A stretch of 62,069 bases of DNA from Desulfotignum sp. (GTDB lineage: Bacteria; Desulfobacterota; Desulfobacteria; Desulfobacterales; Desulfobacteraceae), in NCBI GenBank assembly GCA_011390635.1, contig JAABSA010000008.1, positions 57,454 through 119,522 of the forward strand, given 5' to 3'. Numbering within the stretch: position 1 is the first letter of the stretch; every line of letters begins with the position of its first letter. The notes under the pieces were generated by a model that did not search any database, was not told the origin of the DNA, and was given only the letters and a program-made list of their open reading frames with translations. This document shows, piece after piece, positions 1 through 62,069 of this stretch. A program made the translations under genes and the position numbers.

Positions 1-13
1 GGGGGCATGGGTG

Positions 14-403
14 TTATTGAAAAAACTGGGTTTTGCTGGTAACCTCGGATTTTATCTGATTCAGTGTGTCGGTGAGGGTTGCAATGACATTTTCCCGTAT
101 GTCTCCGGCCACCACCAGAAACATGACATCATCTCCCACTGTCAGTTTAGTGTTTTCCCTGATATGCACCTGGATATCCAGGATCCCGGGCCGGGATCTC
201 TCTTTTTGTAAAATTTCTGCCAGCCGCCGGTGGTCCACTTGAATTTCAAGGCCTGTAACAGGCCGTCCCTCTCTGGAGGTTGCCCGGACAATACCGTTAT
301 GGGCCAGGATCATGCCCGCCCTGGAAAAATCAGGGTGTGCCTTTATCTGTGCCACCATCTGTGCCAGGGTTTCTGGTTCATTTTTTCCGTCATTTTTATC
401 CAT
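14..403 (-). CDS. moaE: MoaE-like molybdopterin synthase large subunit
   Basis: A protein of 129 residues. It resembles MoaE, which transfers sulfur from MoaD to precursor Z to make molybdopterin. The core carries the family pattern: an AGMILAHNGIVR strand, then GLEIQVDH, then a conserved ERSRPG and IHRxGxLxVGD-like stretch (HIRENTKLTVGDD). The start ATG at 403 has an AAGGAAAT ribosome site; the longer reading from 451 runs into mobA and lacks one. The gene follows mobA with a 10-base gap, so they are co-transcribed. Odd point: the C-terminus ends KTQFFQ where typical MoaE has a lysine-rich IWKKE motif whose lysines are catalytic. Family is fairly sure, but catalytic activity is not. Confidence 0.75.
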   Translation of the reverse strand: MDKNDGKNEPETLAQMVAQIKAHPDFSRAGMILAHNGIVRATSREGRPVTGLEIQVDHRRLAEILQKERSRPGILDIQVHIRENTKLTVGDDVMFLVVAGDIRENVIATLTDTLNQIKSEVTSKTQFFQ

Positions 404-413
404 TATTATTTCC

Positions 414-1019
414 TTACCTTTTTTTGGCTGCCATCTGTTTTGCCTGTTCAAGATCCCCCAGGGTATTCACATTAAAGATAAACCCCAGGTCCGGATCCAG
501 TTTTTTCAATACGGAGACCGGCACTTCTTTGACATGTTTTTTCTTATAAAAACTTTTGATCTTATACATGTTTTTTGCCAGATTCGCCTCGATCAATGGA
601 ATACATTCTCTGGCATACACTGCAGACAAAGGCTGCAGTCCGTCATCAGTACGGGGAATGATCACCTGGTCACCCGGTTTGATTTTGCCCACCAGGTGCC
701 GGATAACCGCCTCACTGGCAAAAGGAATATCACATGCAGTTACATAAGCATAGGGATATGAGGCGTAAAACAAACCGGCATGCAGCCCTGCCAGGACGCA
801 CCGGGCCGGAATGATATCCGTCACCACCATCATATCAGGCTCCAGAAACTCCTCTGGCTCATTGACCACGATGATATTTTCTGCAAACACCCGTGAAAAA
901 AGGGTGCAAAGCCTTTCCAGCATGGTGGTCTCTCCGATCCTGTGAAAGGTTTTTTTCTTTCCGGGAAGCCGGCTGTTTTTTCCGCCGGCCAGAATCACCC
1001 CTGTACAATCCAGTTTCAT
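414..1019 (-). CDS. mobA: MobA-like molybdenum cofactor guanylyltransferase
   Basis: A 201-residue nucleotidyltransferase of the MobA type, which attaches GMP to molybdopterin to form the guanine dinucleotide cofactor used by formate dehydrogenases and related enzymes. The N-terminus carries the nucleotide-binding signature (VILAGGKNSRLPGKKK), then the metal-binding acidic motif ACDIPF and the late FNVNT motif. The ATG at 1019 is chosen because GGTGG lies just upstream. A convincing sigma-70 promoter precedes it (TATAAT on the minus strand at 1059-1064). The gene leads a two-gene unit with the moaE-like gene, and moaB lies nearby on the other strand. Functional call is good; specificity for GTP over CTP is inferred. 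Confidence 0.82.
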   Translation of the reverse strand: MKLDCTGVILAGGKNSRLPGKKKTFHRIGETTMLERLCTLFSRVFAENIIVVNEPEEFLEPDMMVVTDIIPARCVLAGLHAGLFYASYPYAYVTACDIPFASEAVIRHLVGKIKPGDQVIIPRTDDGLQPLSAVYARECIPLIEANLAKNMYKIKSFYKKKHVKEVPVSVLKKLDPDLGFIFNVNTLGDLEQAKQMAAKKR

Positions 1020-1058
1020 TCCACCTGTCCTTGGCAAAGATCCATGATAATTCCACTG

Positions 1059-1086
1059 ATTATAGCCCAGTCACCCTGAAAATCAA
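1059..1086 (-). promoter_or_regulatory. Sigma-70 promoter for mobA-moaE
   Basis: Read on the minus strand: TTGATT at 1086-1081, a 16-base spacer, then a perfect TATAAT at 1064-1059. The predicted transcript start is near 1052, about 33 bases ahead of the mobA start codon. Seen directly; activity is inferred. Confidence 0.6.
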
Positions 1087-1242
1087 GGCACAGCCCTTTG
1101 ATTTTGATTTTTGGTCTGCCAGCTGACACAGGGGAAAGGTTTCACATTCCTGCACACGGGTCAGATAACCCAGGATGCCGTTCCCCGGCAACAGTTTCTT
1201 CCCTGTGCTCCACGGTAGCGGCAAGGGCAATTGCCTGTTGAT
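1087..1242. other. Intergenic stretch between mobA promoter and hairpin element 1
   Basis: About 150 bases between the divergent mobA and pyrR genes, upstream of hairpin element 1. I see no gene of convincing length. The minus strand has short open stretches without a ribosome site, and I found no molybdenum-cofactor riboswitch consensus by eye. Confidence 0.4.
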
Positions 1243-1354
1243 GCAGCGTCACATATATTGACATAGCCCCCTGTGGGTGCCGTGTGACAGGACCGTCAGA
1301 TGCCAATCTCGGGCCGGTCACACGGCACCCACAGGGGGCGGGGTATCAAGCTGC
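1243..1354 (+). repeat. Hairpin element 1 (conserved core, variable stem)
   Basis: A perfect 22-base inverted repeat (1267-1288 with 1317-1338) encloses a 28-base loop. The loop holds the shared core GGACCGTCAGA (1290-1300) and ATCTCGGGCCGG (1306-1317). The core itself folds: GG/CC, an A-G mismatch, CCG/CGG, an unpaired TC, then AGA/TCT closing a short loop. Weaker outer pairing (GCAGC 1243-1247 with GCTGC 1350-1354) may lengthen it. The same core, with unrelated stems, recurs at 17892-17922, 18025-18141 and 45741-45769. It lies upstream of pyrR in the same direction. Function unknown. Confidence 0.8.
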
Positions 1355-1383
1355 TGAACAGGATGTGGTTACATGCGGTTGCG

Positions 1384-1414
1384 CCGGGGGGCAAACCAGG
1401 GGCTTGCCCCCCGG
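1384..1414 (+). repeat. GC-rich hairpin in the pyrR upstream region
   Basis: A perfect 11-base inverted repeat: CCGGGGGGCAA at 1384-1394 with TTGCCCCCCGG at 1404-1414, loop of 9 bases. It is followed by GAAAAAAG and not by a run of T on either strand, so it is not a typical terminator. It sits between hairpin element 1 and the pyrR start and could shape the pyrR leader RNA. Confidence 0.55.
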
Positions 1415-1507
1415 GAAAAAAGATGGTACATGGAAAAGGATACCACCATTGGCGGGCATATGCTCCGGTTTTACATGGTACTGCCCACCGCAAACGAAAG
1501 GCATTGA

Positions 1508-2047
1508 ATGAAACAGACCAGACCCATTCTCAATGACCAGGATTTCAAACGCATCATTTCCAGGATCGCCCATGAAATCATAGAAATCCACAGGGGCGCC
1601 CGGGATCTGGCTCTGGTGGGCATCCAGACCCGGGGGGATTTTCTGGCCAAGCGTCTGGCAGACCAGATCAGGCGTATTGAAGGTGTCACCCTGCCTGTGG
1701 GCAGCATGGACATCAACATGTACAGAGATGACTGGACCAAAATCAGCCACCAGCCCATTGTCAGGCCTTCTGATATCCCTTTCAGCGTGGATGACAAAAT
1801 AATCATCCTGGTGGATGATGTTTTGTACACGGGAAGAACCATCCGGGCGGCCATGGAAGCCCTCATGGACTTTGGCCGGCCCGCCCGCATCGAACTGGCC
1901 ATTCTGGTGGACCGGGGACACAGAGAACTGCCCATACAGGCCGATTACAAAGGTATTTTTGTGGATACGGAACACCAGGACACCATCCATGTTCATGTAT
2001 CTGAATATGATAAAAAAGACCAGGTATTCAAGGAAATCAACAAATGA
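1508..2047 (+). CDS. pyrR: PyrR-type bifunctional pyrimidine regulator / uracil phosphoribosyltransferase
   Basis: A 179-residue phosphoribosyltransferase-fold protein of full PyrR length. The PRPP-binding loop is clear near residues 98-114 (IILVDDVLYTGRTIRAA), preceded by the QTRG loop (GIQTRGDFLAKRL) and the MDINMYRDD segment typical of PyrR. Family members salvage uracil with PRPP and in many bacteria bind pyr leader RNA to control transcription. The ribosome site AAAGG lies 7 bases before the ATG. It overlaps moaB by four bases. I did not find the known PyrR-binding loop consensus in the upstream hairpins, so regulation of its own leader is unproven. Confidence 0.9.
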   Translation: MKQTRPILNDQDFKRIISRIAHEIIEIHRGARDLALVGIQTRGDFLAKRLADQIRRIEGVTLPVGSMDINMYRDDWTKISHQPIVRPSDIPFSVDDKIIILVDDVLYTGRTIRAAMEALMDFGRPARIELAILVDRGHRELPIQADYKGIFVDTEHQDTIHVHVSEYDKKDQVFKEINK

Positions 2048-2547
2048 GCACCGCAGAACACAAAAAAGCAGGTGTAAAAGAGATCCGTATAGCGGTAATT
2101 TCCGTGTCCACCACCCGGAAGCTGTCAGATGACAAAAGCGGCACATGGATTAAAAAACAGGCAAAAAAAGAAGGGCATGAAGTGGTGATTCACCAGGTTG
2201 TCACAGATGATACAGGTGCCATCCAGGAACTTTTGGGCCATGTTGTCGACAAAATCACCCCCCATGCGGTGATCATGACCGGCGGCACCGGCATCAGCCC
2301 CAAAGATGTCACCATAGAAGCGGTGCAACCGTTTTTTGACAAGGAACTCACGGCCTTTGGTCCCTTGTTTGCCCAGCTCTCTTATGAGGAAATTGACGCT
2401 GCCGCCATCCTGTCCAGGGCCACGGCAGGTATTGTGAAAAACATTCTGGTGTTCTGCATTCCGGGCAGCATCAAGGCCTGTAAGCTGGCCTGCAACGCCC
2501 TGATTTTCCCTGAACTGGGACACCTGTTAAAACACATGAAGGAATAA
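2044..2547 (+). CDS. moaB: MoaB/MogA-family molybdopterin adenylyltransferase
   Basis: A 167-residue MoaB-type protein that adenylates molybdopterin before metal insertion. The signature MTGGTGISPKDVTIEA (residues about 77-92) and the GPLFAQLSYEEI helix are both present, as is the C-terminal CIPGS motif that contacts the substrate. The start overlaps the end of pyrR by four bases, suggesting translational coupling. With mobA and the moaE-like gene it makes a small molybdenum cofactor group split over two strands. Family call is secure. Confidence 0.9.
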   Translation: MSTAEHKKAGVKEIRIAVISVSTTRKLSDDKSGTWIKKQAKKEGHEVVIHQVVTDDTGAIQELLGHVVDKITPHAVIMTGGTGISPKDVTIEAVQPFFDKELTAFGPLFAQLSYEEIDAAAILSRATAGIVKNILVFCIPGSIKACKLACNALIFPELGHLLKHMKE

Positions 2548-2549
2548 AA

Positions 2550-2954
2550 ATGACACAACTGGACCAATTTATTGCAGACTGGAAGGACAACGACACCCAT
2601 ATAAAAAAGGCGTTTGAAGAGTTGCTGGCCCATGTGAAAACCCTTGACAAGACCGAGGTGGCATTTATTGCCCGGCCCAATGTGAGCTATTCTGTGAGGC
2701 CGCGCCACCTGGAACAAAAAAAACGGTCATTGTTTGCCATGGTGGATGTAATTGATGACAACCCGGAAGAAAGATGGCTGTCCATCTGTTTTTACGGGGA
2801 AATGATCACAGACCCCGACGAAACTGGCGACCTCATCCCCGGCGGCCTGCTGGGAGAAGATGGATACTGCTTTGACCTGGATGCATATGATGCTGATGAC
2901 ATCGCATATCTCAAACAGCGCCTGACCCAGGCCCATGACAATGCCCCGGATTGA
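2550..2954 (+). CDS. Small conserved-looking protein of unknown function
   Basis: A 134-residue acidic soluble protein that I do not recognise. It starts two bases after the moaB stop region with AAGGAATAAAA as ribosome site, so it is the last gene of the pyrR-moaB unit. It has no signal peptide, membrane segment or cysteine pair. The middle is beta-rich (SVRPRHLEQKKRSLFAMVDV) and the C-terminal half is strongly acidic with a run of aspartates (CFDLDAYDADDIAYL). It converges on the YchF-like gene with only seven bases between them and no visible terminator. Confidence 0.7.
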   Translation: MTQLDQFIADWKDNDTHIKKAFEELLAHVKTLDKTEVAFIARPNVSYSVRPRHLEQKKRSLFAMVDVIDDNPEERWLSICFYGEMITDPDETGDLIPGGLLGEDGYCFDLDAYDADDIAYLKQRLTQAHDNAPD

Positions 2955-2961
2955 TAAAAAA

Positions 2962-4032
2962 TCACACGGAAAACCGGATATTTAAAATATCCCCGTCCGT
3001 TACAATGTAGTCTTTGCCTTCTACATAAAATTTACCGTTTTTCTTCAAACCGGCTTCAGATCCCACAGCCATGAGATCTTCACAGGAAAACACCTCCGCC
3101 CGGATAAATCCCCTTTCCAGGTCTGAATGGATCACCCCGGCGGCCCGGGGTGCAGTACTGCCCTGGCGCACCAGCCACTGACGGACCTCGTCTTTTCCAA
3201 CGGTGAAAAAGGAAATCAGGTTCAAGGAACGAAGGCACAGCCGGGTGAGCACCTCCAGTGCGGTTGCTTCTATTCCCAGGTCTTCCAGAAATTCTTTTTT
3301 TTCCTCTTTTGTATCCAGCAGGGCAATCTCCGCCTCCACCTTGGCTGACACCATCATGGCTTCAATGGCCTGGGCATCACAGCTTTCTTTGAATCTGGCC
3401 AGCAGCTCCTGACGGCCCAGGTCATCCTCTGCCACATTTACGGCAATCACCATTTTTTTTCTGGTAATAAAGGGATAACTGCGGATCATTTTTTCTTCAT
3501 CCCCGGTCAGGACCATCAGCCGCAGGGGGGTTTCCTGCTCCAGATGATCCTTGATCCGGACCATGAGTTCCAGCTCTTTTTGCCGGGTCTCATCCTTGAT
3601 TTTTTTGACTTCCTCTTCCAGGCGCTGTATCCGTTTTTCGGCAAAAATCTGGTCATGCATGAGCAGTTCCGCATTCACGGCTTCAAAGTCCCTGAAAGGG
3701 CTTACTGAACCTGATACATGGTACACAGCATCATCTTCAAAGGCCCGGATTACATGGCAGATGGCATCCATGTCTGCAATATCCTTGAAAATATTTCCCT
3801 GGGCAATGGTCTCCGCCTCCAGTTTAGGCAGCAGTACCAGATCCAGCCGCGCCTGCACCTGTTTTTTTGGTGCATACATCTCCACCAGGGACTGGAACCG
3901 GGAATCCTGAATATCAGCAGCACCAGGCACCGGTTTAAACGCCTTTGCCGGATCAGTGATCTCATTTCCCGTTAAAATCTGAAACAGGGTTTTCTTGCCT
4001 GCCTGGGGCAGGCCGATGATGCCAACCTTCAT
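2962..4032 (-). CDS. YchF/Obg-like GTPase homologue with altered nucleotide motifs
   Basis: A 356-residue protein with YchF architecture: N-terminal P-loop domain, central coiled coil (about residues 130-155) and C-terminal TGS domain ending in GDILNIRFSV. YchF proteins bind ribosomes and hydrolyse ATP. Here the P-loop reads GLPQAGKKT, where the family has GLPNVGKST, so the Mg-binding serine is lysine. The DxxG motif (normally DIAGLV) is replaced by LDLVLLPKL. The NVxE-like motif is kept (AVNVAEDD). This suggests a diverged paralogue with altered or lost hydrolysis, not the housekeeping YchF. The start is the first ATG; no clear ribosome site. Confidence 0.8.
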   Translation of the reverse strand: MKVGIIGLPQAGKKTLFQILTGNEITDPAKAFKPVPGAADIQDSRFQSLVEMYAPKKQVQARLDLVLLPKLEAETIAQGNIFKDIADMDAICHVIRAFEDDAVYHVSGSVSPFRDFEAVNAELLMHDQIFAEKRIQRLEEEVKKIKDETRQKELELMVRIKDHLEQETPLRLMVLTGDEEKMIRSYPFITRKKMVIAVNVAEDDLGRQELLARFKESCDAQAIEAMMVSAKVEAEIALLDTKEEKKEFLEDLGIEATALEVLTRLCLRSLNLISFFTVGKDEVRQWLVRQGSTAPRAAGVIHSDLERGFIRAEVFSCEDLMAVGSEAGLKKNGKFYVEGKDYIVTDGDILNIRFSV

Positions 4033-4114
4033 GTGTATATGTTGATCCTTGTTTTCATGGGTTTCATCAAAATTCCGGTGAGAGATATCAGCGTGACATC
4101 AGGCAGAACTTTTT

Positions 4115-4417
4115 TCAAGGCAGCTTTATCCTGCGCTTGTCAGGATCTTTGTGCTGCCGGTAGAGCACGGCCACATGGCCGACCATGCCGGCAAGACAGG
4201 CACGGGTCTGCAGAACAATGCCATCTAAAAGAGCTGCTTTGGTTTCTTTGTCCTTGTGGTCCACAAATTTAATTTTCATCAGTTCAGCCGCTTCCAGGGC
4301 GGTTTCAATTTCTTCCAGCAGCGCCGGGGTCGCCCCTTTCTGGCCCACCAGTGCTCCGGGATTCAAATGGTGGGCAAGCCCCCGCAGATATTTTCGCTGG
4401 GCACCTGTTAATTGCAT
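4115..4417 (-). CDS. yhbY: YhbY-type CRM-domain RNA-binding protein
   Basis: A 100-residue single-domain protein with the CRM fold. The motif LVGQKGAT near residue 24 corresponds to the family GxxG loop that contacts RNA, followed by the ELMKIKFV strand. YhbY associates with the 50S precursor and takes part in ribosome assembly. Start: GTG at 4420 and ATG at 4417 overlap; GGAAAAAAT lies upstream and the ATG is preferred. It precedes the YchF-like gene on the same strand with an 82-base gap, so both may serve ribosome-related functions. Confidence 0.85.
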   Translation of the reverse strand: MQLTGAQRKYLRGLAHHLNPGALVGQKGATPALLEEIETALEAAELMKIKFVDHKDKETKAALLDGIVLQTRACLAGMVGHVAVLYRQHKDPDKRRIKLP

Positions 4418-4505
4418 CACTATTTTTTCCTTAATACGTACATTTTAAAAAAAAGAATTATACCACAGCTCCGTCCCCATGACCAGATCAAGATTAACAC
4501 CATTG

Positions 4506-4534
4506 TTGACAAATCGACAAGTTTTCTTATTTTT
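4506..4534 (+). promoter_or_regulatory. Possible promoter for the metallochaperone gene
   Basis: A perfect TTGACA at 4506-4511 lies in the AT-rich gap before the heavy-metal protein. The matching -10 is poor (TTATTT or ATTTTT around 4527-4534). No metal-regulator operator is obvious. The rest of the 240-base gap, apart from a good ribosome site (AAGGAG), shows nothing I can name. Confidence 0.3.
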
Positions 4535-4658
4535 TTCCCATGCCGGCGACAAAAAATATTCCGCCGGCATCAGTGGTTTACTTTACACTGCATAATGCAA
4601 AAACAGGTTCTTATATGAAAATCTGTCTGCAGAATTATTTTTTCAAGGAGAAAATTTT

Positions 4659-4865
4659 ATGTCACAGGTCACCATCACCGTAAACAATATGAGCTGCAGC
4701 CATTGCTCGGGCATGGTCAAAAAAACCCTGGAAAACATTGCCGGTATTTCAGATGTTGCCGTGGACCTTTCCGGGAAAAAAGCCTCTTTTTCCGTCACCG
4801 AAGACAGCCTGGTGGACAAAGCAGTAACGGCCGTCACCGATGCCGGTTACCCGGCATCCAGATAA
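4659..4865 (+). CDS. CopZ-like heavy-metal-associated (HMA) protein
   Basis: A 68-residue single HMA domain. The metal-binding motif NMSCSHC (residues 9-15) has the CxxC pair for Cu(I) or a similar soft metal, and the domain ends with the usual AGYPA turn. Such proteins pass copper to P-type ATPases or buffer it. AAGGAG lies 9 bases ahead of the ATG. No copper ATPase is adjacent; the gene stands alone and converges with the HD-GYP gene. Metal identity is inferred from the family. Confidence 0.88.
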   Translation: MSQVTITVNNMSCSHCSGMVKKTLENIAGISDVAVDLSGKKASFSVTEDSLVDKAVTAVTDAGYPASR

Positions 4866-4887
4866 GTTCCGGCCCCGGGCAAAAAAA

Positions 4888-6126
4888 TCACAACAGCCCG
4901 GACAGGTCGAAATTATCTGATCGGTTAATGGTCAGAATGAAGCGCTTCAAAAGATCCTTGTCAAAACAATGGGACATGCCCTTGTCGCGCAGGCGCATCC
5001 TGGCCTCCACCCGTTTTTGTGCTTCTTCTTCCAGCATTTCTCTTTCCCGGAGCCGTTTGAGCTTGGCCTCATAATCATCTCTGACAATGGCTGTCACCGG
5101 CACTCTTTTATTTTCCCTGGCCTCTGCTTCAAATTTCTGGAGGGTTTCCAGATAGGGATTTTCCCCTGCCATGATCCTCAGGGCCTCAAAAGGGGTTTTG
5201 GCCGGTTTATACGGCCGCCTGGATGTCAGTGCGTCAAACACATCAATAATATGACAGACCTTGGCCAGTACTGGAATGTGATCTCTGCGCAGGCCCCTGG
5301 GATATCCGCTGCCATCTTCGTTTTCATGGTGATATAAAATCATCTGCATGAAAGATCTGGGCAATCTTGTTTCAAACAGCAGGCTGGTGGAATAGGCTGT
5401 GTGGGCTTGTATGATGACATATTCCAGATTATTGAGTTTTCCCGGCTTGTTAATCACATTCTTAGGGATTTTCACCTTGCCGATATCATGGAGGAATCCA
5501 GCCACAGTCGCCTGTATCATAAACTCTTTTACGGTTTGTTTTGTGGAAACGGGAAAAAGGTCCTGGTTGCAATTGATAAATGTGGCCGTCAGCCATCCCA
5601 CCTTTATGGAATGGGTGTGGGTTTCATAATCATGGCCCGCCAGATCGGCAACGCCCCCTAAAGATGCAATGCTGGAAATATAGTCAATGGCCTGGGAAAT
5701 CAGATGCTGGATGTTTTCCACCATATTCTGGCATTCCCTGCCGGAGGCAAAATTAATCTGAAAGGCTTCTTTGACCACTTCTGTGGACAATTGAATCAGG
5801 GTTTCTGTTTTCTTCCTGTTGTCTATTTCATCATGTTTTAAAATGAATTCCAGATTGTTCTTTACATATTCAGTATAGTTTTGACTCTGGTTCTTATGAA
5901 TATAGACGGTATCCCAGGCACGCAGCAATCCAATGAGCCGCTGTTTGGGAATGGAAGAGGAGTCTTTTAGAAGACAGCGGAACCGGTATTTCCCATCTTT
6001 TGTCTCATTTCGCTCAAACAGGGCGAAATCAGTCAGATAATCGGGATTAATGGACAAAGGATCAATGGGCACAAACAAACTGCCATCATCAAAATATTCC
6101 CCGGCCGAATCCAAGTCATCGCGCAT
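4888..6126 (-). CDS. HD-GYP domain protein (probable cyclic-di-GMP phosphodiesterase)
   Basis: A 412-residue cytoplasmic protein. The central HD-GYP domain is well preserved: HDIGKVKIPKNVINKPGKL, then the HHEN motif and DGSGYP with the GYP signature. These residues bind the metal centre that cleaves cyclic-di-GMP. The N-terminal 150 residues have no membrane helix and are not a domain I recognise. The C-terminus has a charged helix (about residues 335-385) likely to form a coiled coil. The gene is monocistronic. No GGDEF domain is present. Activity is inferred from intact motifs. Confidence 0.85.
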   Translation of the reverse strand: MRDDLDSAGEYFDDGSLFVPIDPLSINPDYLTDFALFERNETKDGKYRFRCLLKDSSSIPKQRLIGLLRAWDTVYIHKNQSQNYTEYVKNNLEFILKHDEIDNRKKTETLIQLSTEVVKEAFQINFASGRECQNMVENIQHLISQAIDYISSIASLGGVADLAGHDYETHTHSIKVGWLTATFINCNQDLFPVSTKQTVKEFMIQATVAGFLHDIGKVKIPKNVINKPGKLNNLEYVIIQAHTAYSTSLLFETRLPRSFMQMILYHHENEDGSGYPRGLRRDHIPVLAKVCHIIDVFDALTSRRPYKPAKTPFEALRIMAGENPYLETLQKFEAEARENKRVPVTAIVRDDYEAKLKRLREREMLEEEAQKRVEARMRLRDKGMSHCFDKDLLKRFILTINRSDNFDLSGLL

Positions 6127-6330
6127 TTTTACCGATACCCCAACGAAATCTTAATTTTTCATGTACACTGTTTTACCAATGGCCCCATATACCTGTCTAT
6201 TTGTATCAGGAACCTTGACCGGTGTAAAGACCTGGAATACGATCTGAATATTTGCCATAACCGATTGTGTACAGGGAGGACCTTCGCAGGAGCCCCTGTG
6301 CAGTCATATCATCGCTGGATGATCAAAGGG

Positions 6331-8145
6331 TTATTGGTACATGGCCTCGATGGTATCCTTAAAAGCTTCATGAACAATCTTGCGCTTGATTTTCATGGTA
6401 GGGGTGACCTCTCCGTCTTCTTCGTAGAGGCGTTTGGGCAGGATGGTGAATTTGCGGATGTTTTCCACCCGGGCCAGGGTCTGGTTCACGGCTGCCACCT
6501 CTTTGCCGATAAGATCCGTCACTTCCGGGCTCTGGGTCAGATCCCTGTAGGTGGAGAACTGTATCTTATGGTCCTGGGCATATTTGGCCACATTGTCTTC
6601 ATCGATCATGATCAGACAGGACAAAAACTTTCTGCGGTCTCCGATGACAACAGCATCGTTAATGTAAATACTGGCCTTGAGTTTGTTTTCAATGTACTGG
6701 GGAGTGATGTTCTTGCCGCCGGCTGTGACAATGATATCTTTTTTGCGGTCCGTGATTTTTAAAAACCCGTCTGCATCAATTTCTCCCACATCTCCGGTGA
6801 GCAGCCAGCCGTCTTTGATGGTTTGGGCGGTGGCCTCTTCTCCCTTGTAATACCCCTTGAATACACCGGGAGACCGCACCAGGATTTCTCCGTCTTCGGC
6901 GATTGTAATCTGTGTATCCGGCAGGGCCTGGCCCACGGTGCCGAACTTGACCCGGCCTTCGGGCGACAGGGTTGTGACACCGGTGCCTTCTGTCTGGCCA
7001 TACCCTTCAATCAGGTTCATGCCGATTGACTGAAAAAACCGCAGCACCTCCTGGGAAATGGGGGCAGCACCGGAATAGGCCATCCGTATCCGCTCAAACC
7101 CCAGCCGTTCCTTAAGTTTTCTGAACACTGCCAGGTCAGCCAGATAAAACAGGCATTGCAGGCCCACAGGCACTGGCTTGAAATGCATGACCAGATCCGC
7201 CCTGCGTTCTCCTATTTTCAGGGCCGTATTGAAAACAGCCCGCTTGAACCAGTCAGCATCCGCCATTTTGATCATGACATTGGAATAATATTTTTCCCAT
7301 ATCCGGGGGACGGCATATCCCACAGTGGGGGACACCTCCATCATATTCTGCATCACGGTGTCCGGCTTTTCAACAAAATTGACGGTGTAGGCATACCTGA
7401 TCTGGATAAACACGGTGAACAGCCGCTCAAAAATATGGCACAACGGCAGAAAAGACAATACCTGGTCCGTATCATACACCCGATTGGTGGCGGCTACGGC
7501 ATCCGCCATCCAGGTGACGTTACCATGGGTCAGCATGGCACCTTTGGGGGGGCCTGTGGTGCCTGATGTGTAGATGATCACCGCGATATCTTCTGCGGTC
7601 ACCTGCGTCATCCGGCCCGAAAAAAGCCCTGTATCCTGTTTGTGCGCCTGTGCCCCTTTTTCCAGAAAATCTTCAAACGTGGTGACCATGGGATCGGAAA
7701 ACCGGTTAAGTCCCCGGGTATCCCAGACGATGACCTGCTGCAGTTTGGGGGTCTGTTCCCTGAAATTGAGCCATTTGTCCAGCTGTTCTTCGTTTTCCAC
7801 AAATAAAAACCGTGCGTCACTGTGGGATACCACATATTCCACCTGCTGCCAGGCATTGGTGGCATAAATTCCCACAGACACGCCGCCCACACACTGAATT
7901 CCCAGGTCCGCCACCACCCATTCCACTGCGTTGTCACCGATGATGCAGGCACAATCACCTTTTGTAAACCCCATGGATGCCAGGGCGCACCCGATTTTTT
8001 TCACCTGTTCGTAAAAACGCGCGAACGTAATATCGTGCCAAAGCCCCAATTCTTTGGTGCGCAGTGCCACTTTTTCGGGATTTTTTTCCACGGTCCGGGA
8101 AAACACCCCGGGAACGGTCTGCAAACTGTGTTGGTTCATCGCCAT
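6331..8145 (-). CDS. AMP-forming long-chain acyl-CoA ligase
   Basis: A 604-residue adenylate-forming enzyme of FadD/long-chain acyl-CoA synthetase size. The ATP-binding loop IIYTSGTTGPPKGAML, the GYGQTEG adenine motif and the TGDVG and RKKD...GGKNI hinge motifs are all present. It activates a carboxylic acid with ATP and CoA. It is the last gene of the ABC transporter operon and overlaps the ATPase gene by ten bases, so the imported solute may be a fatty, aromatic or branched carboxylate that is activated on entry. Of three in-frame starts, the ATG at 8145 is preferred because GGAAGCGGAA precedes it. Substrate is not readable from sequence. Confidence 0.88.
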   Translation of the reverse strand: MAMNQHSLQTVPGVFSRTVEKNPEKVALRTKELGLWHDITFARFYEQVKKIGCALASMGFTKGDCACIIGDNAVEWVVADLGIQCVGGVSVGIYATNAWQQVEYVVSHSDARFLFVENEEQLDKWLNFREQTPKLQQVIVWDTRGLNRFSDPMVTTFEDFLEKGAQAHKQDTGLFSGRMTQVTAEDIAVIIYTSGTTGPPKGAMLTHGNVTWMADAVAATNRVYDTDQVLSFLPLCHIFERLFTVFIQIRYAYTVNFVEKPDTVMQNMMEVSPTVGYAVPRIWEKYYSNVMIKMADADWFKRAVFNTALKIGERRADLVMHFKPVPVGLQCLFYLADLAVFRKLKERLGFERIRMAYSGAAPISQEVLRFFQSIGMNLIEGYGQTEGTGVTTLSPEGRVKFGTVGQALPDTQITIAEDGEILVRSPGVFKGYYKGEEATAQTIKDGWLLTGDVGEIDADGFLKITDRKKDIIVTAGGKNITPQYIENKLKASIYINDAVVIGDRRKFLSCLIMIDEDNVAKYAQDHKIQFSTYRDLTQSPEVTDLIGKEVAAVNQTLARVENIRKFTILPKRLYEEDGEVTPTMKIKRKIVHEAFKDTIEAMYQ

Positions 8146-8912
8146 GCTTTTTTCCGCTTCCACCGCTGATATCCTTTGGCAGATGTTTCTGATTTAATAC
8201 CCAGGTAGAACTCCTGCACGTCCTTGTCATGCAACAGGTCCTCCGACCTGCCCTTCATGACAAACCGGCCGTTTTCCAGGATCAGACCGGTGTGGGAAAT
8301 GGACAGGGCCATACGGGCGTTCTGTTCCACCAGAAGAATGGTGGTGCCCTTCTGGTTGATCTGGTGAATGATGGAAAAAATTTCCTTGACCAGGATAGGG
8401 GACAGCCCCAGAGAAGGTTCATCCAGAATCAGCAGCCGGGGGTTGAGCATCAAGGCCCGGCCGATTGCCAGCATCTGCTGTTCTCCCCCGGACAGGGTCC
8501 CGGCCCATTGATGGGTCCGTTCCGCCAGCACCGGGAAATAGGCATATACCTGTTCCATATCCCTGCGGATGCCGGACCGGTCAGTGCAGGTATAGGCCCC
8601 CATGACCAGGTGTTCCTGGACTGTGAGTTCCTCAAATATCTCCCGGCCCTCCGGCACATAAGCGATGCCCTGGCGCACGATCTTATCCGTATCCCATCCC
8701 TGGATGGGAGTGCCGTCATATTCGATCACCCCCTTGTCCGGCTGGTCTTCAATCAGGCCCATAATGGTTTTGAGGATAGTGGATTTACCGGCCCCGTTGG
8801 TACCAAGAATGGCTGTGATGCTGCCCTCTTCCACGGAGAATGAAGCCCCCCGGATGGCATAGACCAGGCCATAAAAGGTCTCGATATTCTTCACCGCCAA
8901 CAGATCCGCCAT
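8136..8912 (-). CDS. livF: LivF-like ABC transporter ATP-binding protein
   Basis: A 258-residue ATPase of the branched-chain amino acid transporter family. Walker A is GTNGAGKST, the signature is LSGGEQQMLAIGRAL and Walker B is LLILDEPSLGL. It pairs with the LivG-like ATPase upstream (one-base gap) to drive import through LivH and LivM. The pairing of livF with an acyl-CoA ligase is common in anaerobes that import carboxylates, so the substrate need not be an amino acid. Confidence 0.9.
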   Translation of the reverse strand: MADLLAVKNIETFYGLVYAIRGASFSVEEGSITAILGTNGAGKSTILKTIMGLIEDQPDKGVIEYDGTPIQGWDTDKIVRQGIAYVPEGREIFEELTVQEHLVMGAYTCTDRSGIRRDMEQVYAYFPVLAERTHQWAGTLSGGEQQMLAIGRALMLNPRLLILDEPSLGLSPILVKEIFSIIHQINQKGTTILLVEQNARMALSISHTGLILENGRFVMKGRSEDLLHDKDVQEFYLGIKSETSAKGYQRWKRKKAWR

Positions 8913-8913
8913 G

Positions 8914-9693
8914 TTATTCCTCCTCCCCGATATAGGCTTTGCGAACCTCTTTGTTCTGCTGCACCGCCTCCGGGGACCCCAGTGTGACAGGCTGGCCGAA
9001 ATTGATGGCCAACACCCGGTCGGAAATATCCATGACCAGTTTCATATCATGTTCAATGAGCAAAATGGTTATCCCCAGGTCATCCTGGATATCCTTGATC
9101 CAGAAAATCATGTCTTGTTTTTCTTCCTGGTTCATGCCGGCACAGGGCTCATCCAGAAGCAGCAACCGGGGCTCCAGGGCCAGTGCCCGTGCCAGTTCGA
9201 TGAGCTTCTGGGTGCCGTAGGGCAATGCCCCCACAGGAATGCCCCGGACATGCTGCAATTCTAAAAGGTCAATGATCTGCTCTACCTTTTCCCGATGCCG
9301 GATCTCTTCCTTTCCAGCAAAAGAGCGTTCTCCCCACATGAACATTCCTTGAAAAAGACCGGTGTGCATGTGAATATGCCGGCCCAGCATAATATTTTCC
9401 ATGGTATTCATATGGGAAAACAACTCAATGTTCTGGAAGGTCCTGGCAATCCCCAGCCGGGCGATAGCGTCCGGTTTTTTTTTCTCAATGGCGGTATTTT
9501 CAAACCGGATGGTCCCGCTGTCCGGCTGGTACAGGCCGGATATGCAGTTGAACAGGGTGGTTTTGCCGGCCCCGTTGGGACCGATCACTGAAAAGATTTC
9601 CCCTTTGTCCATGGAGAAACTGATGTCCTGCAGTGCCTTGATGCCGCCAAAGGAAATGAACAGGTTGGAAATGGTTAAAAAATCTGATTTCAT
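8914..9693 (-). CDS. livG: LivG-like ABC transporter ATP-binding protein
   Basis: A 259-residue ATPase: Walker A GPNGAGKTT, Q-loop, signature LPYGTQKLIELARAL (a typical LivG variation), Walker B LLLLDEPCAGM. It forms the heterodimeric motor with LivF. The start is uncertain: ATG at 9693 gives the usual LivG N-terminus, while ATG at 9717 has a nearer GGAAC ribosome-like site and would add eight residues. A strong hairpin lies just ahead of the gene, between it and the binding-protein gene. Confidence 0.9.
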   Translation of the reverse strand: MKSDFLTISNLFISFGGIKALQDISFSMDKGEIFSVIGPNGAGKTTLFNCISGLYQPDSGTIRFENTAIEKKKPDAIARLGIARTFQNIELFSHMNTMENIMLGRHIHMHTGLFQGMFMWGERSFAGKEEIRHREKVEQIIDLLELQHVRGIPVGALPYGTQKLIELARALALEPRLLLLDEPCAGMNQEEKQDMIFWIKDIQDDLGITILLIEHDMKLVMDISDRVLAINFGQPVTLGSPEAVQQNKEVRKAYIGEEE

Positions 9694-9721
9694 AGGGGTA
9701 CCGGCTCCAGCGTCCATGTCT

Positions 9722-9751
9722 GTTCCATGCCGGCATCCGCCGGCATGGAAC
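9722..9751 (-). repeat. Intra-operon hairpin after the binding-protein gene
   Basis: A perfect 12-base inverted repeat (GTTCCATGCCGG 9722-9733 with CCGGCATGGAAC 9740-9751, loop of 6) between livK and livG. There is no following T run. Such hairpins often stabilise the upstream message or reduce read-through, which would give more binding protein than ATPase. That role is inference. Confidence 0.6.
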
Positions 9752-9759
9752 GGTCAAAT

Positions 9760-10947
9760 CTAATCCAGGGTGATCCAGTCGGTGAGCTTTTCGGCTTTAC
9801 CGTCGGCCAGGCACTGCACCAGAAAGGTCTGGCGGGTGCCCTGGCGGCTGTACATGTCATTTGGGTCAAAGGGCTTGAAATTGACTTCCGGGCCAACACC
9901 CTTGAACCCGGTCAGTTTTTCCATTTCCGTCACAAATTTTTCCCGGGTCAGATCCGGGCCGGCGTTTTTCAACGCCTCGATCATGGGTTCGATAAAAATA
10001 ATGCCGGCGGCATAAAACATGCCCCAGCGCTCGTCTTTGGATGCAAACTGATCGAACACCTCTTTTTTATACTGCTGCATTCCCGGATGATCCGAATCGG
10101 GCAGCTCTCCGAAAGTGGCACAGATCACCCCTTCCCACAACCCTTTGGAAATATGGTTCATGAGGGGAAAATCCGAGCAGGTGCTGGTGCTCATAAACTG
10201 GGGGGTGAAATTCATGGCCTTGGCTGTTCCCACAATCCGCACGGCATGGCTCACCGTGGTCCACAGCAGTACCATGTCGGCATCTGATTTTCGCAGCTGC
10301 ATCACATGGGGTTTTACATCTGAATCAGTCTGTTCCACCGGCACCTGTGCCACCACTTCCATGCCGTGGGCTTCCAACTCCTCGATGGCACCCCTCAGAC
10401 CGTTTTTGCCGTATTCATCATTCAAATAGGCCACGGCCACCCTTTTTTTGCCCATGTCTTCCACAGCATACCGCACCAGGGCCCGGGCTTCGTTGTAATA
10501 CAGCGGATATACCGCAAACAGATGTTTTTCAGGAGGAGACACCCAGTGCAGAGAGCCTGCAGCCGGCCCCACCCAGGGAACTTTTCTTTCCATGAGATAG
10601 TCTTTGACAGCCAGTCCCGGGGAAGTGCCCACACCGGAAGCCCAGGCAAAGATGCCGGTACCTTCCTGAAGTTCTTTTACCCCGGCCTTGGTTTTTGCCG
10701 GGTTGTACCCGTCGTCGAACATGTGGTACACGATTTTTCTGCCATGAATACCGCCGGTGGCATTGATCCATTTAAAATAATCCCCGGTTCCCCGGGCCAC
10801 CGATCCCCAGGCAGCCGCAGGACCTGTCTGGGGTCCCCACTGGCCGATGTGAATCTCGGTGTCGGTCACCCCTTCTTCAGTCCAGGCAATTGGGGCAGAA
10901 AAAAGCATCAGTATCATACACCCTAAAATCATCATCTTTTTTTTCAT
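9760..10947 (-). CDS. livK: Periplasmic substrate-binding protein (LivK-like) of ABC transporter
   Basis: A 395-residue exported solute-binding protein of the Leu/Ile/Val family. The N-terminus is a signal peptide (MKKKMMILGC then a hydrophobic stretch, cleavage near residue 23). The mature part starts with TDTEIHIGQWGPQTGPAAAW, the family pattern for the first lobe, and later has the YxNDEYGKNGL and WTTVSHAVRIV segments. ATG at 10947 is chosen for GAGGAGG upstream. It captures the solute for LivHMGF. The ligand cannot be read from sequence; the acyl-CoA ligase in the operon hints at a carboxylic acid. Confidence 0.88.
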   Translation of the reverse strand: MKKKMMILGCMILMLFSAPIAWTEEGVTDTEIHIGQWGPQTGPAAAWGSVARGTGDYFKWINATGGIHGRKIVYHMFDDGYNPAKTKAGVKELQEGTGIFAWASGVGTSPGLAVKDYLMERKVPWVGPAAGSLHWVSPPEKHLFAVYPLYYNEARALVRYAVEDMGKKRVAVAYLNDEYGKNGLRGAIEELEAHGMEVVAQVPVEQTDSDVKPHVMQLRKSDADMVLLWTTVSHAVRIVGTAKAMNFTPQFMSTSTCSDFPLMNHISKGLWEGVICATFGELPDSDHPGMQQYKKEVFDQFASKDERWGMFYAAGIIFIEPMIEALKNAGPDLTREKFVTEMEKLTGFKGVGPEVNFKPFDPNDMYSRQGTRQTFLVQCLADGKAEKLTDWITLD

Positions 10948-10993
10948 GACATCCTCCTCATTGTTGTTGTCGGGGCCTGACCCCACCCCATTT

Positions 10994-11869
10994 TTATACT
11001 TTCTTCACGTAATGTCTGGCAAACAGGCCGCTGGGCTTAAAACAGAGCACCAGCACAATGATGGCAAAGGCCACCACGGATTTAAATTCAATGGATACAT
11101 ATCCGCCGAAAAGATTTTCAATGATCCCCAGCATATAGGCGGCCACCACCGCACCGGGCAAGGAGGTCATCCCCCCCATGACCGCAGCGGCAAAGCCCTT
11201 GAGCATGGGATCCCACATCATAAACGGGTGCATGATAACAGGGGATATCAGCAGCCCTGCCGTGGCCCCCACCACCGAAGAAATACCCCAGGTCATCATC
11301 ATGATCCGGTTGGTGCGGATACCCACAATCTTTGCGGCTGTTGGATTCTGCTGGGTGGCTTTCATGGCCAGACCCAGCCTGGAATATCTGAAGAAGAAAA
11401 ACAGAAGGGCCATGAGCACCAGGGCGGAAACCAGGGTCAGGGCCTCGAGTTTGGCAATGAAAATATCACCAATGATAAAGCTGTCATAGGGACCGATGGG
11501 AAAGGGCATGGTTTTCTGCTCTGCTCCGAATTTCCATGAGACCAGACCCAGCAGCACCATCTCCAGTCCGATGGTGATGACAATGGTACCCAGAATATTG
11601 GGGTTTTTGGCCCTCCTGAGCACGGCAAATTCCAGGAATGCCCCCAGGGCCGCGGCAAAGACAAATGCCAGACAAAAGGCAAGCCAGACGGGATAACCAA
11701 AGGTGGTGAGCAGCATCATGGTGACAAATGAGGTCACCAGGGCCATTTCCCCCTGGGCAAAATTGGGGACCTCGGAAGTTTTGTAGATAATCACCATGGC
11801 AAGGCCCATGAGGGCATAGGAACTGCCCACGGCAACCCCGCTGACAACCATCTGAATAAAATCAACCAT
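10994..11869 (-). CDS. livH: LivH-like ABC transporter permease
   Basis: A 291-residue integral membrane protein with about eight hydrophobic helices and the family opening GVAVGSSYALMGLAMVIIYK. It carries the EAA-like loop MKATQQNPTAAKIVGI that docks with the ATPases. It forms the channel with LivM. It lies 46 bases upstream of livK in the same operon. Confidence 0.9.
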   Translation of the reverse strand: MVDFIQMVVSGVAVGSSYALMGLAMVIIYKTSEVPNFAQGEMALVTSFVTMMLLTTFGYPVWLAFCLAFVFAAALGAFLEFAVLRRAKNPNILGTIVITIGLEMVLLGLVSWKFGAEQKTMPFPIGPYDSFIIGDIFIAKLEALTLVSALVLMALLFFFFRYSRLGLAMKATQQNPTAAKIVGIRTNRIMMMTWGISSVVGATAGLLISPVIMHPFMMWDPMLKGFAAAVMGGMTSLPGAVVAAYMLGIIENLFGGYVSIEFKSVVAFAIIVLVLCFKPSGLFARHYVKKV

Positions 11870-11879
11870 GCATTTTTCC

Positions 11880-11973
11880 TTTCAACCCCATCCCTGCTCC
11901 TTGAGCACTATACCCACTACCCATTAACCACCATCCATTACCCCTTTACCCAGCACCCGTTTCACCCATTTTT
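11880..11973. repeat. Low-complexity ACCC-rich spacer between livM and livH
   Basis: A 94-base spacer made of short units such as CCATTACCCCTTTACCC. A closely similar stretch with CCCATTACCCCTTATAG occurs at 38540-38640 beside another intergenic repeat. It separates two genes that are normally nearly contiguous. No terminator is seen. It looks like expansion of an intergenic simple repeat. Confidence 0.45.
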
Positions 11974-13023
11974 TCAAAACGGCCAGGTGCGCCAGTACCG
12001 CTTGGTTCTCAGCCACACCCCGTAAAGCCCTAATGGTTCAAACAGCATGATGGCCACCATGATAGAGCCGAACACGACATATTGGATATTGGACACCCCT
12101 GTAATGGAAAACCAGGACATGGAAAGCGTTTCCAGCCAGTCCCCCAAAAAGGGGATATCCAGGATATTTCTCAGTTTCAAATCCAGCCAGCATAAAAGCC
12201 CTGCACCCACAATGGGTCCCATCAAGGACCCCTGTCCCCCCACCACCACCATGGCCAGAAACATGATGGACATCATCAGGGTAAACATTTCAGGCTCAAT
12301 AAATTTGAGTACAAATGCATAAAGACCGCCCGCGATGCCGGCATAAAACGCGGAAACCGCAAAGGCAAGTGTTTTGTAAAAAACAATATTCACCCCCATG
12401 GTCTGGGCTGCGATATCTGCGTCCCGGATGGCTATAAATGCCCGTCCCACACGGGTTCTGATAAGGTTGCGCATGCCCAGCAAAAGCAGCACTGTGATAA
12501 AAACCAGCAGAAAATAAAATTGTCTGTCCGTTTCAATGATCCAGGATCCGATAACGATATCCGGCGCATGAAGCCCTTCTCTGCCGCCGAACAATGTGAT
12601 GCGGCCGATAACCTGGGTGATGGTCAGCCCGAATCCCAGGGTGGCAATGGACAGATATGGCCCCTCTAAGCGCAGGGCCGGCAGCCCCAGCAAAAATCCG
12701 AATCCGGCCGCCACCAGCCCGGAACAGGGCAATGCCAGCAGAAAAGGCAAACCGGCCTTGGCCATGAGAATCACGGTACCGTAGGCCCCGATGGCAAAAA
12801 AACCGGCATGACCCAGGCTGATTTGACCGGTATATCCCACCAGCAGGTTCAGCCCGGCAGCCACAATGATATTGATGGCAATGTAATTGGCCACATAGAC
12901 ATAATAATTGCCCACGATAAAGGGAAACACCACCAGGAAAACAAAAAGAAGAATAAGCCAGAAAAATACCACCGGGGAAGTGACGAGTTGAACATCTTCG
13001 TAGTAGTTGCGCTTCATATCCAT
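11974..13023 (-). CDS. livM: LivM-like ABC transporter permease
   Basis: A 349-residue membrane permease with about nine hydrophobic helices and the conserved GLNLLVGYTGQISLGHAGFF segment near residues 57-76. The ATPase-docking loop reads FIAIRDADIAAQTMGVN. An in-frame reading from 13158 would add 45 residues with a separate hydrophobic helix but has no ribosome site; the methionines at 13023 or 13017 give normal family length. It is the first gene of the livMHKGF-acyl-CoA-ligase operon. Confidence 0.88.
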   Translation of the reverse strand: MDMKRNYYEDVQLVTSPVVFFWLILLFVFLVVFPFIVGNYYVYVANYIAINIIVAAGLNLLVGYTGQISLGHAGFFAIGAYGTVILMAKAGLPFLLALPCSGLVAAGFGFLLGLPALRLEGPYLSIATLGFGLTITQVIGRITLFGGREGLHAPDIVIGSWIIETDRQFYFLLVFITVLLLLGMRNLIRTRVGRAFIAIRDADIAAQTMGVNIVFYKTLAFAVSAFYAGIAGGLYAFVLKFIEPEMFTLMMSIMFLAMVVVGGQGSLMGPIVGAGLLCWLDLKLRNILDIPFLGDWLETLSMSWFSITGVSNIQYVVFGSIMVAIMLFEPLGLYGVWLRTKRYWRTWPF

Positions 13024-13181
13024 GGGCAAAACTTTCTGATGGGTAAACAGCTCATTGTCAAATGTGTTTTTACAGTCATATTTGTTTATTGTATTTGCTG
13101 TCAAGATAAAAAAAACAGCCGCCAGACAAAAGAATGCCGTTATCCTGTCAAAAAACAAATGATTTTAAGATGTTTAATCCC

Positions 13182-13236
13182 TTGACTAATAAAAATTAAT
13201 ATGGTTTAGCTGTATAAACACGTTGGAGACCACAAA
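13182..13236 (+). promoter_or_regulatory. Promoter region and ribosome site of the aromatic leader peptide
   Basis: A TTGACT at 13182-13187 lies upstream of the leader peptide, but the -10 at correct spacing is weak (TTTAGC at 13205). TATAAA at 13213-13218 is at poor spacing. GGAG at 13224-13227 is a clear ribosome site for the ATG at 13237. The livM promoter must lie on the other strand of the same gap. Confidence 0.35.
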
Positions 13237-13314
13237 ATGAATTTTGGCAAAACAGACAGATCCTATTTTTATTTCTGGTATTATTTTTATACGCATCTGC
13301 CTGGGTTGCCATGA
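13237..13314 (+). CDS. Aromatic-rich leader peptide controlling DAHP synthase
   Basis: A 25-codon open frame with a good ribosome site (GGAG nine bases upstream). Codons 10-18 encode YFYFWYYFY: five Tyr, three Phe and one Trp in a row, with another Phe at codon 3. This is the layout of an amino-acid attenuator leader peptide: a ribosome slowed for charged Tyr, Phe or Trp tRNA stalls here. The stop codon TGA is at 13312-13314, just before a terminator hairpin that precedes the DAHP synthase gene. Too short for usual gene finders. The role is inferred but the composition is very hard to explain by chance. Confidence 0.88.
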   Translation: MNFGKTDRSYFYFWYYFYTHLPGLP

Positions 13315-13370
13315 GATCATCCCCATAACTCACAAGCCGCAGGCAGCAACAACCGCCTGCGGCTTTTTTT
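13297..13370 (+). promoter_or_regulatory. Transcription attenuator of DAHP synthase
   Basis: Terminator: AGCCGCAGGC (13335-13344) pairs with GCCTGCGGCT (13355-13364), followed by a run of seven T ending at 13370. Antiterminator: CTGCCTG (13297-13303), inside the end of the leader peptide, is perfectly complementary to CAGGCAG (13340-13346) and would occupy the left arm of the terminator. A ribosome stalled at codons 10-18 leaves 13297-13303 free and favours read-through; one that reaches the stop codon covers it and allows termination. Confidence 0.85.
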
Positions 13371-13410
13371 GTGGTCCGGGCGGCATTTTTGCCCTGCAAA
13401 GGAAACCGCC

Positions 13411-14448
13411 ATGAAAAAAACCTTTGACATCCATGTAAAAGAGTTCAAACCCCTGACTTCCCCGGCTGACATGAAGCAGGCACTGCCATTGTCCGACACA
13501 GCGGCCAAGACCGTTATCAACGGCCGGTCAGATGTGGAAAACATCCTGACGGGAAAAGACAAGCGGCTGCTGGTCATTGCAGGCCCCTGTTCCATCCATG
13601 ACCCGGATGCTGCTCTGGAATATGCAGGCAACATGATGAACCTGCGCCGGGAAGTGGCAGATAAAATCAACCTGGTCATGCGGGTATATTTTGAAAAACC
13701 CCGCACCACCGTAGGATGGAAAGGGCTGATCAATGATCCTTTCCTGGATGCCTCTTACAATGTGAACGCAGGCCTTGAAACCGCCAGAAAACTGCTCATT
13801 GATATCAATGACATGGGGTTGCCCACAGCCACTGAGATTCTGGATCCCATCACCCCCCAGTATATCGCCGGCCTGCTCACCTGGGTGGCCATCGGTGCCA
13901 GAACCACGGAATCCCAGACCCACAGGGAAATGGCATCAGGCCTGTCCATGCCGGTGGGATTCAAAAACAGCACCGACGGCAGCCTCACTGCTGCAGTCAA
14001 TGCGATTCAGGCTGCGGGCTCGTCCCAGCATTTTCTGGGTATTGACCCCAAAGGCCGGTCATCCATTGTTTCCACAACCGGCAATCCGTTTTGTCATATT
14101 GTCCTGCGGGGGGGTAACACCCCCAATTATGATCCTGTTTCCGTGGGCAAGGCCCAGACCCTTCTTCGGCAGAGAAATCTGCTGGACAGCATCATGATTG
14201 ACTGTTCCCATGACAACTCCGGCCAGAAATTCACAGGACAGCCGTTTGTTTTTAAAAGCGCCCTGGACCAGCGGCTGGAAGGCAATCCCGGCATCATCGG
14301 CCTGATGCTGGAAAGCAACCTGTTTGAAGGCAGCCAGAAATGTCCGGGTGATGGCTGTGCCCTCAGGTACGGCGTATCCATCACCGATGAATGCATTTCC
14401 TGGGAAACCACAACAGGGCTGATCCGCTGCGCACACAAACGGTTGTGA
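13411..14448 (+). CDS. 3-deoxy-7-phosphoheptulonate (DAHP) synthase, type I AroF/G/H class
   Basis: A 345-residue enzyme condensing phosphoenolpyruvate and erythrose 4-phosphate in the first step of aromatic biosynthesis. Family hallmarks are clear: GPCSIHDP, the PRTTVGWKGLINDP loop, GARTTESQ(T)H, FKNSTDG, the DCSHDNS metal region and the ITDECISWE C-terminus. ATG at 13411 has AAAGGAAA upstream. It lies directly behind the aromatic leader peptide and terminator. Which aromatic amino acid inhibits the enzyme cannot be told from sequence; the leader predicts control by Tyr and Phe, perhaps Trp. Confidence 0.93.
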   Translation: MKKTFDIHVKEFKPLTSPADMKQALPLSDTAAKTVINGRSDVENILTGKDKRLLVIAGPCSIHDPDAALEYAGNMMNLRREVADKINLVMRVYFEKPRTTVGWKGLINDPFLDASYNVNAGLETARKLLIDINDMGLPTATEILDPITPQYIAGLLTWVAIGARTTESQTHREMASGLSMPVGFKNSTDGSLTAAVNAIQAAGSSQHFLGIDPKGRSSIVSTTGNPFCHIVLRGGNTPNYDPVSVGKAQTLLRQRNLLDSIMIDCSHDNSGQKFTGQPFVFKSALDQRLEGNPGIIGLMLESNLFEGSQKCPGDGCALRYGVSITDECISWETTTGLIRCAHKRL

Positions 14449-14477
14449 TTTTTTTTATATGAAATCCGTCAGCCATC

Positions 14478-14516
14478 AGCTAAAAGCTAACAGCTAAAAG
14501 CTAACAGCTAACAGCT
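14478..14516 (-). repeat. Heptad repeat AGCTGTT/AGCTTTT, copy A
   Basis: On the minus strand this 39-base stretch is made of AGCTGTT and AGCTTTT units. The identical 39 bases occur on the plus strand at 38419-38457. A shorter related stretch lies at 37571-37627. All are intergenic and each is flanked on one side by GCTTTC(A/C)TAT. It follows the DAHP synthase gene. Confidence 0.75.
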
Positions 14517-14616
14517 TTCATATTTTTTGCTGTGCCCTCCAGGGCATGGGGGATATTTACAAAAACAGGACGTTCCTGTAATATCTGTTGCATATTACAT
14601 ATTGTACAGGAGCATC

Positions 14617-16968
14617 ATGGGTCTGGAAATCTTCATATTGCTGGCTATTGTAACAGCGGCATTTGTCCTGTTTATCGGCGGGTGGCTGCGGGTGGATCTG
14701 GTGGGGCTGATGGTGTTATCAGCCCTGGCATTGACCGGCCTGGTCACTCCCCAGGAGGCATTGGCCGGTTTCAGCAGTCCTGCCGTGGTAACGGTGTGGG
14801 CATTGTTTATTCTGTCAGCAGGCCTGACCCGCACCGGCATCGCCCATCAGCTGGGACAACCTTTACAGCGCTTTGCCCGGGGCAGTGAAATTACCCTCAT
14901 GATTGTGCTGATGGTTTTTGCAAGCCTTTTGTCGGCATTGATCAATACCGTGACGGTTGCCGCTATTTTACTGCCGTCCACCATGGAACTGGCCCGGCGG
15001 AGCGGAAGATCCCCTTCCCGGCTGCTTATGCCCCTTGCCCTGGGCTGCCTTCTCGGGGGCCCGTTCACAAGTATCTCCACCCCTCCCAATATCCTGGTGA
15101 CAGATGCACTGCGCAACGCAGGTCTTGAACCGTTTGCCATTTTCGATTTCACCCCCATCACCGCTGCCATTGTCCTGGGCGGTATCTTTTTTATGGTTGT
15201 GGCAGGCCGCCATCTGCTTCCCGACAGATCCGAGGATGCAGATTCCGGCAGCCACAAGGCACTTGGCACATCATACCAGCTGGATACCCATATCTTCACC
15301 ACCCGCATCCCGAAAGGGTCTGCCCTCAACGGCCGCACCCTGACCGAAAGCCGCCTGGGATCAGCCCTTTATCTCACAGTGCTGGCCATACAGCGAAAGG
15401 GTGTATTGATTCTTGCACCCGGCCCGAACCATGTTCTGGAATCGGAAGACATCCTTATCGTGCATGGCAGTCCTGATCACCTGCAGCGGCTCCACGCCAG
15501 CCAGCATCTTGATCTTGCATCACCCGATCTTGTTCAAAACCTGGTTTCAGATCACCTGCATCTGGCTGAAGCCATTGTGGCCGAAGGCTCTTCTTTGGTG
15601 GGTACTACTCTGGCAGACAGCGGGCTGCGCCGAAAACACGGCATTCATGTGCTGGCCCTGCATACCCCGGACCAGGGTGAAATCAAAGCGTTGCGGTACC
15701 ACCGACTGGCACCCGGGGACCGGTTAACAGTGCAAGGTGACAATACCTGTCTGGAAGCATTGTCAGGTGAAGGGTTTATCACAGATTTTCGTTTTTTGAC
15801 AGAAGATGAAGTAAAAGCAGTGCCCCAGGATCGGATCGGGCTGCTGCCTGTGCGTGTACCCCAGGGATCGGTTCTGGCCGGCCACGACCTCATCGAAAGC
15901 CGCCTTGGAAATGCATTCGGCCTTACCGTGGCAGGCATCCTTCGCAAACAGGAACAAATATGGATGCCGTCTCCCCATGAAAAAATACAGGCCGGTGACC
16001 TGCTCGTTCTCCAGGGATCTTCCCGTGATCTTGCGGTGCTCGAAGGACTTCATGACCTTGAAATAACAAAACAGTCCGCCAGGATGTCTGCTGAACTGGA
16101 ATCCCAGCAGATCGGGGTGACAGAGGTGCTGCTTTCACCAAGAACCACCCTTGCCGGCCGCACGCTGGCAAGCCTGATGTTCCGTGAACGATACGGTATC
16201 AGTGTGCTTGCCATCTGGCGCAAGGGCCGGGCCTTCCGCACCGGACTCCAGGATATGCCGCTGCAGTTCGGCGATGCCCTGCTGGTGTATGGACAGCGCC
16301 GCAACCTGGAAGCTTTGGCCCGTGATCCTGATTTTCTGGTACTGGATGAGACTGCGGCCCAGGCACCGCGCCTGGAAAAGGCACGCATTGCGGTGGCCAT
16401 CATGCTTGCGGTCATCCTTGGTGCCATCCTGGGCCTTGTGCCCATTGCCATTGCCGCCCTTGCCGGGGCCACCCTTATGGTACTTGCAGGCTGTCTGAGT
16501 ATGGAAGAAGCCTACCGGGCCATTGAATGGAAGGTGGTGTTCCTGATCGCCGCCATGCTGCCTTTGGGTGCTGCCATTGAAAATACCGGAACCGCACAGA
16601 TGGGGGCATCCGCCCTGATTACCGCGGTGGGGGATATGGGTCCCAGATGGGTGGTTTTCGCACTTTTCACCGTGACAGTACTGGCCACCCAGATCATTCC
16701 CACGGCAGCCCTGGTGGTCCTGATGACCCCGGTGGCACTGAGCACCGCCGGTACGCTCGGAATATCGCCCCACCTGCTGATGATGACCGTGGCCATCTCA
16801 GCCTCCTCCAGCTTTGCCAGCCCCCTGTCCCACCCGGCCCATCTGCTGGTCATGGGGCCGGGTGGATATCGCTTCATGGATTATGTAAAAGTGGGGGTTC
16901 CCATCACCATCCTTTCCCTGCTCATATCCGTGGGACTGCTGCCCATCCTGTGGCCGCCTTATCCATGA
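14617..16968 (+). CDS. SLC13-type permease with internal TrkA-C (RCK_C) domains
   Basis: A 783-residue protein. Hydrophobic segments at residues about 1-200 and 590-783 make the two halves of a divalent anion:sodium symporter-like (SLC13/CitT) transporter. Between them lie several RCK_C-type repeats, each with the IPKGSALNGRTL or VPQGSVLAGHDL pattern and a LLVYGQRRNLEAL-type strand, which bind small ligands. Bacterial relatives are annotated as sulfate, dicarboxylate or cation transporters. In a sulfate reducer a sulfate or organic acid role is attractive but unproven. ATG at 14617 has AGGAG upstream. Confidence 0.85.
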   Translation: MGLEIFILLAIVTAAFVLFIGGWLRVDLVGLMVLSALALTGLVTPQEALAGFSSPAVVTVWALFILSAGLTRTGIAHQLGQPLQRFARGSEITLMIVLMVFASLLSALINTVTVAAILLPSTMELARRSGRSPSRLLMPLALGCLLGGPFTSISTPPNILVTDALRNAGLEPFAIFDFTPITAAIVLGGIFFMVVAGRHLLPDRSEDADSGSHKALGTSYQLDTHIFTTRIPKGSALNGRTLTESRLGSALYLTVLAIQRKGVLILAPGPNHVLESEDILIVHGSPDHLQRLHASQHLDLASPDLVQNLVSDHLHLAEAIVAEGSSLVGTTLADSGLRRKHGIHVLALHTPDQGEIKALRYHRLAPGDRLTVQGDNTCLEALSGEGFITDFRFLTEDEVKAVPQDRIGLLPVRVPQGSVLAGHDLIESRLGNAFGLTVAGILRKQEQIWMPSPHEKIQAGDLLVLQGSSRDLAVLEGLHDLEITKQSARMSAELESQQIGVTEVLLSPRTTLAGRTLASLMFRERYGISVLAIWRKGRAFRTGLQDMPLQFGDALLVYGQRRNLEALARDPDFLVLDETAAQAPRLEKARIAVAIMLAVILGAILGLVPIAIAALAGATLMVLAGCLSMEEAYRAIEWKVVFLIAAMLPLGAAIENTGTAQMGASALITAVGDMGPRWVVFALFTVTVLATQIIPTAALVVLMTPVALSTAGTLGISPHLLMMTVAISASSSFASPLSHPAHLLVMGPGGYRFMDYVKVGVPITILSLLISVGLLPILWPPYP

Positions 16969-17004
16969 TGTCCGCACCCCGGGACAGAGGAATCCCATTG
17001 GTTT

Positions 17005-17793
17005 TTACGGCATAACAAGGGTTTTTACCGCTTCCATATACAGATCGAGGCCTCTTATGAAGATATCATTGTGGTTGGCCCCGGGGATCTTCACCAGTGT
17101 CTTTTCCACAGAAGGACAGGCATCAAACAGATCCTTTCCCTGGGAAAAGGAAATGAGCTGGTCAAACTCCCCGTGGATCACCAGCAAAGGGCCGGCCCAC
17201 TGCCTGATCTTTTCATGGTTTTCAAATCCGGATGACCTGTCCATTTTCATGACTGCAGGATCAATGCCCAGCACTTTCAGCAGTTTTCCCGTGTGGGCAA
17301 ACCCGCTTTCTATGATCAGATGTTCAATCCTGGAAGGGTGTGTGGATGCCAGTTCAATGGCCGGGGCACTGCCAAGGGATCTGCCCATGACAGTCAAACC
17401 GCCGGTAAATCCATTTTTTCCCAGCCATTGTCCCACGAAATCCAAAACCACATGACAGTCTTTCATCATGGCAGACACGGTGGGAGTGCCCGTGGACCGT
17501 CCATATCCCCTGTAATCCACCACAAAAAAATTAATGCCCGTCTGGTTGTATACCGGCCCCAGATCATCATAATCAGAAACAATCTCCCCGTTGCCATGGA
17601 AAAATACAATCGTGGGAGCCTGTTTGCTCTCCACATGGAAGCAGGCCCCGATATGGACATTGTCCGCCACCGGAATCATGAGCTCATTCGGCTTGACATG
17701 CCCTGCCATACCTGCCGACCTGGGATGAAAAATACGGGCCAGGACCCCGGGATGATCCAGGGCGCTGTAATCAAAATCCTTTTTACCAATCAT
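17005..17793 (-). CDS. Alpha/beta hydrolase
   Basis: A 262-residue serine hydrolase-type protein without signal peptide. The oxyanion region FFHGNGEIVSDYDD, the nucleophile elbow GRSLGSAPA (GxSxG) and the late HGEFDQLI and GANHND (catalytic Asp and His regions) are all visible. Substrate unknown. ATG at 17793 is chosen for AGGAGGTGATGG just upstream. It converges with the SLC13 gene 36 bases away. Its upstream flank is the tandem pair of hairpin elements 3 and 2. Confidence 0.82.
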   Translation of the reverse strand: MIGKKDFDYSALDHPGVLARIFHPRSAGMAGHVKPNELMIPVADNVHIGACFHVESKQAPTIVFFHGNGEIVSDYDDLGPVYNQTGINFFVVDYRGYGRSTGTPTVSAMMKDCHVVLDFVGQWLGKNGFTGGLTVMGRSLGSAPAIELASTHPSRIEHLIIESGFAHTGKLLKVLGIDPAVMKMDRSSGFENHEKIRQWAGPLLVIHGEFDQLISFSQGKDLFDACPSVEKTLVKIPGANHNDIFIRGLDLYMEAVKTLVMP

Positions 17794-17874
17794 ACCATCA
17801 CCTCCTGTAGGTTCCATACCAGGATTTGCGCCCAATGACAAGAGATACCAACCTTCTGCCTGGCAGGAGCCTCT

Positions 17875-17947
17875 GGCAATACCCTGTGAACGGACCCTCA
17901 GAACCAGTGGGTTCTCTGGAGGATATAATTTTTTACAGGTAATTGCC
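17875..17947 (+). repeat. Hairpin element 3 (degenerate copy)
   Basis: Outer arms GGCAATACCCTGT (17875-17887) and ACAGGTAATTGCC (17935-17947) pair with two central mismatches. Inside is GGACCCTCAGA (17892-17902), differing by one base from the shared core, then an inner hairpin AGAACC/GGTTCT (17900-17905 with 17910-17915) and CTGGAGG on the 3' side. It is one of four related elements and lies 18 bases upstream of element 2. The core pairing is only partly kept, so this may be a decaying copy. Confidence 0.65.
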
Positions 17948-17964
17948 TTGATACAGACGACAGT

Positions 17965-18227
17965 CTGGATATTTGCTATTGTAGCGAGTGCTCTATGGGG
18001 AGCCCCGGGTGGTGTCCTGTGAACGGACCGTCAGAGCCGGAGGGGGCATGATAAGATATGCCAGGATGGTTTTAAATAGAGAGCGGGTTGCCGCACTTCA
18101 TTGTTCTTATGCAAACAAGCCCCCGCAGGATCTCGGGCCGGGCACAGGACACCACCCGGGGCGGGGCCCGGGACAGAGCGCTGCAGACAACGGTCGAAAA
18201 CCTGGCATGCTTTTGGCAAATATCCAG
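17965..18227 (+). repeat. Hairpin element 2 (large multi-helix copy)
   Basis: Nested helices: CTGGATATTTGC (17965-17976) with 18216-18227; AGTGCTCT (17987-17994) with 18175-18182; a perfect 20-base stem 18002-18021 with 18143-18162; the shared core GGACCGTCAGA (18025-18035) with ATCTCGGGCCGG (18130-18141); and an inner GGGGGC/GCCCCC helix (18042-18047 with 18119-18124) closing a 71-base loop. The only non-Watson-Crick pair in the outer helices is a G-T that is stable only as plus-strand RNA. It lies 52 bases upstream of the radical SAM gene, in the same direction. Confidence 0.78.
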
Positions 18228-18242
18228 CGCCAGTATTTTACC

Positions 18243-18271
18243 TTGAGAAATCCCGGCACATCTGGTACATG
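18243..18271 (+). promoter_or_regulatory. Weak promoter candidate at the radical SAM gene
   Basis: TTGAGA at 18243-18248, a 17-base spacer, then TACATG at 18266-18271. A start about seven bases on would fall at the ATG (18280), giving a leaderless message. The gene also has no good ribosome site. Modest match only. Confidence 0.3.
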
Positions 18272-18279
18272 GTACATTC

Positions 18280-19803
18280 ATGAAACATGCGGTGCTCATC
18301 AACAACGCACATTTGGAAAATTTCAGTGTCAGAAACCTCGGGGCATACCTGAAATCCTGCGGATTCAAGGTATCCACCATCCACCATGAAAGCCGAAAAG
18401 AAGCGGTTTTCGAACCCCTGTCCGAACAGGCCCTCCATACCCTGGCAGAATACTGCCGCACCTGCGATCTGGTGGGAATTACCATTTTAACCACGCATCT
18501 GCTGCCCCGCTCCATCCAGATCACCCGATACCTGAAACCCCGTATCGCCGCCCCCATCATCTGGGGCGGCCCGCCTGTGATTGCCGACCCCGCCTGTTTT
18601 CTCACATACTGCGATCTGGTATGTGCAGGAGAAGGGGAACAGGTTATGGAACAACTGCTGCAAGGGGTGCCGGTTCATAAGATCCCGGGCCTGGCGTATC
18701 GGTCCGGGACCGGAGTCCCGGTAATCAATCCCCTGCCTCCCATGCTGGATGTGAACCAGCTGCCCATTCCCAAAGTGGACCTGGAACACGGGTATATTTT
18801 ACGCGAATCCGGTCTTTTGCCCCTGAAATCCCATATACCTGCATCCCTTTCCACCTACAGCATCCTGCTGGTGAGAGGATGCCCCTACCAGTGTTCCTAC
18901 TGCCTTAACAGCCGGCTTATGGCAGCGTTTGCAAAAAAAGGACCCTATGTGCGCAAAATCACTGTGGACCGGGTGATCCGGGAACTGGAATGGGCCAAGG
19001 ACACCATACCCCATTTGCGGCGTATCATCATTGATGATGATGATTTTTTCCTCAACGCTGAGGACAGAATGCAGCAGTTTCTGGCCCGATATATGGCAAA
19101 AATCGCCCTGCCGGTATTTTATCTCCAGGCCAATACCCGGCAGATCACCCGGGCAAAAGTCAACATTCTTGCTGACAGCGGTCTTGATCTGAGATACCTG
19201 AAGATCGGTCTGCAATCGGGCAGCGTGCGCATCAGCAAAGATCTTTATAACCGGCCCCTAAACAGACAGGCCTATCTGGAAAAACTCACACTGGTGATAC
19301 ACCGCAATATCCGGATCATGATTGACGTGATCTCAGACAATCCTTATGAGACCATGGCAGATAAACATGAGGTGCTGCTGTTTTACCTGGATATTTTAGA
19401 CATCGTCATGGGATCTGACACCATTGACCAGCCTGTTACACTTTATGATCACAAACTGATGTATTTCCCCGGTACGCCTTTGTATGAAAGGGCCATGAAA
19501 GACCGCCACATCCCCTGTGATTACGTGGATCAGGTGCTGTTCAGGCGCAGCACCCTGCGCCATCACAGGGAAGATAGCGACAATGATGCCCTGATCGTGG
19601 CGCTTTTCAATATTGCCGCAAGAAAACAGACCTTGTGTAAAGCCGCACATATTGTGCTGAAAATACTGGCCATACGACCGGTGTTCAAGGCCATAAGCCA
19701 TATGAATCCGGGCCGGCACCTGCATATCATCATGCAGATACCGGGAGTGGGCAGACTTGTAAAAAAATTAATCCCTACTCTGTCAGTGGTAAAAAAACAG
19801 TAA
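18280..19803 (+). CDS. Radical SAM protein with N-terminal cobalamin-binding-like domain
   Basis: A 507-residue protein of the B12-binding/radical SAM layout (BchE-like). The iron-sulfur motif CPYQCSYC (C201, C205, C208) is intact. The first 130 residues have the Rossmann-like pattern of the cobalamin domain (IIWGGPPVIADPA ... CAGEGEQ), but I see no DxHxxG motif for histidine ligation of cobalamin. Middle strands IIIDDDDFF and KIGLQSGS match the radical SAM barrel. Substrate unknown. The gene stands alone behind two hairpin elements and overlaps the convergent kinase gene by 29 bases. No convincing ribosome site. Confidence 0.85.
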   Translation: MKHAVLINNAHLENFSVRNLGAYLKSCGFKVSTIHHESRKEAVFEPLSEQALHTLAEYCRTCDLVGITILTTHLLPRSIQITRYLKPRIAAPIIWGGPPVIADPACFLTYCDLVCAGEGEQVMEQLLQGVPVHKIPGLAYRSGTGVPVINPLPPMLDVNQLPIPKVDLEHGYILRESGLLPLKSHIPASLSTYSILLVRGCPYQCSYCLNSRLMAAFAKKGPYVRKITVDRVIRELEWAKDTIPHLRRIIIDDDDFFLNAEDRMQQFLARYMAKIALPVFYLQANTRQITRAKVNILADSGLDLRYLKIGLQSGSVRISKDLYNRPLNRQAYLEKLTLVIHRNIRIMIDVISDNPYETMADKHEVLLFYLDILDIVMGSDTIDQPVTLYDHKLMYFPGTPLYERAMKDRHIPCDYVDQVLFRRSTLRHHREDSDNDALIVALFNIAARKQTLCKAAHIVLKILAIRPVFKAISHMNPGRHLHIIMQIPGVGRLVKKLIPTLSVVKKQ

Positions 19804-20902
19804 ATGTGGTGCCCCGGCGTTTTATGGAATCCACGGTTATGGTTCCCCGGTGCTGGGCAATGATGTTTCTGGCGATGAACAGCCCGAAACCTGTTCCTTT
19901 CACCTGTTTGGAGGAAAAAAACAGATCAAATATTTTTTCTTTGGTTTCCACATCCATGCCGCAGCCGTCATCTTTGATCTCCATAACCAGTTGATCCTGG
20001 CGGGTTTCCACTGACAGGATAATCTGGTGTTCCGATTTTTCCCTGTCTTCCAGGCAGGCATCCACGGCATTGTCCAGGATATTGACCAGAGCGGACATCA
20101 TAAAGGCGGCATCTATATGCAGGGTCTGGGGGGCCTGGTCAGAAACCATTCCAAATTCTATGGCATGGCCGGCCAGTTTCATTGCCATGGTATTTTCAAT
20201 ATCAGCCAGAAACTGACGTGTGGATACCGGTTGTTTATTCATCTGCCGGTCCTTGGAATACATCAGAATATCCATGATCATCTGCTTGATCTTTTCCACG
20301 GCCTGGGCCAGCAGATCAAGGCCTTCCGCCATATCCGCAATATTGTTTTTTTTCATGCCGGATCTGGCAATATACAGTCCCCCGTCCAGGTTGGTGAGCA
20401 AGCCCTTTATATTGTGGGACACCGTGCCGATCATCAGGCCCAGAGAAGACAGGTGGCTGGTGAGTTTGGATTTTTCCAGCACCAGCATCTCCAGTTTCCG
20501 GGTGTATTCCACAAGCTTTTGCTCTGCAATGATTTTGTCCACAGCTTTGGTCACGGCCAGTTCCAGCATATCCACATTCACCGGTTTGGTGATAAAATCT
20601 GCGGCCCCGAATTTCAAACTGGAAATGGTCAGATCCATGTCCCCGTGCCCGGTGATCATGATCACCGGGGTATCGGGTGATTGCTGCTTCACCTGCCTGA
20701 GCAGTTCAATCCCGCCCATGACCGGCATTTTGATGTCCGTGATCACAATGGATGGATGTTTTTTTCCAAACAGATCCAGGGCGGCTTTACCATCTTCTGC
20801 CAGAAACACCGTATAACCGATATCAACAAGGGTGATTTCAAGGACTTCCCGGATATCAGCCTCATCATCGACAACCAGAATGGAAAATTGTGTCTTGTCC
20901 AA
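19775..20902 (-). CDS. Receiver-histidine kinase hybrid
   Basis: A 375-residue cytoplasmic protein. Residues 1-125 are a CheY-like receiver with D12/D13, phospho-acceptor D56 and K106 (FITKPV). A short linker leads to a kinase core with H163 in an unusual H-box (VSHNIKG) and a complete ATPase domain (DNAVDAC, DDGCGM, GTGFGLFIAR). Because the receiver is N-terminal, it probably takes phosphate from another kinase and passes the signal on. The gene downstream-neighbours the haem-type sensor kinase (89-base gap), a plausible phosphate donor. It converges with, and overlaps, the radical SAM gene. Confidence 0.88.
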   Translation of the reverse strand: MDKTQFSILVVDDEADIREVLEITLVDIGYTVFLAEDGKAALDLFGKKHPSIVITDIKMPVMGGIELLRQVKQQSPDTPVIMITGHGDMDLTISSLKFGAADFITKPVNVDMLELAVTKAVDKIIAEQKLVEYTRKLEMLVLEKSKLTSHLSSLGLMIGTVSHNIKGLLTNLDGGLYIARSGMKKNNIADMAEGLDLLAQAVEKIKQMIMDILMYSKDRQMNKQPVSTRQFLADIENTMAMKLAGHAIEFGMVSDQAPQTLHIDAAFMMSALVNILDNAVDACLEDREKSEHQIILSVETRQDQLVMEIKDDGCGMDVETKEKIFDLFFSSKQVKGTGFGLFIARNIIAQHRGTITVDSIKRRGTTFTVFLPLTE

Positions 20903-20991
20903 AGGATACCTCCCAGGTTTTTATGCCGATGTCACCGGCACAGGCATGGTGACACGCAATTGATACACAACGGTTCACGGTTTTCCGTTTA

Positions 20992-23292
20992 TCATGCATA
21001 TACAATATCATCTGTCAAATTTTCGGGCACCGGAAAAATAATGGTGAATTCAGCCCCGCCGTCCCGGCCCCGGCCCACCCGGATATCCCCGTTGCACTCC
21101 CGGATGATCCCATAGGAGATGGACAGTCCAAGGCCGGTGCCCTTACCCACTTCCTTGGTGGTGAAAAACGGCTCAAACAGACGGTCTTTGGTCCCTTTTT
21201 TGATGCCGATGCCCGTATCCATGATACGGATATACACCTGGCTGTCCGCCACAAAGGTCTGGATGGTGATCCGCTCTTCTTCTCTGGCCTGATCACCCCG
21301 GGCCGCCCATTTGGCTTCTATGGCATCCTTTGCGTTGATCACCAGGTTGATGAACACCTGTTCCAGACGGCCCGGGTCTGCCAGGATGTCCGGCAGGTCA
21401 TCATTTTTTTCCCACACCACCTGGATTCCCCGGATCTTCAACTGCTGGTTGAACATCTCAAAGGTCTGATGAAGCACGTCATTGATACAGGTTCTTACCA
21501 GCCGGATATCGGATTTTCTGGCAAACTGCCGCATATGCTGGATGATTTTTTCCGCCCGGTCCACATTGGTATCGATCTTGGAAATCAGCTTACAGAAAAT
21601 CTCTTCGGAAATAGGTTCCTGTTTATCTATTTTTTTCAAACAGAAACTGGAAGAAGATTTTATGACGGACAGCGGCTGGTTCAGCTCATGGGCAATGCCG
21701 GTGGACATTTCCCCCAGGGTGGCCATCTTGCTGGCATGGAGCAGATGCTGTTCGGTTTCCAGCCGCCGGGTAATATCATTGATGGTGATCAAAAACACGT
21801 TCTGACCCGAATACCGGGCAGGGGCCACCCACATGTCCACATCGATCCTGTGTCCGTTGGCCTTGACATGCCTGACCTTGGCGATCTCTTTTCTGGTTTT
21901 CACCTGTCGGACCAGGGCCTCTTTTTCTTCATCAGGAAAAAAATCACTGAACGGTTTTCCTGCCATATCAGGCCCGCCGGGCTGATACAATTCCATGGCC
22001 TTGATATTGCAATCCAAAATCTGTAAATCTTTCTGGTCCACCACAAATACCGGGTTGAACATATTATTGAAAATGGCATGGTATTTTTCTTCAGACTTCT
22101 GCAAATCCTTTTCAAGATTGCGGCGCCGGGTGATATCAATACTCATTTCCATGGCTGCCACGATATTGCCTTTTTCATCCATCACAGGTGCGGTGATGAA
22201 AATCCAGTGTTTTTTGCCGCCCTGGCGGCCCATGCCTTCTGTCTCGCCATAATGGGATTTTCCATCGGCAAAGGTCTTTTCCACTGGGCAGTCCGGACAT
22301 TTTTCATCCAGTCCCTTGTAGGCGGTGTAGCAAAAATCTCCGGGCTGCGGATCGAACCGCTCCTTGAAAACCCGGTTATACTGGATCAGTTGAAAATTTC
22401 TGTCCTGGACCGCGATCATGCAGGGCGCATTGTCAAACAGGGTCTGGTATTCATTTTTTTGTTTTTTCAACTGGGCCTGGTGCCTGCCGATTTCTTTGCC
22501 CATCTTCCGGATGGCCTCCCCCAGGGGCCGGATCTCCTGGGCAGAACCGATGTCGATGTCAGCGTCATAATCCCCTTTGGCAATAAGCCGGGTGCCTTCC
22601 ACCAGTTTGATGATGGGTTTTTTCACAAAGGTCAGGATGGTGAAAAAGATAATTACCGAAGTGACCAGGATGGTTGACACCGCCAGCTTGAACACCCCTT
22701 TTTCCATTTTCACCACCTGCCGGTCCGTGTCCATTAAAGAGACCACCACATCCAGTGCCCCCAGGATGGTCTGGCCTTCAGGATGAAAATGACAATCGCT
22801 GGAGGAACACCCCGGGTCATTGCGGATGGGCTGGACAATACCCAGCAGGCGGTGTCCCTTTGGGGAATAAAAAATGCGTGTCCGCTCTTCCAGGGGAAGA
22901 TCCGACGGCGGGGGATCCAGCTTGTGGCAGATATCACAGGCCACGGCCTTGATGTCACTGATCTGGTCCATTTCCCGGGCCTGGTTGGTGAATTTGATCT
23001 GGCCGTCTTTGTTGTAAATGCGGATATTTTCAATTTCAGGCTGCCGGGCAATATTGTTGATGATCTGGTTGATGTCGTCCCTGGAATTGAGCATCATGGC
23101 ATAGTGGGTGCCCAGTTTGATGGAATTGCTCAGCCTGTCGGTGGAGTCAATATGGGTTTTCATATTCTGGGCCTTGAAATTCTCGATATTGAAATATGCC
23201 CACAGGGAGATGGACAGGATCATGGTAAGACCCACAATGATGATCAGCTTGAACACCAGGCTGTGCCGGATATAGTGCAGCAGGCGGGTCAT
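20992..23292 (-). CDS. Membrane sensor histidine kinase with periplasmic c-type haem motifs
   Basis: A 766-residue kinase. Helix 1 is at about 12-34 and helix 2 at 200-222. The periplasmic loop contains CDICH (C119-H123), a canonical CxxCH haem site, and CSSSDCH (C162-H168), a CX4CH site. A HAMP linker follows, then two PAS domains; the first has a cysteine cluster ending CPDCP. The kinase core has GIAHELNQPL and GTGLGLSISYGII. I infer a haem- or redox-sensing kinase. It overlaps hdrB by four bases, so it is co-transcribed with the Hdr genes and probably reports on the redox state they handle. Confidence 0.87.
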   Translation of the reverse strand: MTRLLHYIRHSLVFKLIIIVGLTMILSISLWAYFNIENFKAQNMKTHIDSTDRLSNSIKLGTHYAMMLNSRDDINQIINNIARQPEIENIRIYNKDGQIKFTNQAREMDQISDIKAVACDICHKLDPPPSDLPLEERTRIFYSPKGHRLLGIVQPIRNDPGCSSSDCHFHPEGQTILGALDVVVSLMDTDRQVVKMEKGVFKLAVSTILVTSVIIFFTILTFVKKPIIKLVEGTRLIAKGDYDADIDIGSAQEIRPLGEAIRKMGKEIGRHQAQLKKQKNEYQTLFDNAPCMIAVQDRNFQLIQYNRVFKERFDPQPGDFCYTAYKGLDEKCPDCPVEKTFADGKSHYGETEGMGRQGGKKHWIFITAPVMDEKGNIVAAMEMSIDITRRRNLEKDLQKSEEKYHAIFNNMFNPVFVVDQKDLQILDCNIKAMELYQPGGPDMAGKPFSDFFPDEEKEALVRQVKTRKEIAKVRHVKANGHRIDVDMWVAPARYSGQNVFLITINDITRRLETEQHLLHASKMATLGEMSTGIAHELNQPLSVIKSSSSFCLKKIDKQEPISEEIFCKLISKIDTNVDRAEKIIQHMRQFARKSDIRLVRTCINDVLHQTFEMFNQQLKIRGIQVVWEKNDDLPDILADPGRLEQVFINLVINAKDAIEAKWAARGDQAREEERITIQTFVADSQVYIRIMDTGIGIKKGTKDRLFEPFFTTKEVGKGTGLGLSISYGIIRECNGDIRVGRGRDGGAEFTIIFPVPENLTDDIVYA

Positions 23293-24131
23293 GGGGCCAC
23301 CCGGCTGACAATGGATCGGATATCGGACAGGTTCAGATCACACCCCAGTGTTTTTGCAGGCAGACCCATGGCAAGTCCCAGAAACTGGGGCAGAAAAAGC
23401 ACGGGTATCTCACGTGTCTGAAACCGCTCCAGATTCATCTGGCACATGGGACAGACCGTGACAATTGCATGGGCAGGTGCTGCCTGTACCATGATCCGGC
23501 CCACCAGGGTGGTGCCCACTTCGGGTTTGATACCGGCACTGGAGGCCCCGCAGCAGGCCCCCCCCATATCCCAGTCCAGAACCCCGGCACCGGTGGCACG
23601 GATAACGGTATCCATGGACCGGGGCTGTTCCGGGTCATCAAACTCCGTGAAGGGCCGCAGGCACTGGCACCCGTAATAGGGCGCAATCACAAGATCTGCC
23701 ATGCGGTTGTCAGCAGCTTTGACAATATCATTGACGTCCACATCATGACACAGCACATCCAGCAGGTGGCGGACCCGCACAAAACCACTCATGGAAAGAT
23801 TCTCCCGGGACAGCAGCCGGTTGACCCTGCCCCGCAGCCCGGCATCGGTACCAAGGGCCTGTGCCGCGTTTTTCAAATTCAGGTAGCAGGCACTGCAGGG
23901 TACAAGAATATCGCGTCCTGTATCCATCTTTTGTGCCAGAGCCAGATTCCGGGCCGGCAATGCATAGGCGAGCAGTTCATCCATTGCCTCGGCCGCAGTG
24001 GCACCGCAGCAGGTCCAGTCGGTAATTTCCGTAAGCCCCAGGCCCAGGGCATGGCACAGGACCCTGGTGGACAGGTCATATTCTTTGGCCGTGCCTTCCA
24101 GAGAACAGCCCGGATAATACAGATAATCCAT
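23289..24131 (-). CDS. hdrB: Heterodisulfide reductase subunit B-like protein
   Basis: A 280-residue HdrB with two CCG domains that hold noncubane [4Fe-4S] clusters where a disulfide is cleaved. First: CCGATAAEAMDELL ... CSACYLN; second: CCGASSAGIKPE ... CPMCQMN. The N-terminus YYPGCSLEGTAKEYD is typical. ATG at 24131 has AGGAGCA upstream and lies inside the end of hdrC. The natural substrate in sulfate reducers is unknown; a DsrC-like or other thiol protein is one hypothesis. It works with HdrC and HdrA next door. Confidence 0.9.
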   Translation of the reverse strand: MDYLYYPGCSLEGTAKEYDLSTRVLCHALGLGLTEITDWTCCGATAAEAMDELLAYALPARNLALAQKMDTGRDILVPCSACYLNLKNAAQALGTDAGLRGRVNRLLSRENLSMSGFVRVRHLLDVLCHDVDVNDIVKAADNRMADLVIAPYYGCQCLRPFTEFDDPEQPRSMDTVIRATGAGVLDWDMGGACCGASSAGIKPEVGTTLVGRIMVQAAPAHAIVTVCPMCQMNLERFQTREIPVLFLPQFLGLAMGLPAKTLGCDLNLSDIRSIVSRVAP

Positions 24132-24132
24132 A

Positions 24133-24699
24133 TCATTGCTCCTGCGGGTCCAACGGTTCAAACAAATGGGCCAGTTTGCCCCTGCCCCGGGAGGGCAGCC
24201 TGGGGCGGAGTTTGTTTTTTGCCAGAAGCCGGACCCCCATGGCGGCATACCCCAGGGGCACCAGCGGATCTTTGAGAGCCAGAAAGTACCGGGTCATCAT
24301 CTCCATTTCCCGGACCCGGCCGTATTGGGCAATATTGTCCATGAACGCCCCGTAAAACAAACCGGCCCGCCTGAACCGGGCCATATGGAGATGGAACCCT
24401 ATCTGCTTTAAACCGGCCATGGCCCTTGTCAGGGGCAGTCCCCTGGGACAGCGCAGTGTGCACACATAACAGCTGGAGCACATACTGAAGGTGTCACTGG
24501 AAAACACCTCTTCCACCCGGTCACAAAGCAGGAATCGCCACATCTTTCTGGGGGTCATGTCCATAAAACACAGATTGGGGCAGGATGCCGAACAGGTGCC
24601 GCACTGGATGCACGATGCCACCAGATCTTTTATCTGCGCAACCCGGGCCGAAAGGACTGGATCGGGTGCCGGTTTTTCAGGCTTGGGTGAAGGGATCAT
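24133..24699 (-). CDS. hdrC: Heterodisulfide reductase subunit C-like protein
   Basis: A 188-residue iron-sulfur protein with two [4Fe-4S] motifs: CIQCGTCSASCPN at about residue 31 and CSSCYVCTLRCPRG at about residue 75. HdrC wires electrons from HdrA to HdrB. ATG at 24699 has AAGGAG upstream. Its first codons overlap the end of the HdrA-like gene by 23 bases, so all are in one transcript. No membrane helix is seen, which fits a soluble HdrABC-type complex. Confidence 0.9.
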   Translation of the reverse strand: MIPSPKPEKPAPDPVLSARVAQIKDLVASCIQCGTCSASCPNLCFMDMTPRKMWRFLLCDRVEEVFSSDTFSMCSSCYVCTLRCPRGLPLTRAMAGLKQIGFHLHMARFRRAGLFYGAFMDNIAQYGRVREMEMMTRYFLALKDPLVPLGYAAMGVRLLAKNKLRPRLPSRGRGKLAHLFEPLDPQEQ

Positions 24700-27600
24700 A
24701 ATAATCTCCTTGTCGTACATCGGATAGTGTCGTGTGGATGATGTCCAGCATGTGACCGGCGGACAGTCCATCCACCACGGCAGCCCCTGACGGGCACATG
24801 GCAGCGCAGATCCCGCAGCTCTGGCAGGCCAGAGGATCAATCACAAGGGTCCGGGTCAGGGAGTCAATCTGTCTGGCCCCGTAGGGGCATGCAGGAATGC
24901 ACACCTGGCACAGGCTGCACAGCGCGGTTTTGACCCGGGCCATATCCCGGCCCGGCCGGATCTGTTCTCTGGATAATATGGCCACGGCCCTGGCTGCCGC
25001 AGCCCTGGCTGTGGCCAGGCAATCTGCCAGGCCGCCGGGTGCCAGGCACAGGCCGCAGGCCAGGACCCGGGGCTGCAACGCCTCCACCGGCTGCCACTTG
25101 ATATCTGCCTGATCAAAAAAATGACACCGATCCAGGCGGGCCCCAAAGGAGCCCGCCAGTTCGGGGGTCAGCTGCGGGGTCACACCTGTTGCAACCACGG
25201 CATAATCCACGATCATTTCCATGGTTTTTCCCAGGATGACATCCAACCAGGTGATCCTGCATCCGTTGTCATCCGCATCCAGGACAGGCGCACGGCCCGG
25301 TTCATAGGAAACAAACACTATCCCTGCCTGCCGTGCTCTGGTATACAAATCCTCCGACACCCCCGGGGTCATCATATCCCTAAAAAACACCATCACCCGG
25401 GTATCAGGATGCAGGTCTTTTACAAACAGGGCCTGTTCCAGTGCCCTGGGGCAGCAGACCCTGGAACAGTAATTGCGGTCTTTTTCCCGGCTGCCCCAGC
25501 ACTGGATCATGGCCACCTGCAAGGGACTTTGGGTATCCATCTTTCCATTGTCCAGAATCTGTTGAAATCCCTGCTGGGTATAGATACCCGGACCTGTATT
25601 CCGGGTAACAATGCCGGGATCGGCCTGGGTCCCCCCCACTGCCAGCACCACCACGCCATGACGGACAAACGATTCAGATGATCCGGACACCGGTTTATCC
25701 GATGATCCAGCCGCCTGTTTATCTATTGATTTTACCGCCTGCTTCTCAAAAGGATCTGTTCCAGCCCTGTTCAGCGATTCTTTGGTCTCCGGCACCGGTA
25801 TGAGCCGGGTCGTCCATTGTCCGGGCCGGCCGGTGGTACCCCCGGCAAGGGTCTGCGTATGAACCCGGATCAAGGCATGGGACAAAACCGCTTCTTTTTG
25901 CTGTTCCAAAAATGTGCGGCCCTCACCCGGACCCGGGTGCAGCCATACCAGGTTGCCCCCTAAAACCGCTTGTTTTTCCACAAGATCCACTGCATATCCC
26001 TGACCGGCAATGGCCAGGGCCGCGGTCATGCCGGCGATGCCGCCCCCCACCACCAGGGCACGGCAAACCACATCTTCTCCTGTGCCTTTGTTAAGGGACA
26101 TGGTTTTCACCCGGGAGATACCGGTCTGGATGAACCGGGCGGCCTGCCGGGCTTTCATATGATACATCCGGGGTATCCCCTGGATCTTGGGTTCCGCCAC
26201 ATCAGGTTCCGCCTGTCTGCCTGGTTCATGGCCTGGTACTTTCACGGATTCCCGGTCTTGCCGGATTTCCGCACAGGCCATCACATCCACCGCGGCCACA
26301 CACCGCACCGGCAGGTTTGCCAGTTCTGCCAGTACCCTTATCTTGTCCATGCGCATACAGGGGCCGCAGGCTGCCACCACCAGGCGGTTGGGGTGACATG
26401 CTTCTATTTTTTGGCCCAACATCTGCCTGCCCGCAGATTCACACAACCGGTCTGCCATCTCCACCTGGACCACTTCCGGATCCTGTGCCAGAAACCGGCA
26501 AAAAGGGGCCGGCTCTTCGGGCATATCCAGGTTCTTTGCCAAAAGGCCATTGCATCGGCACACAGCCACCATGATCCTGGGCTGCTCAACTGCCATGGCA
26601 AAGTCGGATGGTGCCGTATCTGCCGACAACGTCCGCCTGCCTGCCGCAGCCATGGTTTCCATGGCTGACATGGCAGCAGCTGATGCCTGGATGACGGATG
26701 CATGGATATCTTTGGGACCGGTCACCGTGCCGCAGGCAAATATCCCGGGCCGGCTGGTGTCTGCAGGATCAAAGGGAGGAGACTGGACAAATCCCCATGC
26801 ATCGGTGTCAATATCATGGTCTTTGGCAAAGGCCTGCATCATCGTGTCAGGATTTTGTCCCACTGCCAGCACCACCAGATCGAACCTGCTATCAGACATT
26901 TTTCCCGACAGATCCGCCCACCTCACATGGATCCCGGCAACAGGATCAGTTGCATCAGGGGCAAGGGAATGGACCCTGGCCCGGACAAAATCTACCCCTG
27001 CCTGCCGGGCCTGATCTGCATATAATTCACTGTCCTTGCCCGGTGTCCGCATGTCCATGTAAAAAATACAGGCATCCGCAACCTGTGGATACAGGGTTTT
27101 GGCCAGCATGGACTGCTTGATGGAAATCATGCAGCAGACAGAAGAACAAAAGGTGCTGCCATATGTCAGGTCCCGGGACCCCACGCACTGGAACCAGGCA
27201 ATGCGCTGTATCTGGCGGCCGGTGACAGGGTGCACAAGCTGTGTCCGGCCCGGGCCTGCGGCGCTGAGCATCCGTTCAAATTCCAGGCTGGTGACCACCC
27301 CGGGAATGCGGCCGTATCCATAGGGATTGATGCCCTGGTCCGGGGTAAAAAGATCACTGCCGGATGCCAGGATCAGGGCATCCACGGTTTCTTTTCTGGC
27401 ATTGGCTGCCGCAAATTCTCCAAACCGTTTGTCCACCAGGGCCAGCACGGTTTCCGGCGCAAAGGGTTTGATCACATATTCCAGGGCCCCCTGTTTCATG
27501 GCGGCCACAGCGGATTCCACGGCAGCATAGGCCGTCATCATGACCACGGCAATATCCGGCTGCAGCGCCTTTGCCCTGGTCAGCAGTTCCACCCCGTCCA

Positions 27601-28336
27601 TGCCCGGCATCTTGATATCCGTAAGCATCATATGAAAATGATTTTCTGCCATCAGATCCAGGGCCTTTTGGCCGGATGCAGCGGTATGAACCTGGTATCC
27701 TTCTTCTGTGAGCCACTCTTTCATGGAATCTCTGACAATTTTTTCATCATCCACCACCAGGACATGAAAGGTTTCCCGCTCTTGGGCCACAAACTGTATG
27801 GCATGGGTGGGGCAGACCTCCCCACAGGCCCGGCACCCGTTGCAGGCATTACCGTCGATGGCATAGGCATACGAAAATGACTGGGGGCAGGGACGGTAAA
27901 TGGCTTTTCTTTTGGTCAATCCGGCATTGAAAGGATCGGGCACTTCTTTGGGACATACGGCTTCACACTGGCCGCAGCCAATGCACAGGGCCGGGTTCAC
28001 CTGACTGGTCTGCTGTTGTAAGGCAATGGTAAAATCGCCGGGCTCTCCCTGCACAGACACCAGATCCGTGGACAGGCAGGTTTCGATATTTTCATGGAAC
28101 AGTCCCCTTCGCAGGCAGTGCCGGGATGCCTGGTCCCGGTCAATAAGGGGCAGCATTCTGCACATGCCGCAGCCGGCAGTGGGAAACTGTCTGTCAAGCT
28201 GTGATGTCACTCCCCCAAGGTGATCGGATGCTTCCACCAGCAGGACCTGGTAGCCGGCCTGGGCAAGGTCCAGGGACGCTTTGATACCGCTGATGCCGCC
28301 GCCCTTCACAAGGGTTTTACCGATCTTATGTGTCAT
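24677..28336 (-). CDS. hdrA: Double HdrA-like flavoprotein with an embedded CheY-type receiver domain
   Basis: A 1219-residue fusion. Domains in order: FAD-binding half (GGGISGIKA at 12-20) with CGMC cluster motif near 56; two [4Fe-4S] sites (CIGCGQCEAVCP 118-129, CNGCRACGEVCP 165-176); a complete receiver (about 190-305) with D196/D197, phospho-acceptor D240 and K290; an HdrA core with the CVGSRD...CSSVCC cluster near 384-402; a cysteine-rich CGPC segment near 657; a second HdrA-like unit (GGGIAGMTA, CWGSREKDRNYCSRVCC); and C-terminal CSLCQVCIPACP and CQSCGICAAMCP. HdrA is the flavin subunit that bifurcates electrons. A phosphorylatable receiver inside it is unusual. ATG at 28336 is the first that gives a normal N-terminus. 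Confidence 0.88.
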   Translation of the reverse strand: MTHKIGKTLVKGGGISGIKASLDLAQAGYQVLLVEASDHLGGVTSQLDRQFPTAGCGMCRMLPLIDRDQASRHCLRRGLFHENIETCLSTDLVSVQGEPGDFTIALQQQTSQVNPALCIGCGQCEAVCPKEVPDPFNAGLTKRKAIYRPCPQSFSYAYAIDGNACNGCRACGEVCPTHAIQFVAQERETFHVLVVDDEKIVRDSMKEWLTEEGYQVHTAASGQKALDLMAENHFHMMLTDIKMPGMDGVELLTRAKALQPDIAVVMMTAYAAVESAVAAMKQGALEYVIKPFAPETVLALVDKRFGEFAAANARKETVDALILASGSDLFTPDQGINPYGYGRIPGVVTSLEFERMLSAAGPGRTQLVHPVTGRQIQRIAWFQCVGSRDLTYGSTFCSSVCCMISIKQSMLAKTLYPQVADACIFYMDMRTPGKDSELYADQARQAGVDFVRARVHSLAPDATDPVAGIHVRWADLSGKMSDSRFDLVVLAVGQNPDTMMQAFAKDHDIDTDAWGFVQSPPFDPADTSRPGIFACGTVTGPKDIHASVIQASAAAMSAMETMAAAGRRTLSADTAPSDFAMAVEQPRIMVAVCRCNGLLAKNLDMPEEPAPFCRFLAQDPEVVQVEMADRLCESAGRQMLGQKIEACHPNRLVVAACGPCMRMDKIRVLAELANLPVRCVAAVDVMACAEIRQDRESVKVPGHEPGRQAEPDVAEPKIQGIPRMYHMKARQAARFIQTGISRVKTMSLNKGTGEDVVCRALVVGGGIAGMTAALAIAGQGYAVDLVEKQAVLGGNLVWLHPGPGEGRTFLEQQKEAVLSHALIRVHTQTLAGGTTGRPGQWTTRLIPVPETKESLNRAGTDPFEKQAVKSIDKQAAGSSDKPVSGSSESFVRHGVVVLAVGGTQADPGIVTRNTGPGIYTQQGFQQILDNGKMDTQSPLQVAMIQCWGSREKDRNYCSRVCCPRALEQALFVKDLHPDTRVMVFFRDMMTPGVSEDLYTRARQAGIVFVSYEPGRAPVLDADDNGCRITWLDVILGKTMEMIVDYAVVATGVTPQLTPELAGSFGARLDRCHFFDQADIKWQPVEALQPRVLACGLCLAPGGLADCLATARAAAARAVAILSREQIRPGRDMARVKTALCSLCQVCIPACPYGARQIDSLTRTLVIDPLACQSCGICAAMCPSGAAVVDGLSAGHMLDIIHTTLSDVRQGDYYDPFTQA

Positions 28337-29498
28337 GGCTGCCCCCCATGCCCACGATATCTGCAAACTCCTTCTCCTGGAAAACAGACAGGGGCAGTGG
28401 TTCTGCATCATCTGCGCCGGGTTTGTAATCAAAGGCTGCCTGGGCTTTGCGTGCCACAGTGATGAACAGATCGGCCACAGGAATGTTGGCCGGACAGGCC
28501 CGGGTGCACTGGCCGCACCCCACACAGGTCAGACCCATATGGGCCATGCGGGTCAGATGAAAAAAGATGGTGTCAAAGGGCATGCTCACCCGGCCCCATT
28601 TGTCTGCCCACTGAAGGTATTGAAAGGGCGGATGGACAAACACATCGGTATTGAACACGCATTCTCTGCAATAGCATACCGGACAGACACTGCGGCAGTT
28701 GTGACAATTGATGCAGGCACTGAAAAAATGGTTCAGTTTGTCCATGGTGCCTGTCTGGTCCTGGATCTCTGTTTCCATTTTCTGGAAGGCTTTTTCATGC
28801 AGGGCCTGGATATCCGCCATCAGGGTGTTGCGGCCTTCCGGTTTTTTGCCGGGAGGAAGGTGCAGCCCTTCTAAAAAATCCTCTCCTTTTCGGGTATCTG
28901 CCTGCAGTACAATGCCCTGGTCCAGGTCTGCTCCGAAAAGCTGCACCGACACATCCGCATTGACCGGATAAGGTGTCTCACAGACCTGGCAGGCCCGGGC
29001 CGGTGTGAATCCGTCAATGGGTTTTCCGGGATGTTCATACCTGTTCCGGATCCATTCTTCCGGGTCCGGCAGGCCGGGTCCAACCTCTGCCGGGGACCGG
29101 CTTTGTACCCAGGTGTCATAGTCTTTGCGGGACAATGCCATGGGACAATCCATGCCCAGGATGATCACCTCGTCTCTGTCTCCCTGCTTCAACTTGGTCA
29201 GTTCAACAAATGCCTTGATTTCACAGGGCCGCAGCCAGACAGCGGTTTTTTTTCCCGAAAGCTTCCAGGACAACCGGGATACCATGGTGCCGGCATTGAC
29301 AAAAAATCCCGGCCCCAAAGGAACCGTGTGATGCAATTGATCCGGATGGCAGATCAGGCATGGTTTTACCGCAGCATCCCCGGTGACACGAGACGGCACC
29401 AGCACGGCATCTGCAGCCTTTGTCTCTAACACCTGTGCCAAAAAATCCTGCAGGGTTTGGGTAATGGTCCGGTCTTTGGTGGGAAGAAATGACATCAT
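28326..29498 (-). CDS. FrhB/FdhB-like iron-sulfur oxidoreductase subunit
   Basis: A 390-residue protein of the coenzyme F420 hydrogenase/formate dehydrogenase beta family. The central region (WLRPCEIKAFVELTKLKQ, VIILGMDCPMAL) is the typical flavin/partner-binding part. Iron-sulfur motifs follow: CINCHNCRSVCPVCYCREC near residue 255 and CVGCGQCTRACP near 325. Such subunits carry electrons between a soluble donor and an Hdr complex. ATG at 29498 has GAAGGAAG upstream. It overlaps the downstream hdrA gene by 11 bases. The electron donor (ferredoxin, NAD(P)H or formate) is not fixed by sequence. Confidence 0.82.
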   Translation of the reverse strand: MMSFLPTKDRTITQTLQDFLAQVLETKAADAVLVPSRVTGDAAVKPCLICHPDQLHHTVPLGPGFFVNAGTMVSRLSWKLSGKKTAVWLRPCEIKAFVELTKLKQGDRDEVIILGMDCPMALSRKDYDTWVQSRSPAEVGPGLPDPEEWIRNRYEHPGKPIDGFTPARACQVCETPYPVNADVSVQLFGADLDQGIVLQADTRKGEDFLEGLHLPPGKKPEGRNTLMADIQALHEKAFQKMETEIQDQTGTMDKLNHFFSACINCHNCRSVCPVCYCRECVFNTDVFVHPPFQYLQWADKWGRVSMPFDTIFFHLTRMAHMGLTCVGCGQCTRACPANIPVADLFITVARKAQAAFDYKPGADDAEPLPLSVFQEKEFADIVGMGGSHDT

Positions 29499-29538
29499 GG
29501 CGCTTCCTTCATATTGCTGATACATGGGAAAAAAACAC

Positions 29539-30042
29539 TTATATCACCGACTGCAAACGGGTCTGACACGGTCCCATCTGCTTTATCTCGTCAACAAAAC
29601 GGATCATGGTCCGGGCAAATTCAATCCCGTCACTGGCACCGATCCAGGTGAGACGCAGCCGTTGTGTTTCAATGCCGAACCGCGGCAGGATCTGCTTGAG
29701 CAGCTTGATGCGCCGCCTGGCTTTGTAATTGCCGTTAATATAATGGCAGTCCCCGGGATGACACCCGGACACCAGCACGGCATCAGCCCCTTCCAGAAAG
29801 GCCTTGATCACATACTGGGTATCCACCATGCCGGTGCACATAACCCGCACCAGCCGGACATTGTCCGGATAGGTCAGCCGGGAAGTGCCCGCCAGGTCTG
29901 CGGCCGTATAGGTGCACCAGTTGCACACAAAGGCAATGGCCACCGGTTCAAATGCATCCGGAACAATAGGTTGTCCGGCCGGCTGCTGCAGGGCATTTTT
30001 TTGCCGTGCATCCTTGTCCCTGACCGCTTGCGCTTCTGGCAT
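29539..30042 (-). CDS. mvhD: MvhD/FlpD-like [2Fe-2S] subunit
   Basis: A 167-residue subunit of the MvhD family, which links an electron-donating enzyme to HdrA. Key cysteines are visible: FVCNWCTYTAADLAG near residue 42, MCTGMVD near 68 and GCHPGDCHY near 93. ATG at 30042 has AGGAGG upstream. It sits between the two HdrA genes. No hydrogenase large subunit is in the window, so the donor is probably the FrhB/FdhB-like protein or the NfnB-like part of the other HdrA. Confidence 0.9.
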   Translation of the reverse strand: MPEAQAVRDKDARQKNALQQPAGQPIVPDAFEPVAIAFVCNWCTYTAADLAGTSRLTYPDNVRLVRVMCTGMVDTQYVIKAFLEGADAVLVSGCHPGDCHYINGNYKARRRIKLLKQILPRFGIETQRLRLTWIGASDGIEFARTMIRFVDEIKQMGPCQTRLQSVI

Positions 30043-30101
30043 ACGTTCCTCCTGTTGGTATGGTTCACACTGCCGGGTGGTGTAGAACCTGTCAAAAATG
30101 G

Positions 30102-33100
30102 TCACACATCCGACAACACCCCGCTGATTTCAGCAAACATCTGTTTTTTGGTAAAATGGCGGCTGGATGCGGCCCCGCTGGGACAGACCCCGGAACAGGA
30201 GCCGCATCCCTTGCAGATGGCTTCATTGACCACCGACACCTTGCGCAGATAATCAAATGTAATGGCGGAATAAGGGCACAGTTCCAGGCACATTTTACAT
30301 CCCACACACACATCCGGATCGATAAAAGACACGGTGGGAGAAATTTCCACCTGGCCCCTTGATACGAGAGACAGGGCCTTGGCAGCAGCACCGGATGCCT
30401 GGGACACCGTGTCCGGGATATCCATGGGTTTCTGGCAGCACCCGCTCAAAAACACCCCGTCAACAGCCGTGTTCACAGGACCCAGCTTGGGATGCTCTTC
30501 CAGAAAAAATCCATCCGATCCCTGGTTGACCCCCAGAATTCTGCCGATACCTTCCGCATCCTTTCCGGCCTCCATGGCCGTGCACAGGATCACCATGTCC
30601 ACCGGCACCCGGATCACCTCCCCGAGCAGGGTATCTTCGGCAATGGCCACAAGCTTTCCCTGTTCGTCAGGATGCTCTGCCCGGTCCGTGATGCCGGCCA
30701 CCTTGCCCCGGATAAAACGGGTGCCTTCCTTCTGGCACCGGTTGTAAAACTCCTCATACCCCTCCCCGAAACAGCGCATATCAATATAAAAATCATAGAC
30801 CTTTGTGTCATGGCCCACTTTTTCTTTGATAAGATGGGTGTATTTGAGGGCATACATGCAGCACACCCGGGAGCAGTATTCATGATAATTCACATCCCGG
30901 CTGCCGATGCAGTGAACAATGGCCACGGAATCCGGTTCACGGGTGAATGTCCGGTCTTTGGTGCGCATCAGGATCTGCCCGCCTGTGGGACCGGTGGCGT
31001 TGCTCAACCGTTCAAATTCCAGGGCCGTGAATACATTCGGATACCGGCCATAGCCGAATTGTTTCATGGCGGTGGGATCCAGGGTATCATACCCGGTGGC
31101 CACAATAATGCTGCCGGCCTGAATCTGAAAATGCCGGGCAGTCATATCATGGTCAATGGCCTGTGGTTCACACACAGACACGCAGGCACGGCATTCGCAG
31201 CACACGCCGCAGTTAAGGCATCGTGCCGACTCGGCCAGGGCCATATCCTGTGACAGGCAGGGTTCCACTTCATCAAAGCAATGGACCCTTTGCCGTGGAT
31301 CACGCAAGGGTACCATGGCCCGGGCCCGGACCGGCACCTGCTCCAGAACTGATGCGGGTATTGCCGCAGCAGGTGTTCGGGCTTGGACGTCGCCGGTATC
31401 CGGCGCTTCTGCTGATACCATGGGGGTGGCCGTATCGGCCCGGGGTGATTTTTTTTCCAGGTCAGATTTGTTTTCAGCATCTTTGGCTGTTTGTGTGTCA
31501 GCAGCCGTCTTTTGCACATACCTGTGGATACTGTCTGCCGCCTGCCGGCCATGGGCAATGGCCTCCACCACGGTGGCCGGACCCAGCACCAGGTCGCCGC
31601 CGGCAAACACCCCTGGCTCACCGGTTTCAAATGTGATCGGATCCACCTTGATCCGGTTGTTCTGTGTGATCTCAATCTTCGGCAATGCCCCAATTGTCGT
31701 GACATCGGTAAACTGGCCGATGGCCGGTATAAAGGTGTCACAGTCAAGGGTAAATGTGCTGTCAGGCACCGGCACCGGACGCTGCCGGCCCGAAGCATCC
31801 GGCGGGCCCAATTCATTTTTCACACACGCAACCGCTGTGACCCGGCCATTTTTGCCCGCAAGCGCCACCGGGGCTGCCAGACACAGGATGGTGATCCCTT
31901 CCTCTAAGGCCCCGGTGATCTCATCCGCATACGCCGGCATCTCTTTTCGGGTCCTTCTGTACACCAGGGTCACCCGGCATCCCGGTATTCTTGCGGCACA
32001 CCGGGCCGCATCCACAGCCACGTTGCCGCCTCCCACCACAATGGTGTGCCCGTTGCAGCGGGTGTGTTTCCCCAGGTTGACCTGTTGCAAAAACGTCACC
32101 GCATCCATGACCCCTTCCAGGCTGTCTTCTCCTTCAATCCCCAGTTTCAGGGATTTGTGGGCACCTATGGCCAGGTATATGGCAACAAATCCCCGGGCTT
32201 TGAGGCCGGCAATATCCATGTCTTTTCCCAGGCAGGCATGGGTCTGCAATGTGATGCCGTGGTCCAGAACATCCCGGATCTCCCGGTCCAGGATATCCCT
32301 GGGCAGGCGGTAGGCCGGGATGCCTGTCCTGAGCATGCCCCCGGCCTGGCCCGATGCCTCAAACACCGTGACCTGGTATCCGTTGCGCCGCAGAAAACAG
32401 GCTGCTGTCAAACCGGCCGGACCAGCCCCGATCACGGCAATTTTCTGGTGTCTGTCCTCAATGTCCGGAATGGTTCTGGCCCCGGCATCTGCCATGTCCG
32501 CGGCAAACCGCTTGAGCTGTCGGATGGCGATGGGTGCATCTTTTTCACCCCTGGTGCAGGCCCCTTCACAGGGATGGGGACAGACCCGGCCCAAAACCCC
32601 GGGAAACGGCACTTTTTCCATGATCAAGGCCAGGGCCTGGTGATATTTTTTCTGGCCCACCAGCTGGACATACCCCTGGACATTTATCCCTGCCGGGCAG
32701 GCGCGGGTGCAGGGAGGGGTGCCGGCTTTCTCGATCTGGTAGGTGATGGGAATGGCCTGGGGAAAACTTCTGCCAATGGCTTTGCGGTCCGCCATTCCCA
32801 GGTCCCAGGCATTGGGAATGGTTACCGGACACACCGTGGCGCATTCACCGCAGCCGGTGCACAGATCCGCTTTGATATACCGGGGTTTTTCGGTGATATC
32901 CAATGTATAATTGCCCACAAACCCGGACACATGGGTCACCCGGCTGAAGGTGTGCAGCGAAATATGGGGATTCTGAGCCACTTCCACCATTTTGGGGGTA
33001 CCGATACAGGCGGCACAGTCCAGGGTGGGAAAGGTCTTGTCAAACTGGAGCATATGGCCCCCGATGGTGCTGTCCTTTTCAATGAGATGCACTGTAAGAC

Positions 33101-33602
33101 CAGCGTTTCCAATATCAATGGCAGCCTGCATTCCGGCAATGCCGCCGCCGATGACAGCCACATCCCGATGAACCGGGGAAAGTCCGGCAATCAAGGGCTG
33201 GTGAAACTGGACCCGGTTCACGGCAGCTGCCACCAGGTGCCGGGCTTTTCGGGTGGCCCGGTCCCGGTCTTTTGTCACCCAGGATACCTGTTCGCGCACC
33301 GATGCCATATGAAAACAGTACGGATTGAGCCCGGATCTGCGGCAGGTCTCCATGAAGGTTCTGCCATGTAGCCTGGGGGAACAGGATGCCACCACCACCC
33401 GGTCCAGATGCTGTTCTGCTATATCGGCCTCGATCATGGCCTGGCCGGGCTCGGAACACATGAATTTATAATCCTTTGACACCACCACATGTTTCAGTGA
33501 CCCGGCCCACTCACTCACAGCCGCCACATCCACTTTGCCTGCTATATTGACCCCGCAGTGACAGATATACACTCCTGTGCGCAATCCTGTGTCTTCAGAC
33601 AT
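30102..33602 (-). CDS. hdrA: HdrA with inserted NfnB/GltD-like NAD(P)H:FAD module
   Basis: A 1166-residue fusion. Residues 1-290 are the HdrA N-terminus (VYICHCGVNI; FAD motif GGGIAGMQA at 152; CAACIGTPKM; CTGCGECATVCP at 248). Residues about 295-700 are a GltD/NfnB-like unit with CTRACPAGINVQGYV and CPHPCEGACTRGE cluster cysteines, FAD site GAGPAGLTA and NAD(P)H site GGGNVAVDAARCA with YRRTRKEMPA. A linker rich in Ala/Pro/Thr (700-760) leads to the HdrA C-terminal half (CIGSRDVNYHEYCSRVCC) and CVGCKMCLELCP plus CKGCGSCSGVCP. It could couple NAD(P)H to HdrA flavin chemistry. ATG at 33602 follows GGGGAAAAAAG and overlaps the kinase gene end. Confidence 0.9.
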   Translation of the reverse strand: MSEDTGLRTGVYICHCGVNIAGKVDVAAVSEWAGSLKHVVVSKDYKFMCSEPGQAMIEADIAEQHLDRVVVASCSPRLHGRTFMETCRRSGLNPYCFHMASVREQVSWVTKDRDRATRKARHLVAAAVNRVQFHQPLIAGLSPVHRDVAVIGGGIAGMQAAIDIGNAGLTVHLIEKDSTIGGHMLQFDKTFPTLDCAACIGTPKMVEVAQNPHISLHTFSRVTHVSGFVGNYTLDITEKPRYIKADLCTGCGECATVCPVTIPNAWDLGMADRKAIGRSFPQAIPITYQIEKAGTPPCTRACPAGINVQGYVQLVGQKKYHQALALIMEKVPFPGVLGRVCPHPCEGACTRGEKDAPIAIRQLKRFAADMADAGARTIPDIEDRHQKIAVIGAGPAGLTAACFLRRNGYQVTVFEASGQAGGMLRTGIPAYRLPRDILDREIRDVLDHGITLQTHACLGKDMDIAGLKARGFVAIYLAIGAHKSLKLGIEGEDSLEGVMDAVTFLQQVNLGKHTRCNGHTIVVGGGNVAVDAARCAARIPGCRVTLVYRRTRKEMPAYADEITGALEEGITILCLAAPVALAGKNGRVTAVACVKNELGPPDASGRQRPVPVPDSTFTLDCDTFIPAIGQFTDVTTIGALPKIEITQNNRIKVDPITFETGEPGVFAGGDLVLGPATVVEAIAHGRQAADSIHRYVQKTAADTQTAKDAENKSDLEKKSPRADTATPMVSAEAPDTGDVQARTPAAAIPASVLEQVPVRARAMVPLRDPRQRVHCFDEVEPCLSQDMALAESARCLNCGVCCECRACVSVCEPQAIDHDMTARHFQIQAGSIIVATGYDTLDPTAMKQFGYGRYPNVFTALEFERLSNATGPTGGQILMRTKDRTFTREPDSVAIVHCIGSRDVNYHEYCSRVCCMYALKYTHLIKEKVGHDTKVYDFYIDMRCFGEGYEEFYNRCQKEGTRFIRGKVAGITDRAEHPDEQGKLVAIAEDTLLGEVIRVPVDMVILCTAMEAGKDAEGIGRILGVNQGSDGFFLEEHPKLGPVNTAVDGVFLSGCCQKPMDIPDTVSQASGAAAKALSLVSRGQVEISPTVSFIDPDVCVGCKMCLELCPYSAITFDYLRKVSVVNEAICKGCGSCSGVCPSGAASSRHFTKKQMFAEISGVLSDV

Positions 33603-34887
33603 GCTCTTTTTTCCCCTTGGGATTGGTGTTGCTGTTTTTTTGTGATGTATCATCCGGATCTGCCGGAGGCAGCTTGATGATAAAACAGGTGCCCTGCCCC
33701 TCTGTGGTTTCCACGGTGATGGTGCCGCGATGGTGTTCAATGATCCCAAAAACCGTTGACAGTCCCAGCCCCACACCATGGCCGTCTTTTTTGGTGGTGA
33801 AAAACGGTTCAAAAATATAGGGCAGATCAGCGGATGCGATCCCTTTGCCGTTGTCCTTCACCTGTATGTGCACCTGGTTTTCTGTCGCATCAAAATACCC
33901 GTTTACCCAGATTCGGCCGCAGGCCCGAAGATCATCTTCGGGCCCGGGCATATCAACAGTGCCGCCAACCGGATCAAGCGCATCCATGGCATTGAAAATC
34001 AGGTTGATCAAACATTGCTGGAGCTGGTTAAAGTCTCCTGAAACCTTTGGTGTATCAGGATCGCAAAAGGTTTCCACACCGATATTGGAAAGGGTCAGTT
34101 TATGGTTGCATAACAACAGGCTGTAATCAATGAGATCACAGATATCCAGAGGCGCGGATGTCAGTTGCGATTTTTTGGAAAAATTCAACAACCCGGATAC
34201 CAGGGTGGCACAGCGCTGGGTTTCCGTATTGATGATGGACAGATAGGATCTGAACCGCTCCTGTTTGGCGGCATCCCAGTCCTGCTGGTCTGCCAGGCGG
34301 ATCATCAGGCGGATATAATTTAAAATACCGGAAAGGGGGTTGTTGATCTCATGGACAATACTGGCAGCCAGGCGGCCCAGGGACATCATTTTTTCCTGGT
34401 GCAGGATTTTTTCCTGGTTCAGCACGGTCTGTTCCAGAAGACGGGTGTAATCCGCCAGTTCCTGCCGGTCCCGAAACCGCTGCATGGCCCGTTTGAGGGC
34501 CATGTGCAATGTGGCATCATCCACCGGTTTGGTGATGAAATCCGAAGCATCATGCTGCAGGGCAGTGACCGCCTTTTTCATGTCGGCAAACCCGGTGGTG
34601 ACAATCACCTGGGTGTGGGGCCGGATCTGTTTGGCTTTTTCCAGCACTTCCAGCCCGTTCATGCCGGGCATTTTGATATCAGTGATCAGAATCTGGGGGT
34701 TATGTGCCACAAGGGCTTCCAGGCCGCTGTTCCCGTCAGGTGCACACACGGTCCGGAATCCAGCATCTTCAAGACTGATGGCCATGACATCCCGGACATC
34801 CTGTTCATCGTCAATGATCAGGATTTTCCAGTCTATGCCGGCATCGGCAGATCCGGCGTGTTTCGGAAGTTCGCAGGGATTGGACAT
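33595..34887 (-). CDS. Receiver-histidine kinase hybrid, first gene of the Hdr operon
   Basis: A 430-residue cytoplasmic protein with an N-terminal receiver (phospho-acceptor D70, FITKPV lysine at 120) followed by a kinase core: H-box SIVHEINNPLSG with H179, then ATPase motifs DNGKGI and GVGLGLSTVFGII. It has the same plan as the gene at 19775-20902. ATG at 34887 has AGGAGGTG upstream. It overlaps the HdrA gene start by eight bases, so signalling and redox genes are translated from one message. A phosphorelay to the receiver within the second HdrA is a testable idea. Confidence 0.87.
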   Translation of the reverse strand: MSNPCELPKHAGSADAGIDWKILIIDDEQDVRDVMAISLEDAGFRTVCAPDGNSGLEALVAHNPQILITDIKMPGMNGLEVLEKAKQIRPHTQVIVTTGFADMKKAVTALQHDASDFITKPVDDATLHMALKRAMQRFRDRQELADYTRLLEQTVLNQEKILHQEKMMSLGRLAASIVHEINNPLSGILNYIRLMIRLADQQDWDAAKQERFRSYLSIINTETQRCATLVSGLLNFSKKSQLTSAPLDICDLIDYSLLLCNHKLTLSNIGVETFCDPDTPKVSGDFNQLQQCLINLIFNAMDALDPVGGTVDMPGPEDDLRACGRIWVNGYFDATENQVHIQVKDNGKGIASADLPYIFEPFFTTKKDGHGVGLGLSTVFGIIEHHRGTITVETTEGQGTCFIIKLPPADPDDTSQKNSNTNPKGKKEHV

Positions 34888-35200
34888 GCAGCACCTCCTG
34901 TGGTTTGGCCCTGTCTTTTTATAATATCTTCTTAAGAATACAGCAAACACCATGCCAGCAACCTGTAAAAATACAAACCTTTCTGTGACCACATATTGAT
35001 GCAGGATGGCGAAAAGGATGCGGCTGTATCCACAGCAGCATCCCAACCGGTCAAGAATCAAAACCGATACTTTTTGTCGCGTATTTGCACCTTGCCTTTG
35101 TGCGCCTGGATCTTCATGCATTTTTACCGGACCGCGCACCAGAGCGATAACACACTGTATTTTCGACAGATTCATTCGCTTTCGAAAAAACAAGGCGTTC
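34888..35200. other. Divergent intergenic region between the Hdr operon and ATPase operon
   Basis: About 310 bases upstream of the -24/-12 promoter. AT-rich near the kinase start (TTTTTATAATATC), otherwise mixed. Enhancer sites for a sigma-54 activator would be expected here, but I cannot identify a clear repeated operator by eye. No gene of convincing length. Confidence 0.4.
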
Positions 35201-35215
35201 TGGCACATGGCTTGC
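35201..35215 (+). promoter_or_regulatory. Sigma-54 (-24/-12) promoter of the ferredoxin-ATPase/NifX operon
   Basis: TGGCAC (35201-35206), five bases, TTGC (35212-35215): an exact match to the sigma-54 consensus with correct spacing, followed by TTT. Transcription would start near 35227, leaving a leader of about 117 bases before the first gene. In Desulfovibrio vulgaris the orange-protein operons, with similar genes, are known to depend on sigma-54, which supports the call. Confidence 0.8.
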
Positions 35216-35343
35216 TTTACCGTAAGCAGCCTTGTGGTATTGCGCTTTTGTTTCGGTTCCTGAATGGCTTTCTGTGGATCGCTTCAAAAAATGCCGACAA
35301 AAAAACCAATCCCACAAGGGTGAAACCATAAAAGGAGACATGA

Positions 35344-35727
35344 ATGATACATGCTGTAATAGTGGGCACACACCAAAAAATCTTTGCAGATGTTGCCAGG
35401 GTGCTGGAACAGTATCCTGTGGATATCACCTGGCTGGAAAACGGCACCAGTGCCCTGGATCTTATCGCAGAAAATATGGAAAACAGCCGTACGACAGATC
35501 TTTTGATCACAGATGATGCCCTGGAAGACATGACCGGGCGTACCCTTGTGGAACAGGTCATTATCCAAAGCCCCGTGACCAACTGTGTGGCCAAAAGCGA
35601 TCTGTCCGCGGACCGGTTCCATGAAACCTTTGAAGGTCTGGGCGTTCACATGCAGCTGCCCCTGAACCCGGATACCACAGATGGCGAAGCATTGGTGACC
35701 TGCATGAAAAAAATTGGACTTTTATAA
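35344..35727 (+). CDS. Receiver-like protein, probably non-canonical
   Basis: A 127-residue protein with the alternating pattern of a CheY-like fold (HAVIVGTHQKIFADVARVL, then DLLITDDALEDMTG near residues 51-64). The acidic pair normally after strand 1 is replaced by His-Gln, and the conserved lysine near the C-terminus is not evident. It may act as a phosphate-independent docking domain. AAAAGGAG precedes the ATG. It is the first gene of the operon with the two ferredoxin-ATPases. I call the fold with moderate confidence. Confidence 0.65.
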   Translation: MIHAVIVGTHQKIFADVARVLEQYPVDITWLENGTSALDLIAENMENSRTTDLLITDDALEDMTGRTLVEQVIIQSPVTNCVAKSDLSADRFHETFEGLGVHMQLPLNPDTTDGEALVTCMKKIGLL

Positions 35728-35739
35728 GGAGAAGCCAGG

Positions 35740-36603
35740 ATGATCATCAGCATTGCCAGTGGAAAAGGAGGCACCGGAAAAACAACGGTGGCAGCCAATC
35801 TGGCGGCCTCCCTGGACCAGCCGGTCACCGTGCTGGACTGTGATGTGGAAGAGCCCAACCTGCATCTGTTTTTACACCCCGAAATCCTTACCCGGGAAAA
35901 CGTGATCGCACCGGTTCCCCGGATCGACCTTGAAAAATGCACCCTCTGCAAACGCTGCATGGAGATCTGCCGGTTCAATGCCATTGCCGTGGCCGGAAAA
36001 ACCGTGGTGACCTTTCCCGAGCTGTGCCATTCCTGCGGCGGGTGCACCGCCATCTGCCCGGAAAATGCCGTTACTGAAGTGGAACGGATACTGGGGACAG
36101 TGGAGACCGGCAGCGTCGGGCTGCCGGACATGACATTTGCCCAGGGCCTTCTGGACGTGGGCCAGGTCATGGTGCCGCCGGTGATCCGCAAGGTCAAGAC
36201 CCACCGGGCCGATCCCGGCGCTATCACCCTGATTGACGCCCCGCCGGGCACTTCCTGCCCGGTCATCGCCGCCATGAAAGACACGGATTTTGTTCTCCTG
36301 GTCACCGAACCCACCCCTTTCGGGCTCAATGACCTGAAACTGGCGGTGGAAACCGTGCGGCTGCTGGGTATTCCCCATGGCCTTGTAATCAACCGGGCCG
36401 GCATGGGAGATAATGGCGTACATACCTATGCAAAGGAAGAAAACCTGCCCATATTGATGGAAATTCCCTTTGACAGAAAAATTGCCACAGCTTATTCCAA
36501 AGGAGAACTGATCATTTCCAGCCAGCCGGCATACAAGGAAAAATTTCAAACCCTTTTTCAGGATATCTGTCACCTGGCAGATCAACAAAGGTGTGCCCAA
36601 TGA
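35740..36603 (+). CDS. MinD/Mrp-type ATPase with inserted ferredoxin domain (first)
   Basis: A 287-residue ATPase with deviant Walker A SGKGGTGKTT at residues 7-16. A two-cluster ferredoxin is inserted at about 67-115 (CTLCKRCMEICRF, CHSCGGCTAICPENA). Switch II reads DAPPGTSCPV. Proteins of this type accompany the orange protein (ORP) of Desulfovibrio and resemble cluster-carrier ATPases (Mrp/NifH-like). GGAG precedes the ATG. Its stop overlaps the next ATPase start by four bases, suggesting a heterodimer. Confidence 0.88.
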   Translation: MIISIASGKGGTGKTTVAANLAASLDQPVTVLDCDVEEPNLHLFLHPEILTRENVIAPVPRIDLEKCTLCKRCMEICRFNAIAVAGKTVVTFPELCHSCGGCTAICPENAVTEVERILGTVETGSVGLPDMTFAQGLLDVGQVMVPPVIRKVKTHRADPGAITLIDAPPGTSCPVIAAMKDTDFVLLVTEPTPFGLNDLKLAVETVRLLGIPHGLVINRAGMGDNGVHTYAKEENLPILMEIPFDRKIATAYSKGELIISSQPAYKEKFQTLFQDICHLADQQRCAQ

Positions 36604-37493
36604 AGGAACTGGTAATATTGAGCGGAAAAGGCGGCACCGGCAAAACAAGTCTGACTGCCGCATTTGCAGGACTGGCACCCTCTCTTATGCTCTGTGATGC
36701 AGACGTGGATGCGGCAGACCTGCATTTGATCATGTCCCCCGATATCCGGCAGACCCATGATTTTGTAGGGGGAAACGAGGCTGTCATCAATCAGGACCTG
36801 TGCACTGCCTGCGGTACCTGCAAAGAATTGTGCCGATTTGAGGCAGTGGTTGAAAATGATGCCGGATTTTTTGTGGATGCCATCGCCTGTGAGGGCTGCG
36901 GGGTGTGTGTGGACCTGTGTCCGGAAAACGCCATTGATTTTCCCCAAAAAACCTGCGGCCAGTGGTTTGTTTCCCACACCCGGTTCGGTCCCATGGTCCA
37001 TGCCCGCCTGGGCATTGCAGAAGAAAACTCCGGACGTCTGGTGGCCCTGGTGCGGGAAGAGGCCAGAAGACTGGCCAGAGAACAGCACATCGATGTGATC
37101 CTCACGGACGGCCCGCCCGGCATCGGGTGCCCGGTGATTGCCAGTATCGGCCAGGCAAATGCGGTTCTCATCGTGGCTGAACCCACGGTATCCGGTATCC
37201 ATGATATGAAACGGGTGGCAGAACTGGCCGCCCATTTCAAAATTCCTGCCATGGTGTGCATTAACAAATATGACCTTAACCTGGACCAGACCCGGTCCAT
37301 TGAAACAATTGCCAGGGAAAAACACATTGATCTGGTTGGACAGATCCCTTTTGATCCGGCCTTTACCCAGGCCATGGTCCAGTGCCAGACCCTTGTGGAA
37401 AACAATGAAAATTCCATGGCCAGCCAGGCTGTCAGAGATATCTGGCATGCTGTGATGGCCCATCCTGCAATGAAACTGGAACGAATAATGTAA
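36600..37493 (+). CDS. MinD/Mrp-type ATPase with inserted ferredoxin domain (second)
   Basis: A 297-residue paralogue of the preceding gene: LSGKGGTGKTSL at the N-terminus, ferredoxin insert with CTACGTCKELCRF and CEGCGVCVDLCPENA, then TDGPPGIGCPV. The start ATG overlaps the preceding stop codon (ATGA). Both ATPases and two downstream NifX-like proteins form a set known from ORP operons, where a metal-sulfur cluster (a Mo-Cu cluster in Desulfovibrio gigas ORP) is handled. The molybdenum link here is inference from the family. Confidence 0.88.
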   Translation: MKELVILSGKGGTGKTSLTAAFAGLAPSLMLCDADVDAADLHLIMSPDIRQTHDFVGGNEAVINQDLCTACGTCKELCRFEAVVENDAGFFVDAIACEGCGVCVDLCPENAIDFPQKTCGQWFVSHTRFGPMVHARLGIAEENSGRLVALVREEARRLAREQHIDVILTDGPPGIGCPVIASIGQANAVLIVAEPTVSGIHDMKRVAELAAHFKIPAMVCINKYDLNLDQTRSIETIAREKHIDLVGQIPFDPAFTQAMVQCQTLVENNENSMASQAVRDIWHAVMAHPAMKLERIM

Positions 37494-37570
37494 CGTACAG
37501 AATAGTAACATAAAAATAATAACAACCATGCCCTGACGGGCACAACAAAGAATGAAAGCTGTTTGGGTTT

Positions 37571-37627
37571 AGCTGTTAGCTGATGACTGAGTACTGAAAG
37601 CTGAAGGCTGAAGGCTGACGGCTTTCA
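37571..37627. repeat. Heptad repeat region, copy B (degenerate)
   Basis: AGCTGTTAGCTGATGACTGAGTACTGAAAGC followed by repeated GCTGAAG units, ending GACGGCTTTCATAT. It is a diverged relative of the heptad arrays at 14478-14516 and 38419-38467, and lies between the second ATPase gene and the first NifX-like gene. A small TGCCC/GGGCA hairpin is just upstream (37528-37542). Confidence 0.55.
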
Positions 37628-37643
37628 TATAAAAGGAGATAGT

Positions 37644-38027
37644 ATGAAAAACGGTAGAATCGCCATTCCCTCCAACGGCCAGGGGGGACTCAATGGTACC
37701 AGGGCCGGTCATTTCGGCCATTGTGACGTGTTCACTTTTGTGGATGTTACAGACGGTAAAATTGCGGGTGTCACCACCCTTGCCAACCAGGAGCATGCCC
37801 AGGGCGGATGCATGGTCCCTGTGAACCTGCTGGCAGAACACCATGTCAACGCCCTTATTGTAGGCGGTATCGGCATGCGGCCCCTCATGGGATTCCGCCA
37901 GGTGGGTATCGATGTATACCACGATGACCAGCGCCCGGATATCGAACCTGTGGTCATGGACCTCATCGCCGGAAAACTGTCTGAAATCACCAATGATCAG
38001 GTCTGCGGCGGTGGCGGCGGTCAATAA
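37644..38027 (+). CDS. NifX/NifB-type dinitrogenase cofactor-domain protein (ORP-like), first
   Basis: A 127-residue single-domain protein of the Nitro_FeMo-Co family. It has the usual opening MKNGRIAIPS, a GHFGHCDVF segment and the glycine-rich ALIVGGIGMRPL loop. The C-terminus ends with CGGGGGQ. Family members bind metal-sulfur clusters in transit. AAAAGGAG precedes the ATG. It lies 150 bases after the second ATPase, separated by heptad repeats. Confidence 0.85.
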   Translation: MKNGRIAIPSNGQGGLNGTRAGHFGHCDVFTFVDVTDGKIAGVTTLANQEHAQGGCMVPVNLLAEHHVNALIVGGIGMRPLMGFRQVGIDVYHDDQRPDIEPVVMDLIAGKLSEITNDQVCGGGGGQ

Positions 38028-38055
38028 ATCCGGTACACACAAAAAGGAAATACCC

Positions 38056-38415
38056 ATGAAAATTGCCATAACATCCACCGGCCGGGATTTGTCTGCAGAA
38101 GTTGATCCGCGTTTTGGCCGTGCAGCCTATATTCTGGTGGTGGATACAGACACCCTTGATTTTGATGTCATTGATAATGCTGAAAACAAAAATTCCTTTA
38201 AAGGTGCCGGCATCCAGGCGGGAGCCGCTGTCAGTGACAAAGGAGCAACCGTCCTTTTGACCGGATTCTGCGGCCCCAATGCCTTTAAAACCCTGGATGC
38301 AGCACAAATCAAAGTGGTCAATGATGTAAGCGGCACTGTCTTGTCAGCCGTGAACCGGTTCAAGCAGGGGGAATATGAATTTTCCGCTGCGCCAAACACC
38401 GAAGGGCATTGGTGA
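38056..38415 (+). CDS. NifX/NifB-type cofactor-domain protein (ORP-like), second
   Basis: A 119-residue protein of the same family: MKIAITSTGRDLSAEVDPRFGRAAY at the start is a strong signature (DPRFGRA), followed by TVLLTGFCGPNA. AAAAAGGAA precedes the ATG. Its size and motif match the orange protein itself more closely than the first NifX-like protein. It closes the operon that starts at 35344; heptad repeats and a hairpin follow. Confidence 0.85.
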   Translation: MKIAITSTGRDLSAEVDPRFGRAAYILVVDTDTLDFDVIDNAENKNSFKGAGIQAGAAVSDKGATVLLTGFCGPNAFKTLDAAQIKVVNDVSGTVLSAVNRFKQGEYEFSAAPNTEGHW

Positions 38416-38418
38416 AAA

Positions 38419-38467
38419 AGCTGTTAGCTGTTAGCTTTTAGCTGTTAGCTTTTAGCTGTTAGCTTTT
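38419..38467 (+). repeat. Heptad repeat AGCTGTT/AGCTTTT, copy C
   Basis: Seven tandem 7-base units of AGCTGTT or AGCTTTT directly after the second NifX-like gene. The first 39 bases are identical to the reverse complement of 14478-14516. Followed by GGCTGAATACTGACGGCTGATGG and CTTTCCTAT, like the flank of copy B. Confidence 0.75.
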
Positions 38468-38523
38468 GGCTGAATACTGACGGCTGATGGCTTTCCTATA
38501 AAAGCCAAGTCTGACCCCGATCT

Positions 38524-38605
38524 GCTGGCGCCTGGCGCTGGTGGCACCTTACCCTCCTACCTTACCCCTTAATACCCCAAGGTGCCATCATCGCCGGGCG
38601 TCAGC
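38524..38605 (+). repeat. Long imperfect hairpin with 27-base arms
   Basis: Arms 38524-38550 and 38579-38605 pair over 27 positions: 23 Watson-Crick, three G-T and one mismatch. The loop (38551-38578) is 28 bases of ACCCT/CCTTACCCC simple sequence. All G-T pairs are stable only if the plus strand is the RNA. It lacks the GGRCYGTC core of the other hairpin family but has a similar arm and loop length. Lies between the NifX-like gene and the PocR gene. Confidence 0.6.
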
Positions 38606-38725
38606 CACCCGAAACCCATTACCCCTTATAGAAACCTGGTATTCACCAACCCATTAAGGAGACTTCATGCCTTTATAGGTTTTATTTGCAGCGCATGCGG
38701 CAAAAATCGGGTAACTTTCCCTTCA

Positions 38726-38754
38726 TTGACTTTGACGTCATTTTTTGGTACATA
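38726..38754 (+). promoter_or_regulatory. Sigma-70 promoter for the PocR-domain gene
   Basis: TTGACT (38726-38731), a 17-base spacer, TACATA (38749-38754). Start predicted near 38761, about 64 bases before the ATG at 38825. Good match at -35, fair at -10. Confidence 0.5.
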
Positions 38755-38824
38755 TCACATCAAAAATTGCTGTCCGGTCCTTTAATAATTTACCGAATCA
38801 ATGCGTTACCATCAGGAATACAAC

Positions 38825-39331
38825 ATGAATTTGACCGATATCTGCCCGTTAGAAACATGGGAAAACCTGGAAAAAGAACTGTTTGAAAAATACCATTTCC
38901 AGGGATCTGTTTTCACCCCCGAAGGGGTGCGCATCTCCAGCGTGAAAAACTTTTCCAACCAGCTGTGCCCTGCCATCAAGGCCCATGAAAAAGGCCAGAC
39001 ATATATTTGCTCTGCAGCCCACATGAACATGACCGCCATGGCCAAAAATTCCGGCAAACCTGTGGTGGAGGAATGTGATGCCGGTTTGACCAAGGTGGTG
39101 GTTCCCATTTTCCACAAAGATGAATTCGTCGGTGTGGCCGGCGGATGCGGATTGCTGGCTACAGATGATGAAGTGGACACCTTTGCCGTTTCAAAAATCG
39201 CCGACATGGATGAAGACCACATCAAAGATCTGGCCGGCAGTGTTCCCCGGGTATCTGATGATACCATTGCCGCAGTGACCCGATTTATCCAGGACCGGAT
39301 CAGCCGGATCCTTGCATCCTGCGATCGGTGA
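38825..39331 (+). CDS. Stand-alone PocR-type ligand-binding domain protein
   Basis: A 168-residue protein with the PocR sensory fold: N-terminal NLTDICPLETWENLEKEL, then CPAIKAHEKGQTYICSAAHMNM with paired cysteines, EECDAGLTKVVVPIF and GVAGGCGL. PocR domains sense small hydrocarbons or diols and usually sit ahead of kinases or AraC domains. Here the domain is alone, so it may act by protein contact. Conserved cysteines could bind a metal or cluster. ATG at 38825 follows AGGAATAC; an upstream in-frame ATG at 38801 lacks a site. It overlaps the next gene by four bases. Confidence 0.8.
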   Translation: MNLTDICPLETWENLEKELFEKYHFQGSVFTPEGVRISSVKNFSNQLCPAIKAHEKGQTYICSAAHMNMTAMAKNSGKPVVEECDAGLTKVVVPIFHKDEFVGVAGGCGLLATDDEVDTFAVSKIADMDEDHIKDLAGSVPRVSDDTIAAVTRFIQDRISRILASCDR

Positions 39332-40503
39332 CAACCACCTCTTTTACAAAACGTGTCAAGCGGCGGATCACCGCCAGGATGCAGGTTTTTTTTGCGGTGT
39401 GTCCCCCCGGCCTCAGGTCGGTGTGCCTGCGGGAGCTGAGCCTTCTGGACCTCCCTGTTCAAGATATCCAGCTGCTGCCCGGCGGCGTTGCCTTTTCCTG
39501 CAAGCTGAACCATGCCTGTGTAGCCAACGCATGGCTTCGCAGCCCTGCCCGGATCCTCATGCGCATTGCCCGGTTCAAGGCAGATCGGTTTCATATCCTG
39601 GAAAAAAAACTCACTGCCGTTGACTGGGAACTGTTTCTGCCGGCAGGCACGCAACCCGCCATTCAGGTCACCACCCACACCTCCCGGCTCTATCATTCTG
39701 ATGCAATTGCTGAACGGTGCCTGCCCATTATCCGGGCGGCCCTGGGCACCGCCAGCGCACAAAATCCCGGCACCCCCCTGCAGATGATCCCCCAGACCGT
39801 GATGATCCGGTCGGAAAATGACGGGTTTGACATTTCACTGGACATGTCCGGCATCCCTTTGTTCAAGCGCGGCATCAAACAGCAGGTAACACAGGCGCCC
39901 CTGCGGGAAAACCTGGCTTTTGCCATCCTGGATGCCGCCGGGTTCACCCCCGGGGACCCGCTGATCGATCCCATGTGCGGGGCCGGCACCTTTGCCATTG
40001 AAGGGGCCATGATCCAGGCACATATCCCGCCCGGATTCTTTCGCAGTTTTGCCTTTGAAACATGGCCCGGATTCAGTCAGGCGGCATTTGCCCACGCAAA
40101 ATCTCTGGCAGCCGGGCATTTTTCCCCTGCTGGTCCGGTATTTGCCTCAGATACGGACCCGGGTGCTGTGGCGGCCCTTAGATCCAACCTGGCACGCCAT
40201 TCCTTTCTGGCACCGGTGCAGGCATCCCGGCAAGATTTTTTTGATATGCTTCCGGATCGGATGTCAACTAAAAAAGGAGTGGTGGTTCTGAACCCGCCCT
40301 ATGGCAGGCGCCTTGAACCGGACCAGAACACAAAAAAACTGTACAGACAGATCAGCAAGAAACTTGCGGCTGATTTCAAGGGATGGCGGGTGGGGCTGGT
40401 GTTTCCCAAAAAACATATGGCTGACCTCAATCACCCGGGCCTGGCTATTTTTGGTTTTTTCCACGGGGGACTGGACCTTGCCGCCGGCATCGGTACTATA
40501 TGA
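39328..40503 (+). CDS. THUMP-domain RNA methyltransferase (RlmL/UPF0020-like)
   Basis: A SAM-dependent RNA methylase of up to 391 residues. The N-terminal part matches the THUMP region (FFAVCPPGLRSVCLREL); the catalytic part has LIDPMCGAGTFAIEGAM for SAM and LNPPYGRRLE (NPPY) for base flipping, as in guanine-N2 methylases of 23S rRNA. Start is uncertain: GTG at 39328 overlaps the PocR stop by four bases; ATG at 39379 gives the usual N-terminus. No RlmK-like second domain is present. Confidence 0.87.
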   Translation: MTTTSFTKRVKRRITARMQVFFAVCPPGLRSVCLRELSLLDLPVQDIQLLPGGVAFSCKLNHACVANAWLRSPARILMRIARFKADRFHILEKKLTAVDWELFLPAGTQPAIQVTTHTSRLYHSDAIAERCLPIIRAALGTASAQNPGTPLQMIPQTVMIRSENDGFDISLDMSGIPLFKRGIKQQVTQAPLRENLAFAILDAAGFTPGDPLIDPMCGAGTFAIEGAMIQAHIPPGFFRSFAFETWPGFSQAAFAHAKSLAAGHFSPAGPVFASDTDPGAVAALRSNLARHSFLAPVQASRQDFFDMLPDRMSTKKGVVVLNPPYGRRLEPDQNTKKLYRQISKKLAADFKGWRVGLVFPKKHMADLNHPGLAIFGFFHGGLDLAAGIGTI

Positions 40504-40521
40504 AGCTGAACAAAAAAATTG

Positions 40522-40971
40522 TCATGCTGGAAAAAGAGCACTTTCAAGAAGCGGAGAACATGGTGTTACAAAAGGATTTACCACTGTAACCCCCCGCCAC
40601 GTAAATCCATTCTGCAAATCTTCAGTAATAAGCAGGCGGCAGTGATTTTCTGCTGCAACGGACATAATCAACGCATCCCAAATCTGCAGTCTATGATCAA
40701 TCACCAGATCAATGGCTGCTTGAAAAGCTGTCCAGGATGAATCAGCCACCTCAAATGTATCGGACCAGCTCATAATTGCTTCCCTGACAGATGCTGCCTG
40801 CTGCTTTGCTTTCCCGGTCAAAATCCTGAAAAGCTCCCCCAGAGTTTGGGCCGGCAACAGAACATGTTCAGGGGACAATCTTTTAATCAGTTGGAGGGCA
40901 TCCGCACAACGGCCTGCATCACCAAGCCCCTCGGCATAAGCCAATATATTCGTATCCAGGGCTATGCGCAT
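40522..40971 (-). CDS. PIN-domain toxin (VapC-like)
   Basis: A 149-residue PIN nuclease. Conserved acids are in place: D6 (ALDTNILAYAE), E46 (LGELFRI), D99 (IWDALIMSVA) and an acid in LLITEDLQNG near 116-117. These bind the metal that cleaves RNA. The start overlaps the antitoxin stop by ten bases, typical of type II toxin-antitoxin pairs. It converges with the methyltransferase gene 18 bases away. Confidence 0.88.
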   Translation of the reverse strand: MRIALDTNILAYAEGLGDAGRCADALQLIKRLSPEHVLLPAQTLGELFRILTGKAKQQAASVREAIMSWSDTFEVADSSWTAFQAAIDLVIDHRLQIWDALIMSVAAENHCRLLITEDLQNGFTWRGVTVVNPFVTPCSPLLESALFPA

Positions 40972-41210
40972 GATTCATCATCGTATAATTCGTTCCGGGT
41001 CCAGTTTCGATCCCCAGTCACAACCCTTGAATGTAACCGTGATAAAAGAAGTTTTTTCATGGCATTTCTTCGGGATGACATTGATGTGACAGAGGTAATC
41101 ACAGCCACAGGATTGCCCCTTGACAAAATAGTTATCGTTTCCCCATCTCTGACATCCCGCAACAAACTGGAAAAACCGCGGTTTGCATTAGCTGCTGTAA
41201 TCGTTTTCAT
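40962..41210 (-). CDS. Phd/YefM-type antitoxin
   Basis: An 82-residue antitoxin. The N-terminus MKTITAANANRGFSSLLRDV is the Phd/YefM DNA-binding fold and the ETITILSRGNPVAVI strand is typical. The C-terminal basic/acidic tail (about 50-82) would wrap the toxin. ATG at 41210 has AAAGGTG upstream; a start at 41225 would lie inside the operator spacing. Partner of the PIN toxin downstream. A palindromic operator sits 16 bases upstream of the start. Confidence 0.85.
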   Translation of the reverse strand: MKTITAANANRGFSSLLRDVRDGETITILSRGNPVAVITSVTSMSSRRNAMKKLLLSRLHSRVVTGDRNWTRNELYDDESCA

Positions 41211-41225
41211 ACCAACACCTTTCAC

Positions 41226-41276
41226 AAATAAAGTAGGCTATAGAACTACTTTATTTCGCCTTACCTTCATTGTCAA
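41226..41276 (-). promoter_or_regulatory. Promoter and operator palindrome of the toxin-antitoxin pair
   Basis: A perfect 11-base inverted repeat AAATAAAGTAG (41226-41236) and CTACTTTATTT (41246-41256), spacer 9. On the minus strand TTGACA (41276-41271), a 17-base spacer and TAAAGT (41253-41248) make a promoter whose -10 lies inside the palindrome arm. Binding of the antitoxin here would block the promoter, the usual autoregulation. Confidence 0.78.
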
Positions 41277-41346
41277 CAGGTTTTCCATATTTTCAACCAG
41301 GTTTTTACCCTGGTATTTACCGGAAAACTGTGATTTACTGGGGCTC

Positions 41347-42081
41347 ATGAAAATAATCACTGCCGCACTGCTGTTCAGCCTGATATTCCCAGTCCCGACC
41401 CTGGCTGCCCCGCCGGTGGATAACCGGATATGGGCCGTCCTGCTCCAGCGTCATGTTACAACCCAGCTCGTGGATTATGACGGGTTCAAACAGGATGAAG
41501 CATTACTGGATAACTATCTGGCCATCCTCAGCGCCACAGACCCGTCCGATTTGTCCCGCAACCACCAGTTCGCCTTTTATATCAATGCTTACAACGCCTT
41601 TACCATCAAGCTGGTCCTCACCCGATATCCGGGTATCAATTCCATCAAGGAAATCGGTTCATTTTTCACCAATCCCTGGAACAAAAAATTTATTCCCCTC
41701 AATGGCTTTACCGTGAACCTGGATCACATTGAACATGATATTCTCAGGCCCCGCTTCAAGGATGCCCGGGTGCACTTTGCCATCAACTGCGCCTCCAGAA
41801 GCTGTCCCCCCCTGCGCAATGAGCCTTATGACGGCATGACCCTGGAAACCCAGCTGGATGAGCAGACCCGCCGGTTCATCAATCACCCGAAAAACACGTT
41901 TTTAAAAGATGATACCCTGTTTGTCAGCAGGATTTTCAAATGGTTTGAAGATGATTTTTCCGGCAGTCCCTTACAATTTATCCGGCAGTATGCCCATGGC
42001 CGGCTCAAACAGGACCTGGATCAGGCCAAAGGCGACATTCACCTCCAATACCTGGATTATGACTGGGCATTGAACCGGTAG
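41347..42081 (+). CDS. Exported DUF547 protein
   Basis: A 244-residue protein with a signal peptide (MKIITAALLFSLIFPVPTLA, cleavage near residue 20). The mature part matches DUF547: LVDYDGFKQDEALLDNYL, FAFYINAYNAFTIKLVL, VHFAINCASRSCPPLRNEPY and the ISRIFKWF-like VSRIFKWFEDDF. The conserved cysteines and histidines suggest a thiol-type catalytic site, but no reaction is established for the family. ATG at 41347 fits the signal peptide; the upstream in-frame extension is not coding. Probably periplasmic. Confidence 0.87.
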   Translation: MKIITAALLFSLIFPVPTLAAPPVDNRIWAVLLQRHVTTQLVDYDGFKQDEALLDNYLAILSATDPSDLSRNHQFAFYINAYNAFTIKLVLTRYPGINSIKEIGSFFTNPWNKKFIPLNGFTVNLDHIEHDILRPRFKDARVHFAINCASRSCPPLRNEPYDGMTLETQLDEQTRRFINHPKNTFLKDDTLFVSRIFKWFEDDFSGSPLQFIRQYAHGRLKQDLDQAKGDIHLQYLDYDWALNR

Positions 42082-42102
42082 ATCAGCCCAGTATGACCCC
42101 GT

Positions 42103-43734
42103 TTAATACCAATCGAGTGCAGCAGGGATACTGCTCTTTCCCACCACTTTGACAGCCGCTTCTCCTATAACCGGGCACACATGTTCACAGATACCGCACC
42201 CGATGCACAGGTCCTCACGAACATAGGGCTGTTTTAATTCCATAACCCGGTCCTGGTCATCTTGGACCGGCATGATATCGAATTTAATGGCCTTGTCATG
42301 CACCGGGCAGTGCTCTTCGCACACGATACAGGATTTTTTGTCTGCAAAGGGAATACAGCGGTTTTTATCAAAATATGCCGTACCCAGAACAAAGGAGTGC
42401 TTTTGGGCCGGATCCAGGGGTGCCAAAGCCCGGGTCGGGCATACCTGGGTGCACAGGGTGCAGTTGAATTCACAGTATCCCAGGCGGGGAACCAGAACCG
42501 GGGTGAACATGGGGGCAAGCCCCCGTTCCAGAAACAGGGGCTGGAGCGCATTGTTGATGCACACTTTCATGCATTCACCGCACCGCACGCAGGCGGCCAG
42601 AAAATCGGTTTCTTCCAGTGCACCGGGCGGCCGGATCAGGCCGTGGTCCGGCATTTTTGACAGGGCATCCGTGCGGGTCAGAACGGGCAGGCTGACCCCC
42701 AGCAAAGCGGCTGCCAGAACCTGGCGCCGCCCGATATCCGGCACTGTCCTCTGTTTTGATCCGGTAAAACCAAAAGTGGTGATGCCCCGTGGGCAGAATG
42801 CCAGGCAGTCCATGCACAGATTGCATTCTTCGGTCATAATGTGTCTGTTGTCATTCACCGCATCCATGGGACAGTGTGTGCGGCACATCTCACAATCTTT
42901 GCAGGCGCGCACCGGCAACCGACGGAAAGGTGATATTTTGGATACCAGCGCCAGCATGCCTCCCAGAGGACACAGATTGGTGCACCAGAACCGCCGGCCT
43001 GCCAGTTCCAGAGCAAAAATGATCACCAGCAGAAAAAAAGAAAACACAGACAAAAAGAAAAAACCCTGCTTATAGGGCAGCAGCACGGATCTAAACACAT
43101 CATACACCGGTTCTGTCAGGCTGGACACCGCTGCGGGCATGTTCAGGTACACCCAGTCAAACCCGCCGGTTACCAAAAAATGAAGCAAGGGATCTATGCT
43201 GAAGGTCATTCCCCGCACCAGCAGGGAAATCGGATCAAAAAATCCCACCAGCTGTACCGTGAAAACAGCCGATACCAGCAGGACAATCAATATCACATAT
43301 TTGATATAGCGCAACTGCACCCGGATGTTTTTCACCGGTTTGACAAAGCGGCCTGACAGGTCGATCAGGGTGCCCAGGGGGCAGACCCAGCCGCAGAAAA
43401 CCCGGCCCAGCACAAGGGTCAGCCCGATCACCACAAGGCTGGGCCACAGCAGGCTGATGATGGTACGGGTAGCCAAAGTGACGGTTGCCGCTACAAGGGG
43501 ATCCAGGCGGAACCAAATATTCACGGCCCAGGGAATGGTGTCTGAACCCGTGTAATCGGTGATTCTGAAAAGCCAGAGAAACAGGCCCAGGCAGATCAGC
43601 TGCACCCCTGTTCTGACCTGCTTCAGGTGCGGTTTTATTCCCTGTGATCCGATCTTCCTCCTGAACAGTGATGCACCCGTTTTTTCAGAATCACCATCTT
43701 GGGAAAGACCTGCACCTGGAGAAGAAGAACCCAT
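42103..43734 (-). CDS. Membrane polyferredoxin (NapH/NosR-like)
   Basis: A 543-residue protein. An N-terminal membrane part with about five helices contains two CxxxCP motifs (FCGWVCPLGTLIDLSGR near 110 and CTNLCPLGG near 255) typical of NapH/NosR/MauN. Several [4Fe-4S] motifs follow: CKDCEMCRTHCP, CNLCMDCLAFCP, CVRCGECMKVC, CTLCTQVCP, CEEHCP and CIGCGICEHVCP. It likely passes electrons between the quinone pool and periplasmic or cytoplasmic acceptors. Its start shares bases with the stop of the DUF362 gene (TGATG), showing coupling. Confidence 0.85.
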   Translation of the reverse strand: MGSSSPGAGLSQDGDSEKTGASLFRRKIGSQGIKPHLKQVRTGVQLICLGLFLWLFRITDYTGSDTIPWAVNIWFRLDPLVAATVTLATRTIISLLWPSLVVIGLTLVLGRVFCGWVCPLGTLIDLSGRFVKPVKNIRVQLRYIKYVILIVLLVSAVFTVQLVGFFDPISLLVRGMTFSIDPLLHFLVTGGFDWVYLNMPAAVSSLTEPVYDVFRSVLLPYKQGFFFLSVFSFFLLVIIFALELAGRRFWCTNLCPLGGMLALVSKISPFRRLPVRACKDCEMCRTHCPMDAVNDNRHIMTEECNLCMDCLAFCPRGITTFGFTGSKQRTVPDIGRRQVLAAALLGVSLPVLTRTDALSKMPDHGLIRPPGALEETDFLAACVRCGECMKVCINNALQPLFLERGLAPMFTPVLVPRLGYCEFNCTLCTQVCPTRALAPLDPAQKHSFVLGTAYFDKNRCIPFADKKSCIVCEEHCPVHDKAIKFDIMPVQDDQDRVMELKQPYVREDLCIGCGICEHVCPVIGEAAVKVVGKSSIPAALDWY

Positions 43735-44654
43735 CAGGTATCAAACACCTGGATATTGCATCGGGACAAATCCATCTGGCCCAGTCCCCGCGCAAATCCT
43801 TCCACCGTTGATCTGACATCTTCGGGGGAAAGGTTGAACAGGGTGGTGGCATAGGCGTCCACCGCCACCGGGTCTGTTCCTGCAATAAGGGTATCCATGA
43901 TCTTCACATCGGAAAGACTGCCGCCGGAAGGCCCGTTGCGCAGCAGAATCCGGGTGGCATCCACCAGGGTGAAATCCGGCTGGATCACCAGATTCAGGTC
44001 CGCAATCCTGGGACCCAGGTCCATGTGAAGCCGGCCCCGCGGTCCGCCGATGACGCCCATGGCATTTTTCAACCCCAGGGTCAGGCCGGAAGATCCGTGG
44101 TGCTTGGCCACCGGCACATTGATATAGCAGTCTGCCGCCAGTGCATCCCGGTAAAAGGGCCATTCCTTCAAAGACCGCCCGTTTTTGATTTTCACAGGCA
44201 CAAATTTGCGGTCATCAATGTATTCGCACACCACCCGGCGGTCGTTCATGGCATCCAGAGCCGGTTTGATCCCGCTGTTCTGGTAGCAGCGCCGCTCTTC
44301 ATTGCAGGTTCTGTCAAATACCTGCACCTTTGCCGCACCCGCCTCCAGCGCCAGCGTGGCCAGGGCTGTCACAACCTCCGGGTGGGTATTGGCTCCCTGG
44401 TCCACATTGCGGTCCCACCCGATATTGGGTTTGACCACCACCGTGTCCCCTTTGTTGACAAATCGGGCCATGCCACCCATGGCATCCACCATCTGCCGGA
44501 CCATGGCGGCAATGTCCTTTCCTTTGGCCACAAAAATATCAGGACGTGAGGATGCCGCTCCAAATGCCTTCACGCCTATATCAAAAACCGGCGGCACCAT
44601 GAGGATGCCTGCCGACCACAGGGTTACCTGTTGTAAAAATTTTCGCCTGTTCAT
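43734..44654 (-). CDS. TAT-exported DUF362 protein
   Basis: A 306-residue protein starting MNRRKFLQQVTLW, a twin-arginine signal with hydrophobic stretch to about residue 32. The DUF362 core is present (VVVKPNIGWDRN, THPEVVTALATLALEAGA, NVPVAKHHGSSGLTLGLKN, GTDPVAVDAYA). DUF362 proteins are found beside membrane ferredoxins in anaerobes; the function is not settled. TAT export suggests a folded, perhaps cofactor-bearing protein in the periplasm. ATG at 44654 has AAAGGAGG upstream. It heads the two-gene operon. Confidence 0.87.
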   Translation of the reverse strand: MNRRKFLQQVTLWSAGILMVPPVFDIGVKAFGAASSRPDIFVAKGKDIAAMVRQMVDAMGGMARFVNKGDTVVVKPNIGWDRNVDQGANTHPEVVTALATLALEAGAAKVQVFDRTCNEERRCYQNSGIKPALDAMNDRRVVCEYIDDRKFVPVKIKNGRSLKEWPFYRDALAADCYINVPVAKHHGSSGLTLGLKNAMGVIGGPRGRLHMDLGPRIADLNLVIQPDFTLVDATRILLRNGPSGGSLSDVKIMDTLIAGTDPVAVDAYATTLFNLSPEDVRSTVEGFARGLGQMDLSRCNIQVFDT

Positions 44655-44747
44655 TGTTGTACCTCCTTTTGCACCACCTCTGTCTGGAATTTTTACGAAA
44701 CCCGGAATTTTTGTCAAGTCCCGGATGCATTTTACAATAAAAACCCT

Positions 44748-44776
44748 TTGACGAAAATGCTTTATTCCACTATAGT
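44748..44776 (+). promoter_or_regulatory. Sigma-70 promoter for the GAF-domain gene
   Basis: TTGACG (44748-44753), a 17-base spacer, TATAGT (44771-44776). Strong match. The start would be near 44783, leaving a leader of about 190 bases before the GAF gene. Confidence 0.65.
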
Positions 44777-44973
44777 ATTATCATTCAAAAGAGTCTCATG
44801 CTGGTCATACTGTTTGGATACAATTTCAAACATACACACAATGCAAATACAAGGTTTTTGCTTTCAGCTGCCATGCTCATTTTTCTGATTCCTCCGGTTT
44901 GAACAATGGTTGTGACACATATACCCTGCACCCCCGGGTGCAGCAAACATACTCTTAAACAAAGGAGGCTGAT
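44777..44973 (+). other. Long leader of the GAF gene with CTGCACCC palindrome
   Basis: About 190 bases. An 18-base palindrome, CTGCACCC (44926-44933), CC, GGGTGCAG (44936-44943), lies 30 bases ahead of the start codon. The two-base centre is too short for a stable RNA loop, so a protein-binding site is more likely than a terminator. AAAGGAGG precedes the ATG. No short gene seen. Confidence 0.5.
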
Positions 44974-45591
44974 ATGCAAGACCATGCTATGTATTATGAC
45001 ACCATCGTCAAACTGACCACCGCCATTTCCCAGTGCCGGGATCCCGAAGAGGTCGCACTGGTCACGGCGGAAAGCGTTAAAACCGCATTTCATGCCAAGG
45101 GATGTTCCATATTCCTGGTAAACAGGGAGACCCGGGAGCTAGGTCTGGTGGCATCCTCAGGACTGAGCACGGAATATCTGAACAAAGGTCCGGTCCATTT
45201 TATGCAGGGCATACAGGAAGCCAAAGATGCTGTCCCCATTGCCATTTACGATGTCATGGACGACCCGCGCATCGAATACCCGGACCAGGCAAAAAAAGAG
45301 GGTATTGCATCTCTTCTGGGGGTTCCCATCATCAGCCACAACAAAATTCTGGGAGCCATGCGGGTGTATACGGCAAAACCCTGGGAATTTTCCCAGACCG
45401 ATATCACCCTTGCCCAGGCTGTGGCTTTGATCTGCGGCATGGCCATGGACATGTGCCGTATGTACAAGGGGTATAAAACCAGTATTGAAATTTTAAAAAA
45501 TATGCGGGATGGAGACAGCTTCCGGTCCCATAAATGGACTCCCTATGAAGGGGTTCCCGCCAGCGTGGATCCTTCCATCTGCGATTATTGA
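44974..45591 (+). CDS. GAF-domain sensory protein
   Basis: A 205-residue soluble protein that is essentially one GAF domain (about 12-160): CSIFLVNRETRELGLVASSGLS, a DPRIEYPDQAKKEGIASLLGVPI stretch and ILGAMRVYTAKPWEFSQTD are typical. Ligand unknown. There is no output domain, and the C-terminal tail has a histidine-containing segment (SFRSHKWTPYEG). AAAGGAGG precedes the ATG. It lies ahead of the NarX-like kinase but separated by hairpin element 4, so it may feed that sensor system. Confidence 0.83.
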   Translation: MQDHAMYYDTIVKLTTAISQCRDPEEVALVTAESVKTAFHAKGCSIFLVNRETRELGLVASSGLSTEYLNKGPVHFMQGIQEAKDAVPIAIYDVMDDPRIEYPDQAKKEGIASLLGVPIISHNKILGAMRVYTAKPWEFSQTDITLAQAVALICGMAMDMCRMYKGYKTSIEILKNMRDGDSFRSHKWTPYEGVPASVDPSICDY

Positions 45592-45688
45592 CCACCATTA
45601 CCGGTCTTCCGGATGCCGAACACCGGCGTTATCCGATGGCATCATGCCGTGCTGTTCGGCAATCGCGTGGTAAAACAGATCCAGTCCG
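45592..45688 (+). other. Stretch downstream of the GAF gene
   Basis: About 100 bases between the GAF stop and hairpin element 4. GC-rich with CCGGTCTTCCGGATGCCG, but no terminator with a T run and no gene that I can support. Confidence 0.3.
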
Positions 45689-45805
45689 GGAACCATACCG
45701 CTCGCCGCACTTTTGGAGCCCCCGGCGCTGCCCTGCAGCCGGGCTGTCAGAGCCCGCGGATCTCAGGCCTGCTGCAGGGCAGTGCCGGGGGCGGACATCG
45801 GTTCC
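45689..45805 (+). repeat. Hairpin element 4 (compensatory core change)
   Basis: Outer stem 45718-45739 with 45771-45792: 22 pairs, 21 Watson-Crick and one G-T. The core is GGGCTGTCAGA (45741-45751) with ATCTCAGGCC (45760-45769). Compared with element 1, the pair C-G in CCG/CGG is replaced by T-A in CTG/CAG, keeping the helix. The TC bulge, AGA/TCT helix and purine mismatch are all kept. A further GGAACC/GGTTCC pairing (45689-45694 with 45800-45805) extends it. It lies upstream of the kinase promoter at 45857, so it is not in that gene's leader. Confidence 0.8.
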
Positions 45806-45856
45806 GCAGGATCACTTTTTACAAAATCCCGTGTTATGGAATCAATGTCCTTGTGC

Positions 45857-45885
45857 TTGCCAATCGGTCATGAATAAGGTATAAA
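45857..45885 (+). promoter_or_regulatory. Promoter giving a possibly leaderless kinase message
   Basis: TTGCCA (45857-45862), a 17-base spacer, TATAAA (45880-45885). The predicted transcript start (about 45892) is within two bases of the ATG at 45894. The gene has no ribosome site, consistent with leaderless translation. Confidence 0.55.
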
Positions 45886-45893
45886 TTCATTTC

Positions 45894-48053
45894 ATGACAG
45901 GCAGAAAAAAACAGATATCCATAAAAATCCCCATTTTTGTAAAAATATTTGTTTTTTTCTTTATATTGCTTTTGATCACAACATTCCCTTTGTTTTTTCT
46001 GGCGACACAGGCGTTAAAAGAGTTTGGTACTTTTTCCGATGTGACCCATACCCGGCAGACCCGGGAAATGGCAGACACCTATCTTTCTGCCATGGCACTG
46101 GAAAAAGCACAGAAATTTGACACCATTTTTTCCAGCATCCAGGCATCCGCCGCATTTGTGGCCCTGAAAGCCCAAGAAGTATACGGACAAATGGATGCGG
46201 GCGCATCTTTTTGTACTGCACCTGTCCCCATGGTCCTGAATCCAGACAACAACATCTTCTATTCCCCTGCATCAGAACCGGTTGTTACGGCATTCTGGGC
46301 AGACACAGCCATTTCCCCGCAGATCTCATCAGAAATTTGTGCACTTTCAGGCCTGGACATTTTTGTTACCCATGCAAAAAAGATGTCTGACAGAAGTCTT
46401 GCCGCCCACATCATAACCGCCACAGGCATTGGAAAATATTATACGGACAATCCCGATGCACGCCGGCGCTGCTTTGCGCTGCCGGCCCCGGATGCATTTG
46501 ATCTTCGCAACGGCGAACCTGTCACCACATTCACCCGCCAGGCAGTACCGGATTACCGCCCACGCTGGACAAGGCTTTACAAGGATGACGTCATAGACGG
46601 CATGATGATGACCGCCACAGCACCTATAGTGGATACCCGGGGCCGCTTCAGGGGTATTGCCGGCATTGATGTCCCCCTGGACAACATCACCCGCGATCTT
46701 ACGGGAAATCATATCAACGGTGCCTCGATAGATCCTCACGCAACCTGCTGTTTCTCATTTTTCATGGCCCCGGCCGGGGAGTTGATCTCTTTTCCTTTTG
46801 CCTTTCTTGCTCTGTTTGGACTGGATGTAAATACCAGCGGATTTACATACTCCAAGGATGTCCTTTCCCTGAAACTGACGGATTCCAACATACCCGGGGT
46901 ACAAAAAGCCGCTGCCCTGATTTCAGACAATTCCGGCAGCCTGTTCACCCTGGATATTAACGACCAGGCCTATGTGCTGGCTTCCCGCCGCCTCAATCAA
47001 ACCGGCTGGTATATCGTGCTGGTGAGCAGCGAGAAACATCTGCTGTCTTCCATGGGCCAGAACCGGCAGGCCATGGCTGCAACACTTTCTAAACTATTGA
47101 ATGATTTTTTATTGTATGCAGCGCTCATCCTTGTTGTGGCTTCAGGATGCATCTACGGAGCTGTCAGACTCTTTATTCATCCCATCCGGCAGTTGACGAA
47201 TCTGACCAAAAAAGTGTCGCAAAAAGACTATTCAGGCGCAGCCCCTGCCGGCCGAATGGATGAAATCGGAGAACTGTCCCGGTCCTTCAACCAGATGGTC
47301 CGGCAGCTCATTCGATCCCGGGAACGGGAAAAAGCCCATACAGCATCACTTGCCCGGCGCTCCGACCAGCTCAGGCAACTCAATGAACACCTGGTATATT
47401 GCGAAGAGATCCAGCGCAAAACCATTGCTTCAGATCTTCATGACAGCATCGCCCAGACACTGGGTATGGGAATCTCAAAAATCAAAAATACCGCGGAATC
47501 CGGCACCACCCCGGGGCGCGGAGACCTTGATGATATTCAATTGATCCTGGAACAGGCCCTCCGGGAAATAAGGTCGCTGATATACCGGCTCTCACCGCCC
47601 ATTCTGGATGATTTTGACATTGATAATGCCATCGGATTTCTGGTGGAAGAAACCAATATCCGGGAAGAAACTGCATTTGTCTATACCAACCTTGTCACAG
47701 CCCCCATCCCCTTGAATCATGCCTTGAAAGTGACCCTCTACCGGGCGGCAAATGAACTGTTAACCAATATCCGCAAACACGCCGGCACCAGAAAGGCCCA
47801 CATACAATTATCGGTCACAGACAAAGACATCATCCTGCAGGTGGAAGACCAGGGCACGGGCATGGATACGGAAAAAATAAAAAACATGCCCGATTGCGGT
47901 TTTGGTCTCTACAGTCTGTCGGAACGTATACAAAATTTCGGCGGGAAACTGGCAATAGCTTCATCCCCGGGACATGGTACAAAAATCACCATAACAGCAC
48001 CGGTACAGACAGAAGGGAACCATGAAAAAACACACACTCATACTTGCGGATGA
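45894..48053 (+). CDS. Membrane histidine kinase of the NarX type (Cache-like sensor, HisKA_3)
   Basis: A 719-residue sensor kinase. Helix 1 at about 14-38, an extracytoplasmic region to about 400 that looks like a Cache-type domain (VDTRGRFRGIAGIDVPLDNITRDL), helix 2 at about 402-425, a HAMP linker (PIRQLTNLTKKVSQKDY), and a HisKA_3 core with H516 in IASDLHDSIAQTLG and an ATPase (NELLTNIRKHAG, DQGTGMD, GFGLYSLSERIQNFGG). It phosphorylates the NarL-like regulator that overlaps its 3' end. Ligand unknown. No ribosome site before the ATG; see the promoter entry. Confidence 0.87.
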   Translation: MTGRKKQISIKIPIFVKIFVFFFILLLITTFPLFFLATQALKEFGTFSDVTHTRQTREMADTYLSAMALEKAQKFDTIFSSIQASAAFVALKAQEVYGQMDAGASFCTAPVPMVLNPDNNIFYSPASEPVVTAFWADTAISPQISSEICALSGLDIFVTHAKKMSDRSLAAHIITATGIGKYYTDNPDARRRCFALPAPDAFDLRNGEPVTTFTRQAVPDYRPRWTRLYKDDVIDGMMMTATAPIVDTRGRFRGIAGIDVPLDNITRDLTGNHINGASIDPHATCCFSFFMAPAGELISFPFAFLALFGLDVNTSGFTYSKDVLSLKLTDSNIPGVQKAAALISDNSGSLFTLDINDQAYVLASRRLNQTGWYIVLVSSEKHLLSSMGQNRQAMAATLSKLLNDFLLYAALILVVASGCIYGAVRLFIHPIRQLTNLTKKVSQKDYSGAAPAGRMDEIGELSRSFNQMVRQLIRSREREKAHTASLARRSDQLRQLNEHLVYCEEIQRKTIASDLHDSIAQTLGMGISKIKNTAESGTTPGRGDLDDIQLILEQALREIRSLIYRLSPPILDDFDIDNAIGFLVEETNIREETAFVYTNLVTAPIPLNHALKVTLYRAANELLTNIRKHAGTRKAHIQLSVTDKDIILQVEDQGTGMDTEKIKNMPDCGFGLYSLSERIQNFGGKLAIASSPGHGTKITITAPVQTEGNHEKTHTHTCG

Positions 48054-48654
48054 CCACCGAATCGTCCACCACGGGATCAGCCAGGCCCTGCAGAAAGAAG
48101 AAAAATTTGTTGTGCTGGCCGAGGCCGATAACGGCAAAGAAGCCGTATCCCTGGCACTGGAACTGAATCCGGATCTCGTACTCATGGACATCAGCATGCC
48201 CGACCTCAACGGCATGGAAGCCACCAGAAGAATTTTGGCCGGCAATCCGGCCATACGGGTAATGGGATTGTCCATGCACACGGAAAAAATTTATGTCAAG
48301 GGCATGCTGGATGCCGGAGCCTCAGGCTACATACTCAAATCCTGTTCCTACAATGAATTGGTAACCGCCCTGGAAACTGTTCTGGCCGGCAACATTTACC
48401 TGAGCCCGGAAATCACCCATGTTCTGGTAACGAACACGGCGGACCGCCTTTCTTTGCTTTCTGTTCGTGAGCAGGAGGTATTCATACTCATTGCAGAAGG
48501 ACGTACCACCAGGCAAATCGCACAAACATTATGCCTGAGCAGCAAAACCATCGATGTCCACCGCAAAAACATTAAAGAAAAACTGGGAATCCACACCATT
48601 GCCGGCCTGACAAAATATGCCCTTGCCAAGGGCCTGACGTCACCCGCATCTTGA
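48022..48654 (+). CDS. NarL/FixJ-type response regulator
   Basis: A 210-residue regulator: receiver with D10/D11, phospho-acceptor D56 (LVLMDISMPDLNG), lysine in GYILKS, and a LuxR-type helix-turn-helix (LSVREQEVFILIAEG ... SSKTIDVHRKNIKEKLGI). It overlaps the kinase gene by 32 bases, and AAGGGAACC precedes the ATG, so the two make a cognate pair. Targets may include the MotAB-like genes just downstream; this is inference from position. Confidence 0.92.
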   Translation: MKKHTLILADDHRIVHHGISQALQKEEKFVVLAEADNGKEAVSLALELNPDLVLMDISMPDLNGMEATRRILAGNPAIRVMGLSMHTEKIYVKGMLDAGASGYILKSCSYNELVTALETVLAGNIYLSPEITHVLVTNTADRLSLLSVREQEVFILIAEGRTTRQIAQTLCLSSKTIDVHRKNIKEKLGIHTIAGLTKYALAKGLTSPAS

Positions 48655-48849
48655 CATCCTCCCGAATTTCAACGCCTTCACTCCCCCCTGCTGCCGCTAT
48701 CAGCTGTCCTGCATGCCGGGATTGCGGCAAAAACCTCCCCTTTTGGCTGGGAAACTATTTCCCTTTTGCCGGCCGGCGCACAATGCATCTTTTCCAGCCC
48801 CATTCATAACCTGCTTATATATAAGGTTTTTCGATCAATACCTTTTTTC
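48655..48849 (+). other. Intergenic region before the MotA-like gene
   Basis: GC-rich to mixed sequence with CCGGGATTGCGGC and TTTTGCCGGCCGGCGC that could form weak hairpins. No gene with a ribosome site; the upstream in-frame extension of the MotA-like gene is not supported. Confidence 0.35.
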
Positions 48850-48870
48850 TGGCATGCATCCTGCTATAGT
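48850..48870 (+). promoter_or_regulatory. Promoter candidate of the MotAB-like pair (sigma-54 or sigma-70)
   Basis: TGGCAT (48850-48855), five bases, CTGC (48861-48864) fits a sigma-54 promoter with one mismatch in each element and correct spacing. TATAGT (48865-48870) overlaps as a sigma-70 -10, but no good -35 is seen. Either could drive the gene at 48932. Confidence 0.4.
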
Positions 48871-48931
48871 TTATGACACAAAAAAAAGATGCCCTGCTGC
48901 AGCTGTTATGCCCAATAACAAGGAGAACAAG

Positions 48932-49774
48932 ATGCTTCAAAAAATTTTACCAGTTTCCGGTATTGTGGTATTTGCCATATTGTCCGGAACAGTATCAGAT
49001 CTCTCATCATTTTCCGCCAACATAAAAAGCAATATAATTGTCTTAACCGGTACGCTGACCTGCTGTATAATTTCCTACCCGCCTGCTTTATTTTCAGCGC
49101 TTTTTGAAACTATCCGCAGGGCTTTTTCCAGGGACAAAAAAGATTTCAACCAGATTATCGATGAAATTGAAAGCCTTTCCAACATCAAGCGGACCAAGGG
49201 AGATCTGGCCCTGGATGCAGAATCCCGGAAGATAGACAATGATTTTTTGAAGATGGGTGTTGAAATGGTGGTGGACGGTTATGACCGGTATACTATTTTC
49301 AAAACCCTGGAGCGCAGATATGACAGTTTTCTGTCGGCCCGGCGGTCCCAGGCGGAACTGGTCAACACCATGATGAAACTCATGCCGGTCTTCGGGTTCG
49401 TGGGCACCATCATCGGCCTGATCAATGTCTTACACCACATGGGATCACCTGAAATGATCGGCAAAGGGGTAGCCCTGGCACTGCTGACCACTTTTTACGG
49501 CCTGCTCTACGCCAATGTTCTGGTGCTGCCCATGTCCAAAAAACTCACAGAACAGACCCGGCAGGATTCCATCGAACTTGCCCTGCTCATTGAAGGTATC
49601 CTGGACCTTGCCGACAATGTCAATTCCAAACTCATCCGGTACCGCCTCCGGTACTGCATCGGGGAGTTTTTTGAAGATGACAGCACATATGCCGGGGTTA
49701 CCCCCAAGACCCGGAAGGCGCCGCAAAAAATATCAGGCCTGGAACTGCCCCTGAAAAACGGGTTTGTCAGGTGA
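48932..49774 (+). CDS. MotA/TolQ/ExbB-type proton channel protein
   Basis: A 280-residue membrane protein. Hydrophobic segments lie at about 5-22, 32-55, 152-172 and 185-205. The third and fourth carry the MotA-like pattern MKLMPVFGFVGTIIGLINVLHHM and GKGVALALLTTFYGLLYANVLVLPM. ATG at 48932 has AAGGAGAAC upstream. With the OmpA-domain partner seven bases downstream it should form an ion-driven motor or energiser complex. No flagellar genes are near, so it may drive another envelope process. It follows a two-component pair. Confidence 0.85.
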   Translation: MLQKILPVSGIVVFAILSGTVSDLSSFSANIKSNIIVLTGTLTCCIISYPPALFSALFETIRRAFSRDKKDFNQIIDEIESLSNIKRTKGDLALDAESRKIDNDFLKMGVEMVVDGYDRYTIFKTLERRYDSFLSARRSQAELVNTMMKLMPVFGFVGTIIGLINVLHHMGSPEMIGKGVALALLTTFYGLLYANVLVLPMSKKLTEQTRQDSIELALLIEGILDLADNVNSKLIRYRLRYCIGEFFEDDSTYAGVTPKTRKAPQKISGLELPLKNGFVR

Positions 49775-49780
49775 TCCGCC

Positions 49781-50665
49781 ATGGCATCTGATACCCTTGT
49801 CAGGAACCTGAGAACAGAGTTGGAAATGTCTGAAAGAAAACGTCTGCGCTTGCAGCGAAGCCGGTTTCTAAAAGATTTCGAGCCCGAAGATACCAGCCTC
49901 TGGACCATGCTGGATCTGATGAGCCTGATTTTGATCTTTTTTATCATGCTCTATACAGTTCCTGCCCCGCCCGCAGCATCGGACATCATCCCGAAAATAC
50001 AGCAGCCACTTTCAAAAATATTCAAAAAACCGGTATCCCGTGATACTGCCCGGCCCGGCAATGATGACAACTCCAGAAACGAGGACAACTTCGGGAACAA
50101 TGAGAAGCTCACGACCGATGAGAAGTTCACGACCGATGGCAGGTTTCAAAACCACACAAGGGTTGAGAAGACTTCTGCATCCCGTGGCAGGGAAGGACCG
50201 CCCGATACCATGGGATTTTTGGCCCTGGAAAAAGACCTGCACCTTGCCATGGCCGGCACGGCCCTGTCTGATTATGATATCAGGATGACCCGGGACCGCA
50301 TCAAACTGGTCATCGGCGAAAACATCAGTTTTCCTGTGGGCAAAGCAGAACTGCTGGATCATATCAAAGGACCTTTGGCAAAAATAGGGGATGCCCTGTC
50401 CCGGGAACAGGGATTTCGCATTGTGGTGGCCGGGCATACAGACACCACCCCTATCAATACGCCCCGGTTTCCCTCCAACTGGGAGCTGTCTTTGGCCAGG
50501 GCCCTGGGTGTGGCCAAATTTCTCATGGCCCGGGATGTAAACCCGGCCCGGATTTCAGTGGAAGGTTTCGGCCCTTACCAGCCGGTTGCTTCAAATACCG
50601 ACCCGGAAAGCCGCAGGGCAAACCGCCGGGTGGAAATTTCCCTGATACAGGATGATCCCATTTGA
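49781..50665 (+). CDS. MotB/OmpA-type partner protein
   Basis: A 294-residue protein with one membrane helix (about 44-62; TMLDLMSLILIFFIMLY) that includes the aspartate expected for ion flow, and a C-terminal OmpA-like peptidoglycan-binding domain (about 180-288; VVAGHTDTTPIN, NWELSLARALGVAKFL, RRANRRVEISL). The linker has short imperfect repeats (LTTDEKFTTDGRF, DDNSRNEDNFGN). It pairs with the MotA-like gene just upstream. The cargo or task is unknown. Confidence 0.86.
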   Translation: MASDTLVRNLRTELEMSERKRLRLQRSRFLKDFEPEDTSLWTMLDLMSLILIFFIMLYTVPAPPAASDIIPKIQQPLSKIFKKPVSRDTARPGNDDNSRNEDNFGNNEKLTTDEKFTTDGRFQNHTRVEKTSASRGREGPPDTMGFLALEKDLHLAMAGTALSDYDIRMTRDRIKLVIGENISFPVGKAELLDHIKGPLAKIGDALSREQGFRIVVAGHTDTTPINTPRFPSNWELSLARALGVAKFLMARDVNPARISVEGFGPYQPVASNTDPESRRANRRVEISLIQDDPI

Positions 50666-50733
50666 AGAGGAACACACAGCGGCAAGCCGGTTTCAGCTAC
50701 AGCATACGTCATACATAAAGCTACCGGGTAAAA

Positions 50734-51855
50734 TCACCAGGCCCCCACCGGGCGGACGGCAGGATCGGCCTTGATGAATTCTTTAAGCGCTGGAATCTCT
50801 TTTCGGGCATTTTCCCGGTCGGCATACCTGCCGGAGCGAACCAGGTACCAGGATCGTTGTTTTTTGTCTTTCAGCACCAGAATTTTTGCGTCAAATCCAT
50901 TTTCAATAAGTTTTTCATGTAAATTCCGGGCATTTTCCCGGTTGAGAAATGCACCGGCCTGGAGGGTATACATGCGCTTTTCAGATACTGCCCCTGTTTT
51001 TTCACCAGCTGCCGGGGTATTTTCCCCGGACTGGTCTGTGACTTCTGTCTGGTCTTTACCTTCTGTCTGGTCTGTGCCCTCAGTCTGGTCTGTGCCCTCA
51101 GTCTGTTTTTCGTCCCCGGACAGGTCTGCAGCCCCTGGAGAGGCTGTGTTTGCATGGGACGCTGCATCTGCCTGGGAGTCTGCATCTGCCGGAGAGTCTG
51201 TATCCCCGGCAGCCCCTGTGCCGGACTGCCGGAGGCTGGCCAGTTTTTCAATGGCATAGGGGGTCTGGCGGTCTATTTCTATGGCCATCTCATAAAGTGT
51301 AATGGCCTCGTCCACCTGGCCGGTGTGGACAAGCAGATCTGCCTTGTAACAGATGGCCCAGTAAAAATCAGGAGAAATCGATATGGCTTTGGACAGATCT
51401 GAGAGGGCATTGTCAATTTTGTCCAGTCTGGTCATGCACAATGCCCGGTTAAAATAGGCCACAGCATTGTCAGGGGTGATTTCAATTTCCCGGTCATAAT
51501 TTTCTATGGCTTTTTCATAGTTTTCCCGGTAAAACCATATCACCCCCAGGTTACTGTAAACCCCCTTTAACGTGGGAGAAATATCTCTGGCAGATTCAAA
51601 ATCCGCAATGGCATCATCGAATCTTTCCAGTTTCATATAGGCGACACCCCTGTTTTTATAGGCATCTGCATTCCCGGGATATATGTCGATGAGATCTGAA
51701 AATGTGTCAATGGCCTGCTGGTATTCGCCCTGCTTAAATTGGAAAACACCAGTTTCAAACAACTCTTTTTCAAGCGGATCATTTGTTGTCTCAGCCCCTG
51801 CAACAGGACACAAAAACATTGCCGCTATTATAAAGCATATTATTTTTTTCACCAT
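50734..51855 (-). CDS. Exported TPR protein with C-terminal SPOR domain
   Basis: A 373-residue protein: signal peptide (about 1-21; MVKKIICFIIAAMFLCPVAGA), five or six TPR-like repeats (about 30-210), a low-complexity acidic linker (about 212-280) and a SPOR domain (about 295-365; YTLQAGAFLNRENARNLHEKL). SPOR domains bind denuded peptidoglycan at the division septum. The linker contains tandem TDQTEG units encoded by an 18-base DNA repeat. Probably periplasmic and involved in cell-wall processes. AGGAGAG precedes the ATG. Confidence 0.86.
   Translation of the reverse strand: MVKKIICFIIAAMFLCPVAGAETTNDPLEKELFETGVFQFKQGEYQQAIDTFSDLIDIYPGNADAYKNRGVAYMKLERFDDAIADFESARDISPTLKGVYSNLGVIWFYRENYEKAIENYDREIEITPDNAVAYFNRALCMTRLDKIDNALSDLSKAISISPDFYWAICYKADLLVHTGQVDEAITLYEMAIEIDRQTPYAIEKLASLRQSGTGAAGDTDSPADADSQADAASHANTASPGAADLSGDEKQTEGTDQTEGTDQTEGKDQTEVTDQSGENTPAAGEKTGAVSEKRMYTLQAGAFLNRENARNLHEKLIENGFDAKILVLKDKKQRSWYLVRSGRYADRENARKEIPALKEFIKADPAVRPVGAW
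51042..51113. repeat. 18-base tandem repeat within the TPR-SPOR gene
   Basis: About four tandem 18-base units (plus-strand core TCTGGTCTGTGCC) encode repeated TDQTEG/TDQTEV hexapeptides. In-frame, so copy number can vary without breaking the gene. Seen directly. Confidence 0.65.
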
Positions 51856-51916
51856 ATTTCTCTCCTGTTACTTACATAAAAACGATCACACATCGATTCA
51901 AAGATACATGGTTTTC

Positions 51917-51945
51917 TTGACTTTTACCAGTGAACTCCGTACTAT
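51917..51945 (+). promoter_or_regulatory. Sigma-70 promoter for the HAD-like gene cluster
   Basis: TTGACT (51917-51922), a 17-base spacer, TACTAT (51940-51945); start near 51952, 18 bases before the ATG. AAGGTGA is the ribosome site. Strong match. Confidence 0.65.
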
Positions 51946-51969
51946 TTTTCCTTTTCCAAGGTGATACTT

Positions 51970-52419
51970 ATGTTTACGCAAATAAAAAAATATTTTCAAA
52001 AGGCAAGGCAGGAAATCGACAAAGACTATGCCATTTCTGCTCCGGATACCGACAGCACGGTGCAGAACAGGCCCGGGGACGGATCGGAACCGCTGCTGCC
52101 CAGACTATGGACCGGCGTTGATCTTGACGGAACACTGGCCCGTGACAACGGATTTTCCGGTATGGACCGCATCGGAGAACCGGTTCCCGCCATACTGGCC
52201 CTGGTACGAAAAATGCTTAATAACGGCATACGGATAAAAATATTTACCGCCAGGGCAGGAGACCCTGAACAGATTCCCATCATCCGGCAGTGGCTCAAGG
52301 ACAACAACCTGCCTGATCTGGAAATCACCAATACCAAGGATTATCAGATGCAAAGACTGTATGATGACCGCTGTATCCAGGTGGAAAGAAACACCGGCCG
52401 GCTGATTGTGGACGATTAA
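51970..52419 (+). CDS. Small HAD-like phosphatase-fold protein
   Basis: A 149-residue protein. GVDLDGTLARDNG (about residues 49-61) is HAD motif I with both aspartates; IKIFTARAGD is motif II-like, and YDDRCIQVERNTGRLI holds the late acidic motif. Typical for small HAD hydrolases annotated as phosphatases. The first 45 residues are a basic helix and linker with no known match. ATG at 51970 is favoured over an in-frame GTG at 51961. It is first in a cluster of four genes. Confidence 0.78.
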   Translation: MFTQIKKYFQKARQEIDKDYAISAPDTDSTVQNRPGDGSEPLLPRLWTGVDLDGTLARDNGFSGMDRIGEPVPAILALVRKMLNNGIRIKIFTARAGDPEQIPIIRQWLKDNNLPDLEITNTKDYQMQRLYDDRCIQVERNTGRLIVDD

Positions 52420-52444
52420 AGCAAAGGCAAAGGAAAAAAACCGA

Positions 52445-53185
52445 ATGAGATTCATATACTACATTGCCGTGATCATGCTTGTTTTTTCCGGCCTGGCCGT
52501 CTACGGCCTGTTTGATACCCGCATTGACATATCAGAACCCTTTATTTCCGTCAATGACCGGATCATTTCCAAAACGGAATTTGAAAAAATGGCCCGCAGA
52601 AAACCGGCATATATGAGCCAGGAGCAGTTTGTTGAATCGGTGATTGACCAGCAGCTCATGATCCAGGAAGCCATCAGAATGGACATCCACAAGGAGGAAT
52701 CTTTCCGGGATGCGGTTGAAACTTTTTATGAGCAGTCTCTGATCAAGATATTACTGGACCGCAAACAGGCTTCTCTCACCGTTGATGTGACAGAAGCCGA
52801 CATCACAAAATTCCGGGAATGGACCGGATACAGGCTGTTTTTAACAAAATTGATTTATCCCGGCATGAAAGATGCTCTGGAAAAAACCAATGCAACAGTA
52901 CAGGAGGTTGCAGCTGATTTTACGGCATTGCCTGACCATGTGAAGTTTGCCGCACTGAACCTGGAAAAAGGAGAGTACTCCCGGCCAAGACACAGGGGCA
53001 TGCAGGGCGTTGTGGTATACAGACTTGATGACATGGAACCTGTCGCGGCCGCGGATGCTGATCCGCCTGAATCCTATGATACCCGGCAAATCCGGCAATT
53101 TCTTCAGGACATGGAAAAAGAGCAGCTTCTGGAAGAATGGACCCGTCAGATCCGGCAATCCGCAGACATCTGGAGGAAAAAATGA
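52445..53185 (+). CDS. Membrane-anchored SurA/PpiC-like protein
   Basis: A 246-residue protein with an N-terminal anchor helix (about 5-23; IYYIAVIMLVFSGLAVYGLF). The following part, ISKTEFEKMARRKPAYMSQEQFVESVIDQQLMIQEAIR, resembles the SurA/PpiD chaperone N-domain. A parvulin isomerase domain is not clear; the region at about 145-205 may be a degenerate one. It probably acts as a periplasmic folding helper. Overlaps the next gene by four bases. ATG at 52445 has AAAGGAAA upstream. Confidence 0.65.
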   Translation: MRFIYYIAVIMLVFSGLAVYGLFDTRIDISEPFISVNDRIISKTEFEKMARRKPAYMSQEQFVESVIDQQLMIQEAIRMDIHKEESFRDAVETFYEQSLIKILLDRKQASLTVDVTEADITKFREWTGYRLFLTKLIYPGMKDALEKTNATVQEVAADFTALPDHVKFAALNLEKGEYSRPRHRGMQGVVVYRLDDMEPVAAADADPPESYDTRQIRQFLQDMEKEQLLEEWTRQIRQSADIWRKK

Positions 53186-53814
53186 GCAGCCACCCCCATC
53201 ACAAACGCAGAAACTATTTTGTCAACAAAGAGTTCCAGGGACGGTATATTTTTCATTATTTTATTCTTGCCACCATAGGCAGCATTCTGTTCATGGGGGT
53301 ATTCAGTTTTTTTTCTGCAAACACCCTTTCCATTACCTATGATAATTACCATCTCCAGCTGGGGGTGACCCCCGGCATCTTATTTCAGAAAATGTTGAGT
53401 ACCCAGTGGGTGTTTATCGTGCTGGGAGGAATGGTTGTGGTGTTTGTGACACTGATGCTGACACACAGACTGGCAGGCCCTTTTTTTCGATTCGAAAAAA
53501 CCCTGGATGCGATGCTCAGCAAAGATTTGTCAGATATACTCTTTTTGCGCAAAAAAGACCAGGGCAAGGCCCTGGCAAAAAAAATGAATGCCTTTAACCA
53601 TATGCTGGGCACTGATCTGGCAGAGATCCGGAAACACAATGAAAAAATCGCTGTGTCATCCCGGAACCTGGCGCATTTATTGGATACATCGCCTGATTTG
53701 GAAACGGTTCAAGATATCCAAAAGGCCCGGATACTGCTGGATGATATACAGAAAAGCCGGCAAACCATCCAGGCGGTGGCCGGGGCATATACCATTCCTG
53801 CTGCAGAGGAATAA
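53182..53814 (+). CDS. Two-helix membrane protein with HAMP-like segment
   Basis: A 210-residue protein with helices at about 22-44 and 74-98 and a HAMP-like segment after the second (HRLAGPFFRFEKTLDAMLSKDL). The rest is a helical, probably coiled-coil, cytoplasmic tail (about 120-195). It resembles the membrane part of a chemoreceptor or kinase but has no signalling output domain. The start overlaps the previous stop (ATGA), so the two are coupled. Function unknown. Confidence 0.65.
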   Translation: MSSHPHHKRRNYFVNKEFQGRYIFHYFILATIGSILFMGVFSFFSANTLSITYDNYHLQLGVTPGILFQKMLSTQWVFIVLGGMVVVFVTLMLTHRLAGPFFRFEKTLDAMLSKDLSDILFLRKKDQGKALAKKMNAFNHMLGTDLAEIRKHNEKIAVSSRNLAHLLDTSPDLETVQDIQKARILLDDIQKSRQTIQAVAGAYTIPAAEE

Positions 53815-53825
53815 AAACACCCTGT

Positions 53826-54374
53826 ATGCGCTGCTTCCGCCTCATACCCATAGCCATGACCATGGCTATGCTCTGGGGAATGCTGTTTTTCCCCCAGAAG
53901 AATGCGCTGGCATATGAGATTGCATCGCGGTATGCCACCATCATCTACCACGACCAGGCAGCACTGAAAAAATTCAACCGCACCCTTTATCTGGGACGGC
54001 TTTCATCACAAATACAAAATCAGGGCATAGATACCATAGAAGATGAGGTGGCGGCAAAAATCAATTTTATCGTGGAAAAAACCATGGCAGTCCTGGACAT
54101 GTTTCCCCCGGAGCTGCGTTTTTCCCTTGTCATCCATCCAGGCACCCGCCAGGTCCAGCAGGATTTTAAAAATTTATACCAGGTTGACGTAAATTATATC
54201 GCGTTTTACGCACCAGCTGAAAACCGGGTCTTTTTTTCGGCAGACAATGCCAGATTACGGGTGGTTGCCCATGAAATCGGCCATGTGATTGTTGAAAATT
54301 ATTTTATCATCTCCCCGCCCCAGCATATCCATGAGGTGCTGGCCCAGTATGCAGAAACCCACATCACCGACTGA
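53826..54374 (+). CDS. Exported HExxH-motif protein, probable small metallopeptidase
   Basis: A 182-residue protein with a signal peptide (about 1-30) and a zinc-type HExxH motif (VVAHEIGHVIVENYF, about 147-161). A downstream glutamate (HEVLAQYAETHI) could be the third ligand. Small size and lack of extra domains leave the substrate unknown. It is the last of the four-gene cluster and is followed by a degenerate repeat of the next gene's 3' end. Confidence 0.68.
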   Translation: MRCFRLIPIAMTMAMLWGMLFFPQKNALAYEIASRYATIIYHDQAALKKFNRTLYLGRLSSQIQNQGIDTIEDEVAAKINFIVEKTMAVLDMFPPELRFSLVIHPGTRQVQQDFKNLYQVDVNYIAFYAPAENRVFFSADNARLRVVAHEIGHVIVENYFIISPPQHIHEVLAQYAETHITD

Positions 54375-54411
54375 TGGCTGATGGGGCCATCACTTATGGA
54401 TCAGGTTACTA

Positions 54412-54470
54412 CTTGATTTGCTGGATCATCTGCCAGGCACGGGGCTGTTCGGGGCCCAGCAGCAGAGATA
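54412..54470 (-). pseudogene. Degenerate duplicate of the O-antigen ligase gene 3' end
   Basis: Read on the minus strand this stretch translates to LSLLLGPEQPRAWQMIQQIK and a stop, clearly matching the last residues of the neighbouring gene (HALLLDPNHSRAVQMIKKIN). The two copies flank a palindrome at 54479-54503. It is either a small tandem duplication of the gene end or the original end left behind when the palindrome inserted. Confidence 0.6.
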
Positions 54471-54478
54471 ATTGGGAG

Positions 54479-54503
54479 ATAATTGGGGTCTGACCCCAAT
54501 TAT
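54479..54503. repeat. GGGGTC/GACCCC palindrome
   Basis: A perfect 25-base palindrome: ATAATTGGGGTC (54479-54490), T, GACCCCAATTAT (54492-54503). Sequences with the core ATTGGGGTCAGACCCC are known as dispersed palindromes in several bacterial genomes. It could also act as a bidirectional terminator between convergent genes, though it has no T run. Confidence 0.6.
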
Positions 54504-54509
54504 TGCCAA

Positions 54510-56888
54510 TTATTGGTTGATTTTTTTGATCATCTGAACAGCTCTGGAATGGTTCGGGTCCAGCAGCAGGGCATGCTCGTATTTGTCCAGGGCTTTGTAT
54601 AATATTCCCTGACCGTGGTAGAGATCGCCTAAGGTCACTTTGATGCCGGCATCGGCAGGCAGTTCTTTTTCGGCCCGTTCCATGACCTGGATGGCATTTC
54701 GCATGTCATTGTGTTTGTGAAAAAACCGGTATATCTTGTAATACCAGGATCTTTTGCGGCGGTCCTGGCTTTCCGGATCCTGCACAGAAGAGACCGGCAT
54801 GGCTTCAATCAGATCAAGGCAGTGCAGATACCGGTCAATGGCGGTTTCAATGTCGCCGGTATCAAACAGAAAACCGGCATAGGCGATGGCAGGGCCGGGG
54901 GTATCGGGAATGGCCCGGGCAATGTCTGCTTTGTCCGCACCGGATACAATCATGGCGGTGAGCACATTGTCCATAAAGCTTTCATCCAGTTCCAGTGTTC
55001 TGCGCATATATGTCAGCCCTGTTGCCATGTCCTGCTGTGCCAGCAGCCAGGTGGCATATTGAAAGGTATAGTTGGCAGCGGTTCTGTCATATTCCATCGC
55101 TTTTTTGAACCCCAGTTCCGCCCTTTTTGGATGACCCTGACGGGCAAGAAAATTGGCAAACCGCCCCAGGAAAATAGAATTCAGTGGATCCCGGACCAGG
55201 GCTGCGGAAAACAGGTTTGCAGCCGTCTTTCTATCGTCGGAAAACCAGGCGATATCTGCTGATATAAAGCGGCTTTCCCCATGCAATGGATCGAATGCTG
55301 CTGCCAGCCGGGCGATTTTGTCAATTTTCCCATAGATCTCTGCCGGGGTGTCTTCTGTCACAGGATAGGTCCTGATCGTATGATAATAAAATCCGCCCAT
55401 CAGGTGTGAAAAGAAAAACAGACACACACAGGCCGCGGCAAGGGCCGTGACTCCCGTCATTGCCTGTTTCACCGCCCCGGACCGCACCAGGGGCAGCCGG
55501 GAATCCGGCCTGTGTTTTTCCCTGCCGGTATGGGCGGATGCCACTGCCATGCCTGCCGCAAAAAAGAACCACAACCCATTGGCACCGATATGCAGGTTGA
55601 AATCGGTGACACTGTGCACCAGTATCGCCGCCATGGCCGTAACACTGCCGATATACAGATAAATGGAAAATGCATCCCGCCGCTGTAAAAACACCTTCCA
55701 GGTTTTCACCAGCACGACTCCCAGAAACAGGGCTGCCAGAAAAAACCCGATAATACCGCCTTCTGACAGCAGCTCCAGATAATCATTGTGTGCATGGGTT
55801 AAAAACCGGTCACTGATGATGGTGCGGTACAACGGATACACATGGGAAAAGGTTCCCATACCCGATCCTGTGACGGCAAAATCCCGGATCACCCCCCAGG
55901 TGTCTTTCCAGAAATCCAGCCGGGATTCATGGATCATCCCGTGGGCGTTTTTCAGCTGTGCAAACCGCTCAAGGATCTGGTCCCAGCCGAACCACCCGAT
56001 ACCAAGGGTGGCAAAAATGATGACACCCATGATCACAAGGGTGTTGCCCCGGCTGATTCGGCGCTTCAACAGCAGCACGGAAAACAGCACCAGTGAGGTA
56101 ACCGTGCTGATCATGGCCCCCCGGGAAAGGCTTACAAAAATGGACACCACAATGAGCAGGGCAGATGCCCCGATGAGAATATGGATATTGGCCTTTTCCT
56201 GGCTGAATATTTCGGCAATGCCCCGGATCAGGGAGGTATTGTGAATCCGCGGCCGGTAAAACAGAAACAATCCCAGCACCAGGAAAAATATCATCTCCAT
56301 CAATCCGGCATAATGGTTGTGGTTGGCATAGGGCCCCACCACAATACTGTTGTTGGGCGCATACCGGAACCACAGGGCCATGTCGGTGGTCAGGTAAAAC
56401 TGCAGAATGGAGGAAAAGGCCAGCAGTCCCCCGAAAACAGCCACCACAAACACGGTTGTGCGCAGCAGTTCTTTTCTGGAAAGCAGCTGGACCGTGAGCA
56501 CATAAAACATCACATAGGCGGCATACCGGAAAAATTCGGTTACCGTTGATTTGGGATGCACCGTCAGGGTCATGAATCCGGAACTATCGGTAACCGTCCG
56601 GGTGACAGTATGGATCTCAAAGGCTTTGGGAGATAAAAAAGCCACCAAAGCAGGGGGAAGCGGCATCAGTTGAAACAGCATATAGCCCAGAAACACCAGC
56701 AGCGGCACCATGCCAGGCACCTGATAAACGGGGCCGCTGTTTTTTATGCTGGAAATAAAAAACGCCAGCAGGGCCACGGCGGTGAGTATTTCCATGATGG
56801 CATAGGACCAGGCTTCGGTGGTCCCGAAAGCAAGGGGGGTAAACACCAGCAGAAAAAAAAACAGGCGTTTTGAAAGGGTAAAAGCCAT
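54510..56888 (-). CDS. O-antigen ligase/Wzy-like polymerase fused to TPR repeats
   Basis: A 792-residue membrane protein. About ten hydrophobic segments fill residues 5-490, with the Wzy_C-like large loop region and the motif SRLDFWKDTWGVIRDF ... YRTIISDRFLTHAHNDYLELLSEGG (H then NDYLELL) typical of O-antigen ligase/polymerase proteins. Residues about 510-790 are TPR-like helices. Such fusions occur in exopolysaccharide and exosortase loci. It is the last gene of the minus-strand polysaccharide operon; no clear ribosome site. Confidence 0.85.
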   Translation of the reverse strand: MAFTLSKRLFFFLLVFTPLAFGTTEAWSYAIMEILTAVALLAFFISSIKNSGPVYQVPGMVPLLVFLGYMLFQLMPLPPALVAFLSPKAFEIHTVTRTVTDSSGFMTLTVHPKSTVTEFFRYAAYVMFYVLTVQLLSRKELLRTTVFVVAVFGGLLAFSSILQFYLTTDMALWFRYAPNNSIVVGPYANHNHYAGLMEMIFFLVLGLFLFYRPRIHNTSLIRGIAEIFSQEKANIHILIGASALLIVVSIFVSLSRGAMISTVTSLVLFSVLLLKRRISRGNTLVIMGVIIFATLGIGWFGWDQILERFAQLKNAHGMIHESRLDFWKDTWGVIRDFAVTGSGMGTFSHVYPLYRTIISDRFLTHAHNDYLELLSEGGIIGFFLAALFLGVVLVKTWKVFLQRRDAFSIYLYIGSVTAMAAILVHSVTDFNLHIGANGLWFFFAAGMAVASAHTGREKHRPDSRLPLVRSGAVKQAMTGVTALAAACVCLFFFSHLMGGFYYHTIRTYPVTEDTPAEIYGKIDKIARLAAAFDPLHGESRFISADIAWFSDDRKTAANLFSAALVRDPLNSIFLGRFANFLARQGHPKRAELGFKKAMEYDRTAANYTFQYATWLLAQQDMATGLTYMRRTLELDESFMDNVLTAMIVSGADKADIARAIPDTPGPAIAYAGFLFDTGDIETAIDRYLHCLDLIEAMPVSSVQDPESQDRRKRSWYYKIYRFFHKHNDMRNAIQVMERAEKELPADAGIKVTLGDLYHGQGILYKALDKYEHALLLDPNHSRAVQMIKKINQ

Positions 56889-56893
56889 CTTAT

Positions 56894-59092
56894 TCAGGAG
56901 GTGGAGGCGTAATAGTAATCCCCGTAATTATAATAATACCCGCTTTTTCTGGCATTGAAATAGTTCAATACCACACCGGTCATGGGGGCATCCACCTCTT
57001 TGAGCTGCTTGATTCCCTTGCCCAGCATTTCATGGGTGGTTTTTCCGGCCCAGGTGACCAGAATCACCCCTGCCACCTGTCTGCTTAAAATAACCGGGTC
57101 TGTGACACTTGCCAGGGGCGGGGTGTCCACCAGGACCATGTCATAGGTATTCACCGCATCAGACAGCAGCGCGGCCAGATTTTTGGAACTCAGCAGTTCG
57201 GAAGGGTTGGGCGGCACAGGACCGGAGGTCATGATATCCAGATTCTCCAGAACACTCCTGTGCAATGATGTCTCCAGATCCGAAACACCGGCCAGATAGG
57301 AGCTCAACCCGGCGCTGTTGTCCAGCAGAAAATGTTTGTACTGGGTGGGCCGCCGCATATCCGCATCAATGAGCAGCACTTTTTTGCCTGCCTGGGCAAT
57401 GGAAATAGCCAGACAGGCTGTTACCGAAGATTTTCCCTCACCCGGGGTCACACTGGTAATGATCAGGCTTTTGGGCGGGGTGTCTGCAGCAGACAGAAAA
57501 ATTGCCGTGCGCATGCCTTTAAAACTTTCCGCCATCAGAGAGGCGGAATCATTCATCATATCCTGCACCAGGTCCGGTTTTTTGCCTTTTACCAGATCAA
57601 TGGTGGTGATAACCGGCACATCAAATTTTTCTTCCACATCTTCCGGGGTTTTGATGGTGTTGTCCAGGTATTCAAAAAAGAAGGCCAGGCCGATGCCGCC
57701 GAACAGGCCCAGGATAATTCCCAGCAGGAGATTGCGTTTTTTATTGGGTTTGGCCGGCTTGACAGGCAGTTTGGCCTCTTCGATCACCCATACATTCACG
57801 GACTGGTTTCGTTCCGTGATGTCCCGTTCCTTCATTTTTTTCACCAGGGCATCATACAGATACCGGTTGGTATCCACATTGCGCTGGAGCATGCCCAGCT
57901 GAATGGATTTTTCCCCAAGCTGTTCCGCGTCAAACCGGGTTGTGTCCAAAGCAGCCTTCAGGCTCAGCTCATGGGCCTGGGCCAGCTGAAATTCATTACG
58001 GATGGTCTGGACCACTTTTTCCAGTTCAGCATATTTGCTGTCTTTGAGACCCTTTAATTCTTCCTGGGCTGCTATCATGCGCGGATGTTTGACCCCATAT
58101 TTTTTGGACAGCTCAGAAATTTTTTGTTCCGCAGCCAGTATTTTCTGGTTGATAAATTCCACTGATACACTTTCAGCAATCGCCGGAATGGTTTCAAGGT
58201 TTTCTTTTTTGACATTGCGCACCTGGTTATAGACGGCTGACAGTTCCTTTCGTTTTGTCTCAGCAGCCGTAAGCTGCCGGGAAATATCGGACATCCTTTC
58301 GGGCAGCACTGTGACACGGTCTTCAATGGTGACGATATCATGGTCTTTTTTATACTGGTGGAGTTTTTTTTCAGATTCTTCCAGTTTTTTGCGCTGCACT
58401 TCCGCCTTCTGGGTCATCCACCCGATGCTGTAGCCGGACACCGACATCTGCATATCGATCAATTCATCGATATAGGCCTGTGAAAGCGCATTGGCAACGT
58501 TCATGGCCACCGCCGGATTTTCTGACATGAACCCGATCTGGAGAATGCGCGAATTCTGCACCGGGGTGACGGAAATATTTTGCTTGACAACACTTCCCAG
58601 GATATCTGCCTTGGTGGGCGGCACAGCATAAACATCCGGCATGGGGTTTTCAATCCCGCCGACTGCGTTGCCTGCCAGAAGGGCATCAATCCCCATCATG
58701 GTCTTGATGGTGGTAACCTGATCTTTCAACCATGCAGATACCATGGATACATAGGAAGGTTTTTCCTTTTTTTCCGGAAACATCACTGCATACAGTTTTT
58801 CCGGATCAAGGGCCTCCACCGCTTTTTCCACCACCGAGGCACTCATGATCAGCTGGTTCTGGGTTTCTATGAATTCCGGATCATACGGGGTGTAGGAGTA
58901 GGTGCTGGTCAAAGCCCCGGCTGTATTGCGCTCGATCATCACCTTGGTGCCGGCGTAATACTCAGGGGTCTTTGTAAACGTGGCAATGACAACAATGAGC
59001 ACGGTCAGGACAAAGAAGCTGACAATGGACCATTTTCTTTTTCGGACCACCCGCAGATAATCGCGTAAATGAATTTCTTTTTCCTGGATCAT
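56894..59092 (-). CDS. Wzc-like chain-length regulator with BY-kinase domain
   Basis: A 732-residue inner-membrane protein: Wzz domain with helix near 30-48, a long coiled-coil periplasmic part (about 190-420), second helix near 447-465, and a BY-kinase domain with Walker A TSVTPGEGKSSVTA, Walker A' VLLIDADMRRP and Walker B VLVDTPPLA. The C-terminus is tyrosine-rich (GYYYNYGDYYYASTS), the target of autophosphorylation. It controls polymer length with the Wza-like export protein. Its ATG shares a base with the preceding stop codon. Confidence 0.93.
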   Translation of the reverse strand: MIQEKEIHLRDYLRVVRKRKWSIVSFFVLTVLIVVIATFTKTPEYYAGTKVMIERNTAGALTSTYSYTPYDPEFIETQNQLIMSASVVEKAVEALDPEKLYAVMFPEKKEKPSYVSMVSAWLKDQVTTIKTMMGIDALLAGNAVGGIENPMPDVYAVPPTKADILGSVVKQNISVTPVQNSRILQIGFMSENPAVAMNVANALSQAYIDELIDMQMSVSGYSIGWMTQKAEVQRKKLEESEKKLHQYKKDHDIVTIEDRVTVLPERMSDISRQLTAAETKRKELSAVYNQVRNVKKENLETIPAIAESVSVEFINQKILAAEQKISELSKKYGVKHPRMIAAQEELKGLKDSKYAELEKVVQTIRNEFQLAQAHELSLKAALDTTRFDAEQLGEKSIQLGMLQRNVDTNRYLYDALVKKMKERDITERNQSVNVWVIEEAKLPVKPAKPNKKRNLLLGIILGLFGGIGLAFFFEYLDNTIKTPEDVEEKFDVPVITTIDLVKGKKPDLVQDMMNDSASLMAESFKGMRTAIFLSAADTPPKSLIITSVTPGEGKSSVTACLAISIAQAGKKVLLIDADMRRPTQYKHFLLDNSAGLSSYLAGVSDLETSLHRSVLENLDIMTSGPVPPNPSELLSSKNLAALLSDAVNTYDMVLVDTPPLASVTDPVILSRQVAGVILVTWAGKTTHEMLGKGIKQLKEVDAPMTGVVLNYFNARKSGYYYNYGDYYYASTS

Positions 59093-59895
59093 CAGAAAAA
59101 ACTTTCCGGAACCACGATGACATCATCCGGCAGCACGGGTTCATCCATGTTCACATTTTGAAATACTTTCTTTTCTCCGTTCACCACCCGGATGATGCGC
59201 ACCTTGTTTTTTGAAGCAATATTGGTAAATCCGCCGGCCTTGGTAATGGCCTTGATAACACTCAGGTTTGATTCAAACTTATAGGAATCGGGTTTTTCCA
59301 CCTCTCCGGATACATAATAGGTGTCTGCCTTTGAAATATAAACATTGTCATTGTCCTGAATCAGGATATTCAATGATGCATCCCCTTTTTTGATAAGTTT
59401 TTCCAGATCCAGGACAATCTGGCCCTGCGGGCTGTCTGAGTCGCCTGTGCGTTTGATGGTGGCTGTATTGCCGGCATCCTCCGTAATCCCGCCTGCTTTG
59501 GAAATAAATTCCAGGAAGGTGACCCTGCCCCGCAGTTCATACTGCCCCGGATTTTTGATCTGCCCCAGGATCAACGCTTTTTTGCTGCGGTGTTCGGTGA
59601 TGAAGACATCCACCTGGGGGCTGACCAGGTATCCGTCCGCCAAAAGGGATTCAATCTTTGCCGCCACCCGGGAAACCGTCAGGTCTTTTACGGAAATTTC
59701 CCCCACCAGCGGCACCCGGATGGTATCACCGGCACTTACCCGCACCGTGGTGGACAGATCCGGATTCTCATACACCTTGAGTTCCAGCACATCCCCTTCC
59801 CCGACAATATATTCCTGGCACAGGGCCGGCTGCCAGAAACACATCCCGGCCACTATACAAAAGATGCCCAGAAGATGTCGTGTCATATTTCCCAT
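59092..59895 (-). CDS. Wza-like polysaccharide export protein
   Basis: A 267-residue protein with a signal sequence (about 1-27) and the poly_export opening YIVGEGDVLELKVYENPDLS followed by SLBB repeats (about 110-265; ALILGQIKNPGQYEL, YYVSGEVEKPDSYKF). It forms the outer-membrane pore or its periplasmic part for polysaccharide export. Start is uncertain: ATG at 59895 or 59886, both with poor ribosome sites; upstream frame extension to 60093 is over the barrel gene. Works with Wzc and the beta-barrel neighbour. Confidence 0.88.
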   Translation of the reverse strand: MGNMTRHLLGIFCIVAGMCFWQPALCQEYIVGEGDVLELKVYENPDLSTTVRVSAGDTIRVPLVGEISVKDLTVSRVAAKIESLLADGYLVSPQVDVFITEHRSKKALILGQIKNPGQYELRGRVTFLEFISKAGGITEDAGNTATIKRTGDSDSPQGQIVLDLEKLIKKGDASLNILIQDNDNVYISKADTYYVSGEVEKPDSYKFESNLSVIKAITKAGGFTNIASKNKVRIIRVVNGEKKVFQNVNMDEPVLPDDVIVVPESFF

Positions 59896-59902
59896 CAGGC
59901 AG

Positions 59903-61366
59903 CTACAGACGCGCGGTGACCCGCAGATAAAACTGGTTAACTTCATAATCAAAAAAATCGATGTTTGAATCATTGTCAAAATAGGTGTATCCCAGATCAA
60001 AAAACAGCCATCTTCTGGGTTCAAACCGGATGGCCGGGCCGATACTGAAGAACCGGTCATCCCGGTTGATGCCGTTGTATTCATTTTCTTCATATACGAG
60101 GTTCAGGTTTCCGGACCATTTTTCATTGAACCGCTGCAGCAGACCGATATCGATGCCTGTGGACAGAAAACTGGAAGCCCCGGCCAGATCGGATTCATGG
60201 AACTTGCGGTACCCCATTACATTAACACCCCGCTTGGCGGTAAAATTATGCTGGGTCTGCAGTTCAACGCTGAACCCGTCCTGGTCTTTTACCCTGTCAT
60301 CTTCAAAATCTTTTTCCAGGTATCCCAGCCGGAAGGTCCCCCGGGAGCGGGCCGTAACTTCCCAGGATATCCCGCCGTAATACCCGGTTTCCACATTGTC
60401 ATTGATGGTGCCGGTATCAAATGCAATGTCTGCATACCGGATACCGGCCAGAAGAGCGGTCTTGGGTTTGAACTTGTAAAACAGGGTCAGCCCGAGAGAG
60501 TTGTCATTTCTGTCCCGGTATTCAACAAAAGATTCTTTGTAATTGAGATCATAATTGGCATAATTGAACTGCAGTTTGAACTTTCTGGAATCACTGTCAA
60601 AGGTGGTGATGAAATCAAACAGGTTGTCCCGGTGCCGAAACAGGGTATCATCAATCCCGTTGCCGGCAATTTCTTCTCTGTCATGGAAAACATCGATCAC
60701 ATCGAATGACAGCCCGGAATTGAAATTATACTGGAACAGGCCTTCCAGTGTATGGTTCCAGTGATCGTGCCGGGAGTTATCCCCATACATGATCAGTTCA
60801 GGAGAATACAATCCATAAAGCTGGTACCGCCTGGTGGCATCCGGTTTGATGCGGCCAAGTTTCAGACCGCCGGGCGAAGTGAGGTTGGTATCGATGGTAA
60901 GCAGCTTTTCCCGGTTGGCAGGAAGGGCCAGCCAGATGCCCGGTGCAATGGTGGTGACCCAGTCTGATTTTTTGTTATCCCTGGTGGCAAACAGGTTGTC
61001 GGTATGAAGGACCTGGAAACTGACAAACGGATGAATCCGCCCCCCCTGCCTGCCGAAGATATCCGCACCGATACCCTCTTCTTGTGAAATGGTTGTGCCT
61101 TCGGTCTGGCCTACGGGAACGGGTGTCTGCGGGGACTGGCCCAGGGGAGGAGACGGTGCCTGAAACTGACCCTGTGGAACCGGCTGTGCCGGGGACTGAC
61201 CCGGAGGAATGGCCGGCGTCTGTATACCGGCAGGAACCTCTGACTGGGCAATAAGAATGGGACCCAGAGACGTCTGACCGGTCGTCGGAATCTCCTGGGC
61301 AAAGGCACCAGGTATGGCCACGGCCATAACCATCAGCAACAGTATCAGGTACTTGTTGTTTTTCAT
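59903..61366 (-). CDS. Outer-membrane beta-barrel protein of the exopolysaccharide cluster
   Basis: A 487-residue protein with a signal peptide (about 1-24), a Pro/Gln-rich linker with repeated PxGQ units (about 45-100), and a barrel made of alternating strands to the C-terminal aromatic pattern (NQFYLRVTARL). It resembles BBP2-type barrels found beside Wza in polysaccharide loci and may form the exit channel. AAAAAGG precedes the ATG at 61366. It is eight bases from the Wza-like gene. Confidence 0.82.
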   Translation of the reverse strand: MKNNKYLILLLMVMAVAIPGAFAQEIPTTGQTSLGPILIAQSEVPAGIQTPAIPPGQSPAQPVPQGQFQAPSPPLGQSPQTPVPVGQTEGTTISQEEGIGADIFGRQGGRIHPFVSFQVLHTDNLFATRDNKKSDWVTTIAPGIWLALPANREKLLTIDTNLTSPGGLKLGRIKPDATRRYQLYGLYSPELIMYGDNSRHDHWNHTLEGLFQYNFNSGLSFDVIDVFHDREEIAGNGIDDTLFRHRDNLFDFITTFDSDSRKFKLQFNYANYDLNYKESFVEYRDRNDNSLGLTLFYKFKPKTALLAGIRYADIAFDTGTINDNVETGYYGGISWEVTARSRGTFRLGYLEKDFEDDRVKDQDGFSVELQTQHNFTAKRGVNVMGYRKFHESDLAGASSFLSTGIDIGLLQRFNEKWSGNLNLVYEENEYNGINRDDRFFSIGPAIRFEPRRWLFFDLGYTYFDNDSNIDFFDYEVNQFYLRVTARL

Positions 61367-61477
61367 GGGAAGCCTTTTTGATGAACCCGTTTTTAACATT
61401 TCAGCATATCATTGGTTATGGCCTGGTGAACTTTTGGGAACAATAGACCCGGAACAGCTGATATGTCAACAAAAATT

Positions 61478-61509
61478 CGCCCCGGCTGCACTGAACCAGG
61501 GCGTTTCTT
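61478..61509 (-). terminator. Hairpin terminator downstream of the exported-protein gene
   Basis: CGCCCCGG (61478-61485) pairs with CCAGGGCG (61496-61503) with one mismatch. On the minus strand it is followed by AATTTTTG; on the plus strand by TTTCTTA. It would end transcription of the gene at 61556 and might act both ways. Confidence 0.6.
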
Positions 61510-61555
61510 ACATATATCGTCCCGATACCGGCCGGAACAGAAAAACTGCTCTCTT

Positions 61556-62069
61556 CTAATTGATGGACGAGGCTGAAAACGGCTTAACCGGTATATCCCC
61601 CCCCCGTTGGATTACCGGTACAGGGTCCAGTACGGCCTCTGTATATGCCAGACCTGTCTGCTGAAGGCACTGGGCCTGGGCGATTTCATCCCTGTCATAC
61701 ACCGGCTCTCCCAGGGGCGTGATGGCCTCGGCCGCAGCCCTGGCAACGATCTGTTTTTGAATGCCGGCCTCTGTGGCACACATGCACACCTGGTTCAGGT
61801 CCACTTCCCCGCCATAGCCGTAAATATGCTTGATGGTCAAATAGGGGTTGTATTCCAGATCTACCGCAATCTTCATGGCTTCGCAGGGAGATGCTTTTTC
61901 ATCCATTGCCTGGATAATGGCCTCTTCCAATACGGTTTCTTCGGCCGGCGTATAGGCCAGTCCCTCGGTCTTCAGCTGACGGCTGTTCTCTTTGCCGGCC
62001 TGCAGTTTTTCAATATATTCTTTTTCCCAGGCAGCAGCCGGACCGGCCCAGAAAATCATCACCAGTGTG
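61556..62069 (-). CDS. Exported hypothetical protein, 5' end outside window
   Basis: At least 168 residues; the frame stays open to the window edge, where a hydrophobic stretch ending MIFWAGPAAAWE looks like the end of a signal peptide, so the true start is beyond 62069. The mature part has no domain I recognise: charged helices, a tyrosine/glycine segment (IKHIYGYGGEVDLNQVC) and several cysteines. Same strand as the polysaccharide genes but separated by a terminator, so its membership in that cluster is uncertain. Confidence 0.65.
   Translation of the reverse strand, partial: TLVMIFWAGPAAAWEKEYIEKLQAGKENSRQLKTEGLAYTPAEETVLEEAIIQAMDEKASPCEAMKIAVDLEYNPYLTIKHIYGYGGEVDLNQVCMCATEAGIQKQIVARAAAEAITPLGEPVYDRDEIAQAQCLQQTGLAYTEAVLDPVPVIQRGGDIPVKPFSASSIN

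Follow-up and report, generated by a model that had tools for sequence, protein, structure and literature searches.

Among the 62,069 nucleotides of Desulfotignum DNA analyzed here (the window), a preliminary description singled out four plus-strand loci that it considered copies of one hairpin with an invariant core. Are these loci a structured RNA, a single-strand-DNA element or pieces of mobile DNA? The reading that we favor, with a probability of roughly 55%, is that they belong to non-autonomous Desulfotignum mobile repeats that derive from one ancestral hairpin of ~75 nt, and that the folded plus strand of this hairpin is recognized at its bulged tip.

Features of the window are listed in Table 1. 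Copies 1 and 4 adopt the fold that had been proposed for them, in which GG/CC, a purine mismatch, CYG paired with CRG, a TC bulge and AGA paired with TCT follow one another. The core of copy 1 folds as GG-A-CCG-TC-AGAT...ATCT-CGG-G-CC; copy 4 folds in the same way, with T-A replacing C-G at the middle core pair. This replacement is real, and the same position is CG in 59, TA in 22, TT in 11 and another combination in 2 of 94 family copies. The stretches that contain copy 1 (1243-1354) and copy 4 (45689-45805) form near-perfect hairpins with fold z-scores of -9.94 and -5.68, respectively. The family covariance model assigns 74.7 bits to copy 1 and 73.6 bits to copy 4, scores that are high by construction since both copies sit in the model's own alignment. 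Copy 2 had been credited with the same core and the same fold and has neither. Its core region reads GGACCCTCAGA...TCTCTGGAGG, the right half of the core is missing, and the sequence folds differently; it gave no match to the family model at default filters and scored 6.9 bits with the filters off. Copy 3, which had been set apart as non-intact, is actually a complete element of a 263-bp class, in which a conserved loop of ~95 nt separates the core halves. Its best further match among those listed for the genome is 89% identical over the element. We rejected an insertion into copy 3, which is a full class C element with many matches across the genus. The covariance models missed this copy, presumably because of its long loop. 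The earlier description holds for copies 1, 3, and 4. Copy 1 lies between genes for a MobA-like NTP transferase and a phosphoribosyltransferase, copy 3 between genes for an alpha/beta hydrolase and a B12-binding radical SAM protein, and copy 4 is flanked by a gene with a GAF domain and a gene for a histidine kinase.

Table 1. Positions of the hairpin copies and of their parts in the window.
Feature	Position	Strand	Remarks
Class A mobile repeat (copy 1)	1223..1386	+	164 bp between decayed terminal inverted repeats; both ends located
Copy 1 hairpin	1266..1339	+	24-nt arms flanking the core
Copy 1 conserved core, GGACCGTCAGA...TCTCGGGCC	1290..1315	+	
Copy 2	17875..17947	+	At best a decayed relative of the family; core lost
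Class C mobile repeat (copy 3)	17965..18227	+	263 bp; inverted-repeat ends CTGGATATTTGC...GCAAATATCCAG
Copy 3 core, left half	18025..18035	+	
Class C conserved loop domain (copy 3)	18036..18130	+	Absent from the aligned class A and class B copies
Copy 3 core, right half	18131..18139	+	
Copy 4 hairpin (class B, nearly bare)	45717..45793	+	
Copy 4 conserved core, C-G to T-A variant	45741..45769	+	

The family is dispersed. Absence of hits outside the window, which the preliminary description had named as a result that would weaken its proposal, was not borne out; further copies are found in the same genome, across the genus and on phage contigs. A strict pattern matched 17 times in the genome from which the window was taken and its reversed form matched 0 times. 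Model R1, which was built from 15 strict copies, identified 28 loci in that genome at E<0.01 in a search that scored 150 of 2647 candidates. These loci, which were not each inspected, correspond to 50 rows (including one weak row) because palindromes match both strands. R1 had matches in every one of the 13 Desulfotignum genomes searched; outside the genus, 46 relatives gave 0. The 263-bp class C has at least 22 further full or partial matches in the same genome and many in the genus. All of these loci constitute one family. A pattern scan of species genomes returned at least 118 stretches; the 80 scan loci listed include 15 copies that form 16 or more of 20 arm pairs, all of which come from Desulfotignum or from one Desulfobacteraceae MAG. 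In a phylum-wide search of 395 genomes with model R2, only the genome of the window matched, a negative result that is weak because 13 candidates per genome were scored. A distant search of PLSDB plasmids with the class C element gave no match, and a search of the open-licence literature listed no paper on the family. The preliminary description could not match the element to a known riboswitch, ribozyme, attC site or REP, and Rfam gave 0 matches above the gathering score in the window. Five further loci yielded 7 matches at E<=1, all under the gathering score: five to miRNA models over the hairpins, one to VA RNA partly over a hairpin and one to Proteo-phage-1 elsewhere. An Rfam family was rejected as the identity of the element, with nothing at the gathering score in the window and these five loci.

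The model searches gave 110 hits, which were reduced to 97 copies upon removal of 7 that the core pattern could not parse and of duplicates. Stem statistics refer to the 94 of these 97 copies in which 17 or more of 22 arm pairs form. Of these 94, 93 have a TC bulge and 1 has TT. At the mismatch, 74 copies have A·G, 9 have A·T, 7 have G·G, 2 have A·A, and 2 have C·G. As inner pairs, 71 copies have A-T together with G-C, and 18 have G-C together with G·T. The fold is conserved within the core as well as in the stems.

Covariation persists when further copies are aligned, contrary to the outcome that the preliminary description had named as refuting its proposal. Alignment A2 comprises 15 of the 17 strict copies, aligned by position after two were dropped for odd arm lengths. 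In A2, 94.9% of the cells are paired, both sides have changed at 17 of 32 pairs, and 73 cells are double-changed compared to 19.6±3.8 after shuffling. Alignment A4 contains 38 distinct rows that were hand-chosen for diversity and include the phage copies described below; 39 of 40 references were aligned. Rows drawn from the 97 parsed copies were required to have at least 19 of 22 arm pairs, and the paired percentage of A4 is inflated because these rows were picked for well-paired stems. A4 has 231 double-changed cells, compared to 62.1±8.4 after shuffling and at most 35 in any slid register, and one core pair alternates between A-U (24) and G-C (14). The outer stems had been called unrelated; A2 and A4 reveal that they share a loose pattern that drifts by paired changes.

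Wobble pairs in the stems are biased toward one strand. Read in the orientation of the core, the stems of the 94 copies contain 66 G·T and 13 A·C pairs, so that the excess of G-T among non-standard pairs, noted earlier for the window, is real. Counted as distinct contexts, the numbers are 48 and 12 (binomial p=3e-6). The bias is strong in non-A copies (33 versus 4) and not significant in class A alone (16 versus 9 distinct contexts, p=0.23). In class C, changes that make G·U are enriched over those that make A·C in paired versus unpaired columns (Fisher test, p=0.0023 with pairs taken from the plus-strand consensus fold, p=0.012 with pairs from the minus-strand fold and p=0.075 with pairs common to both folds). 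This preponderance of G·T pairs suggests that it is the plus strand that folds, as RNA or as single-stranded DNA. GC skew of the flanks at 96 loci, compared with the orientation of the elements, gave no replication-strand bias (mean -0.0071, p=0.20). The conserved bulged and mismatched tip, the covarying stems, the plus-strand bias and the further copies all agree with the earlier proposal of a structured RNA or single-strand-DNA element.

Class A consists of 45 copies. Both ends were located in 27 of them, which are 151-168 bp in length (24 of the 27 at 162-165 bp) and have terminal inverted repeats of the form CAGGG...CCCTG (CAGGGYNATCGCATGT ends). Duplications of 8-11 bp flank 12 of the 27 two-ended copies (7 exact, 5 with one mismatch), whereas swapping the right flanks among copies gave 0.235 on average and never more than 2. 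No target duplication was found for copy 1. One related locus, L130, keeps the outer part without the hairpin. Class C elements are 263 bp long and end in the inverted repeats CTGRATATTTGCYATA / CTGRATATTTGC; by eye and with no null, 9 of 22 copies have exact flanking duplications of 7-9 bp, and no target duplication is visible at copy 3. By their terminal inverted repeats and target-site duplications, classes A and C are MITE-type elements. Class B comprises nearly bare hairpins with short flanks in common and a foot that reads GGAG in many copies and GTAG in some. Among the non-A (solo) copies, which include class B, flanking duplications are no more frequent than expected (2 of 52, null mean 1.4). 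Class B cannot be assigned to a type. The earlier statement that the element is not a decayed insertion sequence needs to be changed, because of the terminal inverted repeats and target-site duplications that mark classes A and C; the hairpin is the inner module of mobile repeats. A search by ends for an autonomous partner in five genomes (most assemblies are fragmented) gave, among the matches listed for G000/G003/G006 and G000/G008/G011, no matching inverted ends at insertion-sequence spacing. Neither a transposase nor a binding protein was found for the family. At two loci (L096, L109), oppositely oriented hairpins are paired about 60-105 bp apart in a REP-dimer-like arrangement.

In PMC2229807, MITEs such as Correia/NEMIS, ERIC, and YPAL are described as short dispersed repeats with inverted repeats and target duplications, and their transcripts are predicted to form long stem-loops. 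The present family resembles them in dispersal, inverted repeats, target duplications, and a long stem-loop. It differs in that one hairpin with a nearly invariant bulged tip is common to classes with different ends, and in that its stem diverges through paired changes and shows a plus-strand bias.

In the favored reading, copies 1, 3 and 4 are members of one family with a single hairpin ancestor of ~75 nt, to which the decayed copy 2 probably belongs as well. The hairpin would now be carried in at least three contexts, of which A and C have inverted-repeat ends and B is nearly bare. Classes A and C may have been inserted by a cut-and-paste (DDE-type) transposase that acts in trans. We infer that the hairpin is kept because a protein recognizes the folded plus strand at the TC bulge and the purine mismatch, and that the recognized strand would be RNA or single-stranded DNA. 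The stems may serve mainly as a rigid handle, their sequence being free to change while pairing holds.

The family also occurs on three Mu-like phage contigs (L349, L338, and L329; GC about 0.61). A viral scan identified four hairpins there, each with 19-20 of 20 arm pairs, and the model search added a fifth. The proteins of L338 include Mu-like gpT, Gp36, and Phage_tail_S, and those of L349 include FluMu_N; six proteins of these two contigs were scanned, two of which had no hit, and L329 was judged by its ORF list alone. The phage hairpins occupy two intergenic places, in both of which the plus strand is antisense to the genes. One follows the gpT-like head gene; the other, in L349 and L329, follows a 425-426-aa gene further on, the product of which has no Pfam hit in L349. 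The 79 other gpT relatives that were kept have no R2 match (E up to 0.1) and no class C match. Five relatives (L592, L593, L594, L599, and L603) have unrelated inverted repeats, identified by eye, in the gap after the gpT gene. The gap itself seems to favor a hairpin, because related Mu-like phages hold these unrelated inverted repeats there. gpT relatives at E<=1e-20 were found in 4 of 59 searched genomes and in 0 of the 13 Desulfotignum genomes. Among the 222 loci listed for two relaxed viral patterns, the core together with at least 15 of 20 arm pairs was found only on the three phage contigs. It is possible, if rather doubtful, that the bulged hairpin is a selected portable module whose plus-strand fold is read by a protein and that was acquired by mobile repeats as well as by Mu-like phages. 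Such a module would aid movement or persistence and would define a structure-tagged class of mobile DNA, with a recognition signal made of fold plus bulge rather than sequence. If a protein reads the fold, non-coding repeats would have an unrecognized route to being mobilized or tolerated.

The stems change in a coordinated manner. We compared hairpins at 12 orthologous sites, one chosen comparison each, at which both flanks are collinear in two genomes; the right flanks diverge by 9.3% on average. The 252 stem pairs, compared ungapped, comprise 187 that are unchanged, 33 double changes from one Watson-Crick pair to another, 6 other doubles, 9 G·U singles, and 17 single breaks. Independent change would predict about 2 doubles and 43 singles, compared to the observed 33 and 26. 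Without two sites of unequal arm length, the corresponding numbers for 210 pairs are 165, 21, 6, 8, and 10. All 19 strict comparisons together give 300 unchanged pairs, 35 Watson-Crick doubles, 16 other doubles, 18 G·U singles, and 30 breaks. At a three-member site the comparison with the most doubles was taken (L046-L061), and at a four-member site one without a Watson-Crick double was taken (L063-L113). Selection alone, acting through two separate steps, would need to be very fast, and stem change probably owes something to template switching or to conversion between copies. Copy 1 and its orthologue in genome G003 differ in stem type. This difference suggests conversion, because the G003 type recurs at five other G003 loci. 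Stems that turn over at fixed sites, beneath a tip that is nearly fixed and in dozens of copies per genome across several species, make the family well suited to testing whether covariation stems from selection on a folded strand or from conversion or template switching.

These processes raise an alternative that we consider unlikely as a full account, namely that the arms are kept paired by template switching at quasi-palindromes or by inter-copy conversion and that the folded strand has no function. Such processes could yield much of the covariation without selection, and both the ratio of doubles to singles and the recurrent G003 stem type fit them; PMC8794818 proposes that perfect stems can arise by template switching. 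However, neither process alone predicts that G·T outnumbers A·C on the plus strand, or that most copies have retained the TC bulge and the purine mismatch, which counts against homogenization of the arms because homogenization should erase bulges. A cis-acting host RNA hairpin (an mRNA stabilizer, processing site or terminator) is highly improbable. It would explain why 96 of the 97 copies overlap no called gene (the remaining one overlaps by 5 nt; gene calls are from a codon-usage caller trained on the window) and why the gap in Mu-like phages holds unrelated inverted repeats in five relatives, and, according to PMC2229807, NEMIS repeat RNA has been proposed to be cut by RNase III as a substrate. 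Yet the copies, which lie in 28 divergent, 21 convergent and 36 tandem settings and in 12 with one side unknown, have no orientation bias to either neighbor: the plus strand has the direction of the upstream gene in 39 cases and the opposite one in 48; for the downstream gene, the corresponding counts are 52 and 43. TTTT within 12 nt 3' of the hairpin occurs in 0 of 97 copies on the plus strand and in 4 of 97 on the minus strand, where random positions within these loci would give about 6.8; an intrinsic terminator was rejected for this absence of a U-tract. The antisense orientation of the phage hairpins also argues against a cis-acting RNA.

There is likewise a slim chance that the family consists of REP sequences, which a REP-associated tyrosine transposase (RAYT) would mobilize as single-stranded DNA. 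The strand-specific bulged hairpin, its intergenic position, the high copy number and the GGAG/GTAG foot of class B are features expected from this explanation, and bulges matter for the E. coli RAYT according to PMC8266576. However, R2 finds 0 hairpins (E up to 1) at 30 of the 45 listed Y1 matches of the genus, blastn finds no class C element at those 30 loci, and the RAYT-like gene of the window's own genome is flanked by another repeat. In addition, the conserved part is the tip and not the foot, and classes A and C have target duplications. According to PMC3733652, REPs are 20-40 bp long and have an unpaired tag at one end, and their stems measure 5-13 bp in the GTAG type and 8-9 bp in the CGTC type; the CGTC type has an unpaired CGTC tag, an 8-9 bp stem that starts with A-T pairs and a short CCA tail. 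Like the GTAG and CGTC super-families, the present hairpins are palindromic, intergenic and high in copy, and their core has C/TGTC beside the hairpin. Their stems, however, exceed 20 bp, and C-Y-G is paired so that only TC is bulged, near the tip. A CGTC REP was rejected on these grounds, with only TC unpaired, an inner stem of 3-4 bp and arms of more than 20 bp outside it; a GTAG REP or RAYT REPtron was rejected since no associated RAYT is flanked by the hairpin at the 30 of 45 Y1 loci. Integron attC hairpins also undergo strand-specific recognition of extrahelical bases, and they conserve the foot, whereas the tip is conserved here. A further parallel exists with IS200/IS605 hairpins, for which strand-specific recognition of extrahelical bases in the folded strand is described in PMC8266576 (IS608 contacts); no family hairpin lies beside the 30 Y1 loci examined.

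Other repeats were observed in the course of this analysis. At L025 (G000:C83:1-2231), the gene for a RAYT-like Y1 transposase is flanked by several copies of an unrelated repeat, AATTAAGTATGGTGTCCCC. The window also contains two short tandem arrays, at 14477-14516 and 38419-38472, which are built from a common 14-bp unit, AACAGCTAAAAGCT, in opposite orientations.
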